64,000 bases of DNA, taken from contig NZ_JAGSPK010000005.1 of assembly GCF_018139565.1 (NCBI RefSeq), positions 186,001 to 250,000 of the forward strand, written 5' to 3'. Both the position numbers and the translations under genes were made by a program. The DNA comes from Cognatundibacterium rivi (lineage in GTDB: Bacteria; Pseudomonadota; Gammaproteobacteria; Burkholderiales; Burkholderiaceae_D). Below the pieces are notes generated by a model. That model had not been told where the DNA came from. It saw nothing but the letters and a program-made list of their open reading frames with translations, and searched no databases. Numbering within the stretch: the first letter of the stretch is position 1; every line of letters begins with the position of its first letter. Shown here piece by piece: positions 1-64,000 of the stretch.

Positions 1-210
1 CGTATTGATGGCAAACAGAATTTGCCGGCCACGGCTGTGGGCATAAGCGACACCCTGTCGGATATCGTTATCGCCAAAATTGAGTCCGCCGAAATTGCGG
101 GCGTTTGTGGCATTGCGTAAGCCGAGATAAACTGCATTTGCCCCTTTGTCTATCGCTGCTTTCAAAGCAACCAGACTACCGGCAGGAGCCACCAGATCAA
201 TAGGATTCAT
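1..210 (-). CDS. ubiU: UbiU-type U32 family protein, N-terminal part
   Basis: The first 70 codons of a U32 (collagenase-like) protein; the gene continues beyond the left edge. The opening residues MNPIDLVAPAGSLVALKAAI, then GANAVYLG and NARNFGGLNF, follow the start of UbiU/YhbU proteins. With UbiV, UbiU carries out oxygen-independent hydroxylation in ubiquinone synthesis as an Fe-S protein. Its place beside a Dnr regulator and nitrate respiration genes fits a role in making quinone under anoxia. No clear Shine-Dalgarno precedes the ATG, so the start rests on family N-terminus length. The cluster-binding cysteines lie outside the window, so UbiV or another U32 member cannot be fully excluded. 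Confidence 0.8.
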   Translation of the reverse strand, partial: MNPIDLVAPAGSLVALKAAIDKGANAVYLGLRNATNARNFGGLNFGDNDIRQGVAYAHSRGRQILFAINT

Positions 211-324
211 GACGCAAGATGGTAATGAAAATTATTTTCAAGGTCATTGTCCTGGGTCAATAAAATTTCAATAGACATCCATCGACATCAAACGCACGCC
301 ACCAAACACCTTACAGCCTGATGT

Positions 325-1029
325 TCAATGCAGGGTAACAACGCTGTGCTGATAGGTTTTCAGTGCGTCTGGCGAACCAATATGGATGGTCGAGCCACAC
401 ACACGTATCAATTGCTCGTCCATTAACTGATGCAATACCCGCGATAACGTTTCCGGCGATAGATTCAGCAAAGACGCCAACAAATGCTTCTTTAATTCCA
501 GCCGTACTTCATTGGTACTTTGCATCGCAGACGTTTGCAACAGATAGTCAATCACACGTTGGGTCGCATTCTGTAATGAATAGCGTTCCACATTGCGGAT
601 AAAACCCAGCAGACGGTAAGACAGGCCGGCCATCATCTGACGTGAAATCACGGGTGAGCGATCTAACAAACGCATCAATGCCGGACGTGGAATTTTCAGC
701 AGCAAGGTATTTTCCAGTGCTTCCGCATAAAACGGATACGGCTCATCCAGAAACATCATCGCCTCACCCAGACTCTGACCCGGGCGGATCAATTCCAACA
801 CTTTATCGTTGCCTTGCGACGATGGGATACTGAGCTTCACCAACCCATACACGACGATGAAACAAGCATCCGCCTGATCCCCCTTGCGGAACAGCATCGT
901 GTTTTTTTCTAATTCAGTCTTTACCACTTCTCTTTGCAATGTATGCAAATCCACTGCGGAAATATTCCGAAACAAGGCATGATTTTCCAGCAAACCAAGC
1001 AAATTAATTTTCGTCATGTTATCTCTCAT
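325..1029 (-). CDS. dnr: Crp/Fnr family regulator, Dnr-like
   Basis: A 234-residue Crp/Fnr regulator. Residues about 20-125 form the cyclic-nucleotide-type beta barrel (GDQADACFIV, GQSLGEAMMF), then a dimerisation helix, then a C-terminal winged helix whose recognition helix reads SPETLSRVLHQL. The E..SR residues are those that read the TTGAT half-site in FNR proteins. The cysteines that hold the FNR iron-sulfur cluster are absent, which points to the Dnr/NnrR type that responds to nitric oxide through haem. GGAGA lies seven bases before the ATG; a second ATG four codons on is also possible. An FNR/Dnr box sits just upstream. Gene name is by family and context; a NarR-like role is possible. 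Confidence 0.75.
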   Translation of the reverse strand: MRDNMTKINLLGLLENHALFRNISAVDLHTLQREVVKTELEKNTMLFRKGDQADACFIVVYGLVKLSIPSSQGNDKVLELIRPGQSLGEAMMFLDEPYPFYAEALENTLLLKIPRPALMRLLDRSPVISRQMMAGLSYRLLGFIRNVERYSLQNATQRVIDYLLQTSAMQSTNEVRLELKKHLLASLLNLSPETLSRVLHQLMDEQLIRVCGSTIHIGSPDALKTYQHSVVTLH

Positions 1030-1047
1030 GTTATTTCTCCAGCTTCT

Positions 1048-1061
1048 TTGACAGAAATCAA
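1048..1061 (-). promoter_or_regulatory. FNR/Dnr box before the dnr-like gene
   Basis: On the minus strand the sequence is TTGATTTCTGTCAA, one change from the TTGAT-N4-ATCAA consensus. Its centre is only 25 bases before the start codon, with a possible -10 (TACACT) directly upstream of it. That is too close for class II activation and suggests autorepression. Confidence 0.6.
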
Positions 1062-1220
1062 GTGTAGAAGCAGAGAAAAATACTGACTATCCGCCGAGAG
1101 AACTAGAAACGAAAAGCAAATGGAGAGAACACATGGACGAATGACGGAGAAACTCCGTCGGGATTACCGAATACGCCAATGCCGTTGATGCAACATAGAG
1201 GGAAAATGACAGAAAACACA

Positions 1221-1248
1221 GGTGGCAATCGGCGTCATTATTGCCACC
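1221..1248 (-). terminator. Hairpin after narL
   Basis: GGTGGCAAT and ATTGCCACC form a 9-bp stem around a 10-base loop, 65 bases after the narL stop. The following minus-strand sequence is T-rich but interrupted, so it may be a weak terminator. A second perfect stem (GACGGAG/CTCCGTC) lies at 1143-1159. Confidence 0.4.
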
Positions 1249-1312
1249 GGGAACACGACTAAGACTGAGTAGCCATGTGGCAGCGCAACAACGCGGGGGA
1301 GTTCAGGCAGTC

Positions 1313-1960
1313 TTAGGACTTATCCAGACCGTGCTCAACGGCATACACGGCGATCTGCACGCGACTGCTGAGACTGAGTTTTTTCAGAATATTCTGCACA
1401 TGGATTTTGACGGTGCTTTCCGCCACGTTCAGATTGCGGGCGATTTCCTTGTTACTCTCGCCGCGTGCGAGGCAGATCATGGTTTCACGTTCGCGCGGCG
1501 TGAGCTTCTCTCGTTCCGGTGTGGTGCTGAGATTATTTCCGGTGCGGAATTGCATCACCAGTTTAGCCGTCATAGATTCGGCGATCACAGGTTCACCGGC
1601 AGCCGCACGGCGGATTGCCTGCATCAGGTAATCTGCTTCAATATTTTTCAGCAAATAGCCACGCGCGCCATTTTTCAAGGCCTTCGTCAGATCTTCCGCT
1701 TCCTCAGACACCGTCAGCATCAGCACGGCCGTATCCGGCAAATCCTCAACGATCAATTGCATCGCTTCCAGCCCGGAAAGACCGGCCATATTCAGATCCA
1801 TCAACACCACGTCTGGTCGCAATTGCTTTGCGCGCTTCACGCCTTCCAGTCCATCGGATGCTTCGCCGACGATCTCAAATTCGGGATTGCGCTGTAACAG
1901 CAAACGAATACCGCTACGAAAAAGCGTGTGATCATCCACCAGCAAAATCTTAATAGGCAT
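1313..1960 (-). CDS. narL: Nitrate/nitrite response regulator NarL
   Basis: A 215-residue response regulator of the NarL/FixJ type. The receiver domain holds the acidic pair in ILLVDDH, the phosphoacceptor Asp in VVLMDLN (about residue 55 from this start) and a conserved Lys near the domain end. The C-terminal LuxR-type helix-turn-helix reads LTPRERETMICLARGESNKEIA. It should act as the cytoplasmic partner of the NarX kinase encoded just upstream, activating nar promoters with nitrate. I chose the ATG at 1960 (MPIKILLVDD); the longer frame begins with a TTG ten codons earlier and lacks a good ribosome site. Confidence 0.9.
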   Translation of the reverse strand: MPIKILLVDDHTLFRSGIRLLLQRNPEFEIVGEASDGLEGVKRAKQLRPDVVLMDLNMAGLSGLEAMQLIVEDLPDTAVLMLTVSEEAEDLTKALKNGARGYLLKNIEADYLMQAIRRAAAGEPVIAESMTAKLVMQFRTGNNLSTTPEREKLTPRERETMICLARGESNKEIARNLNVAESTVKIHVQNILKKLSLSSRVQIAVYAVEHGLDKS

Positions 1961-1998
1961 ATTTTTCAGACTCTCATTTAAAGTGATCAATGCGGGGC

Positions 1999-3936
1999 TC
2001 AGGCAACGAGCCGCTCCTGACGCGCTAATTGCAAGGTAATCGTCGTTCCTGCACCAGGCTGGCTTTGAATACCAAAGCTGGCTGATAAGCGCTCCGCACG
2101 CTCCCGCATGATACGCAAGCCAACATGGGCATCGCCTTTTTCATGTACGCGATCAAGATTAAACCCGGCGCCATCGTCGGTGACTGTCAGGGAAAAGTCG
2201 CGCTCATTCGCCACCACCACTTTCACATTGCTGGCGTGCGCATGCTTACGCACGTTCGACAGTGCCTCCTGCAAAATAAACAATACTTGTAATTGCTGCT
2301 CGGGTGCCAGCGGCGCCCCGCTGCCAGCTAATTGTATCTCGCCATGTACGCCAGTCTGGCGCTGAAATTTATTGACGACATTACGCATTTCCGACTCAAG
2401 ATTACTGTCTTGCAAGCGGGTACGGAAATTCAGCAGCAACTCACGCACATCTTCGTAACTTTCCTCAACACCGGCGCGCAGCAGCGGCGCGATATCTTTG
2501 ATTTCTTCCACGTCATTGCGCCGCAACGAGTCTTCCAGCATCTGCACCTGGAGATTTAAAAAATTCAGACCCTGCGCAATACTGTCATGCAAACCTTGCG
2601 CCAGCAGATTACGTTCCTGTGATACCGCGAATTCTTTTTCTTTGGCAATCAGGCGCTGGTTTTCTATCGCTGAACCAAGGTTCTTACCCAATGTTTCCAG
2701 CAAACGGCGTTCCTCACCTGAAATCACCCGCTCGTTCGCAAAGTGCAAAGAGAAACTGCCGATCACTTGTTCCCGCGCCAGAATCTGAAAGACTGCCAGA
2801 GAGAAAAAGCCCTCTTCCTGACAGCGATAGCGCCGCTGCTGATTCAGTTGGCGGAAATCCCTGACCAGCACGATGCCGCTGTGCGTAGCCGCACCACATA
2901 AACAGTCATGGGTTTTAATGCAGTGTTCTTCTTCTATCATCTGTTCCGAAATACCTTCGTGCACAGTGATATGCAGATGATCGCTCTTATTATCAAGAAT
3001 ACGCACAGTACCGCCATCGGCGTGAATTCTCAGCATGATCCTTTGCAGGAATCCACGACATAACTCTTCAATCGCATTTGGGCGCGCCAGAAATCCGGCT
3101 GTTTCGTACAGCGTGCTGATCTCGTGATTTTGCGCCTGCAATTTCGCCGTCTTTTCAGAAACCCGGTCTTCCAGCGTACGATGCACAGTTTGTACGCGAT
3201 CAGCCATCTGGTTAAACGCCTGTGCCAGAACACCAAATTCATCTTCAGTTTCTATCGGCAGGCGCACACTCAGATCATCTTTGGACATGCGCGCAATGCC
3301 AGCCTGCATGCGGGTGACCGGCCCGACTATCCACAAATACAAGAGGTAAAGCAAGGCCACGCTGGCCGCCAGCGACATGAAAATCAGCGCCGTCTGACAT
3401 AAGCGCAACCAGGTTGTTTTTTCCGCCAGCTCAACTTCTACCAACGACACCAGTTGGTTGATGCTTTCCACAAAATCCGGCAGTTTCTGTACATACTGTG
3501 CCAGCACGGCCTGTTGTCGTACCGGGTCGGTTTCCTGCATGACGTTCTGTGCGCCGACACGGATGTGCTGCTGCCAATCTTTCTGCACCTCGCGCATCTG
3601 CTTACGAATATTAGCCGTGACCGGCAGGAATAAGGGGCGTTTTGCGTCGCCCGCCTGCAAATCGGCCAGCGTGCGGTCATATTCAGCCAGCGACTGCGCG
3701 ACTTTACTTTCAGCTGGCTTCCCTATGCTCTGTTCCAGCTCAATCGCCAGACGATAAGAACGCATGCGCAGGCTGCCAGCCTCATTGATTGCGGCTCCGC
3801 CGCCTTCCAGTTGCCACGACAACAGCAAGGTATAGGCAATCGCGGCCAGCGTTAGCGCCAGCCCGATCAGCGTCGTCAGTAATATCCGGAATGTCAGGCG
3901 TTTGCCTATCGGCAGACTTTGCGATGCATTCATCAT
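1999..3936 (-). CDS. narX: Nitrate/nitrite sensor histidine kinase NarX
   Basis: A 645-residue membrane sensor kinase. A first membrane helix (about 15-40) is followed by the periplasmic nitrate-binding P-box (INEAGSLRMRSYRLA, about 50-64), a second helix (181-205), a HAMP domain, a coiled linker, a GAF-like cysteine-containing region (around 290-420), a HisKA_3 domain with the phosphoacceptor in AQGLHDSIAQGL (His about 450) and an HATPase_c domain with VTDDGAGFN. This order is that of NarX/NarQ. It phosphorylates NarL, whose gene follows by 8 to 38 bases depending on the chosen start. Two adjacent ATGs start the frame. Confidence 0.9.
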   Translation of the reverse strand: MMNASQSLPIGKRLTFRILLTTLIGLALTLAAIAYTLLLSWQLEGGGAAINEAGSLRMRSYRLAIELEQSIGKPAESKVAQSLAEYDRTLADLQAGDAKRPLFLPVTANIRKQMREVQKDWQQHIRVGAQNVMQETDPVRQQAVLAQYVQKLPDFVESINQLVSLVEVELAEKTTWLRLCQTALIFMSLAASVALLYLLYLWIVGPVTRMQAGIARMSKDDLSVRLPIETEDEFGVLAQAFNQMADRVQTVHRTLEDRVSEKTAKLQAQNHEISTLYETAGFLARPNAIEELCRGFLQRIMLRIHADGGTVRILDNKSDHLHITVHEGISEQMIEEEHCIKTHDCLCGAATHSGIVLVRDFRQLNQQRRYRCQEEGFFSLAVFQILAREQVIGSFSLHFANERVISGEERRLLETLGKNLGSAIENQRLIAKEKEFAVSQERNLLAQGLHDSIAQGLNFLNLQVQMLEDSLRRNDVEEIKDIAPLLRAGVEESYEDVRELLLNFRTRLQDSNLESEMRNVVNKFQRQTGVHGEIQLAGSGAPLAPEQQLQVLFILQEALSNVRKHAHASNVKVVVANERDFSLTVTDDGAGFNLDRVHEKGDAHVGLRIMRERAERLSASFGIQSQPGAGTTITLQLARQERLVA

Positions 3937-3996
3937 TGGTACCTGTGGGTAGAAATATCGTACAAAGCAAGGCCTTTCACACTAAACAAGCCGGTA

Positions 3997-4683
3997 TTAT
4001 CCGCTGATATCCTGCTGTGTGTCGGGATGAGGGATACCCAACGGGCACACCATCGGTAAAAAAGTATCCGAGCGTGGCGAATAGGCGAGCAAAGCACCGT
4101 TACTCATATCGAAATACCAGCCATGCAAGGCAATTTCACCACTCGCTTCTCGCTCGGCTATCCACGGAAAACTACGTAAATTATTCAACGACATGATGAT
4201 CGCACCCAATTCACAGGCACGGTTTTGTTCAGACTCAGATGACAAATTTAATTGTTGTAACACCTGTTGCTTCACCGGTTCAACAATTCTCATCCACTGC
4301 CCGATGAAATCAATTTTACGGCTAGGCTGATAACCTTGCATCAGCGCACGGATACCGCCACATTTTTCATGCCCCATAACGATGATACGTTTGACATTCA
4401 GTGATTCGACCGCAAATTGTATGGCAGCGCTGACACCATGCTGATGCTCGGATTCGTTGCAAGGCGGCACCAGATTTGCCACATTTCTCACGACAAAAAT
4501 ATCACCGGGATCGCAATCCAGCAATAAAGCGGGATCGACTCTGGAATCACAGCAACCGATCAGTAATGTTGTCGGGTTCTGACCATGATTCAGTTTTGCA
4601 TATAAAGGATCGTCGCCGTTAAAGTATTTACTCTGGAATCGCTGAAAGCCTTCAATGAACTGGTGAATATTACGTACTTCCAT
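3997..4683 (-). CDS. Beta-class carbonic anhydrase
   Basis: A 228-residue cytoplasmic enzyme that interconverts carbon dioxide and bicarbonate. Zinc ligands of the beta class are visible: Cys and the Asp/Arg pair in GCCDSRVDP, and His plus Cys in GHEKCGG. Length is normal. A ribosome site (GGAG) precedes the ATG. It lies 17 bases after moaA and upstream of narX in the same direction, so it is probably cotranscribed with the nitrate genes; the reason for this is not evident from sequence, though pH or bicarbonate supply during nitrate respiration is possible. Confidence 0.88.
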   Translation of the reverse strand: MEVRNIHQFIEGFQRFQSKYFNGDDPLYAKLNHGQNPTTLLIGCCDSRVDPALLLDCDPGDIFVVRNVANLVPPCNESEHQHGVSAAIQFAVESLNVKRIIVMGHEKCGGIRALMQGYQPSRKIDFIGQWMRIVEPVKQQVLQQLNLSSESEQNRACELGAIIMSLNNLRSFPWIAEREASGEIALHGWYFDMSNGALLAYSPRSDTFLPMVCPLGIPHPDTQQDISG

Positions 4684-4700
4684 TCCTTACTCCATCTATC

Positions 4701-5750
4701 TTAGCCGCCGGTTTGCGACATGAAACGAATGATTTTATGTGGTTGTTCGATAAATTCATGTCGTTCAGGCTTCAATTCTATCGCAGTACGAATCGCTGCA
4801 TCCAGGTCGCTGTCGCTGATCCCCGCGCGCAGCAAGGGGCGCAACTCAAATCGTTCTTCCTGCCCAAGGCACATGTAAAGCGTGCCATCAACTGATAAAC
4901 GCACCCGGTTGCAGGTAGCGCAAAAATGCTGACTGATAGGAGAAATGAAACCGATGGTTCCCTTGCTATCGGCGCTGGTCCAGTAACGTGCAGGACCGCC
5001 GCCCAGCTCGGTTGCCGCCGGCAGTAAATTAAAGTGTTGAACCAACTGATCCCGTATCGGGCCAATGTCGAGATACTGACTATTGCGCCCGGTTGCGCCC
5101 ATGGGCATCGCTTCGATCAGCCTAAGAATAAAGCCTTCGTCAAAGCAAAACTGTGCCATACGCAGTATTTCATGGTCATTCACGCCCTGCATGACGACCA
5201 TATTAAGTTTAATCGGATCAAACCCAGCCTGTTTTCCAGCCTGCAAACCCGCCATGATGCTGGCAAAGCTGTCGCGACCGGTAATTTTTTCCATACAGGC
5301 TTTGTCGAGACTGTCGAGACTGACATTGATACGATGCACACCGGCTTCACGCAAGGTCTGTGCATGTTTATGCAGTTGCGTCGCATTCGTCGAAAGAGAA
5401 ATGTCGTCAAGACCGGGAATTTCGGATAACTGCGACACCAGTCGTGGCAAGCCACGGCGTAACAAAGGTTCGCCACCAGTCAACCGGACCCGGCCAACAC
5501 CCATACGGGCGAAGGCCGCAACCACACGACTTATCTCGTCAAAACGCAGCCAGTTTTCCGGTTCTTCAAATCCGGAAAAACCCTTGGGCATGCAATAACT
5601 GCAGCGTAAATCACAACGATCAGTGACCGACAGACGTAAATAATTGACACGACGCCCGAAACGATCGGTCAGCGTATTGGCGGCATTAGCAGGATTGGCG
5701 GGGGCAGGAGTTTCCATGTCTGCATTGTGGCTGCAGGTGCCCGCAGGCAC
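4701..5750 (-). CDS. moaA: GTP 3',8-cyclase MoaA
   Basis: A radical-SAM enzyme that starts molybdenum cofactor synthesis from GTP. The N-terminal cluster motif is RCDLRCSYC, followed by GGEPLLRRG; the C-terminal second cluster shows CATCNRVRLS with a later Cys in LYMCLG. Cofactor supply for NarG explains its place in the nar cluster. The frame opens with GTG at 5750 (349 residues); an ATG at 5717 gives 338 residues. Neither has a convincing ribosome site, so the start is uncertain by eleven codons. The usual C-terminal GG is present (QTGG). Confidence 0.92.
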   Translation of the reverse strand: MPAGTCSHNADMETPAPANPANAANTLTDRFGRRVNYLRLSVTDRCDLRCSYCMPKGFSGFEEPENWLRFDEISRVVAAFARMGVGRVRLTGGEPLLRRGLPRLVSQLSEIPGLDDISLSTNATQLHKHAQTLREAGVHRINVSLDSLDKACMEKITGRDSFASIMAGLQAGKQAGFDPIKLNMVVMQGVNDHEILRMAQFCFDEGFILRLIEAMPMGATGRNSQYLDIGPIRDQLVQHFNLLPAATELGGGPARYWTSADSKGTIGFISPISQHFCATCNRVRLSVDGTLYMCLGQEERFELRPLLRAGISDSDLDAAIRTAIELKPERHEFIEQPHKIIRFMSQTGG

Positions 5751-5774
5751 AATTCGCCGCCAGACCAGAATGCG

Positions 5775-7112
5775 CTAGTTCTTTTGGGGGATATGCGGAA
5801 TATTATTGGCTTCCGGGCGCATAAGCACAGTATGCAATTCGCGACGATAACGAAACAAGGTCATCAGCATCAGCGCGCCAAATAAACCTTGCGAAGCGGC
5901 AAACACCAGGCCAGCAAAAGTTGTCAACGCCGTCGGTGCCAACGGCAACAGCAATAACAACAGCAGCGCGAGTAAGACCAGACGTGCCTGCCATAACAAG
6001 CGCTGAGGCGGCAAGATCACCTGCATGGCGGGCACACGCCGCCCGGCAGGCGTTTGTCGTCGCAGGTGCAGAAAAACAAGAAACGGAATAATTTTCCCCA
6101 TCATCGCATTCACCGGCAACACGGCGCCACCAACCAGCACCAGCACACCTATCCACCAGGGAAATACCTGCACAAGCCACGCTGGCAAGGCTGCAAGAAT
6201 GCTGTTGGCAGAGTCGCCAGCGTTGTACACCCCAGTCAGTAAAGCTGCTGTCGCCCAACTGATGGCCGACACCAGCCATAACTGCCAGGCCGGATCAAAT
6301 CTGCGCCGCGCCCGCCAGATGGCACGCAATGCAATACTGGCAAACATCAGCATGAAAACGCAGCCAGTAAGCAAGGCCCACTGCCAGAAAAATACCGGCG
6401 TCGCCAACACTAAGGGTATCCACAAAGCTGTGGGAACAACCCGCTGCCAGCGCGCAGAAGGACGCGCACTTTGCCAGAACATGGGAACTGTCGTCGAACC
6501 AACGCCCAGCACTAGTGTCGCGATCAGACCAACCAGCCCCCAAGCAACATGCAAATTCAGCCAATGGAGAACATCAACACTCCACCAGCCCGCGAAATTA
6601 CCTGCCAGCGCAATGCCGATAGCAACCACCATAGCGATGGCGACTCCGGCCCAGCGCAAAGTACGGGTAGTTGCATCCACCACCTGAATACGCCACGCGG
6701 TATGCAGCAAAGCGCACACCACCGAGCCATATAATAAAAAAGCAAGGCCCGCGGCCAACTTGAATCCGCAGATATAGCCGTATAAAAATCCGCTGGCCAG
6801 ACCGGCAGCGATCAGTGCCGAACCTATCGCAACGAATGGAGAAATAAAACGCGCGGCAGCCACGGTTTGCCCGGCCACCACCGGCATCAGTTGAAATAAA
6901 GCGCCGATCATGACTGGCATTAACATGCCCAGCACCAGACTATGAGTGACGGCGAGCGTTAGTGGCGCAAACCGGTCCGGCAAACCTGAAGCGGGGCCAA
7001 ATGCCAGCAATAAGCCAGCAAGCAAGCCCAACCAGGGTGCCGGTAACAGACAACCGAAGATCGTCGCTGGCGATGGCGCCAGCTCATAATTGAGGATATT
7101 GACACCGGACAA
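5775..7112 (-). CDS. Polytopic membrane protein of nar cluster, function unknown
   Basis: About 445 residues with roughly twelve hydrophobic helices and little else. Conserved-looking histidines occur in VTHSLVLGM and VLHWLNLHVAWG, a pattern that recalls haem-copper oxidase subunit I or NnrS-like proteins, but I cannot assign it. The frame starts with TTG, preceded six bases earlier by AGGA; no in-frame ATG lies nearby. It sits between a hemerythrin-like gene and moaA in the same direction. A role in nitric oxide or oxygen handling, or in metal/haem transport, is guesswork from context. Confidence 0.6.
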   Translation of the reverse strand: MSGVNILNYELAPSPATIFGCLLPAPWLGLLAGLLLAFGPASGLPDRFAPLTLAVTHSLVLGMLMPVMIGALFQLMPVVAGQTVAAARFISPFVAIGSALIAAGLASGFLYGYICGFKLAAGLAFLLYGSVVCALLHTAWRIQVVDATTRTLRWAGVAIAMVVAIGIALAGNFAGWWSVDVLHWLNLHVAWGLVGLIATLVLGVGSTTVPMFWQSARPSARWQRVVPTALWIPLVLATPVFFWQWALLTGCVFMLMFASIALRAIWRARRRFDPAWQLWLVSAISWATAALLTGVYNAGDSANSILAALPAWLVQVFPWWIGVLVLVGGAVLPVNAMMGKIIPFLVFLHLRRQTPAGRRVPAMQVILPPQRLLWQARLVLLALLLLLLLPLAPTALTTFAGLVFAASQGLFGALMLMTLFRYRRELHTVLMRPEANNIPHIPQKN

Positions 7113-7169
7113 AACTGATCCTGTCTTTACAGAGAAACAGCCGTCAGGACAGACAGATCAGCCACAGGA

Positions 7170-7622
7170 TCAGCCACAAGAACAGGCGCCGCAACAAGGG
7201 CTGCCCATACCCAGTTTATCTTCCAGATCCGGAATACTGCCACCACACATCGGGTACAAAATATTCTCTTCTTTTACATTGTGTTGCTGAATCAGTACGT
7301 TCAGCGTATCGATTGCTGCCAACGCAGCTTCAGGTTGATTTGCCTCGATCGCTGCATACGCCTCGTCGCGCAGATTACGTATCTCTGCATGCTCGCTACG
7401 CATAACGCTGGTCGGGCCATTCACCATGCCAGTTGCCTGCTCCAGCGCGGGAAAAAGTTTGTTTTCTTCCAGCGTAAAATGTCCGTTCAGCTGTTCGTTA
7501 AACAAACGGAAATTGCGTCCGGCTGAAGCCATATCACCTTTATGCAAAGCGGCTTCGCAACGGTTCAGTTGATCATCACATTCCTGATGCTGACGCACCA
7601 GTTCTTTCATTGCTTTAGACAT
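7170..7622 (-). CDS. Hemerythrin HHE-domain protein with cysteine-rich tail
   Basis: A 150-residue protein with a four-helix hemerythrin fold expected from HQECDDQLNRCE, HFTLEENKLFPALE, SEHAEIRNLRDE and QQHNVKEENILYPM, where His/Glu residues are spaced as di-iron ligands. Such proteins bind oxygen or nitric oxide or help repair damaged iron-sulfur clusters. The C-terminus is unusual: SPCCGACSCG adds four cysteines in eight residues and could bind another metal. Genes of this type are often found with denitrification genes, which fits here. Confidence 0.8.
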   Translation of the reverse strand: MSKAMKELVRQHQECDDQLNRCEAALHKGDMASAGRNFRLFNEQLNGHFTLEENKLFPALEQATGMVNGPTSVMRSEHAEIRNLRDEAYAAIEANQPEAALAAIDTLNVLIQQHNVKEENILYPMCGGSIPDLEDKLGMGSPCCGACSCG

Positions 7623-7708
7623 GTTCTCACCTTAGTTGTGACAGGAATATGCAAGCACATTCCTTCGTATTTTTTTTGCAATCGCAGCCGGCTGCATGCC
7701 GGCCTGCT

Positions 7709-8455
7709 TTATTGCACCAGAGGGCTATCAGCACCTTGCATATCGATGCCGGAAATCTGTGCGCGCCCCACCAGTAGTTGCAGATACTGGCGCAACGCAT
7801 GGTCATGACTGGCCTGATGCATCGCGTTCGCAATATCTTTTTCTACCTTATCGAACGGCAGCATCTGTCCTTCGACCTTACGCCCCACCTGTATGATGTG
7901 CAGGCCAAAGCGGGTTTCGACCAGCTTAGGAATAATGCGACCAGCTTCGGCCGCAAACAATGCCTGCTCAAACTCCGGCACGGTTGCACCACGAGCTATC
8001 TGCCCCAGGCTGCCACCGACTTCACCTGATGGACAATTAGAATTGGCCTTTGCACATTCACCAAACTGGGTCGGATTTTCCAACACATCCTCCAATACCA
8101 CCGTGGCGTGTTTGCGCAAGGCATCCAGATCCACCCCCGGCGTCACCTGAAACAGGATATGGCTGGCTTCTGCCAACTCACCCACCCGGAAGTGGTCAGG
8201 GTGAGCCTGATACTGGCGCATACACTCATCACGTCCAGGTGTGGGCACGCTGACTTCCTGTTGCAACAAGGCGTCGATCAGCGCTTCTTCATCATCATTC
8301 TGCAAACCTGACTGCTGCGCCTCTTGCAGCAGAATACGGCGCAGAACCAGTGCCGTCATCGCACTTTTTACCGGGTCGGCAGCATCCTGATGTTCAGGCA
8401 ACTCCCGCTCCATATCCACATCGGTGAACTCATAACCATTGACTACGACAGGCAT
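7709..8455 (-). CDS. Parvulin-type peptidyl-prolyl isomerase
   Basis: A 248-residue protein with a C-terminal PpiC/rotamase domain: ASHILFQV, then GGSLGQIARGATVPEFEQALFA and TRFGLHIIQVGRK, the classic parvulin signatures. The N-terminal half is helical and resembles NifM-like proteins. No signal peptide is seen, so it is probably cytoplasmic. Lying directly after narI, it may help fold or assemble nitrate reductase, as proposed for parvulins in other nar operons. I chose the ATG at 8455 with GGAG six bases before; the longer frame starts with TTG. Confidence 0.85.
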   Translation of the reverse strand: MPVVVNGYEFTDVDMERELPEHQDAADPVKSAMTALVLRRILLQEAQQSGLQNDDEEALIDALLQQEVSVPTPGRDECMRQYQAHPDHFRVGELAEASHILFQVTPGVDLDALRKHATVVLEDVLENPTQFGECAKANSNCPSGEVGGSLGQIARGATVPEFEQALFAAEAGRIIPKLVETRFGLHIIQVGRKVEGQMLPFDKVEKDIANAMHQASHDHALRQYLQLLVGRAQISGIDMQGADSPLVQ

Positions 8456-8468
8456 GTTAATCTCCAAA

Positions 8469-9152
8469 TCAGCGTGGACGAACCAGCTGCCATGCGCGGC
8501 TGATATAGGTTACAGAAGCAAAACCGCTCCAGACATGCACCAGACGGGTGAAAGGGAAAATCACAAACAAGCTCAGTCCCATGAACAAATGCAGCTTGAA
8601 CAGTAATGGCGCAGCAACGATAAATTCAGCAGCATCCCCCTTGAAAGTCACGATGTGCTGTGCCCATGTCATCAGCAACACCATCATGTGACCATCGCTA
8701 TGATTCGCTGATTCAAAAATCGTCGATAAGCCCAAGCCCAGCGTGATGAAAATCCACAGCAACAATACTTTGTCACCAGTTTTCGTCACAGCAGAAACCC
8801 GTGCGTCAGAGAAACGGCGATGCAACAGTATCAGCAGACCAAGCATGCATAAGGTACCGAAAATACCACCGGCAACCATCGCAATCATCTGTTTAAAACT
8901 GTGCGTGATTCCCAGCGTGTCCCAGACAACGACCGGTGTCAGCAAACCAACCAGATGGCCGAAAAACAATCCGAGAATTCCGAGGTGGAACAAAATATTG
9001 CCGGTTCTCAGATTGCCTGTATGCAGCATTTGCGACGAGTCGCTTTTCCAGGTGTATTGTTCCCGTTCAAAACGTGCGAGACTACCGAACAGAAAAATAG
9101 CCAGCGCGATGTAAGGATAAATCCCGTAAATAAATTGATGTAGATAAGTCAT
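8469..9152 (-). CDS. narI: Nitrate reductase gamma subunit NarI
   Basis: A 227-residue membrane cytochrome b subunit with five hydrophobic helices (first around YPYIALAIFLFGS). Histidines that can ligate two b haems are seen in GILGLFFGHLVGL, in MTWAQHIVTF and FKLHLFMGL. It oxidises quinol and passes electrons to NarH. The gene starts 12 bases after narJ and is followed after 13 bases by the isomerase gene. Length matches the family. Confidence 0.95.
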   Translation of the reverse strand: MTYLHQFIYGIYPYIALAIFLFGSLARFEREQYTWKSDSSQMLHTGNLRTGNILFHLGILGLFFGHLVGLLTPVVVWDTLGITHSFKQMIAMVAGGIFGTLCMLGLLILLHRRFSDARVSAVTKTGDKVLLLWIFITLGLGLSTIFESANHSDGHMMVLLMTWAQHIVTFKGDAAEFIVAAPLLFKLHLFMGLSLFVIFPFTRLVHVWSGFASVTYISRAWQLVRPR

Positions 9153-9164
9153 GATGGTATCTCC

Positions 9165-9827
9165 TCATTGACAAGAAGTAGCGCCGTTCGCTTTGGGCTG
9201 CTTAGGATAAAAATTGACCGGATGCGTGCCTGACAGATTCGGTTTCAGCAAAGGTTCAACACCATCGGCACCAGGGCCGAAAGTTTCCATTGCATCATCC
9301 ATATCCCTTACTGGCGGTTCACCCTGTTCTTGCGGCACGACATCCGTAAACGACGTCAGCATCAAAAATGCATTCGCATAAGGGCTTTCACGACGCTGCA
9401 GACGAACACCGATGGCCGCAATCACGTGTATCGCTTCACCCAGAAGTTTTTCAGCCTCTTCATCACTGACCAGACTCAAAAATTCCAGGAACAAAGGAAC
9501 ATAATCCGGTAACTCACTTGCTTCCGGTTCAAATCCATGGCGACGATATTCTTCAATCAGATCCACCATGGCCTGACCACGATCACGGCTCTCACCATGG
9601 ATATGTTCAAACAGGTGCAGGGCCACTGAAGGGGTCCGGTCAAACGTGCCGACATAGTTTTCCTGCAAAGGGATCAATGCCGTTGTGCTCAGATAATCCA
9701 GCAATGGTTCCAGCGATTCCAGGCTGTCCGGGTCATCAGCCAGCGCCAGCCGTATCTCAGGAACCGCCGCCTGCAATTCAGCCTGGGGATAACTCAGGAG
9801 CACAGATAAAATACGATAAATTTGCAT
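9165..9827 (-). CDS. narJ: Nitrate reductase assembly chaperone NarJ
   Basis: A 220-residue cytoplasmic chaperone of the TorD/DmsD-like NarJ family that keeps NarGH in a state fit for molybdenum cofactor insertion and membrane attachment. The opening MQIYRILSVLLSYPQ and the acidic central part with LPDYVPLFLEFLSL match NarJ. The start is the ATG at 9827, with AAAGGA upstream; the longer frame begins at a GTG with no ribosome site. The gene lies in the expected order between narH and narI. Confidence 0.93.
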   Translation of the reverse strand: MQIYRILSVLLSYPQAELQAAVPEIRLALADDPDSLESLEPLLDYLSTTALIPLQENYVGTFDRTPSVALHLFEHIHGESRDRGQAMVDLIEEYRRHGFEPEASELPDYVPLFLEFLSLVSDEEAEKLLGEAIHVIAAIGVRLQRRESPYANAFLMLTSFTDVVPQEQGEPPVRDMDDAMETFGPGADGVEPLLKPNLSGTHPVNFYPKQPKANGATSCQ

Positions 9828-9878
9828 ACAATTTCCTTTAGGGCAGATCAGGTGCGACGCGCGCACCTGAAACGGCTT

Positions 9879-11432
9879 TTATTCAACGCTGGACATTTTT
9901 TTGCGTGATTTCGGCATTTCGACAAAAATCACACTACCCTGCGGCTTCTTGCCGAACAAAGCGCCATCGGAAACACCACCCGAGCAGCCATTACCGAATG
10001 TAAATCCGCAACTGCCTTTTTCATTGAAGCTGTCTTCGACCATTTCCTTGTGCGATGAAGGAATCACGAAACGATCTTCGTAGTTCGCAATCGCCATGGT
10101 CTGATACATGTCCTCAACCTGCGCTTCGGTTAAACCGACCTGCGCCAACACTGCTGTATCTTTCTGACCGTGCACAACTTCAGAACGTTTAAAGGCACGC
10201 ATTGCCAGCATACGATCCAGGGCTCTCAAGACAGGCTCTTCTTTACCGGCTGTCAGCAAATTTGCCAGATAACGGACTGGAATACGCAGCGATTTCACAT
10301 CAGGAATAATGCCGTTCATGCCCATGTGCCCTGCTTCTGCTGCCTTTTGAATCGGTGACAGAGGCGGTACATACCAGACCATAGGCAGCGTGCGGTATTC
10401 TGGATGCAGCGGGAAAGCAATCTTCCATTCCATCGCCATTTTGTAGACCGGCGATTTCTGTGCGGATTGAATCCAGCTCTCAGGAATGCCATGCTTACGT
10501 GCTTCGGCAATGACTTCCGGATCATGCGGGTTCAGGAAGCAACCGAGTTGCGCCTCGTACAAGTCTTTCTCATCCGGTACTGAAGCGGCTGCTTCTATCT
10601 TGTCAGCGTCATACAGCAAGACGCCAAGATAACGAATACGGCCTACGCAAGTTTCGGAACAGACTGTTGGCTGACCTGCTTCGATACGTGGGTAGCAGAA
10701 TGTGCATTTCTCTGCTTTGCCTGAGCTCCAGTTGTAGTAAATCTTTTTGTAAGGGCAACCGGAGATACACATACGCCAGCCGCGGCACTTGTCCTGATCG
10801 ACCAGAACGATACCGTCATCTTCCCGTTTGTAGATCGAGCCGGATGGGCAAGATGCTACGCACGCAGGATTCAGACAGTGTTCGCACAGACGTGGCAAGT
10901 ACATCATGAAGGTTGATTCAAAGGTGCTGTACATTTCTTTTTGTACGCCTTCGAATAACTGATCACGACTACGTGAGCTGAATTCGCCACCTAAGTCGTC
11001 TTCCCAGTTCGGGCCCCAGACGATCTTGTCCATCTTTTTGCCAGTGATGACAGAAACAGGACGTGCAGTCGGTGGTGTCTGCGACAGTGGTGCATTTTGC
11101 AGGCGCTCATAATCGTAAGTGAACGGCTCGTAGTAATCGTCAATCTGCGGCAGATTCGGATTCGCAAAAATGTTTGCCAGGATGCGCAGTTTGCCACCTT
11201 GCTTAGGCTCTAATTTGCCTGCCTCATTCCGATGCCAGCCACCTTTCCACTTGGACTGGTTTTCCCATTCTTTAGGATAGCCAATACCAGGTTTGGTTTC
11301 GACGTTATTAAACCAGGCATACTCAACGCCGTCGCGGCTGGTCCAGACATTTTTACAGGTCACGGAACAGGTGTGGCAGCCAATACATTTATCCAGGTTC
11401 AGCACCATGCCAACTTGTGCGCGAATTTTCAT
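9879..11432 (-). CDS. narH: Nitrate reductase beta subunit NarH
   Basis: A 517-residue electron-transfer subunit. Four cysteine groups that bind iron-sulfur clusters are visible: CIGCHTCSVTC near the start, CEHCLNPACVASC, CRGWRMCISGC (the Trp replaces a Cys, giving the three-iron cluster known in NarH) and CTFCYPRIEAGQPTVCSETC. It carries electrons from NarI to NarG. The ATG overlaps the narG stop codon by four bases (ATGA), which suggests translational coupling. Confidence 0.97.
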   Translation of the reverse strand: MKIRAQVGMVLNLDKCIGCHTCSVTCKNVWTSRDGVEYAWFNNVETKPGIGYPKEWENQSKWKGGWHRNEAGKLEPKQGGKLRILANIFANPNLPQIDDYYEPFTYDYERLQNAPLSQTPPTARPVSVITGKKMDKIVWGPNWEDDLGGEFSSRSRDQLFEGVQKEMYSTFESTFMMYLPRLCEHCLNPACVASCPSGSIYKREDDGIVLVDQDKCRGWRMCISGCPYKKIYYNWSSGKAEKCTFCYPRIEAGQPTVCSETCVGRIRYLGVLLYDADKIEAAASVPDEKDLYEAQLGCFLNPHDPEVIAEARKHGIPESWIQSAQKSPVYKMAMEWKIAFPLHPEYRTLPMVWYVPPLSPIQKAAEAGHMGMNGIIPDVKSLRIPVRYLANLLTAGKEEPVLRALDRMLAMRAFKRSEVVHGQKDTAVLAQVGLTEAQVEDMYQTMAIANYEDRFVIPSSHKEMVEDSFNEKGSCGFTFGNGCSGGVSDGALFGKKPQGSVIFVEMPKSRKKMSSVE

Positions 11433-14400
11433 GATGCAGACTCCTCTTCCAATTTACCCTCTAACCAATCTACTTTTCTCATCTTACGAAGAACCACAAA
11501 TTCATCGCGGTTACTACCGACCGTGCCGTAGTAATTGAAGCCATATGCCAGTTGCGCATAGCCACCAATCATATGGGTAGGTTTCAAGACCGCACGTGTC
11601 ACTGAGTTATGAATACCACCGCGCATACCTGACAATTCAGCACCCGGCGTGTTCACGATTTTTTCCTGAGCGTGATACATCAGACACATGCCTTTTGGCA
11701 CACGCTGACTCACCACGACACGTGCTGTCAACGTACCGTTACTGTTGAATACCTCAACCCAGTCGTTATCCACCAGACCTGCTTCTTTTGCCTCGATCTC
11801 AGAGACCCAGACGTGTGGGCCGCCGCGACTCAGGGTCAGCATGCGCAAGTTGTCAGAATAGGTTGAGTGAATGCCCCATTTCTGATGCGGTGTAATCCAG
11901 TTCAGCACGATCTCTTTTTCACCGTTCGGATGTTTGTTCAACATCGGCGCAACCGTCTTGGTATCGATCGCTGGTTTGTAGACGCAGAGACCTTCACCAA
12001 AATCGAGCATCCAGCGGTGATCCTGGTAGAACTGCTGACGACCGGTCAGTGTGCGCCATGGGATCAATTCATGTACGTTGGTATAACCGGCGTTGTAGCT
12101 GACTTCTTCCGATTCCAGACCAGACCAGGTCGGAGCCGAAATAATCTTGCGTGGCTGTGCCTGTACATCTCGGAAACGGATCTTGTCATGTTCACGACCA
12201 ACCGCCAGATGCGTATGATCGCGGCCAGTGATTTTCGATAAAGCATCCCATGCCTTGACGGAGACATGGCCATTGGTTTCTGGTGCGAATGTCAAAATCA
12301 TTTCGCAGGCATCAATCGCGGTATCCAGACGTGGACGTCCTTTCGATACGCCCTCTTCGGTCACCACCTTGGTGATGCCCCCGATTTCATGCACTTCGTG
12401 TTCGGTGTTCCAGTTAATCCCTTTACCACCATTGCCGAGTTTGTCTAACAAAGGCCCGATCGAAGTGAACTTTTTGTAGATTTCTTTGTAGTTACGTTCC
12501 ACCACAACGAAGCTAGGTGCAGTCTTACCAGGAATCAGATCGCACTCGCCTTTTTTCCAGTCTTTTGGTTCAAACGCCTGACCGAGTTCGCCCGGTGTAT
12601 CGTGCATCAAAGGTTGCAAGACGATGTCTTTGCGTGTGCCCAGATAGTCACCACCGATTTCAGTGAATTTTTTAGCGATACCTTTGTAAATTTCCCAGTC
12701 GGTTTTACTTTCCCACAAAGGTTGCACGGCTTCACTCAACGGATGAATGAAAGGATGCATATCAGAGGTATTCAGATCGTCTTTTTCATACCATGTCGCT
12801 GTTGGCAACACGATGTCGCCGTACAGACAGGTCGTGCTCATGCGGAAATCCAGCACAGTCAGCAAATCCAGCTTGCCTTCGGCGGCTTTTTCACGATACT
12901 TAACCTCAGATGGCTTGACCGCTTCATCAGGATCATCAAACAGCGCATTCTGTGTCCCAAGTAAATACTTCAGGAAATACTCATGGCCTTTGCCTGAACT
13001 ACCGAGAATATTCGAGCGCCAGACAAACATATTGCGCGGGAAGTTTTTAGGATTATCCGGATCATCGCAACTCATGTTCACGTGACCAGATTTCAGACTT
13101 TGTTTCAGGTATTCTGCTGGCTCCAGACCTGCAGCCACGGCCGCGTCACATACGTCCAACGGATTGGTTTCTAACTGAGGAACCGATGGCAGCCAACCGA
13201 GACGTTCTGACTTCGCATTCATATCGATCATGCTCATGTGGCTGACTTTGGATTTGTCTGCCGTTGGCGCAAGAATCTCATCGATATGCAATTTCTCATG
13301 ACGCCACTGACTGGTGTGCGCATAGAAGAAACTGGTGCCATTCATCTGACGTGGTGGACGTGTCCAGTCAGACGCAAATGCTAACGGTGCCCAACCAAAT
13401 TGTGGACGGAGTTTTTCCTGACCCACATAATGCGCCCAACCACCGCCGGATTGACCGACGCAACCACACATCATCAGCATATTGATGATGCCGCGATAAA
13501 TCATATCGTTGTGGTACCAGTGATTCAAAGCTGCACCAACGATGACCATGCTCTTACCATGTGTTTCGTGGGCGTTTTGTGCGAATTCACGTGCGACCTG
13601 AATGACCAGTTCACGTTTAACGCTGGTGTGTTTTTCCTGCCATGCTGGCGTGTAAGGTACGTCGTCATCGTAAGAATGAGCAACCGCGCCGCCCAGACCC
13701 TGATCTACACCGTAGTTAGCCATCGAGAGGTCATACACAGTGGCGACTAAGATTTCTGTACCGTCAGCTAAGGTCACTTTGCGTGCTGGCACATTGCGCA
13801 AGACCATGTCATTCGCATCGGCACCACCGAAGTAGTTAAAGCCTACGCTCACGACTTCGTCATGCTTGGCGACTAAGCTCAATTGCGGATCGATCTCACG
13901 ACCGGAACCACCATCTTTTGGCTCCAGATTCCAGCGACCGACTTTTTCACCGTTATTGACTTTACCTTCGCCCCAGCGATAACCAATAGAACCGTTTGGT
14001 GCAACGATATCGCCAGTTTTCTCATCAATCGCCAGTGTCTTCCAATCGCCATTGTTTTCTTCGTTCAAACCACCTGGCAATTGTGATGCTCGCAGCATCT
14101 GATCTGGTACGAAACTACCATTGCGCTCAACCAGACGTACCAACATAGGCATGTCGGTATATTGTTTGACATAGCTGCGGAAATAATCAGACTTGCCGCC
14201 AAGGTGGAATTCTTTCAGAATCACGTGGCCCATCGCCATTGCCAACGCGGCATCCGTACCCTGCTTAGGTGCCATCCAGATGTCACCGAATTTCACCATC
14301 TCACCGAAGTCAGAAGAGACAGCAACGGTCTTGGTACCTTTGTAACGCACTTCAGTATAGAAGTGGGCATCCGGTGTCCGTGTTTGCGGTACGTTAGAAC

Positions 14401-15157
14401 CCCAGACCATCAGGTAAGTGGAGTTGTACCAGTCAGCAGATTCTGGCACGTCGGTTTGTTCGCCCCAGATTTGCGGACTTGCTGGCGGCAAATCGCAATA
14501 CCAATCGTAGAAAGACAAGCATGCACCACCAATCAAAGACAGGTAGCGCGCGCCAGCGGCGTAAGACACCATCGACATCGCAGGAATCGGAGAAAAACCG
14601 ACGACGCGATCAGGGCCGAATTTTTTGACAGTGAACGCATTCGCTGCCGCGATGATTTCCTGTGCGGTATCCCAGTCAGCGCGCACAAAGCCGCCAAGAC
14701 CGCGAACCGATTTATAACGTTGCGCCTTGACCGGATCCTGACTGATCGATTCCCATGCCTGCACTGGCCCCATGGTCTTGCGCGCTTCTTGCCACATTTC
14801 CATCAGACGACCACGGATCATCGGATATTTAACACGTTGGGCAGAATAGACATACCAGCTGTACGAAGCACCGCGAGGGCAACCGCGTGGCTCATGATTC
14901 GGTAAATCAGGACGGGTACGCGGATAGTCTGTCTGCTGGGTTTCCCAGGTAATCAAGCCATTCTTGACATACACCTTCCAGGAACAGGAACCCGTACAGT
15001 TCACACCATGGGTGGAACGCACAATCTTGTCGTGCTGCCAACGGCTGCGGTAAGCGTTTTCCCACTTACGATCCTCTTCAACTACAGCACCATGACCATC
15101 GGAGAAGGTGGACTTCACCCGCGACATGAACTTCAATCTATCCAGAAAATGACTCAT
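11429..15157 (-). CDS. narG: Nitrate reductase alpha subunit NarG
   Basis: A 1242-residue molybdopterin guanine dinucleotide enzyme that reduces nitrate to nitrite. The N-terminal cluster ligands are present as His-x3-Cys-x3-Cys in HGVNCTGSC and a later Cys in PRGCPRGASYSW. The motif YNSTYLMVWGSN and the region with DFRMSTTCLYGDIVLPTATWYEK match membrane-bound NarG. There is no twin-arginine signal, as expected for the cytoplasm-facing enzyme. First gene of narGHJI, with a regulated leader of over 200 bases upstream. Confidence 0.97.
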   Translation of the reverse strand: MSHFLDRLKFMSRVKSTFSDGHGAVVEEDRKWENAYRSRWQHDKIVRSTHGVNCTGSCSWKVYVKNGLITWETQQTDYPRTRPDLPNHEPRGCPRGASYSWYVYSAQRVKYPMIRGRLMEMWQEARKTMGPVQAWESISQDPVKAQRYKSVRGLGGFVRADWDTAQEIIAAANAFTVKKFGPDRVVGFSPIPAMSMVSYAAGARYLSLIGGACLSFYDWYCDLPPASPQIWGEQTDVPESADWYNSTYLMVWGSNVPQTRTPDAHFYTEVRYKGTKTVAVSSDFGEMVKFGDIWMAPKQGTDAALAMAMGHVILKEFHLGGKSDYFRSYVKQYTDMPMLVRLVERNGSFVPDQMLRASQLPGGLNEENNGDWKTLAIDEKTGDIVAPNGSIGYRWGEGKVNNGEKVGRWNLEPKDGGSGREIDPQLSLVAKHDEVVSVGFNYFGGADANDMVLRNVPARKVTLADGTEILVATVYDLSMANYGVDQGLGGAVAHSYDDDVPYTPAWQEKHTSVKRELVIQVAREFAQNAHETHGKSMVIVGAALNHWYHNDMIYRGIINMLMMCGCVGQSGGGWAHYVGQEKLRPQFGWAPLAFASDWTRPPRQMNGTSFFYAHTSQWRHEKLHIDEILAPTADKSKVSHMSMIDMNAKSERLGWLPSVPQLETNPLDVCDAAVAAGLEPAEYLKQSLKSGHVNMSCDDPDNPKNFPRNMFVWRSNILGSSGKGHEYFLKYLLGTQNALFDDPDEAVKPSEVKYREKAAEGKLDLLTVLDFRMSTTCLYGDIVLPTATWYEKDDLNTSDMHPFIHPLSEAVQPLWESKTDWEIYKGIAKKFTEIGGDYLGTRKDIVLQPLMHDTPGELGQAFEPKDWKKGECDLIPGKTAPSFVVVERNYKEIYKKFTSIGPLLDKLGNGGKGINWNTEHEVHEIGGITKVVTEEGVSKGRPRLDTAIDACEMILTFAPETNGHVSVKAWDALSKITGRDHTHLAVGREHDKIRFRDVQAQPRKIISAPTWSGLESEEVSYNAGYTNVHELIPWRTLTGRQQFYQDHRWMLDFGEGLCVYKPAIDTKTVAPMLNKHPNGEKEIVLNWITPHQKWGIHSTYSDNLRMLTLSRGGPHVWVSEIEAKEAGLVDNDWVEVFNSNGTLTARVVVSQRVPKGMCLMYHAQEKIVNTPGAELSGMRGGIHNSVTRAVLKPTHMIGGYAQLAYGFNYYGTVGSNRDEFVVLRKMRKVDWLEGKLEEESAS

Positions 15158-15290
15158 CGTAACTCTCCATATCAGGTGGGCGATGTACCCACAAGTTTCT
15201 TTACTTGCACACTGAGAGTGTAGAGAGTCGGCGTCAGCACGCCCATTCTTCGGTGCGGTGTGTCAGCTCAAGCATTGGCACTAGGCTGAC

Positions 15291-15306
15291 TACTCCTTTA
15301 GAACTA
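15291..15306 (-). promoter_or_regulatory. NarL-like 7-2-7 site before narG
   Basis: TACTCCT-TT-AGAACTA is an inverted pair of heptamers. One half fits the NarL heptamer TACYNMT fully; the other (TAGTTCT on the minus strand) has one change. It lies between the FNR box and narG, overlapping a possible -10 (TCTAAA). Confidence 0.4.
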
Positions 15307-15323
15307 GTCGCTTTTCAGGAAAA

Positions 15324-15337
15324 ATGATTTGTATCAA
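15324..15337 (-). promoter_or_regulatory. FNR box of the narGHJI promoter
   Basis: Minus strand TTGATACAAATCAT differs from TTGAT-N4-ATCAA only in the last base. A class II position would put transcription start near 15289, leaving a leader of about 130 bases before narG. Confidence 0.65.
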
Positions 15338-15367
15338 CAGCACGAAAAAGACATCCGGCTTCGCCAA

Positions 15368-15398
15368 TAAAAAAGCCTCTGATCGCTATCAGAGGCTT
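15368..15398 (-). terminator. Rho-independent terminator after narK2
   Basis: An 11-bp stem AAGCCTCTGAT/ATCAGAGGCTT with a four-base loop; on the minus strand it runs into TTTTTTATT. It separates the narK1-narK2 unit from narGHJI. Confidence 0.85.
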
Positions 15399-15438
15399 AA
15401 TTTTCAGGCTAATACCTGAGCAAAAGACGACAACTGCA

Positions 15439-16821
15439 TCAACATGGCATCTCTGCGCCCTTACGTGAGTAGTACCACCAGGTTACCGCCATACATGTGA
15501 CGTAGAATCCGATGAAGACATACAAAGCCATATCAGGCGCACCCGTCATCTTGATCGAAGTACCAAAACCCTGAGGAATAAAGAAGCCGCCATACGCACC
15601 GATCGCACCGGAAAACCCCAGTACAGCAGCAGATTCCTTGGCCGCATCCAGACGCGCCTGCTTCAGCAGCGCTTCGCCCTTACCGGCAACCGCACGCTCT
15701 CTCTCAGTCTGAAAAATGATAGGAATCATGCAGAACGTCGAGCCGTTGCCGAGTCCGGTCAGAATAAACATCAGAATAAACGAACCCAGAAACATCATGA
15801 ACTGATGTGAATGCAAGGCTGGCAGAATACCAGTTGCAATCGTCAGTGCCATTGCCGCAAACACCCAGAACGTCAGACGGGCACCACCGATTTTATCTGA
15901 AATCATACCGCCGACAGGACGTGCCAACGCACCAGCCAAGGGTCCGAGGAACGCGAACTTAGCAACATCAATTTCAGGAAACTGCGCTTTGATCAGCATC
16001 GCAAAACCTGCAGAAAAGCCGATAAACGAACCGAACGTACCAATGTAGAGAAAACACATCAGCCAGTTATGTTTGCGCTTGAAAATCACCGCCTGATCTG
16101 CAAATGAAGCTTTCGCAGAAGCAATATCATTCATCCCAAACCAGGCAGCGATCGTCGCGGCAATAATCAGGGGAACCCAGACGAATCCGGCATTTCCCAG
16201 CCAATACATTTTATCGACGCCTGTTTTGGCATTGTGGAATAAAAATCCGTCACCAGAGATAGCAACGCCAAACATCGCGGACGAAATCACCAGCGGGGTC
16301 AGAAATTGCACCACAGACACGCCCAGATTACCGATACCCGCATTCATACCGGTCGCATAACCTTTGCGTGATTTAGGGAAAAAGAAACTGATATTCGCCA
16401 TACTGGAACTGAAATTACCGCCACCCAATCCGCACAACAAAGCCAATACCAGCAGTGTTGAATAATTGGTGGTCGGATCTTGCAACGCAAAACCCATACC
16501 GATGGCGGGAATCAGCAGACTTGCAGTTGAAATCGCAGTCCATTTGCGGCCACCAAACACCGGCACCAGGAATGAATAGAATATCCGCAAAGTCGCACCG
16601 GATAAGGCTGGCAGCGCGGTCAGAAAGAATAACTGATCTTTCGTGAATTTAAATCCGGCCTTATCCAGATTCGCCGCCACCACGCTCCATAACATCCAGA
16701 CCGAGAATGCCAGCATCAGACTAGGAATCGAAATCCATAGATTCCGGTTGGCAATCGCACTACCTTCTTTTTGCCAGAACTCCGGATTTTCCGGTTCCCA
16801 GCGTTTTAAAACATGGCTCAT
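15439..16821 (-). CDS. narK2: Nitrate/nitrite transporter, NarK2 type
   Basis: A 460-residue major facilitator protein with about twelve helices. Nitrate-porter signatures GLGGGNFSSSMANISFFFPKSRKG (shortened here to its core GGGNFSSSMANISFFFP) and GNGSTFCMIP with the following TERERAVA are present. NarK2-type carriers usually exchange nitrate for nitrite. The start is the ATG at 16821 with CAGGAG upstream; a longer frame would need a TTG. It follows narK1 closely, as in other betaproteobacteria where both carriers precede narG. Confidence 0.88.
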   Translation of the reverse strand: MSHVLKRWEPENPEFWQKEGSAIANRNLWISIPSLMLAFSVWMLWSVVAANLDKAGFKFTKDQLFFLTALPALSGATLRIFYSFLVPVFGGRKWTAISTASLLIPAIGMGFALQDPTTNYSTLLVLALLCGLGGGNFSSSMANISFFFPKSRKGYATGMNAGIGNLGVSVVQFLTPLVISSAMFGVAISGDGFLFHNAKTGVDKMYWLGNAGFVWVPLIIAATIAAWFGMNDIASAKASFADQAVIFKRKHNWLMCFLYIGTFGSFIGFSAGFAMLIKAQFPEIDVAKFAFLGPLAGALARPVGGMISDKIGGARLTFWVFAAMALTIATGILPALHSHQFMMFLGSFILMFILTGLGNGSTFCMIPIIFQTERERAVAGKGEALLKQARLDAAKESAAVLGFSGAIGAYGGFFIPQGFGTSIKMTGAPDMALYVFIGFYVTCMAVTWWYYSRKGAEMPC

Positions 16822-16880
16822 TATCTGCTCCTGATTTTCCAAAAAACGTTCATTACATTGAGGTGTATTCGCACCGGAAT

Positions 16881-18125
16881 TTATGCAGGTAACGATGCCT
16901 GTGCCGCCAGCATGCCTTCACGGCGGAACTGGAAGTGCATCCAAACCAGAGAAACACAGACGGTGCCGTACAACAGCATGAAACACGAGCTGCGAATACC
17001 GGTCACATCAACGATCGCGCCAAACATGATCGGCAAAATAAATCCACCCAGACCACCGGCCAGACCAACCACACCGGATACCGCGCCGATGTTGCTGCTG
17101 TAATCATCCGAAATAAACTTGAATACCGATGCTTTACCTACCGCCATCGCAATACCGACAACAAATAAAATCATGGTGAACAGCACTGGGGTCAGACCAA
17201 TATGGAATGTCTGCATGCCATTGATTGTTTTGATCGTGAAATCAGTTTGTGGGTAGGACAGCAAAAAGAATGCAACCCAGCAAACCCACATCACCCACCA
17301 GGTGACTTTGTAAGCGCCGTATTTATCTGAAAGCCAGCCACCGAAAGCGCGCAACACGCCGCCAGGTAAAGAGAAACAGGCGGCGAGCAAAGCGGCACTC
17401 TTGATATCAAAGCCGTATTCGGTGACGTAATATTTGACCATCCACAAACTCAGGCCGACGTAGCCGCCGAACACCACTGAGTAATACTGGCAATAACGCC
17501 AGACTTTGGGATCTTTCAGCATTTTGAGCTGCGCCATAAAGCTGACACTCGATTTCACGTTATGACTGGGATTTGTGGCGGAAAAAACCCAGAATATCAA
17601 CGCCGCGGCCAACATCATGCCTGCGTAGACTTTTGGAACCAGAGTCCAGCCAGCTGCCGCAATCAGCACAGGAGCAATAAATTTATTGACGGCAGCACCC
17701 GAATTACCGGCGCCGAAAATGCCCATTGCCAAACCTTGGCGCTCTTTTTTAAACCAGCGCGCAACGTACGGTGTACCGACTGAAAATGAACCACCAGCCA
17801 GACCAACAAACAAACCCAGTACAAGAAAATGCCAGTAAGCCGTTGCGTAACTGATCAGGTAAATCGGAATGACTGTCGACAACATCAGGAGGAACAACAC
17901 GATACGACCACCGAAACGATCAGTCCAGATACCCAACGGCACCCGTATCAATGAACCAGTCAGAACTGGCATGGCAGTCAATAAGCCAAATTCGGTCTCA
18001 TTTAAATGCAAGGCCGTTTTGATCGGAATACCGATCACACCAAACATCATCCAGATCGTAAAACACACAGTAAATGCCAAAGTACTGGAAGCCAGTACTG
18101 AATAGGCTTTGCCTTCATTCGCCAT
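16881..18125 (-). CDS. narK1: Nitrate transporter, NarK1 type
   Basis: A 414-residue major facilitator protein with twelve hydrophobic helices. GLAGGSFSVGTPYVARWF and GVVGLAGGLGGFILP are the two nitrate-signature stretches of NarK proteins. NarK1-type carriers take up nitrate with protons. AGGAG lies before the ATG. This is the first gene of the nitrate island; a degenerate FNR-like box lies 66 to 79 bases upstream and the prophage end 220 bases upstream. Confidence 0.88.
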   Translation of the reverse strand: MANEGKAYSVLASSTLAFTVCFTIWMMFGVIGIPIKTALHLNETEFGLLTAMPVLTGSLIRVPLGIWTDRFGGRIVLFLLMLSTVIPIYLISYATAYWHFLVLGLFVGLAGGSFSVGTPYVARWFKKERQGLAMGIFGAGNSGAAVNKFIAPVLIAAAGWTLVPKVYAGMMLAAALIFWVFSATNPSHNVKSSVSFMAQLKMLKDPKVWRYCQYYSVVFGGYVGLSLWMVKYYVTEYGFDIKSAALLAACFSLPGGVLRAFGGWLSDKYGAYKVTWWVMWVCWVAFFLLSYPQTDFTIKTINGMQTFHIGLTPVLFTMILFVVGIAMAVGKASVFKFISDDYSSNIGAVSGVVGLAGGLGGFILPIMFGAIVDVTGIRSSCFMLLYGTVCVSLVWMHFQFRREGMLAAQASLPA

Positions 18126-18190
18126 GACAGCTCCTTTTGCTTTTTTAGGTGATATAAGCTTAAGGAGTGTGGGGTTATTTAGAAATTCCC

Positions 18191-18204
18191 CTGACGGTAG
18201 TCAA
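18191..18204 (-). promoter_or_regulatory. Degenerate FNR/Dnr-like box before narK1
   Basis: Minus strand TTGACTACCGTCAG keeps the TTGA and TCA cores with three changes from TTGAT-N4-ATCAA. Its centre would set transcription start near 18156. The rest of the 434-base gap to the next gene holds a CTAGTTCT motif at 18238-18245 and the prophage end. Confidence 0.35.
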
Positions 18205-18340
18205 TCTGACTGCAAAAGGATGGGGTCACTGGCTGAAAGAACTAGACCGGACTAGGTCGTTTCGTCATTTTCGATGCGCAAGAATCATAGGAAACGATCC
18301 GCCGCGGTTTACGACAGAAACCGAGGCGTCAAAGTGATGC

Positions 18341-18345
18341 CTCTG
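18341..18345. repeat. Target duplication, right phage end
   Basis: CTCTG directly before the phage end; the same five bases follow the other end at 56134-56138. Mu-family transposition makes 5-bp duplications. Confidence 0.8.
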
Positions 18346-18351
18346 TGTAAC

Positions 18352-18424
18352 GTCGCAGCGGATTTGTCACCGATTTGCAAAATAATTGTCTCGAACAAAT
18401 AACGCTATTTGCGAGATAATTGTC
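18352..18424. repeat. Transposase-site-like repeats, right end
   Basis: Three 17-bp units on the plus strand at 18352-18368, 18374-18390 and 18408-18424. The inner two share TTTGC-N6-AATTGTC; the outermost ends in ATTTGTC and is more divergent. Their spacing of 22 and 34 bases and place at the terminus suggest R1-R3-like binding sites for the phage transposase. Confidence 0.6.
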
Positions 18425-18559
18425 ACTAAAACGTTAAAGGCTAGATCCCTAGCCGTAAGCCACCGCACAATTTTGCGCATGTTTGCACGTAACTTTGAAT
18501 ATTACAAAACGCTAAATACCAGATACTCAGAATTATTTAACACTGCTATTGATGAGGCC

Positions 18560-18781
18560 TCAGACCTCAATCACCTGCACCGTTAAATTCGGTGCCTGTC
18601 CTTCAATCACGCCATCACGGATAAATACCTTTTGTCCGACTACGCCATTACCACGTACCGTTAAATACGCGCCGCCAGGCAACTGAACGACGCACTTTCC
18701 AGTTTCGACACTAACAACTGTTCCGACAAAAAGCGGGTAATCCGGTATCAGGTCTTTGAATACCTTAAATAAGTTAGCCAT
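18560..18781 (-). CDS. Small tail-tip protein, OB-fold-like
   Basis: A 73-residue protein, the last gene before the right phage end. VGTVVSVETGKCVVQLPGGAYLTVRG suggests a small beta barrel of the kind found in tail hub or spike proteins (core here: GTVVSVETGKCVVQLPGG). Its ATG lies inside the end of the preceding hub gene (eight-base overlap), so the two are coupled. No sequence family is recognised with certainty. Confidence 0.65.
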   Translation of the reverse strand: MANLFKVFKDLIPDYPLFVGTVVSVETGKCVVQLPGGAYLTVRGNGVVGQKVFIRDGVIEGQAPNLTVQVIEV

Positions 18782-20732
18782 GAGTAAGTACCTCTATCGT
18801 TTGCCGAACCTTGGCATCATTACCTGACGCATTGATGGACACGCCTTTAACGATTCCCATCACCGAATGTGAGTCGACGTAGCGGACAAAGCTACCTGGT
18901 TCAATAATTCCTGTTTCTGCCAGAACAGGTAGGCTTAACGAGTAGAGTGTGTTCCGTCCGGTTTCGGCCAACGTAACAATTCCTCGCTGTCTTGCGGCAA
19001 TTGGGCTGGTAATCAAAGCATCTGTGATCATCGGTGCTAACTTATCACCGGCTGTACCTTGGCGTTTAACGTAGCCCAGAATGCCGGCGCTGTTCGATCC
19101 ACTGACATAGACAGAGTTATAAACAGGGTTATCTATCCAACTGATTGCTTCTTTAGCCACAACGGCAGATGGCAGTTCAATGTCGGGCGTCGTTCCGCCC
19201 CAGTTCCAGGGTGCACTCGGATACTTAGCGCGAACTCTCAATATTTGAGCGACAGGATCCGGCTGAATGAATGCTCCTGCGGCAGCGGCTATTTCATTAA
19301 CAGCGGACATATACGTACCATAGTGGCTCCAAGCACCGGCGGGAACTACCCAATCGTAAATACGCCAGTCAACTTCCCAACCCAGTGATATGCCATTGAG
19401 TTTTAACGCATCATTCATGAGTTGCTGCGCGGTTCTATCCGTACTATTGGCAAATGTTAAAGTCGGACTATATTTTTCCGACAGCTGCGCTGATATCCCA
19501 CGGCCAGACACGGAAATCGTTGCTTGGCCAAACTGCCTGTCACTTTGAATATCCTCTGCAATCAATCGATAATACTGACCATTGACCATAGCTTCCAAAA
19601 TGACTGTGTCGCCGTCTACACCTGGCTCAATTAAGGAAATAGCGGATCGTGGCAACGATGCAGAAAACGACCATGTCCAGCTATCCCAGTCGATTTTGAG
19701 CTGCAAAGAGGTGGCAGGCAAGATATGATTGCCGTCGACGCGGCGCAGCTGTACGTTGTTTAACACGATATAAGTTCTCCTGACAGGAACAACAATCATT
19801 GAACCAGGGGTGACATAGGTATTACCAAAGACCAGATTACTACTTGTTGTTACAGGTTCTGCAAATACTAGATTAGCATCGCCTACATAAACGATAGGTG
19901 GTTTAACACCCGGCACATAACTGATGCCAATCGGCGGAACTATTGCCGTCTGAAATCGTTCAGTTTCGCGCACTCGGTATGCAGTTCCTGAACTGAATTT
20001 GTCAGATGTAGTTAAACGCATGGGTAGAGCTGACCGCCAGTGGCTTGGGACGGTCAACCGCTGACGTTGGCGATCTGCGAACTGAATATGTCCCATCATT
20101 TGCACGGGCCTAGCGTTGCTGAATGCAGACTTGTTTGTCGCTGCGTTTTTGTCCAAGTCACGAAAACGACTTTGTATGCGTGTACATAACGGGACGGCGT
20201 TCATCCATGTCATCGTAGCAGCACGACGCAATCGGTTTAGTTGGCGAATATCGTGCTTTGCACCAAATCGAAAACTCGTTGCGAGTGACCATTCGGTAGT
20301 TGCTCCGGATGATGCATGCCGTAGAGGCTTAACAATTGAACTATGGACTACTGCCAAAGTGGTTGCTGTGTTAAATTTTGTCTGCAATCGACTTACCAAT
20401 GGCCTTGCTGTATCTGAATCATACACACCAGTTGCTACGATATTTAACGCTGGGAACGAAGACTGAAGTTCTATTTCAAGCAATGACCCGACATGTGCAT
20501 CCAGCGTCAATGCCGGAAAACTACCATCGATTACAGCAGTCACATCCTGGACAACTACGATAATGGCCTGACCAGCAAACAGCAAATTACCATCAGTTGC
20601 CGCATTGTCGTTAAACAGCAAATTTCCATCATTGACAATCGTCGGACTGATTTTTACAGATACATCATCAACAAAGAGCAAATCGCCACTGGTTGACGAT
20701 ACCTCTGTAAATAGCAATTCAGACTGGTTCAT
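18774..20732 (-). CDS. Phage tail hub-like protein with LLF repeats
   Basis: A 652-residue structural protein. The N-terminal 55 residues carry repeated short units ending in ELLF, DLLF, NLLF and NLLF, and two more (NLVF) occur in the middle. The C-terminal half (from about 330: LQLKIDWDSWTWSFSASLP; later AAAGAFIQPDPVAQILRV) resembles baseplate hub proteins that assemble below the tail tube. It is flanked by other tail genes of the B3-like module. Exact role, hub or receptor-binding adaptor, cannot be settled from sequence alone. Confidence 0.65.
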   Translation of the reverse strand: MNQSELLFTEVSSTSGDLLFVDDVSVKISPTIVNDGNLLFNDNAATDGNLLFAGQAIIVVVQDVTAVIDGSFPALTLDAHVGSLLEIELQSSFPALNIVATGVYDSDTARPLVSRLQTKFNTATTLAVVHSSIVKPLRHASSGATTEWSLATSFRFGAKHDIRQLNRLRRAATMTWMNAVPLCTRIQSRFRDLDKNAATNKSAFSNARPVQMMGHIQFADRQRQRLTVPSHWRSALPMRLTTSDKFSSGTAYRVRETERFQTAIVPPIGISYVPGVKPPIVYVGDANLVFAEPVTTSSNLVFGNTYVTPGSMIVVPVRRTYIVLNNVQLRRVDGNHILPATSLQLKIDWDSWTWSFSASLPRSAISLIEPGVDGDTVILEAMVNGQYYRLIAEDIQSDRQFGQATISVSGRGISAQLSEKYSPTLTFANSTDRTAQQLMNDALKLNGISLGWEVDWRIYDWVVPAGAWSHYGTYMSAVNEIAAAAGAFIQPDPVAQILRVRAKYPSAPWNWGGTTPDIELPSAVVAKEAISWIDNPVYNSVYVSGSNSAGILGYVKRQGTAGDKLAPMITDALITSPIAARQRGIVTLAETGRNTLYSLSLPVLAETGIIEPGSFVRYVDSHSVMGIVKGVSINASGNDAKVRQTIEVLTHG

Positions 20733-20734
20733 GC

Positions 20735-21118
20735 TTAACTCAGGATAGCTGACAACAATACTGCTTTACCGCCCTTGTACAGCGTTGTACTCAACAACTT
20801 CAAATCACCTGTCCCAGCGTTGTCGCTGACGGTTAGATCAAATGCGACATCTCCCATACCAGTCACGACACGCGCCCAGGAGGCTATGCCGGAGTTGGAA
20901 ACCAGGGCAATTGTCGATGCAGCGAGTATTAACGTTCCATTACTTACGATACCAGATGGCTTATCCAGTTTAATTTCGACCAGCATCGTCGATGTAATTA
21001 CTCCAGTTATCGGCGGCGTGCCATCGTAGATCCTGATCCGGGCGTTTGCAGTTCCTGAATCCAGGTGTGTCAGCGATCCATAATGCCGAGCTTCCTGATG
21101 TGATTGAGATATCCTCAT
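20735..21118 (-). CDS. Tail-associated protein, unknown
   Basis: A 127-residue protein rich in Ser, Thr and Ala with predicted beta strands (ARIRIYDGTPP, VAFDLTVSDNAGTGD). Such small proteins sit beside fibre genes in B3-like tails. Start and stop are tightly packed: two bases to the hub gene and a four-base overlap with the upstream gene. No catalytic motif is visible. Confidence 0.6.
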   Translation of the reverse strand: MRISQSHQEARHYGSLTHLDSGTANARIRIYDGTPPITGVITSTMLVEIKLDKPSGIVSNGTLILAASTIALVSNSGIASWARVVTGMGDVAFDLTVSDNAGTGDLKLLSTTLYKGGKAVLLSAILS

Positions 21119-22029
21119 AAGACATCCGCCGTTAAATTGTCAGCGATGACAGCCTTAAACTGGTGGTTATAGTCGTAGGCGATAACGGTGTATTTTATTG
21201 CTGAACTGATGTTATTGAATGTATATGCTCCTGTGACTGGATCGCTCCATGTTTCACGCACAATCCTGCCATCGATGTCGCGTAATAATCGTACACGGCG
21301 ATGGACTGCATAGTCAGGTGTTCCCTTAACTTTAGTCGTCCCAGTGATTTTTCCATTTCCACCGAAATATAAATCGTTTTCTGAGCGAATAGCATTCACG
21401 ATTTTGGCGTTAGGAACAGGCTTCTCGATATCAATGTCCGGCGCGGGTGTAAAGTCGCCGGTGTATCGCGCCATCGTCGAGATACGAATATTATCGATAT
21501 AACCAATAAATCCAAGACCATTGGCACTCCCGATAGCCGTAATGCTTGCAGCATTAGGTTGACTGAATGGTACCCCTATCAATGTGCCATTCACATACAG
21601 CGATATGGCACCAGATAACCGGACCATTGCAATATGGAACCACTGGTTGAGCGGTAGTGTCACATCAAAGTTATATTCACTAAAAAAATACAGCATCACT
21701 TTTTGGCCTTTGACATAAATTCCAAAATTGGATGGTAGCCCGATAGCGATGACAGCATAGCTGGATGGGTATGCCGTCATGTATGCCCATGTTTCGACTG
21801 TGAAGTCCGCAGGTAATGACACGCCCGTCGTTGACGTTAATGCGTCATTTCCACCATTCAGTTTTAAACTGGCAGTTCCTGTTTTATTTAACGTTGTTGA
21901 TACAGCTGCAGTACCGATTAACGTTGAAAATAAATTACTGGCCGCAGTCCCATAGTTGATTGGCACTGAGTTATCAATACCGTTAAATGGCAACATGACT
22001 GGCGTTGAATAATAAAATGCGTCTGACAT
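21115..22029 (-). CDS. LamG-like tail fibre protein
   Basis: A 304-residue protein whose central part (about 25-190) fits a concanavalin/LamG-type domain: TVETWAYMTAYPSS, QWFHIAMVRLSGAISLYVNGTLIGVP (core FHIAMVRLSGAISLYVNG) and IGYIDNIRISTMARYTGDFTP. These domains bind sugars or proteins, so this is a candidate host-surface binding protein. The C-terminus (GRIVRETWSDPVTGAYTFNN) looks like a short carboxypeptidase-regulatory-like beta domain. Confidence 0.75.
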   Translation of the reverse strand: MSDAFYYSTPVMLPFNGIDNSVPINYGTAASNLFSTLIGTAAVSTTLNKTGTASLKLNGGNDALTSTTGVSLPADFTVETWAYMTAYPSSYAVIAIGLPSNFGIYVKGQKVMLYFFSEYNFDVTLPLNQWFHIAMVRLSGAISLYVNGTLIGVPFSQPNAASITAIGSANGLGFIGYIDNIRISTMARYTGDFTPAPDIDIEKPVPNAKIVNAIRSENDLYFGGNGKITGTTKVKGTPDYAVHRRVRLLRDIDGRIVRETWSDPVTGAYTFNNISSAIKYTVIAYDYNHQFKAVIADNLTADVL

Positions 22030-22030
22030 G

Positions 22031-23215
22031 TTATCTCCACGGTCCAGTGATCTCTATAAACACAACGCCTGCCGTGTTGTAAGTCGTGTTGTAATGGGGG
22101 ATCGCTTTCGCAATACGTCCTGCCAGATTTCCGACCGTCGGTACTTTATCCAGATGGGAGAACGCAGCTCCGCCAGCGTTTTGCGGAACCGCATACATAC
22201 CAGGGTATATTCCCCTGAATGATTTATTAGCGACTTCGCACAAATTGAAATTCGTCATATACAGCCCGTTATCAACTGCATTCGGAAACGGCACACCATC
22301 AGTCACATTGCCCGAATAGAAACTGGTCAATGCAGTAGTTAGCGTCTGAAATGAACGCAACAATTGCTGGGATGTTCCCAGACCAGTGTATGAACGTGCC
22401 GCATATACCGCTGCAGGACTGGGGTCTGAATAAAAATTATTGGATAGCGCCGGAATATTCCCAGACGATGCATCAGAAGCTGAACCGCTGATTACACTAG
22501 AAAATGCATCCCCTGATTTTGCTGCGACCAAATCACCAAACGTCGACAATTCGCTATGCGTCAACATATTACCGATGGGATAGCGATTAAAAATAATCGT
22601 TTTACTATCAGCGAACAAACTCCATATCCGTGGTGCGCTATCCGCAGTGCTACTTTTTGTCCAATATAAGCCTCCTGCCTGCTGTGTCTCAGTTGGAAAC
22701 TTATTTGTGCCGGTGTTCACATCTGTCATGACTTCATAGCCGACGACACGAGCGAATTTTGCATTCGTATCATCGACTCGTAAAATCATCCCGGTGGCTT
22801 CGACATTCGCAGATTTAAATGCAGCGAGATTCACGTCGCTAAATATCTTTGACCAGCCAGCCGGTGCTAACTTCATGCTGATGCTGCCTGTCGCAGATTG
22901 GTCGGCCAGACCAGATGTTTTAAAGCTGATCGAATTCGCTGTGATCGCTGTAACTTTCTGCTCACCATTTAACGCTGCTGGTGATGCACCATCGATAATG
23001 ACGACTACATCGACTTCAGCACTGTGTGGGCTGCTAAAATTGATGGTGGCCACATTAGCTGTAATCGTCAGTGAGTCCGCAGACTTCAGACCAAAACCGT
23101 CAACGAGACAGGCTTGTAATAGGATGAGCATAGAACCTGCCGTGCCATTCAACGGTGGAGCACTCAGCATCCCGGAGTGAAAAAACTTAACACTTGTATC
23201 AACAACTGATGCCAT
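22031..23215 (-). CDS. Phage tail protein
   Basis: A 394-residue structural protein without enzymatic motifs. N-terminal segment VKFFHSGMLSAPPLNGTAGS and a later stretch with YEVMTDVNTGTNKFPT and FADSKTIIFNRYP resemble conserved tail proteins of B3/D3112-type phages, where this gene lies next to the very large fibre-like protein as it does here. Function inferred only from position and style. Confidence 0.6.
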   Translation of the reverse strand: MASVVDTSVKFFHSGMLSAPPLNGTAGSMLILLQACLVDGFGLKSADSLTITANVATINFSSPHSAEVDVVVIIDGASPAALNGEQKVTAITANSISFKTSGLADQSATGSISMKLAPAGWSKIFSDVNLAAFKSANVEATGMILRVDDTNAKFARVVGYEVMTDVNTGTNKFPTETQQAGGLYWTKSSTADSAPRIWSLFADSKTIIFNRYPIGNMLTHSELSTFGDLVAAKSGDAFSSVISGSASDASSGNIPALSNNFYSDPSPAAVYAARSYTGLGTSQQLLRSFQTLTTALTSFYSGNVTDGVPFPNAVDNGLYMTNFNLCEVANKSFRGIYPGMYAVPQNAGGAAFSHLDKVPTVGNLAGRIAKAIPHYNTTYNTAGVVFIEITGPWR

Positions 23216-23231
23216 AAAAGCCTCTCATTAA

Positions 23232-26200
23232 TTAGTTTGGGTTATCGATATCGCCGCGAACGAGCAACGTGAACTGATCGCTAGCAACGCTAGCCGCACC
23301 CTGCAAAATTGTCCGCACTACCCAGACTGGCGGCGAAGCTCCGATGGTGTTAAATCGTAATACGTTACCAACTTCCCATCCCAGTCCCCAGCCTAGCGCT
23401 TTGAGCGTGAAGTAAGGCACTCCACCAGAAGGATTCAGAGGAGAACAGTCAGCATTGATACTACCGGTGGCGATGATGCCGACGTGCTCACCGATGACAT
23501 TGAATGTGCTTGATGATTGAAATACGACTGCCCATCGTTCTGTCAGCGCGCCTTTATTTGTTACGAGAATTGGGGCTAAAACATTGTTGTATGTCGCAAC
23601 GGCATCACTACCTATTGGAGAATCAGACCAGACGTTAGTCCATGTCCCCTGGTCAAAAGTAATCGATACTCGCGCGCGCAAGTCGCCTAGAACAAGCGCA
23701 CTGGACACCGTTGTTCCTGACACCGGATAGTCATGTGTCAATGGGCGTGTCAGTGCGATGGTGCCATCGATATTGACTGATCGTATTAGCGCCATATCTT
23801 CAACGCGGTTCTCTATTGAAATTGGTTGTTCATAGCCGGAAACATCGCTAAATGTAACCGTACCTGCCTCTAGGTCAGCCGTTAAACCAGTCGTGATCAG
23901 CACATTGTTTTTATCCGTGACTTTGACGCGAGATAGACGCACACGACCGGCGTTGTACACCTGGCCGTTGCTGACGATCACAGGCCCACTGGTGTGCGTA
24001 TGCCCGACTACAGCGAAACTACCGGCTCTGAAAATAGGCACACGACCGTCTGATGGCAGACGTACAGGATTGAGGCCAAGAATGTTCTGATCCAGCGGCA
24101 GATAGGAATAGCCGACCGCGTTGTACCGGAATGAATCGGCCTTTGCGAATTTGGCGGCAACATACTTTAAGCCAGCAATACCGAGATAGCTAAGATCGAT
24201 AACGCCCGGCAGGGTTGCTGATGTATCTGGCACTTTTACACCAAATCGCAGTGTCGCAACGCCGGTGGTATAGCGGACTGTTCCATAAATGCCGAGTGCG
24301 TCGTTGATGATATTGCCATCAGCGTTTGGTGTGACACTGAATGTCGTATCATCCTGCAGTGTACCGTTCAGTGTAAAGCCACCGTTGAACAATGGTGCGA
24401 TAGCTGTTCTGAACGTGATCGCATCCACCAGCGACGATGTTCCCACAGTTCTGACACCGAGGATATTAGAAACGACTGGCGATGTGTTTGCATCCCACGT
24501 GGTCAATACCATGCCGTAACGCTTACCGACGATACCCATCGTGCCGCAAGTTGTCCCCACGCCGGTTGACGGTGAAATGTCTTTAACTATGGTGGCATCG
24601 GCTTTGACCATGTGACGCTTGCCATTGAGTATGAACCCATCCGGCACATAGTCAGATTGCAGAAACAGTTTATTAAATGGGAAAGTGATGGTCGCTGCAG
24701 ATCCAGTACTTCCGGAATAACTATATTTCGCAACGCAAATATCGCTTGTCGTCCACCAGGGGGTTTTGAAATTATTAAAATTCTCGGGATTTGCCACGAT
24801 AGCTATTGGTACACTAACTGTCTTATAACCTAATGGGGTATATGTTGTTACCGAACTTGTTCCATCAGTGGACTGAATATCACCAATCTTAGTGGGTGCT
24901 ATTGATAAACCCAGTATTTCATACCCCGTCGTGATTTTGCTCAGCGTAACGATACCCGTTGAGTAATTGATAGAACCGACGGTGACGAATGCCGTACTAT
25001 TGATGGAGGGAGTACGAATATGACCATTTCCGTCGTCAGTCAATATTGCACCTGTTTTATACCCATGCATCGCTGAGTCACCAATGTATACATCCAGATC
25101 ACCAACCATACAATACACTGCCAGCATCAGCGTGGCTGGCGTTACTGCGCCTGGCAGTGCGATAGTCCAGTAGTCACCGCCGTCCGTCATCCCAGCAACA
25201 TCACCCTGTACTGCGACAGTTTCCGTATTGGACAAAGTGATTACGGTGTCTGCTGGCGGCAAGATATTCGGAGAAAACTCTACCCGTCCAGTTGCATAGT
25301 CAACTTGTCCAGCGGCGTCCCCCGTCAGCTTTCCATCAAGATCCACCGACGATTTATTGACGCCACCGACAGCCCACGTCAAATGAACTGTACCCGGCTT
25401 CATTGCCGTGGCGAGTTCAACCACGCGAGAAAACCGTTTTTCTGTTGCCATCGCCCCTGTTGGCACCAGTTCGGCAATGCTGGTATCCCCATTACTCACC
25501 CACTGCACAATCAACTCACTGCCAACATCGGGCAGTACACCCAATGTCGCTGCAACACTACCTGTCGCATAATTCACCTGGCCAGCACCGACAGAACTAT
25601 CGAAACCACGTAACGCGCCGGTACCATCATCAGTCAACACATACCAGTGATCCAGCGCCCGGTAGCTGACGGACACCGACCCTGCAGCGGGTACGGCATC
25701 AATCGACATGACGTAATTCAGGCGTTGACCAGCTTTTGTAACGGGAATACCAACCGACATCGTTACTTTTTCAGTCGATGACGCTGGTGTGTAGGTGTAG
25801 TTGATCTGTGTTGCGCCAGTACCGAATACATCACTCGACAGCGATAAAATACCGTTGTCGTAATCGACAGTACCCATCGACACAGTGCCGTTTTTTAACG
25901 TCCCGCCTGCATCTTTTAATGTGACCGGGCCCTGTGTGACCCGCAATGAACCTGGTAGGATTTTCCCACCGATATAAAGCTGATTGGCTGATGAAAAAAC
26001 AGTAGTACGGGTTTCTGTGATATCAGATCCGGACTGTGCCAATGTTGTTTTACGTTGATTCATGCGTGAATCAACAATCGGCACTTCGATTTTTGCGCTA
26101 GGTACTAACTGTGTGAAAATAGTTGATGCATTAATGACAGAGTCACCAACGCTCACTGCACTGGTTAATAACGCTGTTCCATAGTATCTGGCAGCATCAG

Positions 26201-26882
26201 CGACAATCGTAGAATAGATCTTTGTTGCCGTTAAATATGCCGTTTTGTCTGGCCCTCTGCGGCTTGCTTCAAAACCGATGTAATCACTTGTCAGCGCATC
26301 GCTGATTGTCATCAGCACTTCCGCTTTTTTATAAACACCCTCTGAATCTGCGAATGTACGAATACGTGAAGTAACGTCAGTCACACGTACAAACTGTTCA
26401 TATGTGTTGGTGCTACCTTCGCGCATCGTCAAACAGAATGTATCTCCAACAACAGGTAGAGGCGTATCAACGTCTTGCAATACCGTGATGGTCTGCTGGC
26501 CACCGATATGATCGCCAAAAAGGTATCCCGCCAACGCCTGAGCTTTTGATAAATACGATTCAATCCTACTTTTGGCACTTGTACGAGTATCGAACATATC
26601 CCCGGTTGAAAACAAACTCACCGATATACGTGGATCTGCCGGTGGTTCTGCGACAATGATATTTGCGCCAAAAAAACCATCCGTGTTGTCAGTCCTGACA
26701 GATGGGAAAATTTTACGCATGCTGACGCGGCCACCGGCTCTGTCCAGCTCTGAAATATCTGCAAATATGCCGTTACTTGTTCCGTCATGAATCACGACTG
26801 CCGTTGGCGAACCGCCACCCTCTGAAACATCATCCATAACTTGCGATGCAAGTAACGCTATATCACCTGAAAGAATTGTCAT
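23232..26882 (-). CDS. Large tail protein with beta repeats
   Basis: A 1216-residue structural protein, second largest of the phage. At least five copies of a unit resembling GxVDYxTGxVxL are spread through it (GQVNYATGSV, GQVDYATGRV, GSINYSTGIV, GTVDYDNGIL, GTVRYTTGVA), each apparently ending a beta-sandwich of about 100 residues. This suggests a chain of related domains, as in long tail-tip or fibre proteins. It lies between the distal tail protein and the tape-measure neighbour gene. Confidence 0.65.
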   Translation of the reverse strand: MTILSGDIALLASQVMDDVSEGGGSPTAVVIHDGTSNGIFADISELDRAGGRVSMRKIFPSVRTDNTDGFFGANIIVAEPPADPRISVSLFSTGDMFDTRTSAKSRIESYLSKAQALAGYLFGDHIGGQQTITVLQDVDTPLPVVGDTFCLTMREGSTNTYEQFVRVTDVTSRIRTFADSEGVYKKAEVLMTISDALTSDYIGFEASRRGPDKTAYLTATKIYSTIVADAARYYGTALLTSAVSVGDSVINASTIFTQLVPSAKIEVPIVDSRMNQRKTTLAQSGSDITETRTTVFSSANQLYIGGKILPGSLRVTQGPVTLKDAGGTLKNGTVSMGTVDYDNGILSLSSDVFGTGATQINYTYTPASSTEKVTMSVGIPVTKAGQRLNYVMSIDAVPAAGSVSVSYRALDHWYVLTDDGTGALRGFDSSVGAGQVNYATGSVAATLGVLPDVGSELIVQWVSNGDTSIAELVPTGAMATEKRFSRVVELATAMKPGTVHLTWAVGGVNKSSVDLDGKLTGDAAGQVDYATGRVEFSPNILPPADTVITLSNTETVAVQGDVAGMTDGGDYWTIALPGAVTPATLMLAVYCMVGDLDVYIGDSAMHGYKTGAILTDDGNGHIRTPSINSTAFVTVGSINYSTGIVTLSKITTGYEILGLSIAPTKIGDIQSTDGTSSVTTYTPLGYKTVSVPIAIVANPENFNNFKTPWWTTSDICVAKYSYSGSTGSAATITFPFNKLFLQSDYVPDGFILNGKRHMVKADATIVKDISPSTGVGTTCGTMGIVGKRYGMVLTTWDANTSPVVSNILGVRTVGTSSLVDAITFRTAIAPLFNGGFTLNGTLQDDTTFSVTPNADGNIINDALGIYGTVRYTTGVATLRFGVKVPDTSATLPGVIDLSYLGIAGLKYVAAKFAKADSFRYNAVGYSYLPLDQNILGLNPVRLPSDGRVPIFRAGSFAVVGHTHTSGPVIVSNGQVYNAGRVRLSRVKVTDKNNVLITTGLTADLEAGTVTFSDVSGYEQPISIENRVEDMALIRSVNIDGTIALTRPLTHDYPVSGTTVSSALVLGDLRARVSITFDQGTWTNVWSDSPIGSDAVATYNNVLAPILVTNKGALTERWAVVFQSSSTFNVIGEHVGIIATGSINADCSPLNPSGGVPYFTLKALGWGLGWEVGNVLRFNTIGASPPVWVVRTILQGAASVASDQFTLLVRGDIDNPN

Positions 26883-26883
26883 A

Positions 26884-27285
26884 TTAAATTTCCATCATCT
26901 TTAAATTCACTACCCACCAACTATCCATGTCATAGCTCGCCATTTCCGTTACCGGCGTTGCCTCTAATGCAGGCGGCTCATCGTGTCGAAAAACGACGTT
27001 AAATACCCGTTCATCATCTAATGTCAGTCGCAATTGCAATCCCGGAATTGCTGCCCATGTATGCAACTTTTCAACGGTTGCTCTGGTAATCCATGCCATC
27101 TCGGCGCTGGGCGGTTGTAACGTGATTGGCCGTCCTGCTTGGCGTACTGCGTTATCAATAATCAGCGCACCTGTTAAGCTGTACTCTTTGCTTGATGAGA
27201 CTGGCGACCAGGAGTGTTCATCTATCCATCGCATGTCGTGCGACAGCGTTAAACTTTCATTGGCCGTTAAATTTTTCAGGATCAT
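26884..27285 (-). CDS. Tail protein next to tape measure
   Basis: A 133-residue protein with a Trp-rich N-terminus (MRWIDEHSWSPVSSSKEYSL) and beta-rich remainder. Position directly after the tape-measure gene, with ATGA overlap, is that of a small distal-tail protein in B3-like siphoviruses. Nothing catalytic is visible; the name is positional. Confidence 0.6.
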   Translation of the reverse strand: MILKNLTANESLTLSHDMRWIDEHSWSPVSSSKEYSLTGALIIDNAVRQAGRPITLQPPSAEMAWITRATVEKLHTWAAIPGLQLRLTLDDERVFNVVFRHDEPPALEATPVTEMASYDMDSWWVVNLKMMEI

Positions 27286-30200
27286 GATGCAACCCCTTTG
27301 GCTTTTTTCAGTAAATCCAGAAACGCTTGCTCGTTCCCAGCCTCTGTCGTCATCGGAATATGCTTACCGTTACCGTCCGTGAAGTTGACTTGAATTGTTT
27401 TAGTCGGGGTGGTCGATCCTTTCGCAACCATCTGCTCTGATATCCTGGGCGAAATACTTGTGCTGCTGATTTGCTGAATCAACTGCCGGGATAAATCAGA
27501 AACAGAAGGGGCGCGGCGATATTGATCTGCCTCTTTTGCTGTCAGGACTTTTTCGTCTTCATGCAGCTCCGCGACATAACCGTCATATGGGACACGATCT
27601 AACCCTGTTTTATGTGACCCGATGATTTTCATGCCAAAGCCATAGCGAGTACCGCCACCGAAGCCACCAGTACCACCACTGCCATCATTGAGACCACCAC
27701 CTTGCATCTTGTCTAATAACACTCTGGCGCGGTTATATGCACGCATGATTGAATCGGCACCAGCGTTGGAAAAAACACCGGAATTCATCTGGTACATCTG
27801 CAAGTTGGCAGAGGCTGCTTCATACGCTGTTTGTGCGCGTTTCAGGTTTTCCGCATTGACGGGGATATTGACGCCGTGGTCAGAGTCCCAAAGCAAGGTG
27901 GCAATATCGTTATCTGTTACGCCTGCAGTGTGATTAATTGCGTCATTTTTGCTTTGTTGAGCCTGCGTCTCACTTGTAATCCGGTTATTCCGTTGTGATA
28001 CCGATTCGTACGGCTCAACATCTCTGACACCATCGACACCACCTGTTTCGCGCCCATTTCCTCCGACAGTCGTTACTCCCTTCGATACACCTTGTGCGGA
28101 ATCTAATCTGTCTTGCGCTGCACGAACTCCCTGCAGAGCTTGCTCTGTTCGCTTCGCTTGGGCAGCAAATTCAGCCGCTGCTGCAGCAGCCCTCTTTTGT
28201 TCTTCAGTCATACCAGCAAACTTTTTTGTCAGTTCGTCTGCTGATTTATTCGCATCGTTCAATGATGTAACTAATGGTTTAATTGCATCTGATGCCGTAC
28301 GTGCGCCGTTTGAAACATCACCTGTATTTTTTGCCAGATCCTTGGCCTGCTCAGAAGCGACTTTCACGGTATCGACAACCAGCTTTTGCTGAACTACTTG
28401 CTCTTCGACACTGAGTGTTATTTTTTGTTGTTCTGATAGCGCTTGACGCGCCCAGTTGACTGAGTTCTCTGATTCTCTAACTTGGTCAGCCAGTGCTTGC
28501 GCTTTTTGCTTTGCCTCTTCAGCGCCTTCTTTGCCAATTTGCAATTCCAACTCTTTTTCAGCATTCAACTTTTGCTGCAACGAAATCAGCAACTTATGCG
28601 ATGCGATGGCGACATCGTATGTCGCCTTGGCTTCCCTAGCTTTTTCAGTAGCTAAGTCTTTATTGAGCTGTGCCAGCTTCAATTCTTCTTTTGCTAATGC
28701 TGTCCCTTCTTTCGCGTAACTTATCTGCTTTACCATCACATCCAGTGAGGCTCTGCCTAAATCTGCTTGCGCTTTGATCATATCCAGGTGGGAACGTGCA
28801 AGATCGACTTCTGACCTGGCGATCTCTGCTGCCCGTTTTGCCAAGCGCGACAGCGCCGCCTCAGCGCCATTGGCTTTTTCTTCTATTTCACGCAATGCGC
28901 GTGACATTGCATCGCCAGAGATCACGCCAGCTTTTCCCAGGCGCTGCACTTCCGCGATCAGGTCTGCATAGTCTTTATCTGTCTTTGCGACTTTTAAGGA
29001 TTTCTCAAACAGCTCATCAAATTTGATGCCTGCTTCGATCAGCGCAGGCTTAATGTCACCGGTGACTTTTTTAACGTCTCCCAGCGAATCACCGATCTGC
29101 TTGAGTTCGGCTAGTGTCTTGGCGGCATCAATGCCTTTTGAAAATGCATCGCTCATGACTGATGCCGTCGTTTTCGTGCTGCTGCCCAGGGCAATGACGC
29201 TGGCTTTTGCAACGTCAAATTCTTTATTTAAGGGTGCAAGGCGATCCTGACCAGCCAGCTCGACTAGTTTCAAACCTGCATCATTGATTGCCTTGGTAAA
29301 GTTGGCAGCATCATCACTGGCCAGCCGCTGTAATTTGGCTTGCAGTTGCCCCAGTTGCGCTGTACTGAGTTGGCCAGCGGCCTGCATATCCTTTAACTTG
29401 CCATTGAGAATTTCAGATTGATCAGCGAAGTCTTTGGTATAGGAGCCGTTTTTTCTGACGGCTTCGGCCATTTTTAACACTTCTGCTTCGGCTTTACTGA
29501 AGTCAGTCACTTGCTTTAACTGTTGTGTGTACAGCTCTGCTTCACGTAAGGATTTTCTGTATTTACCAACAGCACTTTCGCCACGGGCGAATTGATCCAC
29601 CGTCGTGTCTGCGAAGCCGATCATATTTTTACCAGTCTCTTGCAGACTATCGCCCACGCCCTGGATCGTTTTACCCCAATCTTTATTGATGTAGGAAACC
29701 ATCTTGCCGAACGCAGAAATGATTTTCCCAACGATATCGATAGCAGCGCCGCCAAGACCGAAGATCGTCGCTGTGATAATGTCGATGCCATCTTTTAATC
29801 CGGCCAGCACTAACGCAACCGTGCCGATCAGCAATTTGATTGTTTGGCCAAGCACTGTAAATTTGTTACCGGCTTCATCGGTGTAATGACCGAGCGTTAA
29901 AATCTCAGTGGCCACGTTGATGATGTAACCAAGTAAATCCAGAAACCCTTTACCCAGCGCAGACAGAGTGGGGTAAATTTCACCAATCATGCTTAGCACT
30001 GTATTAAGTGCATTCCCCATAGATGAGCCAAACGTCGTCACACCCTCAGCAAATAAACGTGACGCTGCACCAGATCGGTCAATGCCCTGAGCTGTTGTAT
30101 CGGCCACTTTCAGGAAGTTGGTGGCTGAATCAACTAATGCTCCATACGCAGGAAGTAGTTTTGAGCCGATATCGTTAGCCAACTCTTCTTGGTAACGCTT

Positions 30201-31232
30201 CAATGACTGAACTTTTTTACCGACGGAATCCATTGAGGCTTCATACGCGCCATTCAACTTCTCGGCTTGTCGCAATGATTCATCCATCACTGCTTGCGCT
30301 TTTTGCTTCTGTGTCAGTTGGTCAACCGTTTTACCGATTGAAATAGCGAATTGCTGTTCTGCGGCCTCAACATTGACCGTTAAACCCATGTACCGCAGGC
30401 CGACTGTATCGAGTTGCGATATGTTGGTGATCAGTCGTGTCAATGTCGCTGATGAGTTTTCACCGGTAACCACAGCCAGATCCTGTGCAGCCCGTGCCAG
30501 TTTGGCCACCTGAGATACCTGACCTTCAGCAGTCGGCCCGATCTCTAACCCAGCCTGGATCATTTGGGTAATGGATTCGCGGGTGCCCTGGGTCGTAATG
30601 CCTAAGCCTTTGACCTCTTTTTCGTATTTCCCTATCTCTTCTGCGCCGTAGCCTGCGTTTTTGGCGACAACGTTCATTGTGATGCCGAGTGTCTCGGTGC
30701 GGGCGGCATACTCTGCGGACTCTTTCAATCCATAAGCGACAGCCAGCGCTGTAAATGCTCCGATCAATGCGCCGACGTTATCCTTCACAAAACTCAATCC
30801 AGTCGATACTGCAGCTGCCTGCGGCCCCATGAGGCCGAGCGCTTTATTGAGTACGTCGCCACTTCCGGCCGCATCCGTGTTCTTTTCAGCGATACCGCGC
30901 AACTCGGCATTGAGTCCGGCTAATTTCGTCCTGGTGGCATCGGTGACGGATTGCTGCTCTTTTGCAGATAATGTCCCTGCATTCGTCAGTTGCTGATGTG
31001 CTGCCGTGACCTTGGCAATTTCCGCCCGAACCTCTGCGAATGAGCGAACACCTATCGTTTTATAGGCATCGGCTTCAGTTCGCAGCTCGGTGAATCCGGC
31101 TTTGCCAGCTGACGCACTTTTGCCTGCCGCCTGCGCAGATTCCCCGACCTGACCAAGCTCTTTAGCGAGAGCGGTGACGTTTTCCAGCCCTTCAACAAAG
31201 CTCTTGATCTTGAGTTCAAGTACAGATGGCAT
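27282..31232 (-). CDS. Tail tape measure protein
   Basis: A 1316-residue protein with long coiled-coil stretches (about 1-130 and 830-1060), several hydrophobic central segments (DNVGALIGAFTALAVAYGL; FKLL..IGTVALVLAGLKDG) and a glycine-rich region before the C-terminus. This is typical of tape measures, which set tail length and pass into the host membrane; 1316 residues would imply a tail near 200 nm by the usual 0.15 nm per residue, an inference. The ATG overlaps the stop of the frameshifted chaperone reading frame (TAAATG). Confidence 0.88.
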   Translation of the reverse strand: MPSVLELKIKSFVEGLENVTALAKELGQVGESAQAAGKSASAGKAGFTELRTEADAYKTIGVRSFAEVRAEIAKVTAAHQQLTNAGTLSAKEQQSVTDATRTKLAGLNAELRGIAEKNTDAAGSGDVLNKALGLMGPQAAAVSTGLSFVKDNVGALIGAFTALAVAYGLKESAEYAARTETLGITMNVVAKNAGYGAEEIGKYEKEVKGLGITTQGTRESITQMIQAGLEIGPTAEGQVSQVAKLARAAQDLAVVTGENSSATLTRLITNISQLDTVGLRYMGLTVNVEAAEQQFAISIGKTVDQLTQKQKAQAVMDESLRQAEKLNGAYEASMDSVGKKVQSLKRYQEELANDIGSKLLPAYGALVDSATNFLKVADTTAQGIDRSGAASRLFAEGVTTFGSSMGNALNTVLSMIGEIYPTLSALGKGFLDLLGYIINVATEILTLGHYTDEAGNKFTVLGQTIKLLIGTVALVLAGLKDGIDIITATIFGLGGAAIDIVGKIISAFGKMVSYINKDWGKTIQGVGDSLQETGKNMIGFADTTVDQFARGESAVGKYRKSLREAELYTQQLKQVTDFSKAEAEVLKMAEAVRKNGSYTKDFADQSEILNGKLKDMQAAGQLSTAQLGQLQAKLQRLASDDAANFTKAINDAGLKLVELAGQDRLAPLNKEFDVAKASVIALGSSTKTTASVMSDAFSKGIDAAKTLAELKQIGDSLGDVKKVTGDIKPALIEAGIKFDELFEKSLKVAKTDKDYADLIAEVQRLGKAGVISGDAMSRALREIEEKANGAEAALSRLAKRAAEIARSEVDLARSHLDMIKAQADLGRASLDVMVKQISYAKEGTALAKEELKLAQLNKDLATEKAREAKATYDVAIASHKLLISLQQKLNAEKELELQIGKEGAEEAKQKAQALADQVRESENSVNWARQALSEQQKITLSVEEQVVQQKLVVDTVKVASEQAKDLAKNTGDVSNGARTASDAIKPLVTSLNDANKSADELTKKFAGMTEEQKRAAAAAAEFAAQAKRTEQALQGVRAAQDRLDSAQGVSKGVTTVGGNGRETGGVDGVRDVEPYESVSQRNNRITSETQAQQSKNDAINHTAGVTDNDIATLLWDSDHGVNIPVNAENLKRAQTAYEAASANLQMYQMNSGVFSNAGADSIMRAYNRARVLLDKMQGGGLNDGSGGTGGFGGGTRYGFGMKIIGSHKTGLDRVPYDGYVAELHEDEKVLTAKEADQYRRAPSVSDLSRQLIQQISSTSISPRISEQMVAKGSTTPTKTIQVNFTDGNGKHIPMTTEAGNEQAFLDLLKKAKGVAS

Positions 31233-31486
31233 TTAATCTTCCAGATTGTTCAAGACTTGTTTAACACCGTCTTCTGTACCGCGATTGGCAATCAGCATGA
31301 ACAGAAGCGACTCTTTACTTTTCCTGGTCGCCAGCCGGTCAGTAGCATCGGCAAACGCAATGAATTGCGACCAGGTGTAGTTCAGGATGTCGTCGTAGCG
31401 GTGCCCGGCACTGATGAGTTGCTGGAATTTATCCGACCAAGCATGCTGGTCAGCAGTGTGTTTTCTTTGATCGTCTTGCCTGTTGT
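31233..31486 (-). CDS. Tail chaperone -1 frame extension
   Basis: An open frame with no start codon of its own that can be reached only by a -1 shift from the upstream chaperone gene. After the shift site it reads through to FQQLISAGHRYDDILNYTWS and ends KQVLNNLED, directly before the tape-measure ATG. Coding character and position match the T part of G/GT tail assembly chaperones known from lambda and many siphoviruses. The product would be a fusion of the first part of the G-type protein and these 84 or so residues. Confidence 0.65.
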
Positions 31487-31870
31487 GTTTAACGCTTCGA
31501 TCAGTTTTGGCAAGACGCGTTGGACGAAAAAATCCAGATTGACCTCTAATAGCATCGTCAGTAGTGCAACGGCATCGTCGATATCCAGTTGATCGATCCA
31601 GGCACGCGGTCTGTCAGCTAGCACGGCCATGAGCTTCAGACAATCATCCGAGTACAGCATCAGCATGCTGCTGATATCTAATGGAGAGTTCTTATCGCGG
31701 TTCAGCAGCATGTGCGCCATCGGCTGCACAGCGTCTAACACTAAGGGCAATTTGCCGATTTTGAATTGCTGGATGTGAATTTCTTCACCGTTAATAACGA
31801 TGACATTCTTCTGTGGAATGACTTTTTGCAAGTCATCAGTAGATTCTTGCTGGGTGGGTGTCGTTGACAT
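31382..31870 (-). CDS. Tail assembly chaperone (G-type)
   Basis: A 162-residue protein with a helical body (KLPLVLDAVQPMAHMLL, DDAVALLTMLLEVNLDFFVQR). It lies between the tail tube and tape-measure genes, the standard place for the chaperone that coats the tape measure during tail assembly. The last 40 residues in this frame (rich in Ser/Thr) look non-conserved, which supports a frameshift product replacing them. Confidence 0.7.
   Translation of the reverse strand: MSTTPTQQESTDDLQKVIPQKNVIVINGEEIHIQQFKIGKLPLVLDAVQPMAHMLLNRDKNSPLDISSMLMLYSDDCLKLMAVLADRPRAWIDQLDIDDAVALLTMLLEVNLDFFVQRVLPKLIEALNTTGKTIKENTLLTSMLGRINSSNSSVPGTATTTS
31487..31493 (-). other. Slippery heptamer GTTAAAC
   Basis: On the minus strand the frame reads GCG TTA AAC, so G TTA AAC is in the right phase for a -1 tandem slip (GUUAAAC works in arteriviruses). 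It links the chaperone gene to the extension frame. Confidence 0.55.
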
Positions 31871-31922
31871 CTTCGCTCCTGGTGTATCGCTGAATGGATG
31901 TCACCCAGTGTACGGAGCGCAT

Positions 31923-31947
31923 AAAAAAAGCCCCAGTTGAGGGGCTT
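31923..31947 (-). terminator. Terminator after tail tube gene
   Basis: A 7-bp stem AAGCCCC/GGGGCTT with a six-base loop, followed on the minus strand by a run of seven T. It lies 28 bases after the tail tube stop and may lower expression of the genes downstream relative to the abundant tube protein. Confidence 0.8.
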
Positions 31948-31974
31948 CAGTGGGATGAGTATATGTAGGCGCGT

Positions 31975-32730
31975 TTATGTTTGTGCGACTTGGATGATCC
32001 GTCCAAACTGGCCGAGTTCGCCGTCAGCTGGTTTGCTGGAGTCAATCAAGACAGAGGATGAGATCGCCATGTCTGCAAACTTATCAGTGATCAGAGCAAA
32101 GTCTTTCAGCGGCTCTGGATTAACTTTATAGAGTTCAAGCACAACAGGCACGCCATCCTCGCCAAGATTAATGCCTTCGTAACGAATAAATATGTCCTCA
32201 AGCTGTTTAGTGAACATCGATACGCTCGCCAATGCGGCATGTGTATAGGCGGCCTTTAACGGCTGCGTCACACCAGTTATATCTTTAAACGTGATGGTAC
32301 CGAAATCAGTATCTACATCATATTTGGCAGTATCCAGCGTCGCTGGTGTAGCTGCTGAATCAGTGATGACGACGGTCGATACCTTCGGATATTTCAGCGA
32401 TACACGATCACCTGCAACGAGTTCAAGAGGCAAGGCTTCTCCGGTGACTGACCCGCTGGCAAGGATAGTCGATTTACCAGACAATGCCAGAGACAGATTT
32501 TCTTTGCTGATTTCTAAGAGCGTCAGATCCAGCGTCGCTTCTTTTCCGATAACGATACTTTTAACGGTAGATCGTTGACCCGAATATGATTCTTTTTGCT
32601 CGGCCTTGGTTACCTTCAGACCGAGTTTAGCTGCAGAGACATCGCCCAGCCAGCGCTGCGCTTTCGGCTTTCCTGCCGCGTCGCGGGATGCGATATACAC
32701 TTTGCCTTGCCCTAAAAAATACTGTGTCAT
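31975..32730 (-). CDS. Major tail tube protein
   Basis: A 251-residue protein with the layout of siphovirus tube proteins: GQGKVYIASRDAAGKP near the start, a middle region VSLKYPKVSTVVITDS followed by DVDTDFGTITFKD, and the C-terminal FIRYEGINLGEDGVPVVLELYKV. Polymer of this protein forms the tail tube. It is followed by a strong terminator and preceded by a small gene. No tail sheath gene is found nearby, which argues for a non-contractile tail. Confidence 0.75.
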   Translation of the reverse strand: MTQYFLGQGKVYIASRDAAGKPKAQRWLGDVSAAKLGLKVTKAEQKESYSGQRSTVKSIVIGKEATLDLTLLEISKENLSLALSGKSTILASGSVTGEALPLELVAGDRVSLKYPKVSTVVITDSAATPATLDTAKYDVDTDFGTITFKDITGVTQPLKAAYTHAALASVSMFTKQLEDIFIRYEGINLGEDGVPVVLELYKVNPEPLKDFALITDKFADMAISSSVLIDSSKPADGELGQFGRIIQVAQT

Positions 32731-32777
32731 GTTGACTCCTGTGTTGAGTTACTGAGTGCTGCTGTAAAAAAGCCGAA

Positions 32778-32954
32778 TTACGCTTTCTTACCTTCGCGCT
32801 TGGTTTCCGGTACCTGATCAGCCTGCAGATCAGCAATTTTGTTATCGACCAGCCAGTCGGCATCTGCCTGGGAGACGCTCAATACACTGTCGACTTTGTA
32901 TTTAACGCCTTCGTGCGTATGTTCTTTTTTCAGTTTGACGTTTTGATTGCTCAT
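32778..32954 (-). CDS. Small conserved phage protein, 58 aa
   Basis: An open frame of 58 residues beginning MSNQNVKLKKEHTHEGVKYK and ending with a basic tail (ETKREGKKA). Its ATG overlaps the stop of the gp37-like gene by four bases (ATGA), and it fills an otherwise empty gap between that gene and the tail tube gene. Short proteins of this shape, with a Tyr/Lys-rich N-terminus and a DWLVDNKIA motif, occur at this place in Mu-like head-tail modules. Function unknown. Confidence 0.65.
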   Translation of the reverse strand: MSNQNVKLKKEHTHEGVKYKVDSVLSVSQADADWLVDNKIADLQADQVPETKREGKKA

Positions 32955-33412
32955 GATTTTCCTATCACAAAGGTTGTTTTAAAGGCGAATGGATAATAGG
33001 CAAAGCCGTTGTCATAGCCGACTTTGGGCGCGTTGATACGACGTAGTGTTGAAAAACTCTTGTTCGGTGGTTGCCATCCACTGAGCGATTTCAGCAACTG
33101 AGTGATCAGTGGTCCTGCGATCTTGCGATTGCCTTTTCCGGTCGTCGGTGTTCCTGCAAATTTAACGACCAGCACTACCATCCAGTGTTGTGTCACGACC
33201 TGGGATGCGCCCGTGCTGCCCTGACTCTGACTGCCTTCACCGATCTGGTCACCGATATAAATCACATGCGCTGCTGGTGCGACTTGCCGAGCATCCTGGA
33301 CACTGGCCAAGTCTGTGGCGGTCATAACGGCACGTAAGCCAGTCATGTCGGTTTTCAGGCGATCAACCAGTACGTCTTCCAGTTGCAGATAATCAGTAGA
33401 ATCAATCACCAT
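32951..33412 (-). CDS. Mu gp37-like head-tail protein
   Basis: A 153-residue protein that resembles the gp37 family of Mu-like phages: an N-terminal helix LEDVLVDRLKTDMTGLRAV, a beta-rich middle ending QHWMVVLVVKF, and a C-terminal FAYYPFAFKTTFVI. It is thought to take part in tail completion or the head-tail joint. It follows the gp36-like gene with a seven-base overlap. Confidence 0.72.
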   Translation of the reverse strand: MVIDSTDYLQLEDVLVDRLKTDMTGLRAVMTATDLASVQDARQVAPAAHVIYIGDQIGEGSQSQGSTGASQVVTQHWMVVLVVKFAGTPTTGKGNRKIAGPLITQLLKSLSGWQPPNKSFSTLRRINAPKVGYDNGFAYYPFAFKTTFVIGKS

Positions 33413-33822
33413 CTGCTCCTGTCGCCAAAATCGTTACGCCCCTGACTGATCTGCACGGTGTCGACCGCTGTCGTTTTCACGCCTGCGCTATCGAGGCCTA
33501 GCGATGCCTGGCCTCGACTGATCGAGCGTAATAGTTTTGTTTGCTCAGCATAGCGACGTGCAACAGGATGATCGTTGTTGACATCGCCACAAAGGTAATA
33601 GCGGGTGATATCCATCGCGATCCGGCGCAACACCTCAGGAACAGAAGACAACGGTAGTGGGTAGCGCCCCTCGAGCCAGATGTTGATCTCTGCTTGTGCC
33701 GTTGTGATTGCGGTATTTAATACTGCATCGTCAATCACCCCGGTATTTGCACGATCAGTGACCTGGATAAGCTCAGGTTCACCGAAGGTCGTGATCATGT
33801 CATTTTTAGTGCAATACATCAT
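33406..33822 (-). CDS. Mu gp36-like protein (DUF1320)
   Basis: A 138-residue protein of the DUF1320 family: MITTFGEPELIQVTD near the start, a helical middle (AEINIWLEGRYPLPLSSVPE) and DITRYYLCG. The family is found in the head-tail connection region of Mu-like phages and has the helical shape of head-completion proteins. Neighbours on both sides have the same Mu order. Confidence 0.8.
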   Translation of the reverse strand: MMYCTKNDMITTFGEPELIQVTDRANTGVIDDAVLNTAITTAQAEINIWLEGRYPLPLSSVPEVLRRIAMDITRYYLCGDVNNDHPVARRYAEQTKLLRSISRGQASLGLDSAGVKTTAVDTVQISQGRNDFGDRSRW

Positions 33823-33839
33823 GGCTCAGGGGCTTCCGC

Positions 33840-34082
33840 TTATTTTTTACCGGAGGATGCTGGTTTCTTTGCGTTGTTTTGCGTGTCGTCGGTTTCAGTA
33901 CTGACCACTTCGTCGACTTCCGCTTCATAGCTCACCAGCGCTGATTCGCCCTGGATCGCGTCGCGCACTTCTTTTTTAATCCCATCCAGCGGAATATCTG
34001 TGGGGTCAGAAGTGAATTGATAACCGGCGCGACGAAACGAGCCGGACTTGGCTACGACGCGCAGAACTTTGATTTTTGCCAT
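33840..34082 (-). CDS. FluMu gp35-like protein
   Basis: An 80-residue protein from the ATG at 34082 (MAKIKVLRVVAKSGSFRRAG), which has AGGAG seven bases upstream; a longer frame starting at 34118 runs into the leader and is unlikely. The N-terminal half fits the FluMu N-terminal domain (small beta fold), and the C-terminal part is acidic then Lys-rich. It follows the major capsid gene, as in Mu-like prophages of Haemophilus. Confidence 0.65.
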   Translation of the reverse strand: MAKIKVLRVVAKSGSFRRAGYQFTSDPTDIPLDGIKKEVRDAIQGESALVSYEAEVDEVVSTETDDTQNNAKKPASSGKK

Positions 34083-34126
34083 TTGAAAACTCCTGATCAA
34101 TAAAGGTGGCGATAACAACTCGTAGT

Positions 34127-34149
34127 GGGTGAAGCGCTGGGCTTCACCC
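34127..34149 (-). ncRNA. Hairpin downstream of capsid gene gpT
   Basis: GGGTGAAGC/GCTTCACCC, a perfect 9-bp stem with a five-base loop, lies in the 83-base gap after gpT and is not followed by T residues. A conserved RNA structure downstream of Mu-like gpT genes has been reported (Mu-gpT-DE); this may be an example, untested here. Confidence 0.45.
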
Positions 34150-34165
34150 GGATACAGCTAGCGGC

Positions 34166-35059
34166 TTAGGAGAGCCAAGGGGTGCAGAGAATCTGCGCGG
34201 TGTTTTGGTAAATGTTGCTTGAACCGTTGGCGTTTTTCTCAGCCTGCAGGATCTGCAGAGCAGTGCCTTCCAGATTTGGCGGTACCACCAGCGTGGTTGG
34301 GCGTACGCCAAGCGGTTTGCCGTTGTCACCTTTCAAAGACATCATGGCTGCACGCGCTGCACCGTATGTCGCTGGCGTTAATTCCTGTTTGGATGCATAC
34401 GCCAGCTGCCACAAACCAAAGCCAACATTGCTGCGGGCGTCCACTCCGTAGATGTACTCTTTAGCGTTAAAGACGTTGTCGTCCGTTTCTTTATCCATGG
34501 CGACAAAGTTGTAATCCTTGCGCACCTGGTAGATGATCGGTTTAACGACTTTGCTGGTATCGAGCAAATACCATGCTGCACCAGAACCACCGCCGAAGTT
34601 GGATACCGAAGACGTGGAGCCATCTGCATTTAACACTGGATGATCGGTATCGAAGAAATACTGATTGTCGTAGCATAAGGACGCGAAGCCTTGCGCCAAC
34701 AATGTAAAAATCATTTCGTCTGGGTGTTGCTTGGCATCTTGTGCCAGTTGCGCAAACAATGGCTTGAACAGGCCGTAGGTGTCGTCTTCAATCGTTTCCT
34801 TGGGAACGCCTACCGTGTTTTCCCAGGACAGGTTCTTGATTGAAAAATCATGCGTCATCAGGTTTTGGACGACACGGTCACCGATCCACTGACGGAAACG
34901 GGTGTTTTGACCCAGCCAAGGATAGACCTCTTTCGCCGTTGACGATGGCACCATCATGGCGATCTTGTCCCAGTCGATCTGGGTGTTATTGAACGTTTGC
35001 TGAAAAATCAGCTTGTATGCCTGAAACAGCGCATTTAAATTGCCTTGAGTAATAATCAT
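34166..35059 (-). CDS. Major capsid protein, Mu gpT-like
   Basis: A 297-residue capsid protein of the Mu gpT family. It opens MIITQGNLNALFQAYKLIFQ and has PWLGQNTRFRQWIGDRVVQN and YDNQYFFDTDHPVLNADGS, all hallmark stretches. It forms the head shell. It is preceded by a small decoration-type protein and the gpI-like protease/scaffold gene, and followed by a gap with a strong hairpin. Confidence 0.92.
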   Translation of the reverse strand: MIITQGNLNALFQAYKLIFQQTFNNTQIDWDKIAMMVPSSTAKEVYPWLGQNTRFRQWIGDRVVQNLMTHDFSIKNLSWENTVGVPKETIEDDTYGLFKPLFAQLAQDAKQHPDEMIFTLLAQGFASLCYDNQYFFDTDHPVLNADGSTSSVSNFGGGSGAAWYLLDTSKVVKPIIYQVRKDYNFVAMDKETDDNVFNAKEYIYGVDARSNVGFGLWQLAYASKQELTPATYGAARAAMMSLKGDNGKPLGVRPTTLVVPPNLEGTALQILQAEKNANGSSNIYQNTAQILCTPWLS

Positions 35060-35125
35060 GGATCACTCCGATATGGTTTGTTTGTAATGAACTGAATGCG
35101 TGAAACCGCGTTAAATCAATTCGTC

Positions 35126-35545
35126 TTAGAACTCGACCCAGACGCCACCGACGTCGACATCGCGGATTTTCCCGGCGACGGAACGTGTGTTCGTACCGCT
35201 GGTCTTAGCGACAGTAGAGTCGTCAACGATGTAGCAGTCGGACTGGATATCGCCCAGGGTGATCAGGTCAGCACCACCGGAATTAGAAAAGCGATAGACG
35301 TTTTCAGGGCCACGGAAAACACGCACCCGGATATCACCATCTGCACCGGCGGTGTTATCGGTGAATGCCTGTGCTACGCCAGCTGCCTTGAGACCGACAG
35401 CAGTTTTGCCTGCAATGGCCAGATTATTGGCAGGGTCGATAGCGACGATGGTGCCGCCGTAAATTTTTGCACCAGCCTTTACTGGGTGCTCATATACCGA
35501 GCCATCGCGACGGACGGTATTGCGGTCTGACATTGCTGCTGTCAT
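35126..35545 (-). CDS. Head decoration-like protein
   Basis: A 139-residue protein (the second Met at residue 5 could also start it). Beta-rich stretches KAGAKIYGGTIVAIDPANNLA, LKAAGVAQAFTDNTAGADGD and GKIRDVDVGGVWVEF resemble capsid cement proteins of the DUF2190 style (core words given in pieces). Its place between the protease/scaffold and the major capsid gene supports a role in stabilising the head. Confidence 0.65.
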   Translation of the reverse strand: MTAAMSDRNTVRRDGSVYEHPVKAGAKIYGGTIVAIDPANNLAIAGKTAVGLKAAGVAQAFTDNTAGADGDIRVRVFRGPENVYRFSNSGGADLITLGDIQSDCYIVDDSTVAKTSGTNTRSVAGKIRDVDVGGVWVEF

Positions 35546-35617
35546 GGGAAACTCCTTTATTGATAGAAATAAAAACTACTGTGCGTCCGCGTTTGAAACA
35601 GTCGCTTCGTCGGTTGC

Positions 35618-36196
35618 TTATTCAGCCAATGATTTTTTGTAGTCTTCTTTAGATAAACCGAGGGATTTACAGATAGCGATTTGCTCATCACTCAGCTCGG
35701 CATCAGGATCACTCACAGGCGCTTTGCCTTGCGTCTGCGTTTGTTTTAACGCGGCGATGGCTGGTGCACTGGCAACGAAGGCTTTCAGCGACGCCAAGTC
35801 TTTATTACCCAATTCACGCGCCCAGGATTCTTGTGCTGGCAGGAGGCGACCTTCTTTTAATGCTACCGTGACCACGTCATTGACTTCACCATTCTGGAAC
35901 TTTGCGGTCAGTGCAGCGATCTGACTCTGCATCGCCGTCATCGCTTCAATCGGTACAAATTTGGCAGGGTCTGGATTACCTGCATTGGTAGCGTTGGCTG
36001 CTTTGAGGGAGACGATCTCGGCATCTTTTGCGGTCAGCTGGTCAGCCTTTGCTTTCAAACCCACGATCTCTGCATCTTTGGCATCGATCTGATCAGCTTT
36101 AGCTTTGAGTGCAGTGACTGCAGTCATGGCGTCGGTTTCAGAAGTTGTTTCTGGCAGGCCGAGTTTGGCCAGTAAGGCTTTCAATACAGGATTCAT
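35618..36196 (-). CDS. Internal-start scaffold protein, Mu Z-like
   Basis: In-frame ATG at residue 175 of the gpI-like protein (MNPVLKALLAKLGLPE), directly preceded by a strong ribosome site GAGGAA. The 192-residue product would be the assembly scaffold made separately from the protease fusion, exactly as known for Mu gpZ inside gpI. Repeats with KADQ and KDAEIV around residues 35-75 form a likely coiled coil. Confidence 0.6.
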   Translation of the reverse strand: MNPVLKALLAKLGLPETTSETDAMTAVTALKAKADQIDAKDAEIVGLKAKADQLTAKDAEIVSLKAANATNAGNPDPAKFVPIEAMTAMQSQIAALTAKFQNGEVNDVVTVALKEGRLLPAQESWARELGNKDLASLKAFVASAPAIAALKQTQTQGKAPVSDPDAELSDEQIAICKSLGLSKEDYKKSLAE

Positions 36197-36718
36197 AGTT
36201 TCCTCGTTAGGTAGTTGCAGGGAGGTTTCGAGATTTTTCAGCGCAACTGCTTGCATGCCGTCCAGCGCTGGCGTATTGGTTAATGCGACATGCAGCATCT
36301 TGATGACTTCACCCGTGGTTTTGCTGTAAGAGAAAACCGGGCTGATGTATTTGTATTCTTTAGCGGCAATGAACGCTTTGGCTTTCTCTGTCCATTCGAC
36401 GTTGATAGCAAACAAGCCAACACCTTCGCGCCATTCCATGTTTTTAAACCAGCCAGCAGCGGGCGCTGGCTGGCCATTGGCTTCGGCATTCAGCGTCTGA
36501 TGTTCATAGTCGATGACCAGGCTATTGGCTGCGGATGAAGCGAGTTGGATTACTCTGGCGGCGACATCTGCGTTAATGAACCAGGCAGCTACGTCAGTCG
36601 GGCGACCATCCCTGGCGCGAAAGGCACCGGATGGCGTCAGCTGCAAACCTGCCGAGCTATCAGTTGATAACTCAAACGACAGTGCAGCGATAGCGATATG
36701 GGTAGATGGATTAGGCAT
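35618..36718 (-). CDS. Prohead protease, Mu gpI-like
   Basis: A 366-residue protein of the Mu gpI family. The N-terminal protease part (1-160) holds SLVIDYEHQTLNA and KYISPVFSYSKTTGEVIKML, which fit the His/Ser pattern of prohead proteases. The C-terminal half is helical with two tandem copies of KADQ.DAKDAEIV.LK repeats and acts as scaffold. It processes the scaffold during head maturation. An internal start gives the scaffold alone, as with Mu I and Z. Confidence 0.82.
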   Translation of the reverse strand: MPNPSTHIAIAALSFELSTDSSAGLQLTPSGAFRARDGRPTDVAAWFINADVAARVIQLASSAANSLVIDYEHQTLNAEANGQPAPAAGWFKNMEWREGVGLFAINVEWTEKAKAFIAAKEYKYISPVFSYSKTTGEVIKMLHVALTNTPALDGMQAVALKNLETSLQLPNEETMNPVLKALLAKLGLPETTSETDAMTAVTALKAKADQIDAKDAEIVGLKAKADQLTAKDAEIVSLKAANATNAGNPDPAKFVPIEAMTAMQSQIAALTAKFQNGEVNDVVTVALKEGRLLPAQESWARELGNKDLASLKAFVASAPAIAALKQTQTQGKAPVSDPDAELSDEQIAICKSLGLSKEDYKKSLAE

Positions 36719-36951
36719 GCCATCACTTTGCCGACTAAATCAGGTGGCAACGAGTGGATGCACTTCAGTGGGGTCGTGATGCTTCTGGCACCAGTAATAT
36801 GCGTAAATCTGATCTGGCGAATCAGATCATCATCAGACTATGCGCTTTGCAGGTAATTTAACGCCTATTTAACGCTATCAATCATTGAACGATGCCCGAA
36901 TCTATATGCATGGCAAATTAAATGGCGTGGCGGCGCTGATTTTATGATTGA

Positions 36952-37488
36952 TTATCCGCTGATAATATCGTCCAGATAGTCTTGCATGACCTGAACAATT
37001 TCAGCCTCGGCTTGTTGCATCATACTGCCATCTGTTGCAACGGGCATAAAAGGCCGCGCAGGGATATTTCCCCATAAATGTGGAAACTGCTGCTTCGTCC
37101 CACCAAACTGCTGCATCGCTGCATAGACCATGCTGTTGCTAATCGTCACGGAATCAGCTGTAGCGACGTAACTGAATTGTCGTTGTAAGTCTCTGGACTG
37201 TCCGATCAGTGGCCGTTTATTGATTGCGCGAGTTTGCCCTTTCTTTGACAGTGTTCCATCTTTTTTATAGTTTCCACCTATCTTTTCTAGATACTGCAGT
37301 ATCGTGGCTTCGCTGTTCGCGGCCCACGGTGTGCCATCAGGCGAAGCAGAATTGTCAAAGCTGCGCTTGCTTATCTCCGTAACGACTTCACCAATGGCTC
37401 GCATCGCTGGCTCGGTGTTGCCAGCCGCTGCCATGATGCGTTTTAGCATCGTTTGGATATTGCCGTCGTTGTAGGTGATTTCTAACAT
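36952..37488 (-). CDS. Virion morphogenesis protein, Mu gpG-like
   Basis: A 178-residue protein of the phage virion morphogenesis family (Mu gpG, P2 gpS): AAGNTEPAMRAIGEVVTEIS, RSFDNSASPDGTPWAANSEAT and GGTKQQFPHLWGNIPARPFM (key words AMRAIGE, PDGTPW, IPARPFM). It acts in tail completion or head-tail joining. A 233-base gap follows before the protease gene, holding a 7-bp inverted repeat (ATCTGAT/AATCAGAT) and two GCGTTAAA octamers. Confidence 0.8.
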   Translation of the reverse strand: MLEITYNDGNIQTMLKRIMAAAGNTEPAMRAIGEVVTEISKRSFDNSASPDGTPWAANSEATILQYLEKIGGNYKKDGTLSKKGQTRAINKRPLIGQSRDLQRQFSYVATADSVTISNSMVYAAMQQFGGTKQQFPHLWGNIPARPFMPVATDGSMMQQAEAEIVQVMQDYLDDIISG

Positions 37489-37609
37489 GACTTGCCTATT
37501 ATTTGTGCTATATTGTCTATTAAGGGTGAATGATCGTCAGGCTGACTTAGCCTTGCGCAAGCATGATGAGCTAATACGGGTAGCCAACCGTGGATCAGTT
37601 ACCCCACCT

Positions 37610-38740
37610 TTATTTAACACGTACAGCATTAACAGGAACTTGTTTTCTGTCATTCCTGAACAACGTTAAAAAATAATTCTTTAACTTGTCGTTGGTTCGC
37701 TTCAATACCGCCCTGTACTGAACGTCATTAAAGTATAAGTACATCAACCGTGTATCGCCTTGTTTATAAATTTCCGTCTCTTCGCTATCGATAATCTGTT
37801 GAACCTTCAGATAATCATCCAGCGTTATTTCTGGATGTTTAGCAATATGATCTGCAATTGAGACATCAGAAATAAGTACCGTCGCATTGTCTGATTGAAT
37901 TAAATCCTGATCTGCTTTACTTAACACAGCAAACGGGAATTCTCCTTTGATTTCTCCGTTAAAGAAGCGCTTAAATAAGTTGCTGCGAATCAGATACTGC
38001 ACATTCTCTTTAGCAATTTCCCTATCCCAGTTTTCTAACTTGTTACGCTGTACTCGCAAAAGTTGCGTTGCAGATGACTCTCCTGGTGCATACTCAAACC
38101 CGACATCGATGCCTTCAGTGTCTCCAGCTGGCGGCGCATTGGCAGGGCCACGACCATTGGCGACGGCACGCATAAATGCTGCTTTGGTTACTGGAATGAC
38201 ACGGCACTGACAGCCCCAGCCATTGGGCGGATAGTGTTGTTTCCAGAATGAATGATCTGGTGGTAGCGTTAAACCGTCCCAGCTTTGATGCAGCGGTCGG
38301 GGATAAACCACGCTGTCGCTATGCTTGTACTGCCAGTACGGCATGGCTTTTAACAGTTCCGGATCATTCAACTGCTGCCAGCGGCCAGCGGCGTAACTGG
38401 TGGACATATTGGTTTGGTAGATCACTTTGGTCCGCCATGCGGTACGTGCTGCCGATTCTTCACCAGTCCAACCCGTCCAACCATGTTTGGCGACGATCTG
38501 CTTAAAGTCTTTTCTGAATGCTTCTATGCCTGTGCCAGATTCAATCGCTTTGGTGATTGCGCCTCGTAGGTCTACCAACAAATCGGCACTTTGCGCACCG
38601 GCAACCATAAACGCCTTATCGTGCGCCTGGCGCATGATGTCATCCCACGCTTCACTCGGCAGATTCAGTTTGCGTTTAAAAAAAGCCAATTGCTCTGCAA
38701 ACGGCTTATTCCAAGGTGGCAGTGCTTCGTAGACTGGCAT
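37610..38740 (-). CDS. MuF head protein with predicted RNase-toxin C-terminus
   Basis: A 376-residue minor head protein. Residues about 85-182 form the MuF domain (AARTAWRTKVIYQTNMSTSYAAGR, ending NGWGCQCRV). Beyond it a further domain (about 270-370) has ADHIAKHPEITLDDY, a central IIDSEETEIY, MYLYFNDVQYRAVLKR and NYFLTLF; this pattern resembles the barnase/EndoU/colicin E5/RelE-like nucleases that are fused to MuF proteins in many phages. It may thus be carried in the virion and act on RNA after delivery. The nuclease call is by pattern only. Confidence 0.75.
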   Translation of the reverse strand: MPVYEALPPWNKPFAEQLAFFKRKLNLPSEAWDDIMRQAHDKAFMVAGAQSADLLVDLRGAITKAIESGTGIEAFRKDFKQIVAKHGWTGWTGEESAARTAWRTKVIYQTNMSTSYAAGRWQQLNDPELLKAMPYWQYKHSDSVVYPRPLHQSWDGLTLPPDHSFWKQHYPPNGWGCQCRVIPVTKAAFMRAVANGRGPANAPPAGDTEGIDVGFEYAPGESSATQLLRVQRNKLENWDREIAKENVQYLIRSNLFKRFFNGEIKGEFPFAVLSKADQDLIQSDNATVLISDVSIADHIAKHPEITLDDYLKVQQIIDSEETEIYKQGDTRLMYLYFNDVQYRAVLKRTNDKLKNYFLTLFRNDRKQVPVNAVRVK

Positions 38741-38742
38741 GG

Positions 38743-40287
38743 CTACTGACCAGTTTTAACATCAAACATGCCTGCCAGCTGTGCCAGAGCGAAGCCCTGC
38801 GCCATCACTGACTGCAGATCGTCCAATGGCAAACCACTATACGCAGCCAATAGTTGATTTTGCAGCGTTGGCAGGTCTGGTGCCTCAGCAACCAGCTGCT
38901 GTACGTGGTCGACAACCTGCGACCAGGCATCATCATTTTCTTGTTCGGTGCGTTGTTGCAGCTGATCTTGTGGATTATCTTGCGCTTTTAACGCCACACG
39001 ATTCACAGCGATGGCATCTGTTTTGATTGGTGTTTTCGTTGCTACCAGCACCGGCTCACCGTTTTGCGCAGCAGGAATAGAGAGCTTGCGCTGCGCCCAG
39101 GAAACTGGGATAGACATGCCGACATTCACGAGGTTAGGCAATGCTGCGGCAATTTGCTGGAAGTCTTCCTCTTCACGCACATCAAAAAAGAAATGCGGCA
39201 TGCGGCGTGGGTCGTTGACTTGCTTACCGTTGAGCATTGCCAATGGATACAACAGATCACGTGTCAACGTTGCGGCCAATTGGCGTGCATCCGATGCCAG
39301 GATCTCGCGGCGCACCTCGTTATGTATTTTGCCGAGGGCATTAGTAGATGATTTACCATCGGCTTGACTAGTCAATGTCGCACCCAGAATCGCTTTAGAC
39401 TCGGATTGCTCTGCCCAGGTGATCATCGCCTGGAAAGGATCATGCGTACCGACTGCTGCGTTTTGGAAGTCGATAGACATGCTGTCTGGGATGATGCCTG
39501 CTGCGGCGTGGCCTAACATCGTCACAGCGCGGAGCAGTGTCGCCTTTTCAGCATCGCCGGTTCCTGGTGGATATTTACCCAGGCGAATCGGCAGACCATG
39601 AATCTCCAGCAGCTCGGCCAAGTCTCTGACGGCATAGTTCTTAAACAAAAACGGCCATGCCAGCATTCGATGCAGGCCAGTCCGCGCCAATGGACCCGTT
39701 CTGGCGCGGTGTTTATGCACGATCCAGCCGAAAGGATTCAACGCTGCACCGTCAGATGAGTTATCGCGCAGGCGTAGCTCATTCTGATTAAAGCGACTAA
39801 CGTTAAACCAACTCGGTGGACGATGAGTGATTTCTTTTGGTAGCCATTCACTTCCCAATATCTGCCACTCTATCTCCTGACATGAATAGCCATGGCCGAT
39901 GCCATCCAGCGCATCAATCAGGATCGTATCCAGTGATGCAATATCCTGCACCATCTCCGTTAAATAGGCCGTGAGGCTCTTTTCTTCTGCACTGGGATTA
40001 CGTGGTGGCCGTATTTCATAGTCGATAGACAGTATCGCGCCTTTACGCTTGCTCATTTCCGCATAGATATGAGCATCTTTTTCTTCCATATCTGCAAACA
40101 GCTCGGCCTGCGCTGTCAGGTTACCTTGTTCGGCCTGCTGCATGATCGATGCCAGACGTACTGGCGTTAAACCACGACTCGGATGATTGGCATACTCCAT
40201 GTGCAGCTGCTGCAACTTTGCTGTTTGCGGTTCATGCAGGATCTCGCTTTGAATCGGCTTACCCCATTGATCAACTATATTTGCCAT
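38743..40287 (-). CDS. Portal protein, Mu gp29-like (DUF935)
   Basis: A 514-residue protein of the DUF935 portal family. It has LTPVRLASIMQQAEQGNLTAQAEL, then EMSKRKGAILSIDYEIRP and DALDGIGHGYSCQEIEW, all typical of Mu gp29 (shown in short pieces: RKGAILS, GIGHGYSCQEIEW). The portal ring sits at one vertex for DNA entry and exit. It lies between terminase and the MuF gene, as in Mu. Confidence 0.9.
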   Translation of the reverse strand: MANIVDQWGKPIQSEILHEPQTAKLQQLHMEYANHPSRGLTPVRLASIMQQAEQGNLTAQAELFADMEEKDAHIYAEMSKRKGAILSIDYEIRPPRNPSAEEKSLTAYLTEMVQDIASLDTILIDALDGIGHGYSCQEIEWQILGSEWLPKEITHRPPSWFNVSRFNQNELRLRDNSSDGAALNPFGWIVHKHRARTGPLARTGLHRMLAWPFLFKNYAVRDLAELLEIHGLPIRLGKYPPGTGDAEKATLLRAVTMLGHAAAGIIPDSMSIDFQNAAVGTHDPFQAMITWAEQSESKAILGATLTSQADGKSSTNALGKIHNEVRREILASDARQLAATLTRDLLYPLAMLNGKQVNDPRRMPHFFFDVREEEDFQQIAAALPNLVNVGMSIPVSWAQRKLSIPAAQNGEPVLVATKTPIKTDAIAVNRVALKAQDNPQDQLQQRTEQENDDAWSQVVDHVQQLVAEAPDLPTLQNQLLAAYSGLPLDDLQSVMAQGFALAQLAGMFDVKTGQ

Positions 40288-40298
40288 ATTATTTCTCT

Positions 40299-41957
40299 CT
40301 ACCAGGCACCATCGCCTGAATCTATGTCGTCATCATCTTGACTGCCTGATGCCTCATTGCGACCACGCTTACCAGCTGCCTCAAATTCAAATGACGCAAA
40401 TCCAGTCGTCGCCAGCATCCACAGCATTTGCAGGGCATCTGGTCCATCATCGTGATCTGCTTTAGGAAAATGTCTAAGCTGATCAATCAGCGTCGATTGG
40501 CTGGTGTGTAAGCGAATCAGTCCATTGGCCATGTGCGGCTGCATTGATTCAATCCGGAGTATCTTGTCTGTTGATGGGATCAATGCCCGTGCTGGTACGG
40601 GTATCTTTCGCGCTGCAGAGCGCTTGACCAGTTCCGTTCGCATGAATTCCTGGAACTGGACGGATTCGACACCCCAGATCAAGCACCGATAGATTTTCTG
40701 ATAGGCGATCACGTCTTCTATGATCTTGTCCGGTAGGCGCTTCTTGATGCTAGCTTCGACCACATCCAGCACGCCCGTCTCGCGGTTCATACCGCCGACC
40801 AGGATAGCGGAAGGGTCACGGCTGCGGCCTTGTTTGCCCAGTGATGGATCACATGCTCCAAAGAACAGCCATTCGGCAAGGCGATTTACCCAAAAGTGAA
40901 TACAGTTGGCAAACGGTGCATCTTCGCCTGATACCGGGTCATTCTGTTGCTCAGAGTCGAATGCCTCTTTACCATCCCGCGCCCGTTTGATCATCAGCTT
41001 GTAAAAGCTGGTGCCACCCGGCCAACAAATCTTGGCACCTTTGTCCATGCCTGGATTCGCCCGGTAGAAGTCCAGCGCCTCTTGTTCGCCGTCGTTTAAC
41101 AGTATTTCTGTCCACGTATCCCAAATGGCCATGTTCTCTGGCCACTGCTCAACTGCGCGAAATTTCTTGCCGCGCCAGAGCTTGTTATTGATCAGTCTGG
41201 ACAGTACCGAGTCGTAGTGAAGAATGGTACCGATGATGAATACGTCCAAACTGTCATCGGCATAACCGAGCGACAGCAGACTTTTTAACACCCACGTCAT
41301 CAGCTTGTCGCGCTGTTCCGGAGAGCGCACGTTTTCGTCATTCTCGAGATCGTCACCGATCACCAGATCCGGACGATATGGTCCATGACGGCGACCCCGT
41401 ATCTTTTTACCTGAGCCGAATACTTCAACCTTAATATCGTTCCTGGTAACGATCACACCTACTTGCCATACACGGCCTTGGCCTGTCGCCTCCGGAAAGT
41501 CAATCAGTAGGCGCGGGTTAAACTCCAGCTCGGCTTTGATTGCTTCCAGCATTGGCAATGCCTGGTCAAGCGCATCCATGACGATCAGCGGGTATTTCTT
41601 GCGGCCTGTGACGATGCACCAGAGCGTTCCGATCTGAGTAATCAGCGTTGATTTAGCATGGCCACGCGGTGCAGCGACTGCATCGTGATCACCAATCTCG
41701 TTATCTACGACCTCCTGAAAGCGGTCGTACAGGTATTCATGTACCGTTGCTGGGGAATGCTTGATGTAGTGAGGGAAGTAAGTTTGCGCAAAGAAGCGAA
41801 AGGAACCCATTGCCTGCAGGCGTCGCTCACTAATTCTGGCCGGATCAGGATCAAAGCCATCACACTGCGATTCAATCGCCAGACGCATGCCTGCAGCCAG
41901 ATCAGCGACCTGGTTGCGGAATTCCTTTTTTGTGAGCGCCGGGGTTTTCTTTGCCAT
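40299..41957 (-). CDS. Terminase large subunit
   Basis: A 552-residue packaging ATPase/nuclease. The Walker A-like motif APRGHAKST lies at about 96-104, Walker B in KYPLIVMDAL, and the nuclease domain begins at FGACDPSLG with DPSAILVGG (acidic metal ligands). It matches Mu gp28-type terminases that package phage DNA by headful from integrated copies. Upstream lies a DUF1804 gene likely to be its small partner. Confidence 0.92.
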   Translation of the reverse strand: MAKKTPALTKKEFRNQVADLAAGMRLAIESQCDGFDPDPARISERRLQAMGSFRFFAQTYFPHYIKHSPATVHEYLYDRFQEVVDNEIGDHDAVAAPRGHAKSTLITQIGTLWCIVTGRKKYPLIVMDALDQALPMLEAIKAELEFNPRLLIDFPEATGQGRVWQVGVIVTRNDIKVEVFGSGKKIRGRRHGPYRPDLVIGDDLENDENVRSPEQRDKLMTWVLKSLLSLGYADDSLDVFIIGTILHYDSVLSRLINNKLWRGKKFRAVEQWPENMAIWDTWTEILLNDGEQEALDFYRANPGMDKGAKICWPGGTSFYKLMIKRARDGKEAFDSEQQNDPVSGEDAPFANCIHFWVNRLAEWLFFGACDPSLGKQGRSRDPSAILVGGMNRETGVLDVVEASIKKRLPDKIIEDVIAYQKIYRCLIWGVESVQFQEFMRTELVKRSAARKIPVPARALIPSTDKILRIESMQPHMANGLIRLHTSQSTLIDQLRHFPKADHDDGPDALQMLWMLATTGFASFEFEAAGKRGRNEASGSQDDDDIDSGDGAW

Positions 41958-41960
41958 ACT

Positions 41961-42461
41961 TTACCCGTATGTTTTCGCCAATTCATCACCGAAAGGCTCC
42001 AGCACCTCCGTGAAGGCATTGGCATGTTGTGGGTAGTGGGTACGAATGAAACTAGCCAGCTTTTGCACGACTTCCATTGCTGTTGCCAGCTCAGATGTCT
42101 CAGGCAAGATGCGCTTGCTGGCACTGATCGTTTTATTGAATGCATCAGCAAGGCTGGCAAGTAATTGCACTTTTAACGCAGGTGCTATTTTGTCGTTACG
42201 CGTCAGCTCATCCATTGACGCCTGGTACTGCGTGACCAGTCCTGCCAGCATCTGACGACCAATGTCTTCAATGCTGCCGCCTGAGAGCAACTGCGCTGAC
42301 TGTGCTTTGTCCCAGTTGTCACCACTCTCCGCAGACTGATTTTTCCAGCGGCTGGCCGTCCCATACGAAACACCACATTTCATCGCCGCCACTTCCAGTG
42401 ACAGACGATCAAAGACGTAGGCACGTCGTACCTTATCGCGGGTTTCTTGTGGGTGTGCCAT
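41961..42461 (-). CDS. DUF1804 protein, likely small terminase
   Basis: A 166-residue protein. N-terminal helix-turn-helix (VRRAYVFDRLSLEVAAMKCG VSYGTASRWK, residues about 12-41) followed by helices, as in DUF1804 proteins of Mu-like phages (gp27 position). The DNA-binding start and location three bases before the large subunit suggest that it recognises phage DNA for packaging. Confidence 0.8.
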   Translation of the reverse strand: MAHPQETRDKVRRAYVFDRLSLEVAAMKCGVSYGTASRWKNQSAESGDNWDKAQSAQLLSGGSIEDIGRQMLAGLVTQYQASMDELTRNDKIAPALKVQLLASLADAFNKTISASKRILPETSELATAMEVVQKLASFIRTHYPQHANAFTEVLEPFGDELAKTYG

Positions 42462-42464
42462 GTG

Positions 42465-42674
42465 TTACAGACCCAGCTTGATTTTTGCGAACGAGATACC
42501 GGCGGCAACGATACCGCCGGAAATTCCGCCAGCAACCGCGCCATGCACGGCAGCAGTCTTTTTCATCGTATCGATGCGCCCATCGAGAGCATCAACTTTC
42601 TTGTCGATTTTACGCAGCAGACGCAGCTCTTCACTGACTTCAGTATCGACGGTTTTGTTTTCTGGTGGAGTCAT
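42465..42674 (-). CDS. Small membrane-anchored phage protein
   Basis: A 69-residue protein with an acidic coiled-coil N-terminus (LRLLRKIDKKVDALDGRID) and a glycine-rich hydrophobic C-terminus (GAVAGGISGGIVAAGIS) that could span the membrane. It overlaps the upstream gene by four bases. This architecture recurs in small genes near lysis modules of Mu-like phages; no function is known to me. Confidence 0.6.
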   Translation of the reverse strand: MTPPENKTVDTEVSEELRLLRKIDKKVDALDGRIDTMKKTAAVHGAVAGGISGGIVAAGISFAKIKLGL

Positions 42675-42973
42675 GGCTTATCTGCTTTCATATCAAGTTT
42701 GTCAAAAAGACGATCTACTTTTGCGGCAACAACATGGATGGCTTCCATCATCTCTGTGCGGCCATTGGTGACATCGGAACGTTGTGCAAAGTCACGCGCA
42801 CACTGCAACTGGTAATCGTGGAGTTCCTTGGTCAGTGAGGATATCTTTGCCGCAGCAGCATCGATGTCCGCTTGCTGCCGCGTCATCCACTGCCGGATAA
42901 AAAACGCCAGGCAAATCAGTAGCAAGTTCAGAACGATCGAAAATATCTGTGCGCCGGTTAAATCAATTGTCAT
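42671..42973 (-). CDS. DUF2730-like phage protein
   Basis: A 100-residue protein with one N-terminal membrane helix (FSIVLNLLLICLAFFI) followed by a long helix rich in Lys, Asp and Ala (DIDAAAAKISSLTKELHDY) and a second heptad stretch (VAAKVDRLFDKLDM). The pattern matches DUF2730 proteins found between lysis and terminase genes in Mu-like phages. It is coupled by ATGA-type overlaps on both sides. Confidence 0.7.
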   Translation of the reverse strand: MTIDLTGAQIFSIVLNLLLICLAFFIRQWMTRQQADIDAAAAKISSLTKELHDYQLQCARDFAQRSDVTNGRTEMMEAIHVVAAKVDRLFDKLDMKADKP

Positions 42974-43197
42974 CGTTTCCCCCTACGTTCTTGACGAGAC
43001 TGACAACTGATGCAGCGAACAAAACCCGGCATAGCCTTGCGACGTTTTAACGGTATGTTGTCACCACAGTCATCACAAAACTCAGCACTATCTGCGAGAG
43101 TTTTACCCGTTAAATTTGCCCGTCGCGCTTGTTCATTTAACGCACGTTCACGCTCTTGCTGCTCTAATTCTGCTGCGTGGTCAAAAACATCAGTCAT
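42970..43197 (-). CDS. TraR/DksA-like zinc finger protein
   Basis: A 75-residue protein with a four-cysteine zinc finger: FCDDCGDNIP then FVRCISCQSRQE. It is the short TraR type of the DksA family, which enters the secondary channel of RNA polymerase to alter promoter choice. The helical N-terminus has the acidic start typical of TraR (TDVFDHAAELEQQ). Phages often carry such a gene near late functions. It overlaps the Rz gene by eight bases. Confidence 0.85.
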   Translation of the reverse strand: MTDVFDHAAELEQQERERALNEQARRANLTGKTLADSAEFCDDCGDNIPLKRRKAMPGFVRCISCQSRQERRGKR

Positions 43198-43759
43198 GTT
43201 GTCCAGCTCCAGATGGCAGATGCCAGGCGATTAATGCGTCGAGCCTGGCTTTACAGGTGCTGTATTGGGTGATGACGATGTTTGCCCAGGTGGCGATGTC
43301 AGTGTCGGTGGCTGCTTCGTCTTCGATGTTGGTATCGCTGGCAATGGTTCCACTGGCCGCAACAGGCTCGCTGACGGGCGTGGGCATGCTTGCAGTTGTA
43401 CTTCTTTCGGCGGTACGGTTGTTGAGCATGCTGACAGTGCGCTGATTAAGACAAGCGCGGCCAGTCGTGTTGCGGTGGATTTCACGTTGCATCTCCGATT
43501 GTGTGATGGTTAAACGTTGTGCCGTTATATCCAGCTTTGTCTGCAATGCATCAGACCTGGCATTGGCTATCTGAATGCGGTTCAGAGCTGCTGCATTGGT
43601 TGATTCGATGTCAGTGCTACGCTGCAGTTCTAACGACTTGATTGTGGTTCGTGCATCTGCAAGCTCAGCGACATAAAACCCGTGCGTCATTAAAATTCCT
43701 ATGACGAGGCCGATCAGCATGAAAATCGTTGCGGCGACTTTGTCGAATACGGAGATCAT
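43190..43759 (-). CDS. Rz-like i-spanin
   Basis: A 189-residue inner-membrane spanin: one N-terminal membrane helix (AATIFMLIGLVIGILMTHGF) and a periplasmic coiled coil (about 38-100). With Rz1 it joins the two membranes at the end of lysis. Position directly after the endolysin gene and the embedded Rz1 frame make the call sound despite low sequence conservation. The C-terminus is longer than in lambda Rz. Confidence 0.8.
   Translation of the reverse strand: MISVFDKVAATIFMLIGLVIGILMTHGFYVAELADARTTIKSLELQRSTDIESTNAAALNRIQIANARSDALQTKLDITAQRLTITQSEMQREIHRNTTGRACLNQRTVSMLNNRTAERSTTASMPTPVSEPVAASGTIASDTNIEDEAATDTDIATWANIVITQYSTCKARLDALIAWHLPSGAGQHD
43231..43485 (-). CDS. Rz1-like outer-membrane spanin lipoprotein
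   Basis: An 84-residue frame wholly inside the Rz gene in another phase. It has a lipoprotein signal with lipobox LSAC (Cys about 20) and a proline-rich mature part (RPSASLLRPVEPLPAIP), both hallmarks of Rz1. The embedded layout is the classic Rz/Rz1 arrangement. Confidence 0.85.
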   Translation of the reverse strand: MKSTATRLAALVLISALSACSTTVPPKEVQLQACPRPSASLLRPVEPLPAIPTSKTKQPPTLTSPPGQTSSSPNTAPVKPGSTH

Positions 43760-44385
43760 TGTTCACTCACTGTTCTGCCCCACGTTGCATATCGCTGTTG
43801 CAGGCGATTGAGGATGCGTTGTGGATAGCCTACGTTTTCAGGGCAATGGATTTTGCTGCGCCGGGCATTGCCGCAGGCGGTATCGATGGCGGCGTGATTT
43901 AACGCTGGCGTGACAGTAGCCGCTTCTTTTTGCCAATGCCCCAGACCGCCGTTGTAAGAGCGTAAGGTCGCCCACCACTTGTCGTACTCAGTATTGCCAG
44001 CAACCCGCTGGTATAGCCAGTAGTCATACCCGACCAGGGCGCGTAGTGACCATATTGGGTTGGTTGGCTGGCAATCGACAGCAGATAGTTTATTGAGGCT
44101 GCACCACCACTGTGCCGTTGCTGGCATAAATTGCGCCATACCTTTGGCTCCGACAGGCGACATTGCAGTGGGATTCCAGCCGCTCTCCTGGTGTAACTGG
44201 GCTGCAAAGACAGGAACCGGTGCATCCAGCCCAAACGTCTGCCGTGCAATACGCGTTAAATCGCCCCGGTGTTGATGCGCCGCCGTTGGTATATCGGCTG
44301 CTTTTGCAACGCTACACACGATTGCAAGCACCGCAAGGACAATAGCGATGATAGGCAGCAAATACGCTGTCAGGAGGTGCTTCAT
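43756..44385 (-). CDS. Endolysin, lytic transglycosylase-like
   Basis: A 209-residue protein with an N-terminal hydrophobic helix (LLPIIAIVLAVLAIVCSVAKA) that may be a signal or signal-arrest-release anchor, then an SLT-type domain: FAAQLHQESGWNPTAMSPVGAKGMAQFMPATAQWW with the catalytic Glu in HQESGW (short pieces HQESGW, GAKGMAQFMP). It cleaves peptidoglycan. It is followed by Rz/Rz1 and preceded by the holin gene. Confidence 0.88.
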   Translation of the reverse strand: MKHLLTAYLLPIIAIVLAVLAIVCSVAKAADIPTAAHQHRGDLTRIARQTFGLDAPVPVFAAQLHQESGWNPTAMSPVGAKGMAQFMPATAQWWCSLNKLSAVDCQPTNPIWSLRALVGYDYWLYQRVAGNTEYDKWWATLRSYNGGLGHWQKEAATVTPALNHAAIDTACGNARRSKIHCPENVGYPQRILNRLQQRYATWGRTVSEQ

Positions 44386-44739
44386 TTACGCACCCAGGCC
44401 AACAGCAATCATAGCCGCCGCCACGATGACAGCACGTCGTAGCATTGATGCAGCGAGCAGCAGATCGTTTTGCAGGAACGTTTCTAACTCGAATTGCAGC
44501 GGTGCGTCTTCTACTTCGACGGTGTTTTCAATCTCTTCCAGATCTGTGGCCATGAATGAGTCAGGGCGAGCATACGGAAACAAACTACGATCCAGCCAGT
44601 AACCAACCACACCAGCAATGGCGATCAGGTTGATTTTGTAAAGTGAGACGGGGATTTGTTGCGGTGACAGCGCTAAGATCAGCAGCGACAGCACCAGCGC
44701 GCCTAGCAGCCAGTCGGTCATGCGGGGGAGAGTTTTCAT
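44386..44739 (-). CDS. Putative holin
   Basis: A 117-residue membrane protein with two N-terminal hydrophobic helices (LLGALVLSLLILALS; INLIAIAGVVGYWLDRSLFPYARP) and one at the C-terminus (AVIVAAAMIAVGLGA). The RSLFPYARP stretch is seen in holins of Mu-like and related phages. First gene of the lysis cassette, hence probably first late gene. It ends one base before the endolysin start. Confidence 0.72.
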   Translation of the reverse strand: MKTLPRMTDWLLGALVLSLLILALSPQQIPVSLYKINLIAIAGVVGYWLDRSLFPYARPDSFMATDLEEIENTVEVEDAPLQFELETFLQNDLLLAASMLRRAVIVAAAMIAVGLGA

Positions 44740-44797
44740 AGCAATCCTTGGTATTGGTTGAAGTCAATGTCTGACGTACCAAGGATATGTATTTACT

Positions 44798-44811
44798 ACT
44801 GTAGCAACAGT
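44798..44811. promoter_or_regulatory. Dyad before the late operon
   Basis: ACTGT-AGCA-ACAGT, a perfect 5-4-5 inverted repeat in the 92-base space before the holin gene, followed on the minus strand by AT-rich sequence (TAAATACATAT). It could be the site for the Mor-family activator; spacing to a -10 is not typical. Confidence 0.3.
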
Positions 44812-44831
44812 TGGATGGTGTTCATGGGAAT

Positions 44832-44860
44832 AACAAAGGCCGCTTGAAGCGGCCTTTGTT
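44832..44860 (-). terminator. Strong hairpin between early and late operons
   Basis: A 14-bp perfect stem AACAAAGGCCGCTT/AAGCGGCCTTTGTT around a single base, overlapping the stop codon of the preceding gene. It ends in TTTGTTATT on the minus strand and likely stops early or cargo transcription before the lysis genes. Confidence 0.75.
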
Positions 44861-45368
44861 AGTTACTCATTAAACTCTGTTTTTCTCTTTGAAGCCGATC
44901 AATCTCATTTTTTTGAATGATTATTTTATTGTTATAACTGCCTGCTACTGCATTCATCTCAGAACTGATACTTTGCTCATAGACTGCACCAGCCAGATTA
45001 TTATTCGCTGATCGTTTCTTATTTTTCAATGCTTGAAGCTCTGATTCCATTTGGCTACTCAGCATTCTTAATTTTATCTGTGCACTATCAATGTCTTCAT
45101 CCAACTGTCTGATCTTCACCCGATTATCAAGGCGCTGACGAACTTTCTCATTTGATTGTATCCGATCTCTATCATTCTGAATTACCTGCATTTCGGCATC
45201 ACTGCCTGATCCACTTGGAGGCGAGACTTTAACATCGATAGATTTTCCCTCACCTGGACAGGCTTTATCTGAAAAACTGACCTTGCCATCAATAACGCAT
45301 CGATATACTTCCGCATTCGCTAAATTACACAGCAAAAAACCTATCGCAATGACGGTAATCTTTTTCAT
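44859..45368 (-). CDS. Secreted DUF4124-like coiled-coil protein
   Basis: A 169-residue protein with a clear signal peptide (MKKITVIAIGFLLCNLANA) and then a DUF4124-like start EVYRCVIDGKVSFSDKACPGEG, whose two Cys may pair. The rest is a long coiled coil. It is AT-richer than the phage core genes, lies between the Mor-like regulator and the lysis genes, and has its own strong terminator, so it may be cargo expressed in the lysogen. The function is unknown. Confidence 0.65.
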   Translation of the reverse strand: MKKITVIAIGFLLCNLANAEVYRCVIDGKVSFSDKACPGEGKSIDVKVSPPSGSGSDAEMQVIQNDRDRIQSNEKVRQRLDNRVKIRQLDEDIDSAQIKLRMLSSQMESELQALKNKKRSANNNLAGAVYEQSISSEMNAVAGSYNNKIIIQKNEIDRLQREKQSLMSN

Positions 45369-45775
45369 TATTTGCCCTTGGTTAGTGATGGGATATCACT
45401 CGCTTTTATGCACTCATTTTTAACTGATTGCTCTAAAAATTTGTTTCTCTCACTCATACATTCGATCTGGCTTGTGATTGACCCTATATTGCATGAGTCG
45501 CCCCGCATGATGAAAGCTGCAGAATCGACGGCAACAAATGCTTGATATCCACCGTATGCACCAAAGCCATTTTTTGCATTTACTTCTCCGCATAGCGCGG
45601 TTTTAGCCTTATTTAACTTTAAGTCTCTGAATTTTGCTGATTCAGGGTCTTTTAAGTTACGGGTAACATTTTGTTTGAAGCCTTCTATCTTTTTGCTTTC
45701 CGTCACGGTGCGAACAATAAAAAATCCGGCAGTAGCCACGGCAATAACGACAGAACCAATAATCAGCTTATTCAT
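45368..45775 (-). CDS. Membrane-anchored protein, possible cargo
   Basis: A 135-residue protein with one N-terminal membrane helix (IIGSVVIAVATAGFFIV) and a periplasmic part containing LKDPESAKFRDLKLN, CGEVNAKNGFGAYGGYQAFV, a motif widespread in small bacterial envelope proteins, and further cysteines. It shares one base with the following secreted-protein gene. Base composition and envelope location set the pair apart from the neighbouring phage genes. Confidence 0.6.
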   Translation of the reverse strand: MNKLIIGSVVIAVATAGFFIVRTVTESKKIEGFKQNVTRNLKDPESAKFRDLKLNKAKTALCGEVNAKNGFGAYGGYQAFVAVDSAAFIMRGDSCNIGSITSQIECMSERNKFLEQSVKNECIKASDIPSLTKGK

Positions 45776-45788
45776 ATCATCCTTACGG

Positions 45789-46187
45789 TTAAAACAGACT
45801 GACCTGTAACTCTTTGTTCATATCTGTCGTTTTCAAAATCTCTCTTATCCAGCGGTCAGAAATTTCATATTCTTTGACCAGCTCTGCAATACTAGTGCCA
45901 TTATTATAACTGGCGACGATTCTTTTATTTCTTTTTGCAATGAAATGGTTGTGTAGGTTTGGAATGTATAAACGCTCACCACCAAATTGAATACTGAGCC
46001 GCTTTGCGTTTTCATGTCCAATGACTTCAGCAATACGTGCAAACGCTTGTTCGCCGCGCCCGACTTCTTTTTTTGGGAATTCAACTGTCATTCCCCCAAA
46101 GTTTTTGGCGTCCATCATCCGTAGCGCAGCCGCTTCACCAATCGTCTCTATCAATACTTTAACGGTGCTATCAGGTGTCGATGTCAT
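45789..46187 (-). CDS. Mor-family transcription activator
   Basis: A 132-residue regulator of the Mu Mor/C family. The N-terminal part is a dimerisation region (VLIETIGEAAALRMMDAKNFGGMTVEFP), then a beta strand (GGERLYIPN) and a C-terminal helix-turn-helix (NNGTSIAELVKEYEISDRWIREIL). In Mu, Mor turns on the middle promoter and C the late ones. I see only one such gene here, so it may do both jobs. ATGA overlap with the gp16-like gene. Confidence 0.85.
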   Translation of the reverse strand: MTSTPDSTVKVLIETIGEAAALRMMDAKNFGGMTVEFPKKEVGRGEQAFARIAEVIGHENAKRLSIQFGGERLYIPNLHNHFIAKRNKRIVASYNNGTSIAELVKEYEISDRWIREILKTTDMNKELQVSLF

Positions 46188-46615
46188 GCTTCAGCCCTCC
46201 CGTTTCTCTTTGCGTCATAGCTCAGTGCAGCAACAATTTTCATTAACTGATCTGGCTTACACCAATCAATCCGGTCTACTTTGCAAATACGTTTCGCCAT
46301 CGCGTCTGCATACACCCAAGGGCGTCCGGCCTCCGCCAGCTGTGCTTCTATTTTTCCGATTAATGCCTGGCGATCTGGAGTGACTTTAGGAGCGCTGCGG
46401 CCAGCGGATTTTGCTTTGACCTTGAAGCCAATTTTCTTAAAGTGATCCAGAAGTGCCTTGCGACCTTGCCATGTCAGTTCTTTGGATGATGTTTTACCAG
46501 TGACCTGCATCAGGATTGCGCGATAGGCGTCGTCATCCAGTGCCAGCTGTACTTTGGCGATGTGGATTTGCGCCAGCTCTGCTTTGCGTAATTGATCTGC
46601 TGTTTTTGGTATCAC
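46184..46615 (-). CDS. GemA/gp16 family protein (DUF1018)
   Basis: A 143-residue protein of the Mu gp16/GemA family: TADQLRKAELAQIHIAKVQLALDDDAYRAIL, TGKTSSKELTWQGRKALLDHFKKIGF, and a C-terminal region with RKAEQ-like PWVYADAMAKRICKVDRIDW. I chose the GTG at 46615, preceded by GAGG seven bases before; the upstream ATG at 46636 lies inside a hammerhead ribozyme core and has no ribosome site. GemA modulates host DNA topology and gene expression in Mu. Confidence 0.82.
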   Translation of the reverse strand: MIPKTADQLRKAELAQIHIAKVQLALDDDAYRAILMQVTGKTSSKELTWQGRKALLDHFKKIGFKVKAKSAGRSAPKVTPDRQALIGKIEAQLAEAGRPWVYADAMAKRICKVDRIDWCKPDQLMKIVAALSYDAKRNGRAEA

Positions 46616-46630
46616 TTGTTGTCCTCGGCT

Positions 46631-46691
46631 GCTCATCAGTACTGGACAACCACGTCCAGCAGACCAAACGGCTTATGCCGTCTGGTTTCGC
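46631..46691 (-). ncRNA. Type II hammerhead ribozyme, copy A
   Basis: On the minus strand, in order: GC, GAAA, a 9-bp stem III hairpin (CCAGACGGC/GCCGTTTGG, loop ATAA), the cleavage triplet GTC, an 8-bp stem I hairpin (TGCTGGAC/GTCCAGTA, loop GTGGTT), CTGATGA, GC. All invariant core bases are present, with A15.1-U16.1 closing stem III. Predicted cut lies between 46662 and 46661. Stem II has only two base pairs. It starts two bases after the stop codon of the upstream gene and ends just before the ribosome site of the gp16 gene. Confidence 0.85.
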
Positions 46692-47126
46692 TCAGGCTGC
46701 AAGTTCTGTGGTGTCCTCCGTACTCTCTGGAGCAACTTGCACTGATTCGCAAACCTTGCACAGATGGTTGATCGCCGCTTTTCCACTTGGCCAGTCGCAA
46801 GAAAAATAGGTGATTGTTTTATTCCAAAACGGGTCTTTGGCAACATGCCGCTTACCCAGCATCTTTTCCGCTTCTTTTCGTTTCGCCGGACTCCATAGCG
46901 CTCGTACCGCTTTACGCAGAAATTTTTGCTCTGGAAATTCCTTTTCGTTACTGAACCACTCACCTCGCCATTCACCATTGATATAAGTAGCTACGCGATA
47001 GCTCAAAGCTTTAGAACGTTCAACACGTAGGGTTATGGCGTACCCGTCACAAATCAATTTCACGTCCGCCCAAGGGCTATTCAGCTTCAATGCCAGTTCA
47101 TCTTTCTGTTCTTTAGTGAGTTTCAT
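46692..47126 (-). CDS. Conserved early phage protein, 144 aa
   Basis: Unknown function. The start at 47126 (MKLTKEQKDELALKLNSPWA) has GAGG eight bases before; the longer frame would begin in the hammerhead. Basic, with VERSKALSYRVATYINGEWRGEWF (core YRVATYINGEWRG) and two C-terminal cysteines in NHLCKVCESV that could bind metal. It is set between two ribozyme copies, so its mRNA would be released as a separate piece. Confidence 0.7.
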   Translation of the reverse strand: MKLTKEQKDELALKLNSPWADVKLICDGYAITLRVERSKALSYRVATYINGEWRGEWFSNEKEFPEQKFLRKAVRALWSPAKRKEAEKMLGKRHVAKDPFWNKTITYFSCDWPSGKAAINHLCKVCESVQVAPESTEDTTELAA

Positions 47127-47144
47127 CTTGTATCCTCTCCGGCT

Positions 47145-47205
47145 GCTCATCAGTACCAGGCAACCACGCCTGGCAGACCAAACGGCTTGCACCGTCTGGT
47201 TTCGC
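47145..47205 (-). ncRNA. Type II hammerhead ribozyme, copy B
   Basis: Same design as copy A on the minus strand: GC, GAAA, stem III (CCAGACGGT/GCCGTTTGG with loop GCAA), GTC, stem I (TGCCAGGC/GCCTGGTA, loop GTGGTT), CTGATGA, GC. Five of eight stem I pairs differ from copy A yet all still pair, which is direct covariation. Predicted cut between 47176 and 47175. It begins ten bases after the HU stop codon and ends before the ribosome site of the next gene. Confidence 0.85.
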
Positions 47206-47215
47206 TTATGTCGCT

Positions 47216-47491
47216 TTATTTGTTGACCAGATCTTTGAACGACTTGGCCGGGCTAAATTTCGGCGCACGTTTCGCTGGAATTTCAATGTCTTCACCCGTT
47301 TTAGGATTACGACCTGTACGCGCTGCGCGTTCTGTTGCGCTGAATTTGCCAAGATCGGTAATCGTGATTTCATTACCAGCGGCGACGGTGTCTTTCACAG
47401 TCGCCACCAGTTCGTTCAGGATTGATTCCGCTTGTGCTTTGGTGACATCTGCTGATTCTGCGAGGTGTTTAACGAGTTCTGCTTTGTTCAT
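47216..47491 (-). CDS. HU-family DNA-binding protein
   Basis: A 91-residue HU protein: MNKAELVKHLAESADVTKAQ, the beta-arm with GRNPKTGEDIEIPA and the C-terminal FSPAKSFKDLVNK. The GRNP turn includes the Pro that inserts into DNA. A phage-encoded HU may assemble transposition complexes, which in Mu need host HU and IHF. Placed between the DUF3164 gene and a hammerhead ribozyme in the early operon. Confidence 0.93.
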   Translation of the reverse strand: MNKAELVKHLAESADVTKAQAESILNELVATVKDTVAAGNEITITDLGKFSATERAARTGRNPKTGEDIEIPAKRAPKFSPAKSFKDLVNK

Positions 47492-47625
47492 GATTGCTCC
47501 GTAAAAATTGAATTGAATGAGAAGTAACCCGTACGTGGGTCAGGCGGCACACTCACAAAGGAAAAGGTGACCTCTGCGCATGCTGTAGCTGTTATCCGCG
47601 ACCTGCTACTGCGCGTGGCTAACAA

Positions 47626-48243
47626 CTAAACTGAGGCGAAATCCATGCTGATGGCATCGTATTGATCTGTGCCGTCGCGGCGTTGATAGAAGCGGACATA
47701 CTGCTTGCTACCCACAACCTGGACAGACTCACCAATGGCAACCATCGCGCGCTGCCAGCGTTCGTCTTGTATGTCCAGGCGGCGCAGGCCGAGAATGCGG
47801 CCGTGGTTCAGGTTGCCTTCTTTATCTGTTTTGAATGCGTCCTGGACGAGGACTTGAATCTCAGGGCTAGAGCCTTGACTCCATTCCTTAATGCACTCAT
47901 CGATCAGCTCTTTTGCGGCCTGTAAGCGTTCGTCAAACTGGATGTTTTCGGAGACGGCAAACTGCACTTTGTATTTGCCGTCGAACGAAAACAGCGTGAC
48001 GTTGCCTTTTTTCCCGCCCAGCTTGACGTCGTATTGCTCGACACTCAGATCGATAAAGGCGTTGATGTTGTTGAATGTGGCTGTCTTAAAGTCGGCAAGC
48101 GTCTTGTTGACGGCGGCGGCTTTATTGATCAGTTCACGTACCAGCGTGTCACGTTCACGGTCTATCGGTTTAATTAAGGCTTCTGGTATCAGGCGGCCTT
48201 GTGCGTCTTGCTGGTATCCAGCCGGGATGGTTTGGTCTTTCAT
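47626..48243 (-). CDS. DUF3164 family phage protein
   Basis: A 205-residue protein of the DUF3164 family common in early regions of Mu-like phages: GYQQDAQGRLIPEALIKPIDRERD at the start, ATFNNINAFIDLSVEQYDVKLGGKKGNVTLFSFDGKYKV in the middle (short pieces: LGGKKGNVTL, FSFDGKYKVQ). No enzyme motif is known for this family. It is followed by a 134-base gap with several inverted repeats before HU. Confidence 0.85.
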   Translation of the reverse strand: MKDQTIPAGYQQDAQGRLIPEALIKPIDRERDTLVRELINKAAAVNKTLADFKTATFNNINAFIDLSVEQYDVKLGGKKGNVTLFSFDGKYKVQFAVSENIQFDERLQAAKELIDECIKEWSQGSSPEIQVLVQDAFKTDKEGNLNHGRILGLRRLDIQDERWQRAMVAIGESVQVVGSKQYVRFYQRRDGTDQYDAISMDFASV

Positions 48244-48270
48244 GTGTTCTCCGTTGTGTTAAATGGGTGG

Positions 48271-48525
48271 TTAAATTTGTTCTTCGGCAGCTTTCGCCTG
48301 CTGTAATGCCTGGATCATGGTTGCGCCACGTCCGGATGGAAAATCCTCATCGTCTGAAATTGTCCAGACCTGATAGAATTTTTCAGGTGACGCACCGTGT
48401 CTGGGTTCGTACCACAACTCAATGCGCAGGCGGTCTTGGTTCAGCATCCACTCCAGCATGTCAATGGCTTCAGTCTTACCAAGTGCCTTCAACTCTTTTT
48501 TTACAGGGTCGTCAATTTTTGCCAT
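48271..48525 (-). CDS. Small early phage protein, 84 aa
   Basis: Unknown function. I chose the ATG at 48525 (MAKIDDPVKKELKALGKTEA), since a longer frame would overlap the preceding gene by 59 bases. It contains EWMLNQDRLRIELWYEPRHGASPEKFYQVW and a C-terminal helix. Compact gene spacing (10 bases after the upstream stop) supports translation as part of the early operon. Confidence 0.6.
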   Translation of the reverse strand: MAKIDDPVKKELKALGKTEAIDMLEWMLNQDRLRIELWYEPRHGASPEKFYQVWTISDDEDFPSGRGATMIQALQQAKAAEEQI

Positions 48526-48535
48526 GACTCGTCCG

Positions 48536-49309
48536 TTAAACCTGTGCTGCAGCCAGTCGGCCTGCATATTCGTAAGCGGCGGCATAATCGCCACGCAATG
48601 TCAGGTCGATGACGTTGGCTTTCATGTAACCGCGCCACTCATCTGCGCTCAGGCTTGTTTGTAAGAAGCCAAATACATCAAATGGCGCAGCCTGATTTAA
48701 CGCTGGCGTTACAGTTGGTGTCGGCGTCACTGGTTTTTGTGCTGCAGTTTCTTCCTTGGCTTTCTCGACTGGCTTTCTGGCCACCTCAGCTTTTTGTTTT
48801 AATGGCGTTGTACGTTCACCAGGTGTTCCGATGGCATACCATTGCCCGTCTCTCACGACCTCACCCATGCGTATGTGATTGGCTAAATACGCTTGTGGTG
48901 AGGTCGATGGGTACTTCAGTCCCATCGCTTCACACAAGTCTTTTAGAAATACTTTCCCAGGGGCGTTACGTAGGAACTCAATTCCTTTCTGCGTCTTTGA
49001 GAGTGGTTTTTCTTCTGACGTAGTCACTGGCGCTGCGCCTTGTGCGGTAACTAGTGGGGTAACAGGTGCGCGAGTCATCTGTGTCGGTGCCGACCAATTC
49101 AACACACCAGGCGGCAGCGAGTACGTCGTCATTGGCAACTTGTTTGGGGCAACACCTGGCTGACCGATGACTTTGCCCTCTTTGGCCAATACGGTCAGTG
49201 TGTTTTCAACGACATCGATGTCGATGTCTAACAGATCGGCGATCTGTACTGGCCGTAACGATGGCTTCTGTTTTAACAGGTCAGTTATTTTTTCTGCATG
49301 GCTTGACAT
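48536..49309 (-). CDS. Early phage protein with winged-helix start
   Basis: A 257-residue protein. Residues about 1-50 form a winged helix (ITDLLKQKPSLRPVQIADLLDIDIDVVENTLTVLAKEGKV, in pieces: RPVQIADLLDID, LTVLAKEGKV); a second related segment at about 110-165 (KTQKGIEFLRNAPGKVFLKDLCEAM ... VVRDGQWYAIG) repeats this design. A Pro/Thr-rich linker precedes a C-terminal helical tail. Probably a DNA-binding regulator or replication helper of the early operon. Confidence 0.65.
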   Translation of the reverse strand: MSSHAEKITDLLKQKPSLRPVQIADLLDIDIDVVENTLTVLAKEGKVIGQPGVAPNKLPMTTYSLPPGVLNWSAPTQMTRAPVTPLVTAQGAAPVTTSEEKPLSKTQKGIEFLRNAPGKVFLKDLCEAMGLKYPSTSPQAYLANHIRMGEVVRDGQWYAIGTPGERTTPLKQKAEVARKPVEKAKEETAAQKPVTPTPTVTPALNQAAPFDVFGFLQTSLSADEWRGYMKANVIDLTLRGDYAAAYEYAGRLAAAQV

Positions 49310-49321
49310 AGTTTCTCCGGA

Positions 49322-49582
49322 TTAGTGAAGTTGCTGATTGTGGTTAGTAATGACCTTGACCTTTTTTTCAATGAAGTCATCCAGAATTGCTTTAATTTGA
49401 ATTGCGTCTTTTCTCATGTGAGCGGAAACAAGTTGCGCCATCCATGTCCCCAAATCCATGACAATCGCTTCAAATTTGTTACGCTCTTGCAGGCATTGCG
49501 CTAAAACCTGCGCCATGTCGTCGTGACTTGGCGTTTCGCCTGCACTTAACTGCGCTTCCATTGTGTCCATCGGTGTCGGCAT
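49322..49582 (-). CDS. Small early phage protein, 86 aa
   Basis: Unknown function; helical, with HDDMAQVLAQCLQERNKFEA and a Lys-rich C-terminus (DDFIEKKVKVI). Located in the tightly packed early operon, one base after the neighbouring stop codon, with a good ribosome site (GGAGGTAACTGAG) formed by the end of the previous gene. Similar short helical genes are common in Mu-like early regions. Confidence 0.6.
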   Translation of the reverse strand: MPTPMDTMEAQLSAGETPSHDDMAQVLAQCLQERNKFEAIVMDLGTWMAQLVSAHMRKDAIQIKAILDDFIEKKVKVITNHNQQLH

Positions 49583-49583
49583 C

Positions 49584-49838
49584 TCAGTTACCTCCTAACT
49601 TCACCATGCTGCTGCGCAGTTGCTGGCGGCGTATCATCAGACCGACACGATTACGCTGAGCGTTCGCCTGTGCTTCTTTCAATGCTTCTTCATAGAAATC
49701 AAGTTCATGGTTTAACGCGTGATACTTGCGATCAATGCGCCAGATCTGAATTGCTGTCGTGACGCGTTTAACGCTGCTCACCAACTCATTCAGTACGATG
49801 TGGTTATGAACAATCGCATTCAGTTTTGAGAGCTTCAT
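49584..49838 (-). CDS. Small early phage protein, 84 aa
   Basis: Unknown function. Highly basic and helical (KYHALNHELDFYEEALKEAQ, then NRVGLMIRRQQLRSSMV), suggesting a coiled coil or nucleic-acid contact. It overlaps the preceding gene by four bases (ATGA), a sign of coupled translation. Confidence 0.6.
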   Translation of the reverse strand: MKLSKLNAIVHNHIVLNELVSSVKRVTTAIQIWRIDRKYHALNHELDFYEEALKEAQANAQRNRVGLMIRRQQLRSSMVKLGGN

Positions 49839-50089
49839 ACTTCCTCCGCCACGTTGTTTAATCCGAGTACATCTTTCATTTCACGGATGCTGAGACCGCT
49901 TTCTTCGTGCGCGCTAATCAGCATGGACGCACCAACGGGCAAACGGCCATGTCGGATTTTGCTGATAACGGGTGGCGCTACTTCAAGTACGCGTGACAGT
50001 GCCGCATCGTTTTTTAATTCCATCGTCTGAATCAACAGATCGATAAAAGCGTTGTTGCGTTTCGCTTGTTCTGTATTGACTGGTTTCAT
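49835..50089 (-). CDS. Small helix-turn-helix protein
   Basis: An 84-residue protein from the ATG at 50089, which follows AGGAGG and overlaps the previous stop (ATGA); a longer frame starting at 50329 is mostly a shadow of the upstream gene. It has a Cro-like helix-turn-helix: NDAALSRVLEVAPPVISKIRHGRLPVGASMLI (pieces: DAALSRVLEVAPPVISKIRHG), typical of small phage repressors. Role unknown; a second regulator of the early region is possible. Confidence 0.72.
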   Translation of the reverse strand: MKPVNTEQAKRNNAFIDLLIQTMELKNDAALSRVLEVAPPVISKIRHGRLPVGASMLISAHEESGLSIREMKDVLGLNNVAEEV

Positions 50090-50574
50090 GCTGCCTCCTG
50101 ATTTGTTTGGTCTGCGATCTGTGGTGCGCCAACTTCTGGCAGTGGCAGGGTTACTTTGTCGATGATTCCTGCTTGCTGGACTGGCTCGGTTGGAACACGT
50201 TTTAACGATTTCTTCAGCGTTATTACTTCTATCTGCTTCGGCTTGTGGCTGCACTTTTGGCAGGCTTGCCAGTTCATCATCTGACGCGGGTTGTGTGTCG
50301 GAGCCGAACACAAAGCGCTCTCCCGGCAAAACTCAATGCGTACAGCGTTACCGTTAAAAGGGCATTCCACGTTTTCAAATGTCCGGCGGTATTCCTGTTC
50401 GATTGACGCAGTGCTGGCTGCACCGGAGCCGTATGCTCCAAGGCCATTCATGACGCATGAAAGACGTGATCGTTTGATCCCCATTTTTCTCGCAACATCA
50501 GCCTTTGTGCTGTTAGCCACTTCGCGTTGCAGTCCTTGAAACCAGTCGCTATTCATGTATTCACAAATCTTCAT
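50086..50574 (-). CDS. Early phage protein with HTH and cysteine motifs
   Basis: A 162-residue protein. The N-terminus has a helix-turn-helix (KADVARKMGIKRSRLSCVMNG). Downstream, cysteines occur in VECPFNG, FCRES, LCSAP and WQACQKCSHKP, so a small zinc site is likely. The C-terminal third is Pro/Val-rich. Genes of this pattern, HTH plus Cys pairs, are found in the early operon of Mu-like phages without known role. Confidence 0.65.
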   Translation of the reverse strand: MKICEYMNSDWFQGLQREVANSTKADVARKMGIKRSRLSCVMNGLGAYGSGAASTASIEQEYRRTFENVECPFNGNAVRIEFCRESALCSAPTHNPRQMMNWQACQKCSHKPKQIEVITLKKSLKRVPTEPVQQAGIIDKVTLPLPEVGAPQIADQTNQEAA

Positions 50575-51199
50575 CTTCAGCTCCTTTTTCTTCTACCCAC
50601 ATCACTTCATTTCTGTTGGGGTCATAGACCTGTTTTGTGCGCTGTATCATCGGTGCGCGTGAACCGGTATCCATTTCTGGCCGGAAGCGATACCGTGCTG
50701 GCTGCGCACGTCGTCCGAGTACAGCTGGTTTAACGCATTCGAGATACTTTGCTCCGGCTAACATAAAGACGTAGCTCTTGGCGGTTTCTTCAGATACTTC
50801 CTGGCTGTTGGTGCTGGAAAACGATGCAAGCTCACGGTAGTTGAATGTCTGCCCCTTTAACACTCGGCGCAGCGTTCCCCACATCGCCTCGTTGACGCCG
50901 CCGTGTGTAACGACGACACCATTTTTTGATACGCGTGGCGCTTCGATCCCGTTGTCTTTGATCAGGGAATACACATTGCGCTTGCACATCGTTCCAACAG
51001 GTTCACTGTCAATGACTGCGATAAAACCCGCCTTAAGAAGGGCTTTGACGTAGTCTTTGACTGTGTCTTCCGAGACCTTGCAGCCTCTAACGATCTGAAC
51101 CTGTGTGAAACGGTCTGCATTCGTGCGCATTTGTTCCCACACCTTTTGACGGGGTGATTTACCACCCTTGATTTCATGTTGAGCGGGTTGTCTGGCCAT
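50561..51199 (-). CDS. Conserved early phage protein, 212 aa
   Basis: A 212-residue protein with two winged-helix-like repeats: GKSPRQKVWEQMRTNADRFTQVQIVRGCKVSEDTVKDYVKALLKAGFI near the start and MWGTLRRVLKGQTFNYRELASFSS ... SEETAKSYVFMLAGAKYLE (key words SEDTVKDYVKALLKAGF; SEETAKSYVFMLAGAKYL). Tandem winged helices imply DNA binding. It directly follows the transposition ATPase gene (two bases), as in B3-like phages, so a link to transposition or replication is plausible. Confidence 0.68.
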   Translation of the reverse strand: MARQPAQHEIKGGKSPRQKVWEQMRTNADRFTQVQIVRGCKVSEDTVKDYVKALLKAGFIAVIDSEPVGTMCKRNVYSLIKDNGIEAPRVSKNGVVVTHGGVNEAMWGTLRRVLKGQTFNYRELASFSSTNSQEVSEETAKSYVFMLAGAKYLECVKPAVLGRRAQPARYRFRPEMDTGSRAPMIQRTKQVYDPNRNEVMWVEEKGAEDEDL

Positions 51200-51201
51200 C
51201 G

Positions 51202-51975
51202 TTAAATCTTCCGTTTTGGGTGGGTTGCGGAAGGCAATGCAATTTTTTGCAATGCGGCCAGATTCAGGCTGTCCATACCCTGCGTTAAACAGCTTTCAAA
51301 GATCACGTTTAAGCACTTGACGACGGATGACACTGAGCCTTTTGAAAAGGCTGTCAGAGCAGCTATGGCATCAGGCGCGATGTCGATATTTGGGCAATAG
51401 ATCGGAGCCAGTTTTTTTGCATCTTCGACAGTCACGTCCTGTGCCTCTGCCCATGCAGACACGCGTCGATAAAGCTGCTTGAATGCTGGTTTAGCGAGTT
51501 CGCCTGGCAGTTTCTCTTCACCTACAAGCAGAATTGGCGATTGAGTGCAATCGAAAATTGCGCGGGTGATCTGTGCCAGAACTGGTCTTTCAATAGCCCG
51601 GTTAAATTCGTCAATAATCAGGATGCGTTGAGACGCGGCCAGTTGCTGATTCACCATGTCAAACAGATCAGGGACACTGCAGCTGCGATCCCAGTCCACT
51701 TTCATTTCGTCCAGAATCTTTTGCAGGAAGGTCTTCTTCGTCCAGACTGGCTGCATTTGGACGAAGTAAGCGCGGGTTTCCATTGCCAGCACATTGCTGG
51801 AAAAAGTTTTACCCCATCCACTCGGCCCAAACAGGCAACCTATCCCATCCATACCGAAGCGGCGGTTTGTCAGTTGATCCAAGGTGGTCGCCACCAGATC
51901 AAATGTCGCGATAGCTGCAACACCTCCCTTTGGGCGATCTGCTGCTTGCTTGTTTTTTTGTTGGTTTGTACTCAT
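51202..51975 (-). CDS. Transposition ATPase, MuB/TnsC-like
   Basis: A 257-residue AAA+ ATPase. Walker A is GPSGWGKTFSS (about 50-60), Walker B is RILIIDEFNRA, and a sensor region PILLVGEEKLP follows. Proteins of this kind bind target DNA, form filaments and stimulate the DDE transposase, also giving target immunity. It lacks the N-terminal DNA-binding domain of Mu gpB and is shorter (Mu B has 312 residues), like the B3-type homologues. It lies 16 bases after the transposase gene. Confidence 0.88.
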   Translation of the reverse strand: MSTNQQKNKQAADRPKGGVAAIATFDLVATTLDQLTNRRFGMDGIGCLFGPSGWGKTFSSNVLAMETRAYFVQMQPVWTKKTFLQKILDEMKVDWDRSCSVPDLFDMVNQQLAASQRILIIDEFNRAIERPVLAQITRAIFDCTQSPILLVGEEKLPGELAKPAFKQLYRRVSAWAEAQDVTVEDAKKLAPIYCPNIDIAPDAIAALTAFSKGSVSSVVKCLNVIFESCLTQGMDSLNLAALQKIALPSATHPKRKI

Positions 51976-51991
51976 AATTCAGTCTCTTTCT

Positions 51992-54190
51992 TTAGTTGTT
52001 CATAACCAGCACGGTTGCCGCCGTGCTGTTTTCTTGTCCAGTTTGTCCCTGGTGCCTTCTGTAAAACGTTCTGAATTCCGATGACATCTGATAGCTCTGA
52101 TGCCAGTGTTTTAGTCTCGGTTCTATGTGTTCACCTCCCTCATTAAGTTGTTGATCTAATGTCAGCCATTTGGAAAACCGTGCCTGCGGTGTTTCAGGTA
52201 TGGCGACCACATTGCTGGCTGGCGTGTCGTGTGGTTCTTCGATTGGCGCTGCTTTCGGTGTCCATTCCACATCGGTGACTTGACGCGATACGACCTGCAG
52301 CATTTGCTCTGCATCACGTTCCAGCGCCCATTTGGCACGTAGTTGTTCGATGTCGGCCTGAATGCTGATGCCTTGGCTGACTTCCAGCGCTGGCATGCCT
52401 TCACGCTCTGCGCGGACTTCTTCCAGCTTCACTTCCAGGCGACGTTCGCGGCCAGCTGCACGTTTGTCTCGAGAACGCTCAACGAATGATTGCGGCATGT
52501 AGTCAACCTTGTTGCCGTCCAGCTCTGCAGTGCAGATCAGGCGGCCATCGTCGGCATAAATCCAAACCAGATGCGGATCATGCAGGTCATAGCCGACGCG
52601 AACCTCCGTGCCGTGAAACTCTTCTAACGCGTTGCTGTAGTAGCGGTTGGTGAATAGCTCGATTTCACAGCGACGGACGCTGCGTATGACCTGTGGCCGG
52701 AACAGTGGTCGCGCTTCATCCTCAGTGATGCGGTGTGCGCTAAAACCGTTTTCTTCGGCAAGTTGCCATGCTTCGTCCGGACTCATGTGACGGCGACGGC
52801 CTGTCGTCGGGTCAATGATCTTTGGCAGCGATGAATGTGGCGTGGCGTTATACTCTTCTACTTTTTCTTTGCAAAAGGGGATGAATAAGTCCCAAGGCAT
52901 CAGTGGCATGACAGTTGTTTCTTCCGCTTTTTTAGCGATTGCCTGGCGCGACAGTTTGAATACCTGCAGCTTGGCCTGACGATCCATGTCTTTACCGATA
53001 TAGCCTGGTACTTCTTTAGCTGCCTTGACCCAAATAGATTGGTGCAGGCGCTCAATAACGCCACGGGCTTGCGATGAATAAGGCAGACTGTTCACCATTT
53101 CAGTACCGAGCCTGGCCATCAGTCCCGTTGCCGTGTCTGTCATCATCTGGTTTACGTAACCAGAACCGTTATCGACGTACAGAATCGCTGGCACACCACC
53201 AACTAAGGTGGAAACGCGCAACGCGTCTAATACAGCCAATGCGCTTTCTGCCAGATCAATCGACCAGCCGACGACACGACGAGTCGCTATATCAACGACA
53301 CTGGTTATCTCAGGCCGAAATGGGCGGCCATGAAACGGGTGCTGCACTTCCGCATCAAAGGTGTGACCGTCGGCACTGTAGATGTCACTTGGCAGCAGCT
53401 TGTCAAAGGCGCGGCGCACAAAGCCTTTGATTGTTTTGAGTTCATGACTACCCATGCGACCTACCTGCACGGATACGGCACCGACTTTGGCGAGAAAACG
53501 GCGTACTTTGTGGATGCTCGGCAGATCGCCCTGGTAGCTTTGGCAGAACAGCTTGTATGCATGTTCGACTGTCGGCTTTTCAGGCCGCTGGTAATAAGAC
53601 ATGAAAGCCTTAGCCCATACGGGAACATTCATGTCGCGTTCACGTACTTTGGGTACGAGTGATGCAGTCTTCTGGTACTCAACAAAGCGGGTCAGGCTAC
53701 GGTCTGATGGCAAACCATCGTCGCTGGAGCGGCCACGGCCATCCCTGGCGAGTTTCAACATGGCGACCAGTTGTGGGCTGGCATCGCCATTACGGGCGAT
53801 ATCAATCAAATATTTTGCCGCCCGTTTTAACGGATAGCCAGTGCGCTGCATAACAGCGTTTAACGCATCAAGTACACCTTTACGTGCGTCTGCCGTTAAA
53901 TTCTGTGCTTCGGTGTGCGCAAGACTGGATTGCGGTGCAACAACAGGTATATTTTGCGGGGTAATTGTCGCTGCTAACTGTTTCGTCACGGCGCGGCGAA
54001 TCAATTCCATGACTTCCGCTGGTGGCGTGTATTCGCGGCGTAGACCACCACGGCCTGATACTTCTGTGTAGTTCCAGTTTTGGCGATCTGCGAGTGCAAT
54101 GATGCTGACCTTTGAAGTCGGCAATCCTGGTAAAAGCATTGCCGCAAGTTCAGCAGCGGTGTACTGAGACTTGACGATAACGGTACTCAT
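51992..54190 (-). CDS. DDE transposase A (MuA family)
   Basis: A 732-residue integrase/transposase. The N-terminal winged helix (AAELAAMLLPGLPTSKVSII) is of the Mu repressor/transposase type and is shared with the phage repressor. The catalytic core shows Asp274 (YSADGHTFD), Asp340 (YVDNGSGY) and Glu380 (GVIERLHQS), followed by a beta-barrel Mu_transpos_C part (about 500-570) and a basic coiled C-terminus that should contact the ATPase. Near full length compared with MuA (663). It integrates and replicates the phage DNA. Confidence 0.95.
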   Translation of the reverse strand: MSTVIVKSQYTAAELAAMLLPGLPTSKVSIIALADRQNWNYTEVSGRGGLRREYTPPAEVMELIRRAVTKQLAATITPQNIPVVAPQSSLAHTEAQNLTADARKGVLDALNAVMQRTGYPLKRAAKYLIDIARNGDASPQLVAMLKLARDGRGRSSDDGLPSDRSLTRFVEYQKTASLVPKVRERDMNVPVWAKAFMSYYQRPEKPTVEHAYKLFCQSYQGDLPSIHKVRRFLAKVGAVSVQVGRMGSHELKTIKGFVRRAFDKLLPSDIYSADGHTFDAEVQHPFHGRPFRPEITSVVDIATRRVVGWSIDLAESALAVLDALRVSTLVGGVPAILYVDNGSGYVNQMMTDTATGLMARLGTEMVNSLPYSSQARGVIERLHQSIWVKAAKEVPGYIGKDMDRQAKLQVFKLSRQAIAKKAEETTVMPLMPWDLFIPFCKEKVEEYNATPHSSLPKIIDPTTGRRRHMSPDEAWQLAEENGFSAHRITEDEARPLFRPQVIRSVRRCEIELFTNRYYSNALEEFHGTEVRVGYDLHDPHLVWIYADDGRLICTAELDGNKVDYMPQSFVERSRDKRAAGRERRLEVKLEEVRAEREGMPALEVSQGISIQADIEQLRAKWALERDAEQMLQVVSRQVTDVEWTPKAAPIEEPHDTPASNVVAIPETPQARFSKWLTLDQQLNEGGEHIEPRLKHWHQSYQMSSEFRTFYRRHQGQTGQENSTAATVLVMNN

Positions 54191-54675
54191 CTGTCGCTCC
54201 CAAACAAAGCAAGCTCAGGTTGAGATACCTTGATGACGTTGTTACGTTGATAGCCTAGTTCAGAGAGCGTTCTGGTTAAAACAGAAACTGTCTTTTCAAC
54301 ATCATCACCATTCTGGTAAAACCGGGCCAGTAAAGCGATTGCTTCTGCAAAATTGGCTTGCACTTCAGCCAAATCAGTAACATTGGATTTTTTCCCTGAT
54401 GGGATGTCTATGACAATCTTGTCGCCGTGGGCAGTGCAAAGATACTCACTGATATACGATGCTCCGCAAAATGTCTCAAACTGACGAATACGATTTAACG
54501 GCATGGAGCTGTCTGACATCCAGCGGTACAGCAGCTTGACATCAATCCCCATCAGATCTGCCAGCACTTTTGCTGGACGACGATGGTTTTCTGTTGCGTA
54601 GTCCAGGCACAGTTCAGTCGCATCACTGATACTTGTGGCCTTGATTGACTTCCATTTTCTTTTTCGCAACGACAT
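54187..54675 (-). CDS. CII/CP76-like phage regulatory protein
   Basis: A 162-residue protein. The pattern ATELCLDYATENHRRPAKVLADLMGIDVKLLYRWMSDSSMPLNRIRQFE (pieces: AKVLADLMGIDVKLLYRWMS) is a helix-turn-helix like those in CII/CP76-type phage regulators. The C-terminal half is helical (FAEAIALLARFYQNGDDVEKTVS). Lying between ner and the transposase gene with ATGA overlap to the latter, it is probably an early regulator of the lytic choice. Confidence 0.68.
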   Translation of the reverse strand: MSLRKRKWKSIKATSISDATELCLDYATENHRRPAKVLADLMGIDVKLLYRWMSDSSMPLNRIRQFETFCGASYISEYLCTAHGDKIVIDIPSGKKSNVTDLAEVQANFAEAIALLARFYQNGDDVEKTVSVLTRTLSELGYQRNNVIKVSQPELALFGSDR

Positions 54676-54734
54676 TTTTTTACTCCACGAAATTCATCAC
54701 TAGCGTTAAAAACAACTGCAAACTAAGATTCAGT

Positions 54735-55040
54735 TCAGGCAGCGCACTGCAACGGTTGGGATGAGTTAGGGGAGGAAAGCGTTAAAACTGGCGTAAAATT
54801 CCGTTTTGCGTATCGCTCAGGCCAGATTTCCTCTGGTGCTACGCCAATCGCAGCAGCGATGATTCGTTCTGCTTTGGGATAAGGGCGGTTCAGTGCTTCT
54901 TTAACGGTGCTTGCACCTAAGTTGCTCTGTAACGATAAGGCGCGTAATGACCAGCCCTTTTTATGCAGGGCGGCAACGATATCCGCACGATGCCAGTCTG
55001 TTGGTAGTGTGGATTTTTTTGTGGCTTGTGGTGTGCTCAT
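54735..55040 (-). CDS. ner: Ner-like regulator
   Basis: A 101-residue protein of the Ner/Nlp family: DWHRADIVAALHKKGWSLRAL, then NLGASTVKEALNRPYPKAERIIA and GVAPEEIWPERY. In Mu, Ner is the first early gene and shuts down both the early and repressor promoters as the lytic cycle proceeds. Here too it is the first gene divergent from the repressor, 33 bases downstream of the early -10. The Ser/Gln-rich C-terminal tail is longer than in Mu Ner (75 residues). Confidence 0.9.
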   Translation of the reverse strand: MSTPQATKKSTLPTDWHRADIVAALHKKGWSLRALSLQSNLGASTVKEALNRPYPKAERIIAAAIGVAPEEIWPERYAKRNFTPVLTLSSPNSSQPLQCAA

Positions 55041-55072
55041 GGCTTTTCCTTTTATGGGTAGTCAGTGAGCAC

Positions 55073-55101
55073 ATCTTAATAAGTGTTAAGTGTAAAGTCA
55101 A
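55073..55101 (-). promoter_or_regulatory. Early lytic promoter (Pe-like)
   Basis: Minus strand -35 TTGACT (55101-55096) and -10 TAAGAT (55078-55073) are separated by 17 bases. Two AAGTG operator cores lie inside the spacer, so repressor binding would block polymerase. Confidence 0.7.
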
Positions 55102-55250
55102 CGGTTAACACTTAATTCTTATAAAAGTTTTTCATTTCGCTATGAAGCGAAATTGTAAGTAATTGATTATTAAGCAAAATATACACTTAACAGTTTCACC
55201 TTTAAGTGTTTTGTTTTGTTAACAGTTTTTTGAATGGAACCGTTAAGTGA
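55077..55250. promoter_or_regulatory. Operator cluster between repressor and ner
   Basis: The core TTAAGTG or its complement CACTTAA occurs around 55086, 55109, 55184, 55202 and 55243, with a further AAGTG at 55081. Several are paired head to head. A separate perfect dyad ATTTCGC-N6-GCGAAAT at 55133-55152 may be a Ner or IHF-type site. The repressor GTG start lies inside the last operator. Confidence 0.65.
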
Positions 55251-55687
55251 AAAAGCTATCGTCAGCCAGTGAAATTCTGGAGATGAATTTACCTGGATTA
55301 CCAAAAACAAAACCTGCTCTGCTCGCAAGGGCAGAGAAAGAGGCGTGGTACAGCGAAACAAAAGTTGGGTTGGGTGGCGTACGGAAGATGTTTGCTATTC
55401 CTACCGCCTATTTGCCTGAATATCAGCCATATAAAGTCGAACCAATGGATTCATTGGCAGTTAATGAGACACGAAACGTCGCAGGGGCGATCCTGGACGG
55501 AGAGCAAGTCAATACACAAAGGCTGGCGTCTGCAATACGTGCTTTGGATGAATATTTACTGGAAAACAACCTGACCATAGAAGACGCAGCCAGAAAGGCC
55601 GAGATAGTCACGTTTTTGTATAAATTTCTTGAGAAGAAAGTCGGTGCTGGGGAAATTAGTGAGTTGCTTCGCTTAGTGACGAAGTGA
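55247..55687 (+). CDS. Mu-type phage repressor
   Basis: A 146-residue protein on the opposite strand to all other phage genes. The N-terminal winged helix (SASEILEMNLPGLPKTKPAL, then GLGGVRKMF) is clearly related to the start of the phage transposase, as with Mu repressor c and MuA. The C-terminal part is helical (EDAARKAEIVTFLYKFLEKKV), suited to oligomerisation. Start is GTG at 55247 because a stop codon precedes it and the next ATG would cut into the DNA-binding domain. It keeps the lysogen silent and could also occupy transposase sites. Confidence 0.82.
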   Translation: MKKLSSASEILEMNLPGLPKTKPALLARAEKEAWYSETKVGLGGVRKMFAIPTAYLPEYQPYKVEPMDSLAVNETRNVAGAILDGEQVNTQRLASAIRALDEYLLENNLTIEDAARKAEIVTFLYKFLEKKVGAGEISELLRLVTK

Positions 55688-55779
55688 TGTGCTGCATTTG
55701 TAACTAATTGTTAGTAAAAATTAAACTATCTACGTGCTAATAGGATAACATTGTATCCCTCTAAAGATGCAGAGGGCGC

Positions 55780-56139
55780 ATGCTGTTTGAAGGTGATCAC
55801 GATGATGTCAGTACCTTGAAGGACTTGCTATCAAAGGCTACAAGTAAAACAAAATCGAATTTAGCAACCACCATCGTTCATATCGGGGCGGTGGTTCATC
55901 ATCAGTCCGACGCGGCAAATGATCCCGTTTACTCCAAACCACATCGGAAAAGCGCAATTTGCAGTCATTCCGGCGACAATAAACGTGCAAAAGCATACCG
56001 TTTATCACTAATTTTCATCATTTTTTGCATCTGGCTTTTTCTTGGCACTTTTCGTCTGATTTCCGCGCTGGCATTGAGTTTTGCCATTTTTATTCAAAGC
56101 CTCGCCCAAGGACAAAACACTCACTCCCCCACACTCTGA
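55780..56139 (+). CDS. Possible lysogenic membrane protein reading out of phage end
   Basis: A 119-residue frame after the repressor, with AGAGGG before the ATG. The N-terminal half is polar; the C-terminal half holds two hydrophobic stretches (LSLIFIIFCIWLFLGTF, ISALALSFAIFIQSLA). The stop codon lies in host DNA, since the phage ends after the ACA codon and the target copy supplies CTC TGA. It overlaps transposase-site repeats at the left end, so it may be a chance frame. If real, it would be expressed with the repressor and could protect the lysogen. Confidence 0.35.
   Translation: MLFEGDHDDVSTLKDLLSKATSKTKSNLATTIVHIGAVVHHQSDAANDPVYSKPHRKSAICSHSGDNKRAKAYRLSLIFIIFCIWLFLGTFRLISALALSFAIFIQSLAQGQNTHSPTL
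55975..55991. repeat. Transposase-site-like repeat, left end
   Basis: GACAATAAACGTGCAAA matches the inverted copies at the right end (GACAAT-N5-YGCAAA). It lies 143 to 159 bases from the terminus, close to where Mu has L2 and L3. The terminal unit GACAAAACACTCACTCC begins at 56111. Confidence 0.6.
56134..56138. repeat. Target duplication, left phage end
   Basis: CTCTG following the terminal CCCACA of the phage, identical to 18341-18345. Confidence 0.8.
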
Positions 56140-56183
56140 CGTGGATTTTAGAAAGTTTCCAGATATTAGAAAATCAAAAGAAA

Positions 56184-56214
56184 AAAGGCTTACATGAAAT
56201 TCACGTAAGCCTTT
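56184..56214 (-). terminator. Terminator of tRNA-His
   Basis: AAAGGCTTACRTGAA-type stem of about 14 bp with one G-U pair, followed on the minus strand by TTTTTTCTTTT. Confidence 0.85.
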
Positions 56215-56232
56215 GATCTAAAACGAATTCTG

Positions 56233-56309
56233 TGGGGTGGACGATGGGGCTCGAACCCACGACAACAGGAATCACAATCCTGGACTCTACCAACTGAGCT
56301 ACGACCACC
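56233..56309 (-). tRNA. tRNA-His (GTG)
   Basis: A 77-base tRNA with encoded G-1 and CCA. Anticodon GTG lies in ATTGTGATT; the T-arm GTGGG-TTCGAGC-CCCAT and D-arm AGCTCAGTTGGTAGAG are standard. The acceptor stem pairs GTGGTCG with CGTCCAC, leaving a U-U mismatch at position 5-68, which is unusual. Confidence 0.95.
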
Positions 56310-56348
56310 ACTGAATTTCACTTGAATATTGCCCCAAGTGAGCTACGC

Positions 56349-56377
56349 ATTATATAAGGATTTCATCCCTATAGCAA
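56349..56377 (-). promoter_or_regulatory. Promoter of tRNA-His
   Basis: Minus strand -35 TTGCTA and a perfect -10 TATAAT with 17 bases between. Expected start is about 33 bases before the mature tRNA. Confidence 0.75.
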
Positions 56378-56392
56378 TACCTTCTCAAGCAA

Positions 56393-56953
56393 TCAGGCCA
56401 TTAAACTGAGGAACGCAGTCACCGGGTGTTGTTCATGCTGACGTGAGACCTTAGGCCAGCTTAGCAATGTCATGCCCTGCGATTCTTTACTCAGTCGGTC
56501 GGACGGCTGATGACGACTCACTACCTGCGTCGATAAAAAACCATGCAACAGCTGACGTTGATGTTGGCTCAGTGTTTCATAAAACACCAGACACAAATCG
56601 CGCATACGGATATTTTCGGTCGCACCGGACTGCTCTTCCCGTTCAAGCTGGGAAAACAGTTCAGGTAAGGCAAATGCGTTTTTCTGTAACGATTCCCGCT
56701 GCGCTGATTGCCATTGTTCACGCCGCGCTGCACGTTGCCGCAGCATACTGCGCAAGGTGCTTGCGGTTTCGCGCCAGAATACACTTTGTTCCGGCGTCAA
56801 CGCCAGTACGTGATGCACATCGTCGGCTCGCGACAACAAATGTTCTATACGGATTTGATCGAAAGGAATGCGGCTCAGAATGGCAGGTTCTGATATCGCG
56901 ACTGCCATATCAATGGCGAGCGCATTTCTTTTGGAGGATGAGATTCGTCGCAT
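56393..56953 (-). CDS. LTxxQ-motif protein, Spy/CpxP-like
   Basis: A 186-residue protein with LALTPEQSVFWRETASTLRSM and a later FYETLSQHQRQLLHGFL, matching the paired LTxxQ pattern of Spy/CpxP-type proteins, all-helical envelope chaperones. No signal peptide is apparent at this start, so it is either cytoplasmic or the true start differs. Single gene on the minus strand between a terminator hairpin and the tRNA. Confidence 0.6.
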   Translation of the reverse strand: MRRISSSKRNALAIDMAVAISEPAILSRIPFDQIRIEHLLSRADDVHHVLALTPEQSVFWRETASTLRSMLRQRAARREQWQSAQRESLQKNAFALPELFSQLEREEQSGATENIRMRDLCLVFYETLSQHQRQLLHGFLSTQVVSRHQPSDRLSKESQGMTLLSWPKVSRQHEQHPVTAFLSLMA

Positions 56954-56988
56954 AAAATCTGTCTAGTCAAAATGAGTTTGAATAAAAA

Positions 56989-57015
56989 ATGCCTACGTAA
57001 ATCCTACGTAGGCAT
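56989..57015 (-). terminator. Terminator after copper chaperone gene
   Basis: ATGCCTACGTA/TACGTAGGCAT, 11-bp stem with five-base loop, followed on the minus strand by TTTTTTATT; 134 bases after the stop codon. Confidence 0.85.
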
Positions 57016-57148
57016 AAACTCACAATCCAGTGAGAAGAGGAGCGTGCGTTGAAACAGCCGACAATATAACTGCACCAACCCGCTTCACCGGAAGCTATTA
57101 CAAATTTTTACTCGCCAAAGAAAAGCGTCACAATTTGGGTCACGAAAC

Positions 57149-57601
57149 TTACATTTTGTGTTCCATCGTTGTCAGACTTTTGACGGTCGCCTTCACATCC
57201 ACGGTTTCCTGTTTTTTATTTTCATCTTCGAAAATTAATTTCAATGTCACGGCATCACCGGCTTTTGCCTGCGCCTTCAAGTCCATCAGCATGACATGGT
57301 AACCACCGGGTTTGAGCTCGACATTTTTTCCGGCCGGCACATCAAGCTGAGGAATCGCACGCATTTTCATGACGTTATTGTCCATCTTCATTTCATGTAC
57401 TTCCACCAGACCGGCTGCCGCCGACTGCACTTCGATCAGACGCACATTTTTTGTACTTTGAATCTGCATAAATGCACCAGTCGCTTTTTGCTGTGGCACG
57501 GTAGCTCTGACCCACGCATCCTTCACCACAATTTCAGCTTGTGCGGCCAAAGTAACGGTGGCGATGGAAACAGCGATGATGGATTTGATAAACATGTTCA
57601 T
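57149..57601 (-). CDS. PCu(A)C-family periplasmic copper chaperone
   Basis: A 150-residue secreted protein with signal peptide (IIAVSIATVTLAAQA) and a cupredoxin-like PCu(A)C domain. Copper-binding residues are in VEVHEMKMDNNVMKM and GYHVMLMDL (His and Met ligands in the H-x10-M-x21-H-x-M pattern). It delivers Cu(I) to cytochrome oxidases such as cbb3 or caa3. It follows dusA by 12 bases. The usual SCO partner is not next to it. Confidence 0.9.
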   Translation of the reverse strand: MNMFIKSIIAVSIATVTLAAQAEIVVKDAWVRATVPQQKATGAFMQIQSTKNVRLIEVQSAAAGLVEVHEMKMDNNVMKMRAIPQLDVPAGKNVELKPGGYHVMLMDLKAQAKAGDAVTLKLIFEDENKKQETVDVKATVKSLTTMEHKM

Positions 57602-57613
57602 AAGGCCCTCTGA

Positions 57614-58651
57614 TTATTGAGAAGATACTTCGAGACTGCGATCATACGCAGTCACTGTTTGCATGCGTTCAAAAGCTTCAAGCAATATGTCAGGATTACC
57701 GGAAGCCAGCTTTTTACTATCGGATAAGGTTTGCCGGAAAGCACGGGCACCAACCAACCCCATCATCAATCCCAGCATGTGGCGTATCACGCTATTGAGG
57801 CGCAAACCCTTGCCACCATTGCCATACAATTCTAACTGACGATGAATATACGGAATCATCGCATGTAGAATTTCCTCACGGGTTTTGACCGGAGTCATAT
57901 CATCGTAAAAGAGCGCATCAAAATCCGCCATAAAATAAGGATTGTGATATGCCTCTCGCCCTATCATCACACCATCGACATGCTGCAAATGCTGCTGCAT
58001 TTCTGCCGTCGTTTTAATTCCGCCATTCAGAATAATTTCCAACTCAGGAAATTCTCGCTTCAAGCGGTAGGCATAATCATATTTCAGCGGCGGAATCTCA
58101 CGGTTTTCGCGCGGCGACAAGCCTTTCAGAATCGCGGTTCGCGCATGCACGATAAAAGTCTTACAACCGGCATCAGCGACCTGCCCGACAAAGTCACGCA
58201 TAAATTCATAGGAATCGACATCGTTAATACCGATGCGATGCTTGACCGTCACATCAATCGAGACCGCATCTTTCATCGCCTTCACACAATCAGCGACCAG
58301 TAAGGGCTCTGCCATCAGGCATGCACCGAAAGCCCCTTTCTGTACGCGCTCAGACGGGCAACCGCAATTCAGATTGATTTCATCATATCCCCACTCTTCA
58401 CCCAGTTTGGCGCAATGTGCGAGATCGGCAGGCTCACTGCCTCCTAGCTGCAGCGCGACAGGATGTTCACCGGGATTAAATTCCAGATGACGTTGTAAAT
58501 CACCGTGAAACAGCGATCCCGTCGTCACCATCTCGGTGTACAGCCAGGTATGACGGGTGATATGGCGATGAAACTGACGGCAATGGCGATCGCTCCAATC
58601 GAGCATCGGGGCAACGGAGACGCGGCGGGGCGGTAAAACTTGAGTAGTCAC
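57614..58651 (-). CDS. dusA: tRNA-dihydrouridine(20/20a) synthase DusA
   Basis: A 345-residue FMN enzyme reducing uridine at positions 20/20a of tRNA. Motifs: VSVAPMLDWSDRHCRQFHR at the start, INLNCGCPSERVQKGAFGACLM with the active-site Cys, KHRIGI, and GVMIGREAYHNPY for flavin binding. Length fits DusA. Transcribed on the minus strand, with the copper chaperone following. Confidence 0.93.
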   Translation of the reverse strand: MTTQVLPPRRVSVAPMLDWSDRHCRQFHRHITRHTWLYTEMVTTGSLFHGDLQRHLEFNPGEHPVALQLGGSEPADLAHCAKLGEEWGYDEINLNCGCPSERVQKGAFGACLMAEPLLVADCVKAMKDAVSIDVTVKHRIGINDVDSYEFMRDFVGQVADAGCKTFIVHARTAILKGLSPRENREIPPLKYDYAYRLKREFPELEIILNGGIKTTAEMQQHLQHVDGVMIGREAYHNPYFMADFDALFYDDMTPVKTREEILHAMIPYIHRQLELYGNGGKGLRLNSVIRHMLGLMMGLVGARAFRQTLSDSKKLASGNPDILLEAFERMQTVTAYDRSLEVSSQ

Positions 58652-58764
58652 AATAAATACAATACAGCGTTGAGCAAAGCGCTATTGTACCTTGCTACCT
58701 TGCCCGCTCACTGCCACCTTGCGCTGGTAAGTGGATTGCTCACCAGCTCGCACGCAAGAAAACG

Positions 58765-61700
58765 TCAGACATTTTCCTTCAGTAAACGCAGTAATGCCGC
58801 CGTATCGAGCCGCGCGGCAACATCACCTTCATCCAGCAGACTGTCTGCCAGATCGCGTTTTTCTGCATGCAAGGCGATGATTTTTTCTTCTATCGTATTT
58901 TGCGTCACCAGACGATAAATCGTGACGGGTCTTTGCTGCCCCATACGATGCGCGCGATCAGAAGCCTGATCCTCGACCGCCGGATTCCACCACGGGTCGA
59001 GATGAATCACATAATCGGCAGCAGTCAGATTCAGCCCTGTACCGCCCGCTTTCAGACTGATCAGGAACACGTCACCGTCGCCCGCCTGAAATGCGTCAAC
59101 CCGTTTTTTACGTTCGGTTGCAGGTGTGCTGCCATCAAGATACTGATAGCGTATGCCTTTTTTTTCGAGGCTGTCACGTACGATCGCCAGATGATCGACA
59201 AACTGGCTGAACACCAATGCTTTATGGCGGTTATCCAACAATTCATCAATGGTGTCTTCAAAGACCGCCAGCTTACTGCCGCTGATCGTGGAATTTTTTA
59301 ATACCAGTTGCGGGTGGCAGCAAAAACGGCGCAGCTTGGTGATTTCTGCCAGCACTTTCAGCGATTGCCCTTCTTCCGCACTAAGCGACGCAATTTTATC
59401 CATCGCCTCCTGACGCAAAGCTTCGTACAGATGGCGCTCTTCATCACTCAGCTCAACTTGCAAGGTGATTTCAGTACGTGGCGGCAATTCTGTCAGCACC
59501 TGGGTTTTAGTCCGCCGCAAAATAAACGGCTGTATCAGCTTTTTCAGATGCTGACGCGCGGGCTTATCACCACGCTCAATCGGCGTACTAAATTTATCGG
59601 TAAAACGCTCTTTGGAACCAAGCAAGCCGGGATTAATAAACCGGAACAGATTCCAGAGTTCACCCAGATGATTTTCTACCGGCGTGCCGCTGGCGATCAT
59701 TTTAAAATCTGCGCTTAATGCCATCGCCGCCTGACTGCGCTTGGTTGCGGCATTCTTGATGACTTGCGCCTCATCCAGCACCACACTGTGCCAGTGTTGT
59801 GCCGCGAAAGCCTCGGCATCTGACTGCAACATGCCATAACTGGCAATGACCAGATCGAAAGGCCCGAGATCTGCCAATGAACGGTGGCTGTGATAGGCAC
59901 GCACCTTCAGCGTCGGCGCAAAGCGCATGACTTCTGCCTGCCAGTTCATCGCCACCGAAATCGGTGCCGCCACCAGCGCAGGCCCACCCGGCGCTCTGTC
60001 CAGTAACAAAGCCAGCGTCTGCACGGTTTTCCCCAACCCCATGTCATCGGCCAGACAAGCACCGACACCCCAGTGCGCGAGTCGCGCCAGCCACTGATAA
60101 CCCGCCAGCTGATAGTCGCGTAATTCCGCCTGCAGCGTGGAAGGAACCTGCGGATAAAAATCGGACAGCGCATCGAGCTTGCTCACTTGCTCACGCCAGG
60201 CTGCATCGGCTTCCAGCTCGCCAGCTTCCGCAGCCAGTTCTGCCAGCGCAGGTGCCGCCAGCGCATTCAGGCGTATGCCATCGGCACCCGCTTCGCCTAA
60301 TGCGCGCAATTCATCGAGCCGTTTGCGAAAACTGTCGGTCAGCGCCAGATAATCATTGTCACCTAATTGCAAAAAGCGGCCGCGCGCAGATCCTGCCATT
60401 TGCAGCAGTTCACGCAGCGCCAGCACCCGCCCATCATCCAGCGCAAGCTCGCCGCCAGCAACAAACCACTCGCCCTGCTTTTTAATCGTCAGGTGTAAAT
60501 TTTGCAGCGAACGACTGCCGCGCAGACGAAAACGTTCACCCTCAGGCCACACCAGTTGCAGACGCTCCGCAGGCACGGCACGCAATTGCTCCAGCAATTC
60601 CAGACATTGTTCAGGATGCTGCAACTGCCATTCCTGTCCGCTTTCTTCGGCATGGGCAAGTGCGGGGCAGGCATCAAGCACGAATTGCATCCGAGCTTTT
60701 TCCTTTGGCAGATCGCGACTCGCCTGCACCGGCACGCCCGCCTGCTCGCCAAGCACGTTGGCCGCGCCTTTGCCCGGTTGAAACCAACCGCCGTCAGCCA
60801 GAGGCCGCATCAGCAGTTGCACGCGCAAGCCTTCTTGTAAGGGCAGCAAATGCGCAAACATAGTCTGATCTGCCGCCAGCGTCGCGATATGCGCAGCCAG
60901 CTCAGGCAAATCGGAATGAATAGACAGATGCGGCGCAATCGCGGCAATCACATCGACTAACTGCGCTTTGGCAGTGACCGGCACGGTCAGGCCGCGACCG
61001 AGGATACCGGTGATTTGTTTAATTTCCGGGCTCGAGGTGTACACGGCCAGACGGGTCGGCGTTTCTTTTTTCCAGACTACGCTCGCATCGGTGCTGATGA
61101 ATGGTTCCAGTTGCAAACTGATCTGGTCGCCATTCTCTTTCAGTTGCAACGCGATATCGCCTTTAACGACATCAATGCGAACATCCGGCGCATCCGACCA
61201 GTACACCGCAGGGTGGGCAACCAGAAACGGCAATGCTTTATCGATATTGATTTCAAATTCACTACCGCCGTAATAACTGTCAGACGCGCGGCGTATGCAG
61301 GCAGCAATCTGCTTATCCTGCTCAGTCAGATAGGGGAACGCATCCAGCTCCTGCACCAGACGTCGCAATGCAACCGGACGCCCTTTGCTCCAGACGCCTT
61401 TGCTACCGCGCTTTTGTTCACGAGGCTCGGCTTTTAATTCCTGAAAATGAAATTCCAGTAACCAGGCAAGCCGCATTTCTTCTTCTTTTTTTGCAGCGAC
61501 CACTGCACTGGCAGGCTTGAGTTGTGACAGCGCATTCAGCGCCCGTTTCCACCCTTCTTCGCGCTGCAAAGCGAATAACAAGGGCTGGATATTGTTCTGG
61601 CGATGCCATTCGGGGAATTGCTGTACTTCTTTAAACTGATGCGCCAGCAAGACATCCAGTTCCGCCGCTACCCACTGATAGCCGTAGTGGATCATGGTCC

Positions 61701-62844
61701 CGCGCATCTCCAGCAGCTTTGCCTGCAGCCGTGGATGTGGCGGCGCATCCTGCCAGTACGCACCGATCGCTTCAAACAAAACATCGATGTCATGCGCATT
61801 GCGCACATTAAAATGCGACACCGGCAATACGACGCCTTGCGCCATATGATTCGTCAGTGGCTGCAAAACGTAGTAGCTGAACGCATGCCGCTGTTTCACG
61901 CCCTCATCCACCTGCGCTTTCGCCAATTGAAAACTGCTGGTGTCGTTTTTCGCCAGCATCGCAACGGTGCTCAGCAGACCAAGCAAATCGGGAATAAAAA
62001 TTTTCCGCTTACCGCTGCTGGCTTTTTGTATCTGCGCATAGGTTTGTGCCAGCCCGACGGCAACCGGCATTTTGTTTTGCAAGACTGCCATCGCAATTAG
62101 CATTTCCCCCTGAAATTGCGGCGGCAACTGACGCTGCAACTGCGTGAGACGGTCGAAGTCACCACGCAATAAGGCTTGCCACGCAACGAGCCCCATCAAT
62201 TGCGGCCAGCTGTTGGACTCCTGATCCATCTGCTGACAAGCGTATTCGTACGCCAGACGGCAATCGAGCAATTCCCAATTCGCTTTGACAAAGATATCCG
62301 TCAGCACCATGCCCTGATCAATCGGCCTGAGTTGCGAAAACAAACGGATGCCATCCTCATGCTGGAAAAATTCTGCGCCGGGAATAAGCGCATGATCGTT
62401 TTTAACACTGAGAAATTTTTCACGCCATAGCAAGGCCTCATCGGTGCGGCCGAGCAGCACGGAAAACAGCATTTCACGGCTGTAAAATTCAGCATCGTAA
62501 GATTTCCAATGCTGGTATTCGCCGTGTTTTTTTAATAGATCCCGAATCTGGCTGATCCATAATTTCATACCGCCGCTCTGCTGCAGACGCAGCAACACGG
62601 GCATGCGCCAGTCATCGCGCAAGATATAACCGAGGCCGATTTCCTGCCGCAAAACCTGACGCTTGCACAAATCCAGCATCAGATCTTTGAGCAGCTTTGC
62701 ATCGTAGGGATTACCCATCAGGGTTTTCGCACCGCGCAGCTGCATTAACTCCAGTGCTTTGGTCTGACTCAGCGGCGCAGTAAATAAAGCCGTGGCATAT
62801 ACGATGGGTAATTCGTCATCAGTGAGGCGGTCAAACAAATCCAT
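58765..62844 (-). CDS. SNF2-family helicase
   Basis: A 1359-residue DNA-dependent ATPase of the SNF2/HepA type. An N-terminal helical part of roughly 860 residues (TPR-like, non-conserved) precedes the ATPase core: CLADDMGLGKTVQTLAL (Walker A, about 935), VVLDEAQVIKNAAT (DExQ box), SGTPVENHLGELWNLF, and in the C-terminal lobe VFSQFVDHL and DRAHRMGQQRPV. Such proteins remodel DNA-protein complexes or recycle RNA polymerase. Isolated gene; function in the cell is not defined by context. Confidence 0.9.
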   Translation of the reverse strand: MDLFDRLTDDELPIVYATALFTAPLSQTKALELMQLRGAKTLMGNPYDAKLLKDLMLDLCKRQVLRQEIGLGYILRDDWRMPVLLRLQQSGGMKLWISQIRDLLKKHGEYQHWKSYDAEFYSREMLFSVLLGRTDEALLWREKFLSVKNDHALIPGAEFFQHEDGIRLFSQLRPIDQGMVLTDIFVKANWELLDCRLAYEYACQQMDQESNSWPQLMGLVAWQALLRGDFDRLTQLQRQLPPQFQGEMLIAMAVLQNKMPVAVGLAQTYAQIQKASSGKRKIFIPDLLGLLSTVAMLAKNDTSSFQLAKAQVDEGVKQRHAFSYYVLQPLTNHMAQGVVLPVSHFNVRNAHDIDVLFEAIGAYWQDAPPHPRLQAKLLEMRGTMIHYGYQWVAAELDVLLAHQFKEVQQFPEWHRQNNIQPLLFALQREEGWKRALNALSQLKPASAVVAAKKEEEMRLAWLLEFHFQELKAEPREQKRGSKGVWSKGRPVALRRLVQELDAFPYLTEQDKQIAACIRRASDSYYGGSEFEINIDKALPFLVAHPAVYWSDAPDVRIDVVKGDIALQLKENGDQISLQLEPFISTDASVVWKKETPTRLAVYTSSPEIKQITGILGRGLTVPVTAKAQLVDVIAAIAPHLSIHSDLPELAAHIATLAADQTMFAHLLPLQEGLRVQLLMRPLADGGWFQPGKGAANVLGEQAGVPVQASRDLPKEKARMQFVLDACPALAHAEESGQEWQLQHPEQCLELLEQLRAVPAERLQLVWPEGERFRLRGSRSLQNLHLTIKKQGEWFVAGGELALDDGRVLALRELLQMAGSARGRFLQLGDNDYLALTDSFRKRLDELRALGEAGADGIRLNALAAPALAELAAEAGELEADAAWREQVSKLDALSDFYPQVPSTLQAELRDYQLAGYQWLARLAHWGVGACLADDMGLGKTVQTLALLLDRAPGGPALVAAPISVAMNWQAEVMRFAPTLKVRAYHSHRSLADLGPFDLVIASYGMLQSDAEAFAAQHWHSVVLDEAQVIKNAATKRSQAAMALSADFKMIASGTPVENHLGELWNLFRFINPGLLGSKERFTDKFSTPIERGDKPARQHLKKLIQPFILRRTKTQVLTELPPRTEITLQVELSDEERHLYEALRQEAMDKIASLSAEEGQSLKVLAEITKLRRFCCHPQLVLKNSTISGSKLAVFEDTIDELLDNRHKALVFSQFVDHLAIVRDSLEKKGIRYQYLDGSTPATERKKRVDAFQAGDGDVFLISLKAGGTGLNLTAADYVIHLDPWWNPAVEDQASDRAHRMGQQRPVTIYRLVTQNTIEEKIIALHAEKRDLADSLLDEGDVAARLDTAALLRLLKENV

Positions 62845-62965
62845 AGAAAGTCAATGAGCTGAAATGAAGGATAAGAAAATTGGCAGACATGCGCGGCATC
62901 TGTGTTTTATCACGTTTCCAATGGAAGATCACGCAAACAGATCAATGTGACGATAGCCACTTTCT

Positions 62966-63271
62966 TTAATGCACTGTTGAGAAAAATACGCAGGCGGCAA
63001 GCAAGGCAAACAAGAACAGCCAGTGCAGCACCAGCATCAGAAAAAACCACCGCAGGAACGATCGCTTCATCGACTTGTGGTGTAAAAATTGATGTGCCAG
63101 CAGCGCCCCGGGCCAGCCACCAATCAAACTCAGCAACAATAATTTTTTCTCGGGAACGCGTGATCTGCGCTGTATCGCCGCTTGTTTATCGTAAAAATAA
63201 ACCAGAAAACACAGCAGACTGAGCAGCAGGTAGTAAGTCAGCGTCAGCGCAAGTATGAGTAGATAGGACAC
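62966..63271 (-). CDS. DUF1294 membrane protein
   Basis: A 101-residue membrane protein with three to four helices: LLLSLLCFLVYFYDKQAA, then RVPEKKLLLLSLIGGWPGALLAHQFLHHKSMKRSFLRWFF (core LLSLIGGWPGALLAHQ and HHKS), which is the DUF1294 signature. Members occur alone or joined to a cold-shock domain; this one is the short form. Role unknown. Confidence 0.85.
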   Translation of the reverse strand: MSYLLILALTLTYYLLLSLLCFLVYFYDKQAAIQRRSRVPEKKLLLLSLIGGWPGALLAHQFLHHKSMKRSFLRWFFLMLVLHWLFLFALLAACVFFSTVH

Positions 63272-63316
63272 CGGCTATGTGGAAAAAGAGAAACCATGCG
63301 ATCCAGCGACATAAAA

Positions 63317-63395
63317 ATACTCCCCCGGAGTATCTTAAAACCACCTTTGTTTATAAGGACATCAGGGGTGTTTTACAAAAAACAGGGGGGAGTAT
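63317..63395. repeat. Palindromic intergenic element
   Basis: ATACTCCCCC at the left and GGGGGAGTAT at the right form a 10-bp inverted repeat. The left arm can instead fold locally (ATACTCC-CCC-GGAGTAT), and an inner pair AAAACCACC/GGGGTGTTTT adds more pairing. Looks like a REP- or MITE-type unit or a two-state hairpin. Confidence 0.5.
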
Positions 63396-63409
63396 CCGAA
63401 TTTTTCTTC

Positions 63410-63434
63410 AATACCGCATGCATCTTGCGGTATT
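63410..63434 (-). terminator. Hairpin after TrhP-like gene
   Basis: AATACCGCA/TGCGGTATT, 9-bp stem with seven-base loop, six bases after the stop codon; the following minus strand reads GAAGAAAAATT, so the T tract is poor. Confidence 0.5.
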
Positions 63435-63440
63435 GAGTGC

Positions 63441-64000
63441 TTACAGCATTTTTGCCAGCAAGGCTTTTTCGTATTTCGCATCAAGCGGAATGCGCACAGT
63501 ATGTCCGGCACCGCCGATGATGTTGAGTGACTGATTTTCTTTGTTACGCATTTCGGACAGCGTCACGATTTCATTGCCATTCGGCGAAATGATTTCGATC
63601 TGATCGCCGACTGCGAAACGGTTTTTCACTTCCACTTCAGCCCAGCCATCAGCAACATTCAGCACCTGACCAACATACTGGCTGCGGTGCGCCTGCGATA
63701 CACCTTCCATGTAGTTCTGATGGTCTTGCGTGTGATGACGCTGATAGAAACCATCGGTGTAACCACGATTCGCCAGACCATTCAGCTCGCCCAGCAATTG
63801 CGGATTAAACGGACGCCCTGCCACCGCATCGTCAATCGCACGACGATACACCTGCGCAGTACGTGCCACGTAATACAGCGATTTAGTACGACCTTCGACT
63901 TTCAGCGAATCCACACCGATTTTCGCCAGACGTTCCACGTGCTCAACTGCGCGCAAGTCTTTGGAATTCATAATGTAAGTGCCGTGTTCATCTTCCAGTA
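63441..64000 (-). CDS. trhP: TrhP/YegQ-type U32 protein, C-terminal part
   Basis: The C-terminal 185 or so codons of a U32 family protein; the gene begins beyond the right edge. DEHGTYIMNSKDLRA leads into VDSLKVEGRTKSLYYVA and the C-terminal barrel (YVGQVLNVADGWAEVEVKN, QIEIISPNGNE), as in E. coli YegQ (TrhP), which hydroxylates uridine 34 of tRNA using prephenate. The frame stays open to base 63998, confirming truncation by the window. A terminator-like hairpin follows. Confidence 0.85.
   Translation of the reverse strand, partial: LEDEHGTYIMNSKDLRAVEHVERLAKIGVDSLKVEGRTKSLYYVARTAQVYRRAIDDAVAGRPFNPQLLGELNGLANRGYTDGFYQRHHTQDHQNYMEGVSQAHRSQYVGQVLNVADGWAEVEVKNRFAVGDQIEIISPNGNEIVTLSEMRNKENQSLNIIGGAGHTVRIPLDAKYEKALLAKML

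Follow-up and report, generated by a model that had tools for sequence, protein, structure and literature searches.

Tandem type II hammerhead ribozymes as probable gene separators in a Mu-like prophage early operon

The closest described system is the type II hammerhead ribozyme of Rfam family RF02276 (PMC3088659), for which a pseudoknot, several copies around prophage genes and a suggested processing into single-gene mRNAs have been published. It shares core, permutation, short stem II, pseudoknot and the flanking of single prophage genes with the pair studied here, and no structural difference between them was found. Hammerhead and twister ribozymes are enriched near Mu-like phage genes and near each other (PMC10085705); the available part of that source mentions neither a fit to stop codon and SD nor long arrays with one ribozyme per gene. 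In Mu-like Pseudomonas phages (D3112, DMS3 and the JBD group), a hammerhead likewise precedes gemA-mor among the early genes. D3112 has one copy in the 8-kb stretch examined, followed by a short ORF and gemA, whereas the present locus has two around a single gene, X. Phage T7 likewise has its polycistronic early mRNA split into mono- and dicistronic pieces (PMC4858673), but there a host protein cuts, while the RNA described here is predicted to cut itself. Hammerheads in repeated units that release unit-length RNA are also known from retrozymes and viroid-like circular RNAs (PMC7761336). Those are of types I and III and are circularised; here, type II ribozymes lie around a protein gene in a phage operon of a host without a match to the ligase RtcB. 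A 2017 review (PMC6155905) regarded the role of prokaryotic hammerheads as unsettled. The pair is a further case of a published ribozyme type whose placement and Mu-like association are already in print.

The window is the whole stretch of 64,000 nucleotides of Cognatundibacterium rivi DNA that was analysed. The features of interest are, in minus-strand order:

51992-54190, minus strand: Mu-type transposase A (phrog_310, 4.9e-161)
51202-51975, minus strand: Mu-type transposase B (phrog_296, 1.7e-45)
47216-47491, minus strand: gene of an HU-like DNA-binding protein, upstream of copy 2 (PF00216, 2.9e-33)
47145-47205, minus strand: type II hammerhead ribozyme copy 2, HU-X junction (RF02276, 60.9 bits, Rfam extent 47137-47207)
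47175-47176, minus strand: predicted cleavage site of copy 2, C 47176 / U 47175 (sequence, hammerhead numbering)
47140-47144, minus strand: 3' tail of copy 2, pseudoknot with loop I (47162-47167), continuing into the SD GGAGAGG (sequence; covariation)
46692-47126, minus strand: gene X, 144 aa, between the ribozymes, its stop codon abutting copy 1 (phrog_5671, function unknown, 1.1e-26)
46631-46691, minus strand: type II hammerhead ribozyme copy 1, X-gemA junction (RF02276, 57.7 bits, Rfam extent 46623-46693)
46661-46662, minus strand: predicted cleavage site of copy 1, C 46662 / U 46661 (sequence, hammerhead numbering)
46626-46630, minus strand: 3' tail of copy 1, pseudoknot with loop I (46648-46653), continuing into the SD GAGGA (sequence; covariation)
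46184-46615, minus strand: gemA, with a GTG start 17 nt after the core of copy 1 (PF06252, 8.6e-27)
45789-46187, minus strand: mor, middle/late transcription activator (PF08765, 1.4e-17)

Judged by their sequence, both elements are type II hammerheads of RF02276. A preliminary description of this DNA had placed them at exactly these positions on the minus strand, with every core base present in type II order, and had suggested a search with the Rfam hammerhead II model. The search confirmed the assignment, as the scores of 60.9 and 57.7 bits both exceed the gathering cut-off of 37 bits (Hammerhead_II, Rfam 15). The invariant core (CUGANGA, GAAA and the UH cleavage site) is complete in both copies according to the sequence, the Rfam alignment and a scan with a core pattern, which occurred twice in the window and never in 100 shuffles. 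The Rfam model alignment and pair counts gave the permutation with stems I and III closed and stem II open for both. The 5' ends formerly predicted at 47175 and 46661 also agree with the sequence. Our own covariance model, R1, scored copy 2 with 78.2 bits and copy 1 with 76.4 bits, having been built partly from both. The two were the only RF02276 matches in the host genome (3.92 Mb) among the 150 of 664 first-look candidates that were scored.

Copy 1 and copy 2 differ at nine of 61 positions. Six of these, not five as counted earlier, lie in stem I, where they amount to three base pairs with full compensation (U-A/C-G, G-C/A-U and A-U/G-C), so that the claim of kept pairing in both copies stands. 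In stem III, one paired position changes from C-G to U-G and pairing survives as had been described; the two remaining differences are loop III bases. The upstream flanks are unlike each other (17 of 60 positions agree), and the downstream flanks agree at 27 of 60 positions, partly owing to the common AGCC tail that opens this stretch.

Stem II is GC/GC in both copies. Its length of two base pairs was given correctly in the preliminary description, which called it extremely short; this part does not hold, as stem II of type II hammerheads often consists of no more than two pairs (PMC3088659). Tertiary help had been considered, and a pseudoknot between loop I and the 3' tail is indeed present by sequence in copy 1 and copy 2 and covaries in an alignment of 78 hammerheads. 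Dimer action or slow cleavage, named as further consequences of the short stem, are unneeded given this pseudoknot, and a dimeric hammerhead was rejected because two-pair stems II are usual and the pseudoknot is present. In a type II ribozyme with a one-pair stem II, shortening the pseudoknot lowered the rate by ∼20- to >100-fold (PMC3088659). In the 2024 crystal structure of another pseudoknot hammerhead, helix II is wholly replaced by the pseudoknot, and a rate of 16 per minute was reported at 1 mM magnesium and 2 M NaCl (PMC11300833).

Covariation in homologous phages, the absence of which had been named as a possible refutation, was found in two alignments. The first, A1, was built without a model from 25 hammerheads of protein-chosen, phage and host-family loci, omitting the three weakest host-family matches (L050-L052). 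It had 94.1% of its cells paired and 67 cells with a double change versus 20.3 in shuffles. With R1, made from A1, 78 hammerheads were retrieved from 55 chosen loci at E ≤ 1e-9. In their model alignment, 97.6% of the cells were paired and 267 carried double changes versus 59.5 in shuffles; double changes of any kind occurred at 14 pairs, a number equalled or exceeded in 85 of 500 shuffles. This alignment was fitted to the stems with the pseudoknot left unfitted, and 95.8% of the pseudoknot cells were paired. The sole pseudoknot pair varying on both sides turned from G-C to C-G in four of the 78 and to A-U in one. A tentative fifth pair was unpaired in 16 of 25 rows, yet it can form in both window copies. 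The tail read AGCC in 65 and AACC in seven of the 78 hammerheads. Hairpins III and I had median energies of -14.6 and -13.5 kcal/mol in the same set.

Fold predictions for the window were mixed. Copy 2 alone was predicted to fold with hairpins III and I; for copy 1 with its flank, the preferred fold paired loop/stem I with the gemA SD. In a fold of 706 nt, stem III was formed in both copies and stem I in neither. We take this as a warning and not as a refutation, since the folding programs score neither the pseudoknot nor folding during transcription. The competing fold of copy 1 can be traced to 46616-46653 (minus strand), where GUUGUCC of loop/stem I is complementary to GGACAAC at the gemA ribosome site.

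The minus-strand gene order is Mu transposase A, transposase B, a DUF3164 gene, HU, X, gemA and mor, with the two transposases (51202-54190) upstream of the ribozymes in the same direction. With transposase A and B, GemA and Mor found in order, the element is a Mu-like (transposable) prophage, and the protein families and positions bear out the earlier view of a Mu-like early operon in which two ribozymes flank one gene. The position also supports a predicted cut just ahead of ribosome sites: in both copies the tail lies directly ahead of the ribosome site. X starts 20 nt after the core of copy 2; copy 2 itself lies 10 nt past the HU stop codon. Promoter-like sites between 44600 and 50000 numbered 4 versus 6.4 expected by chance, and the segment 46600-47500 of the minus strand had none of the promoter types covered. 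A local promoter yielding separate messages was rejected, as such sites are no commoner than chance and none lies on the minus strand near X. Terminator-like sites numbered 9 versus 7.1 expected, one of them at 47542-47525 (minus strand) upstream of HU. Downstream of the early genes, a strong GC hairpin at 44831-44910 (minus strand) carries a sub-threshold match to sroD (24.9 bits, cut-off 50) and may be a terminator.

In the host family, 15 of 392 genomes including the host had a match at E ≤ 0.001, 14 of them over the cut-off. Among 50,697 phage records, 123 matched the D3112 copy, of which 119 belong to Pseudomonas phages; among 60 listed matches, one was annotated as a type II hammerhead (LESphi4, OQ594957.1). 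The R1 set consists of matches of at least 40 bits, namely at least 125 in at least 80 loci, after L085, which shares its contig with L036, and repeated rows of L039 and L053 were dropped. None of the 125 are identical including flanks, though several are closely related. Many loci were chosen by a pattern that requires an intact core, so that core conservation there is a result of selection; for this reason and because the matches listed are a lower bound, no prevalence is derived from these loci. A Mu-type gene was detected with iterated profiles in 65 of the 80 loci, some of them short fragments, and among the matches listed 52 of these have one match and 13 have more. Where both DUF3164 and GemA were present, 57 of 61 hammerheads listed lay between the two (stop-to-stop ORFs); the exceptions are two in L087, one in L104 and one in L115. 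Those of L087 (1061-1494) sit after mor, the one of L104 (1371-1438) directly before a transposase gene and the one of L115 (4687-4751) ∼0.4 kb before such a gene. The order hammerhead-X-hammerhead-gemA recurs in L100 and L166. Forty further loci (L296-L335) were chosen by the protein profile of X, blind to ribozymes. No strong hammerhead was found near X in 25 of them; the ribozyme is hence not required everywhere.

The ribozyme is fitted to the gene junction, reaching from the stop codon to the ribosome site. All 74 hammerheads of at least 60 bits, including the two of the window and several from one record (L120), were examined for an ORF of at least 50 aa ending within -12 to +3 of stem II and for a start codon with SD located 12-33 nt downstream of the core. 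The stop was at stem II in 61, SD and start followed in 51 and both applied to 41 of the 74. At random positions on the same strand, the mean frequencies were 5.6%, 6.6% and 0.7%, respectively, and the highest values reached in 60 draws were 13.5%, 14.9% and 4.1%. In 36 cases the stop codon lay within one base of stem II, and in 40 cases 15-21 nt separated the core from the start codon. Eighteen of the 74 are without SD plus start within 60 nt and 11 without a stop within 40 nt. For 51 weaker matches (40-60 bits), the stop was found in 47%, SD plus start in 71% and both in 37%.

The fit is repeated many times in L294 (IMG/VR 3300017605_000570), a metagenomic contig of 57 kb that we assign to a myophage because it carries terminase, portal, head and tail sheath genes. 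Its 24 type II hammerheads lie on one strand in a stretch of 7.6 kb (9932-17520), all score above the Rfam cut-off, and they amount to nearly one per junction of small genes. When ORFs of at least 25 codons and a less strict set of SD sequences were allowed, 23 of the 24 cores were followed by a start codon at a distance of 16-23 nt, and all 22 of these genes that have a next ribozyme stop close to its stem II, from 1 nt inside it to 5 nt short of it. In a model alignment of the 24 copies, 99.2% of the cells were paired, with 117 double-change cells versus 37.6. R1 also found several copies in other virus contigs, namely seven in L155 (within 4.2 kb), seven in L084, six each in L133 and L074 and four in L127. 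Rfam, run on parts of these records, gave counts that differ somewhat from those of R1.

mRNA processing by predicted self-cleavage is the function best supported for the window pair, and the two elements are probably functional type II hammerheads acting as gene separators in the early operon. Within a putative long early transcript of the minus strand, each ribozyme would fold in the space that separates a stop codon from the next ribosome site: the two hairpins, III and I, would form, the two-pair stem II would close the core and loop I would pair with the AGCC tail. Each would then cut itself once, yielding an upstream mRNA that ends after HU, a gene X mRNA of 514 nt and a gemA-mor mRNA. 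Since the type II order leaves stem II open and the cut falls between hairpins III and I, the upstream piece would carry hairpin III as its 3' cap, and the downstream piece would start directly with hairpin I and keep an accessible SD. Decay is slowed by hairpins at the 5' terminus and by 5'-OH ends. The hairpin caps would be expected to stabilise the pieces, so that each gene group may be expressed and degraded separately and the downstream SDs used independently. The Rfam scores, the covariation, the position between DUF3164 and GemA, the junction fit, the loci L100 and L166, L294, the stable hairpins and the chance-level number of promoter-like sites argue for this separator role. In addition, the fragments expected were obtained in vitro from three further tandem sets, and a triplet from Agrobacterium was cleaved in E. 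coli (PMC3088659). The separator role is weakened by four of 18 consensus-conforming hammerheads that were inactive when assayed by Perreault 2011 (PMC3088659), by the competing folds, X loci without a hammerhead, unfitted junctions and the 85 of 500 shuffles, as well as by the terminator-like site at 47542-47525, though the total of such sites is near expectation.

The same junction holds another element in some relatives. R2 is a long irregular hairpin of ∼60 nt that covaries, e.g. at 1433-1500 of L315 and 1434-1501 of L296, upstream of X. In the cases inspected, the stop codon mostly forms its start and the ribosome site its end. Strong hammerheads (R1) occurred in 15 and R2 (E < 0.01) in 17 of the 40 X loci: 13 had only the hammerhead, 15 only R2, two had both and ten neither. 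This mutual exclusion (Fisher p 0.007, or 0.006 once two near-identical loci are removed) is partly by construction, because R2 was noticed in, and built from, hammerhead-less gaps (nine loci) and because the loci are related. In an unfitted alignment of R2, 79.1% of the cells were paired with 31 double-change cells versus 14.6, and in a fitted one 88.9% with 68 versus 27.2; further pair types were no higher than in shuffles, 306 (unfitted) and 213 (fitted) of 500 being as high. The matches outside the training set comprise close kin of training loci (L312, L314 and L317), elements farther upstream of X (L301 and L316) and elements after X near gemA (L328, L320 and L319, the latter two weak). 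No match for R2 was seen in 294 host-family genomes, a result that carries no weight for want of a positive control, and 40 loci mostly carrying hammerheads gave one weak match (E 0.53). A known RNA family was rejected for R2, as Rfam gave no match in five loci checked with E up to 5. R2 is possibly a processing site of RNase III type, a translation hairpin or an unknown ribozyme. Neither R2 nor the fit from stop codon over ribozyme to SD nor the long one-per-gene arrays were met in the available parts of the literature searched; they may nevertheless have been published.

The recurrence of the X-flanking pair in L100 and L166 would also suit an excision of X as circular or spliced RNA. The 514-nt piece contains a whole hammerhead, half from each copy, with identical stems II (GC/GC) in tandem type II geometry, and could rejoin its ends. 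However, the host genome has no match to the RtcB ligase (PF01139), which nine of 14 control genomes do match, circular or spliced products of tandem hammerheads were undetected by Perreault 2011 (PMC3088659), and most Mu-type loci have a single hammerhead among the matches listed. The missing RtcB match and that negative result disfavour a circular or spliced X RNA, which we regard as very improbable. Equally improbable are relics or passengers that were spread by recombination and have no cleavage role; the patchy occurrence among relatives (15 of 40 X loci) would agree with them, but the core is intact in both window copies, three compensated pairs separate these, covariation is strong and the place in the operon recurs. 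The separator reading could be refined if ribosomes gated the cut. Judged by ribosome footprint sizes, a ribosome on the upstream stop codon would hide the GAAA strand, and the pseudoknot tail would be masked by a 30S subunit bound at the downstream SD, so that only untranslated or just-vacated messages would be cut and separation would be regulated and not constitutive. The stop codons within one base of stem II, the start codons 15-21 nt after the core and copy 1, which abuts the X stop codon and whose tail continues into the gemA SD, are in line with such gating. Compactness alone is expected in dense phage genomes, however, and copy 2 lies 10 nt past the HU stop codon, so that we consider gating possible but unlikely.

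A similarly doubtful extension is that the junction is a general slot for mRNA processing, filled by a hammerhead in some phages and in others by a long hairpin that RNase III or a similar protein would cleave. The split of the 40 X loci and the pairing in R2, which fills the gap from stop to SD, point this way, and RNase III cleaves the early mRNA of T7 (∼7,000 nt) at five places (PMC4858673). Against this, cleavage of R2 is hypothetical, the exclusion has the bias described above, the further pair types of R2 stay within the shuffles, and R2 could also control translation or be a ribozyme of its own. Taken a step further, type II hammerheads might be purpose-built phage separators that combine stop codon, ribozyme and ribosome site in one element of ∼80 nt, in a slot that an unrelated hairpin can refill; we put this forward tentatively, as conceivable more than as probable. 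Ribosomes and ribozyme would then compete for the same RNA and the cuts would leave hairpin-capped monocistronic mRNAs, with an extreme case in the 7.6-kb operon diced at 24 places, where RNA would do the job that host RNase III does for T7. The window pair, the related element of laboratory phages such as D3112 and DMS3 and the operon with 24 ribozymes together give a concrete and testable model of gene separation. As for the R2 hairpin, its loop has GUUAA in nine of 16 matches, which is complementary to UUAAC at the ribosome site.
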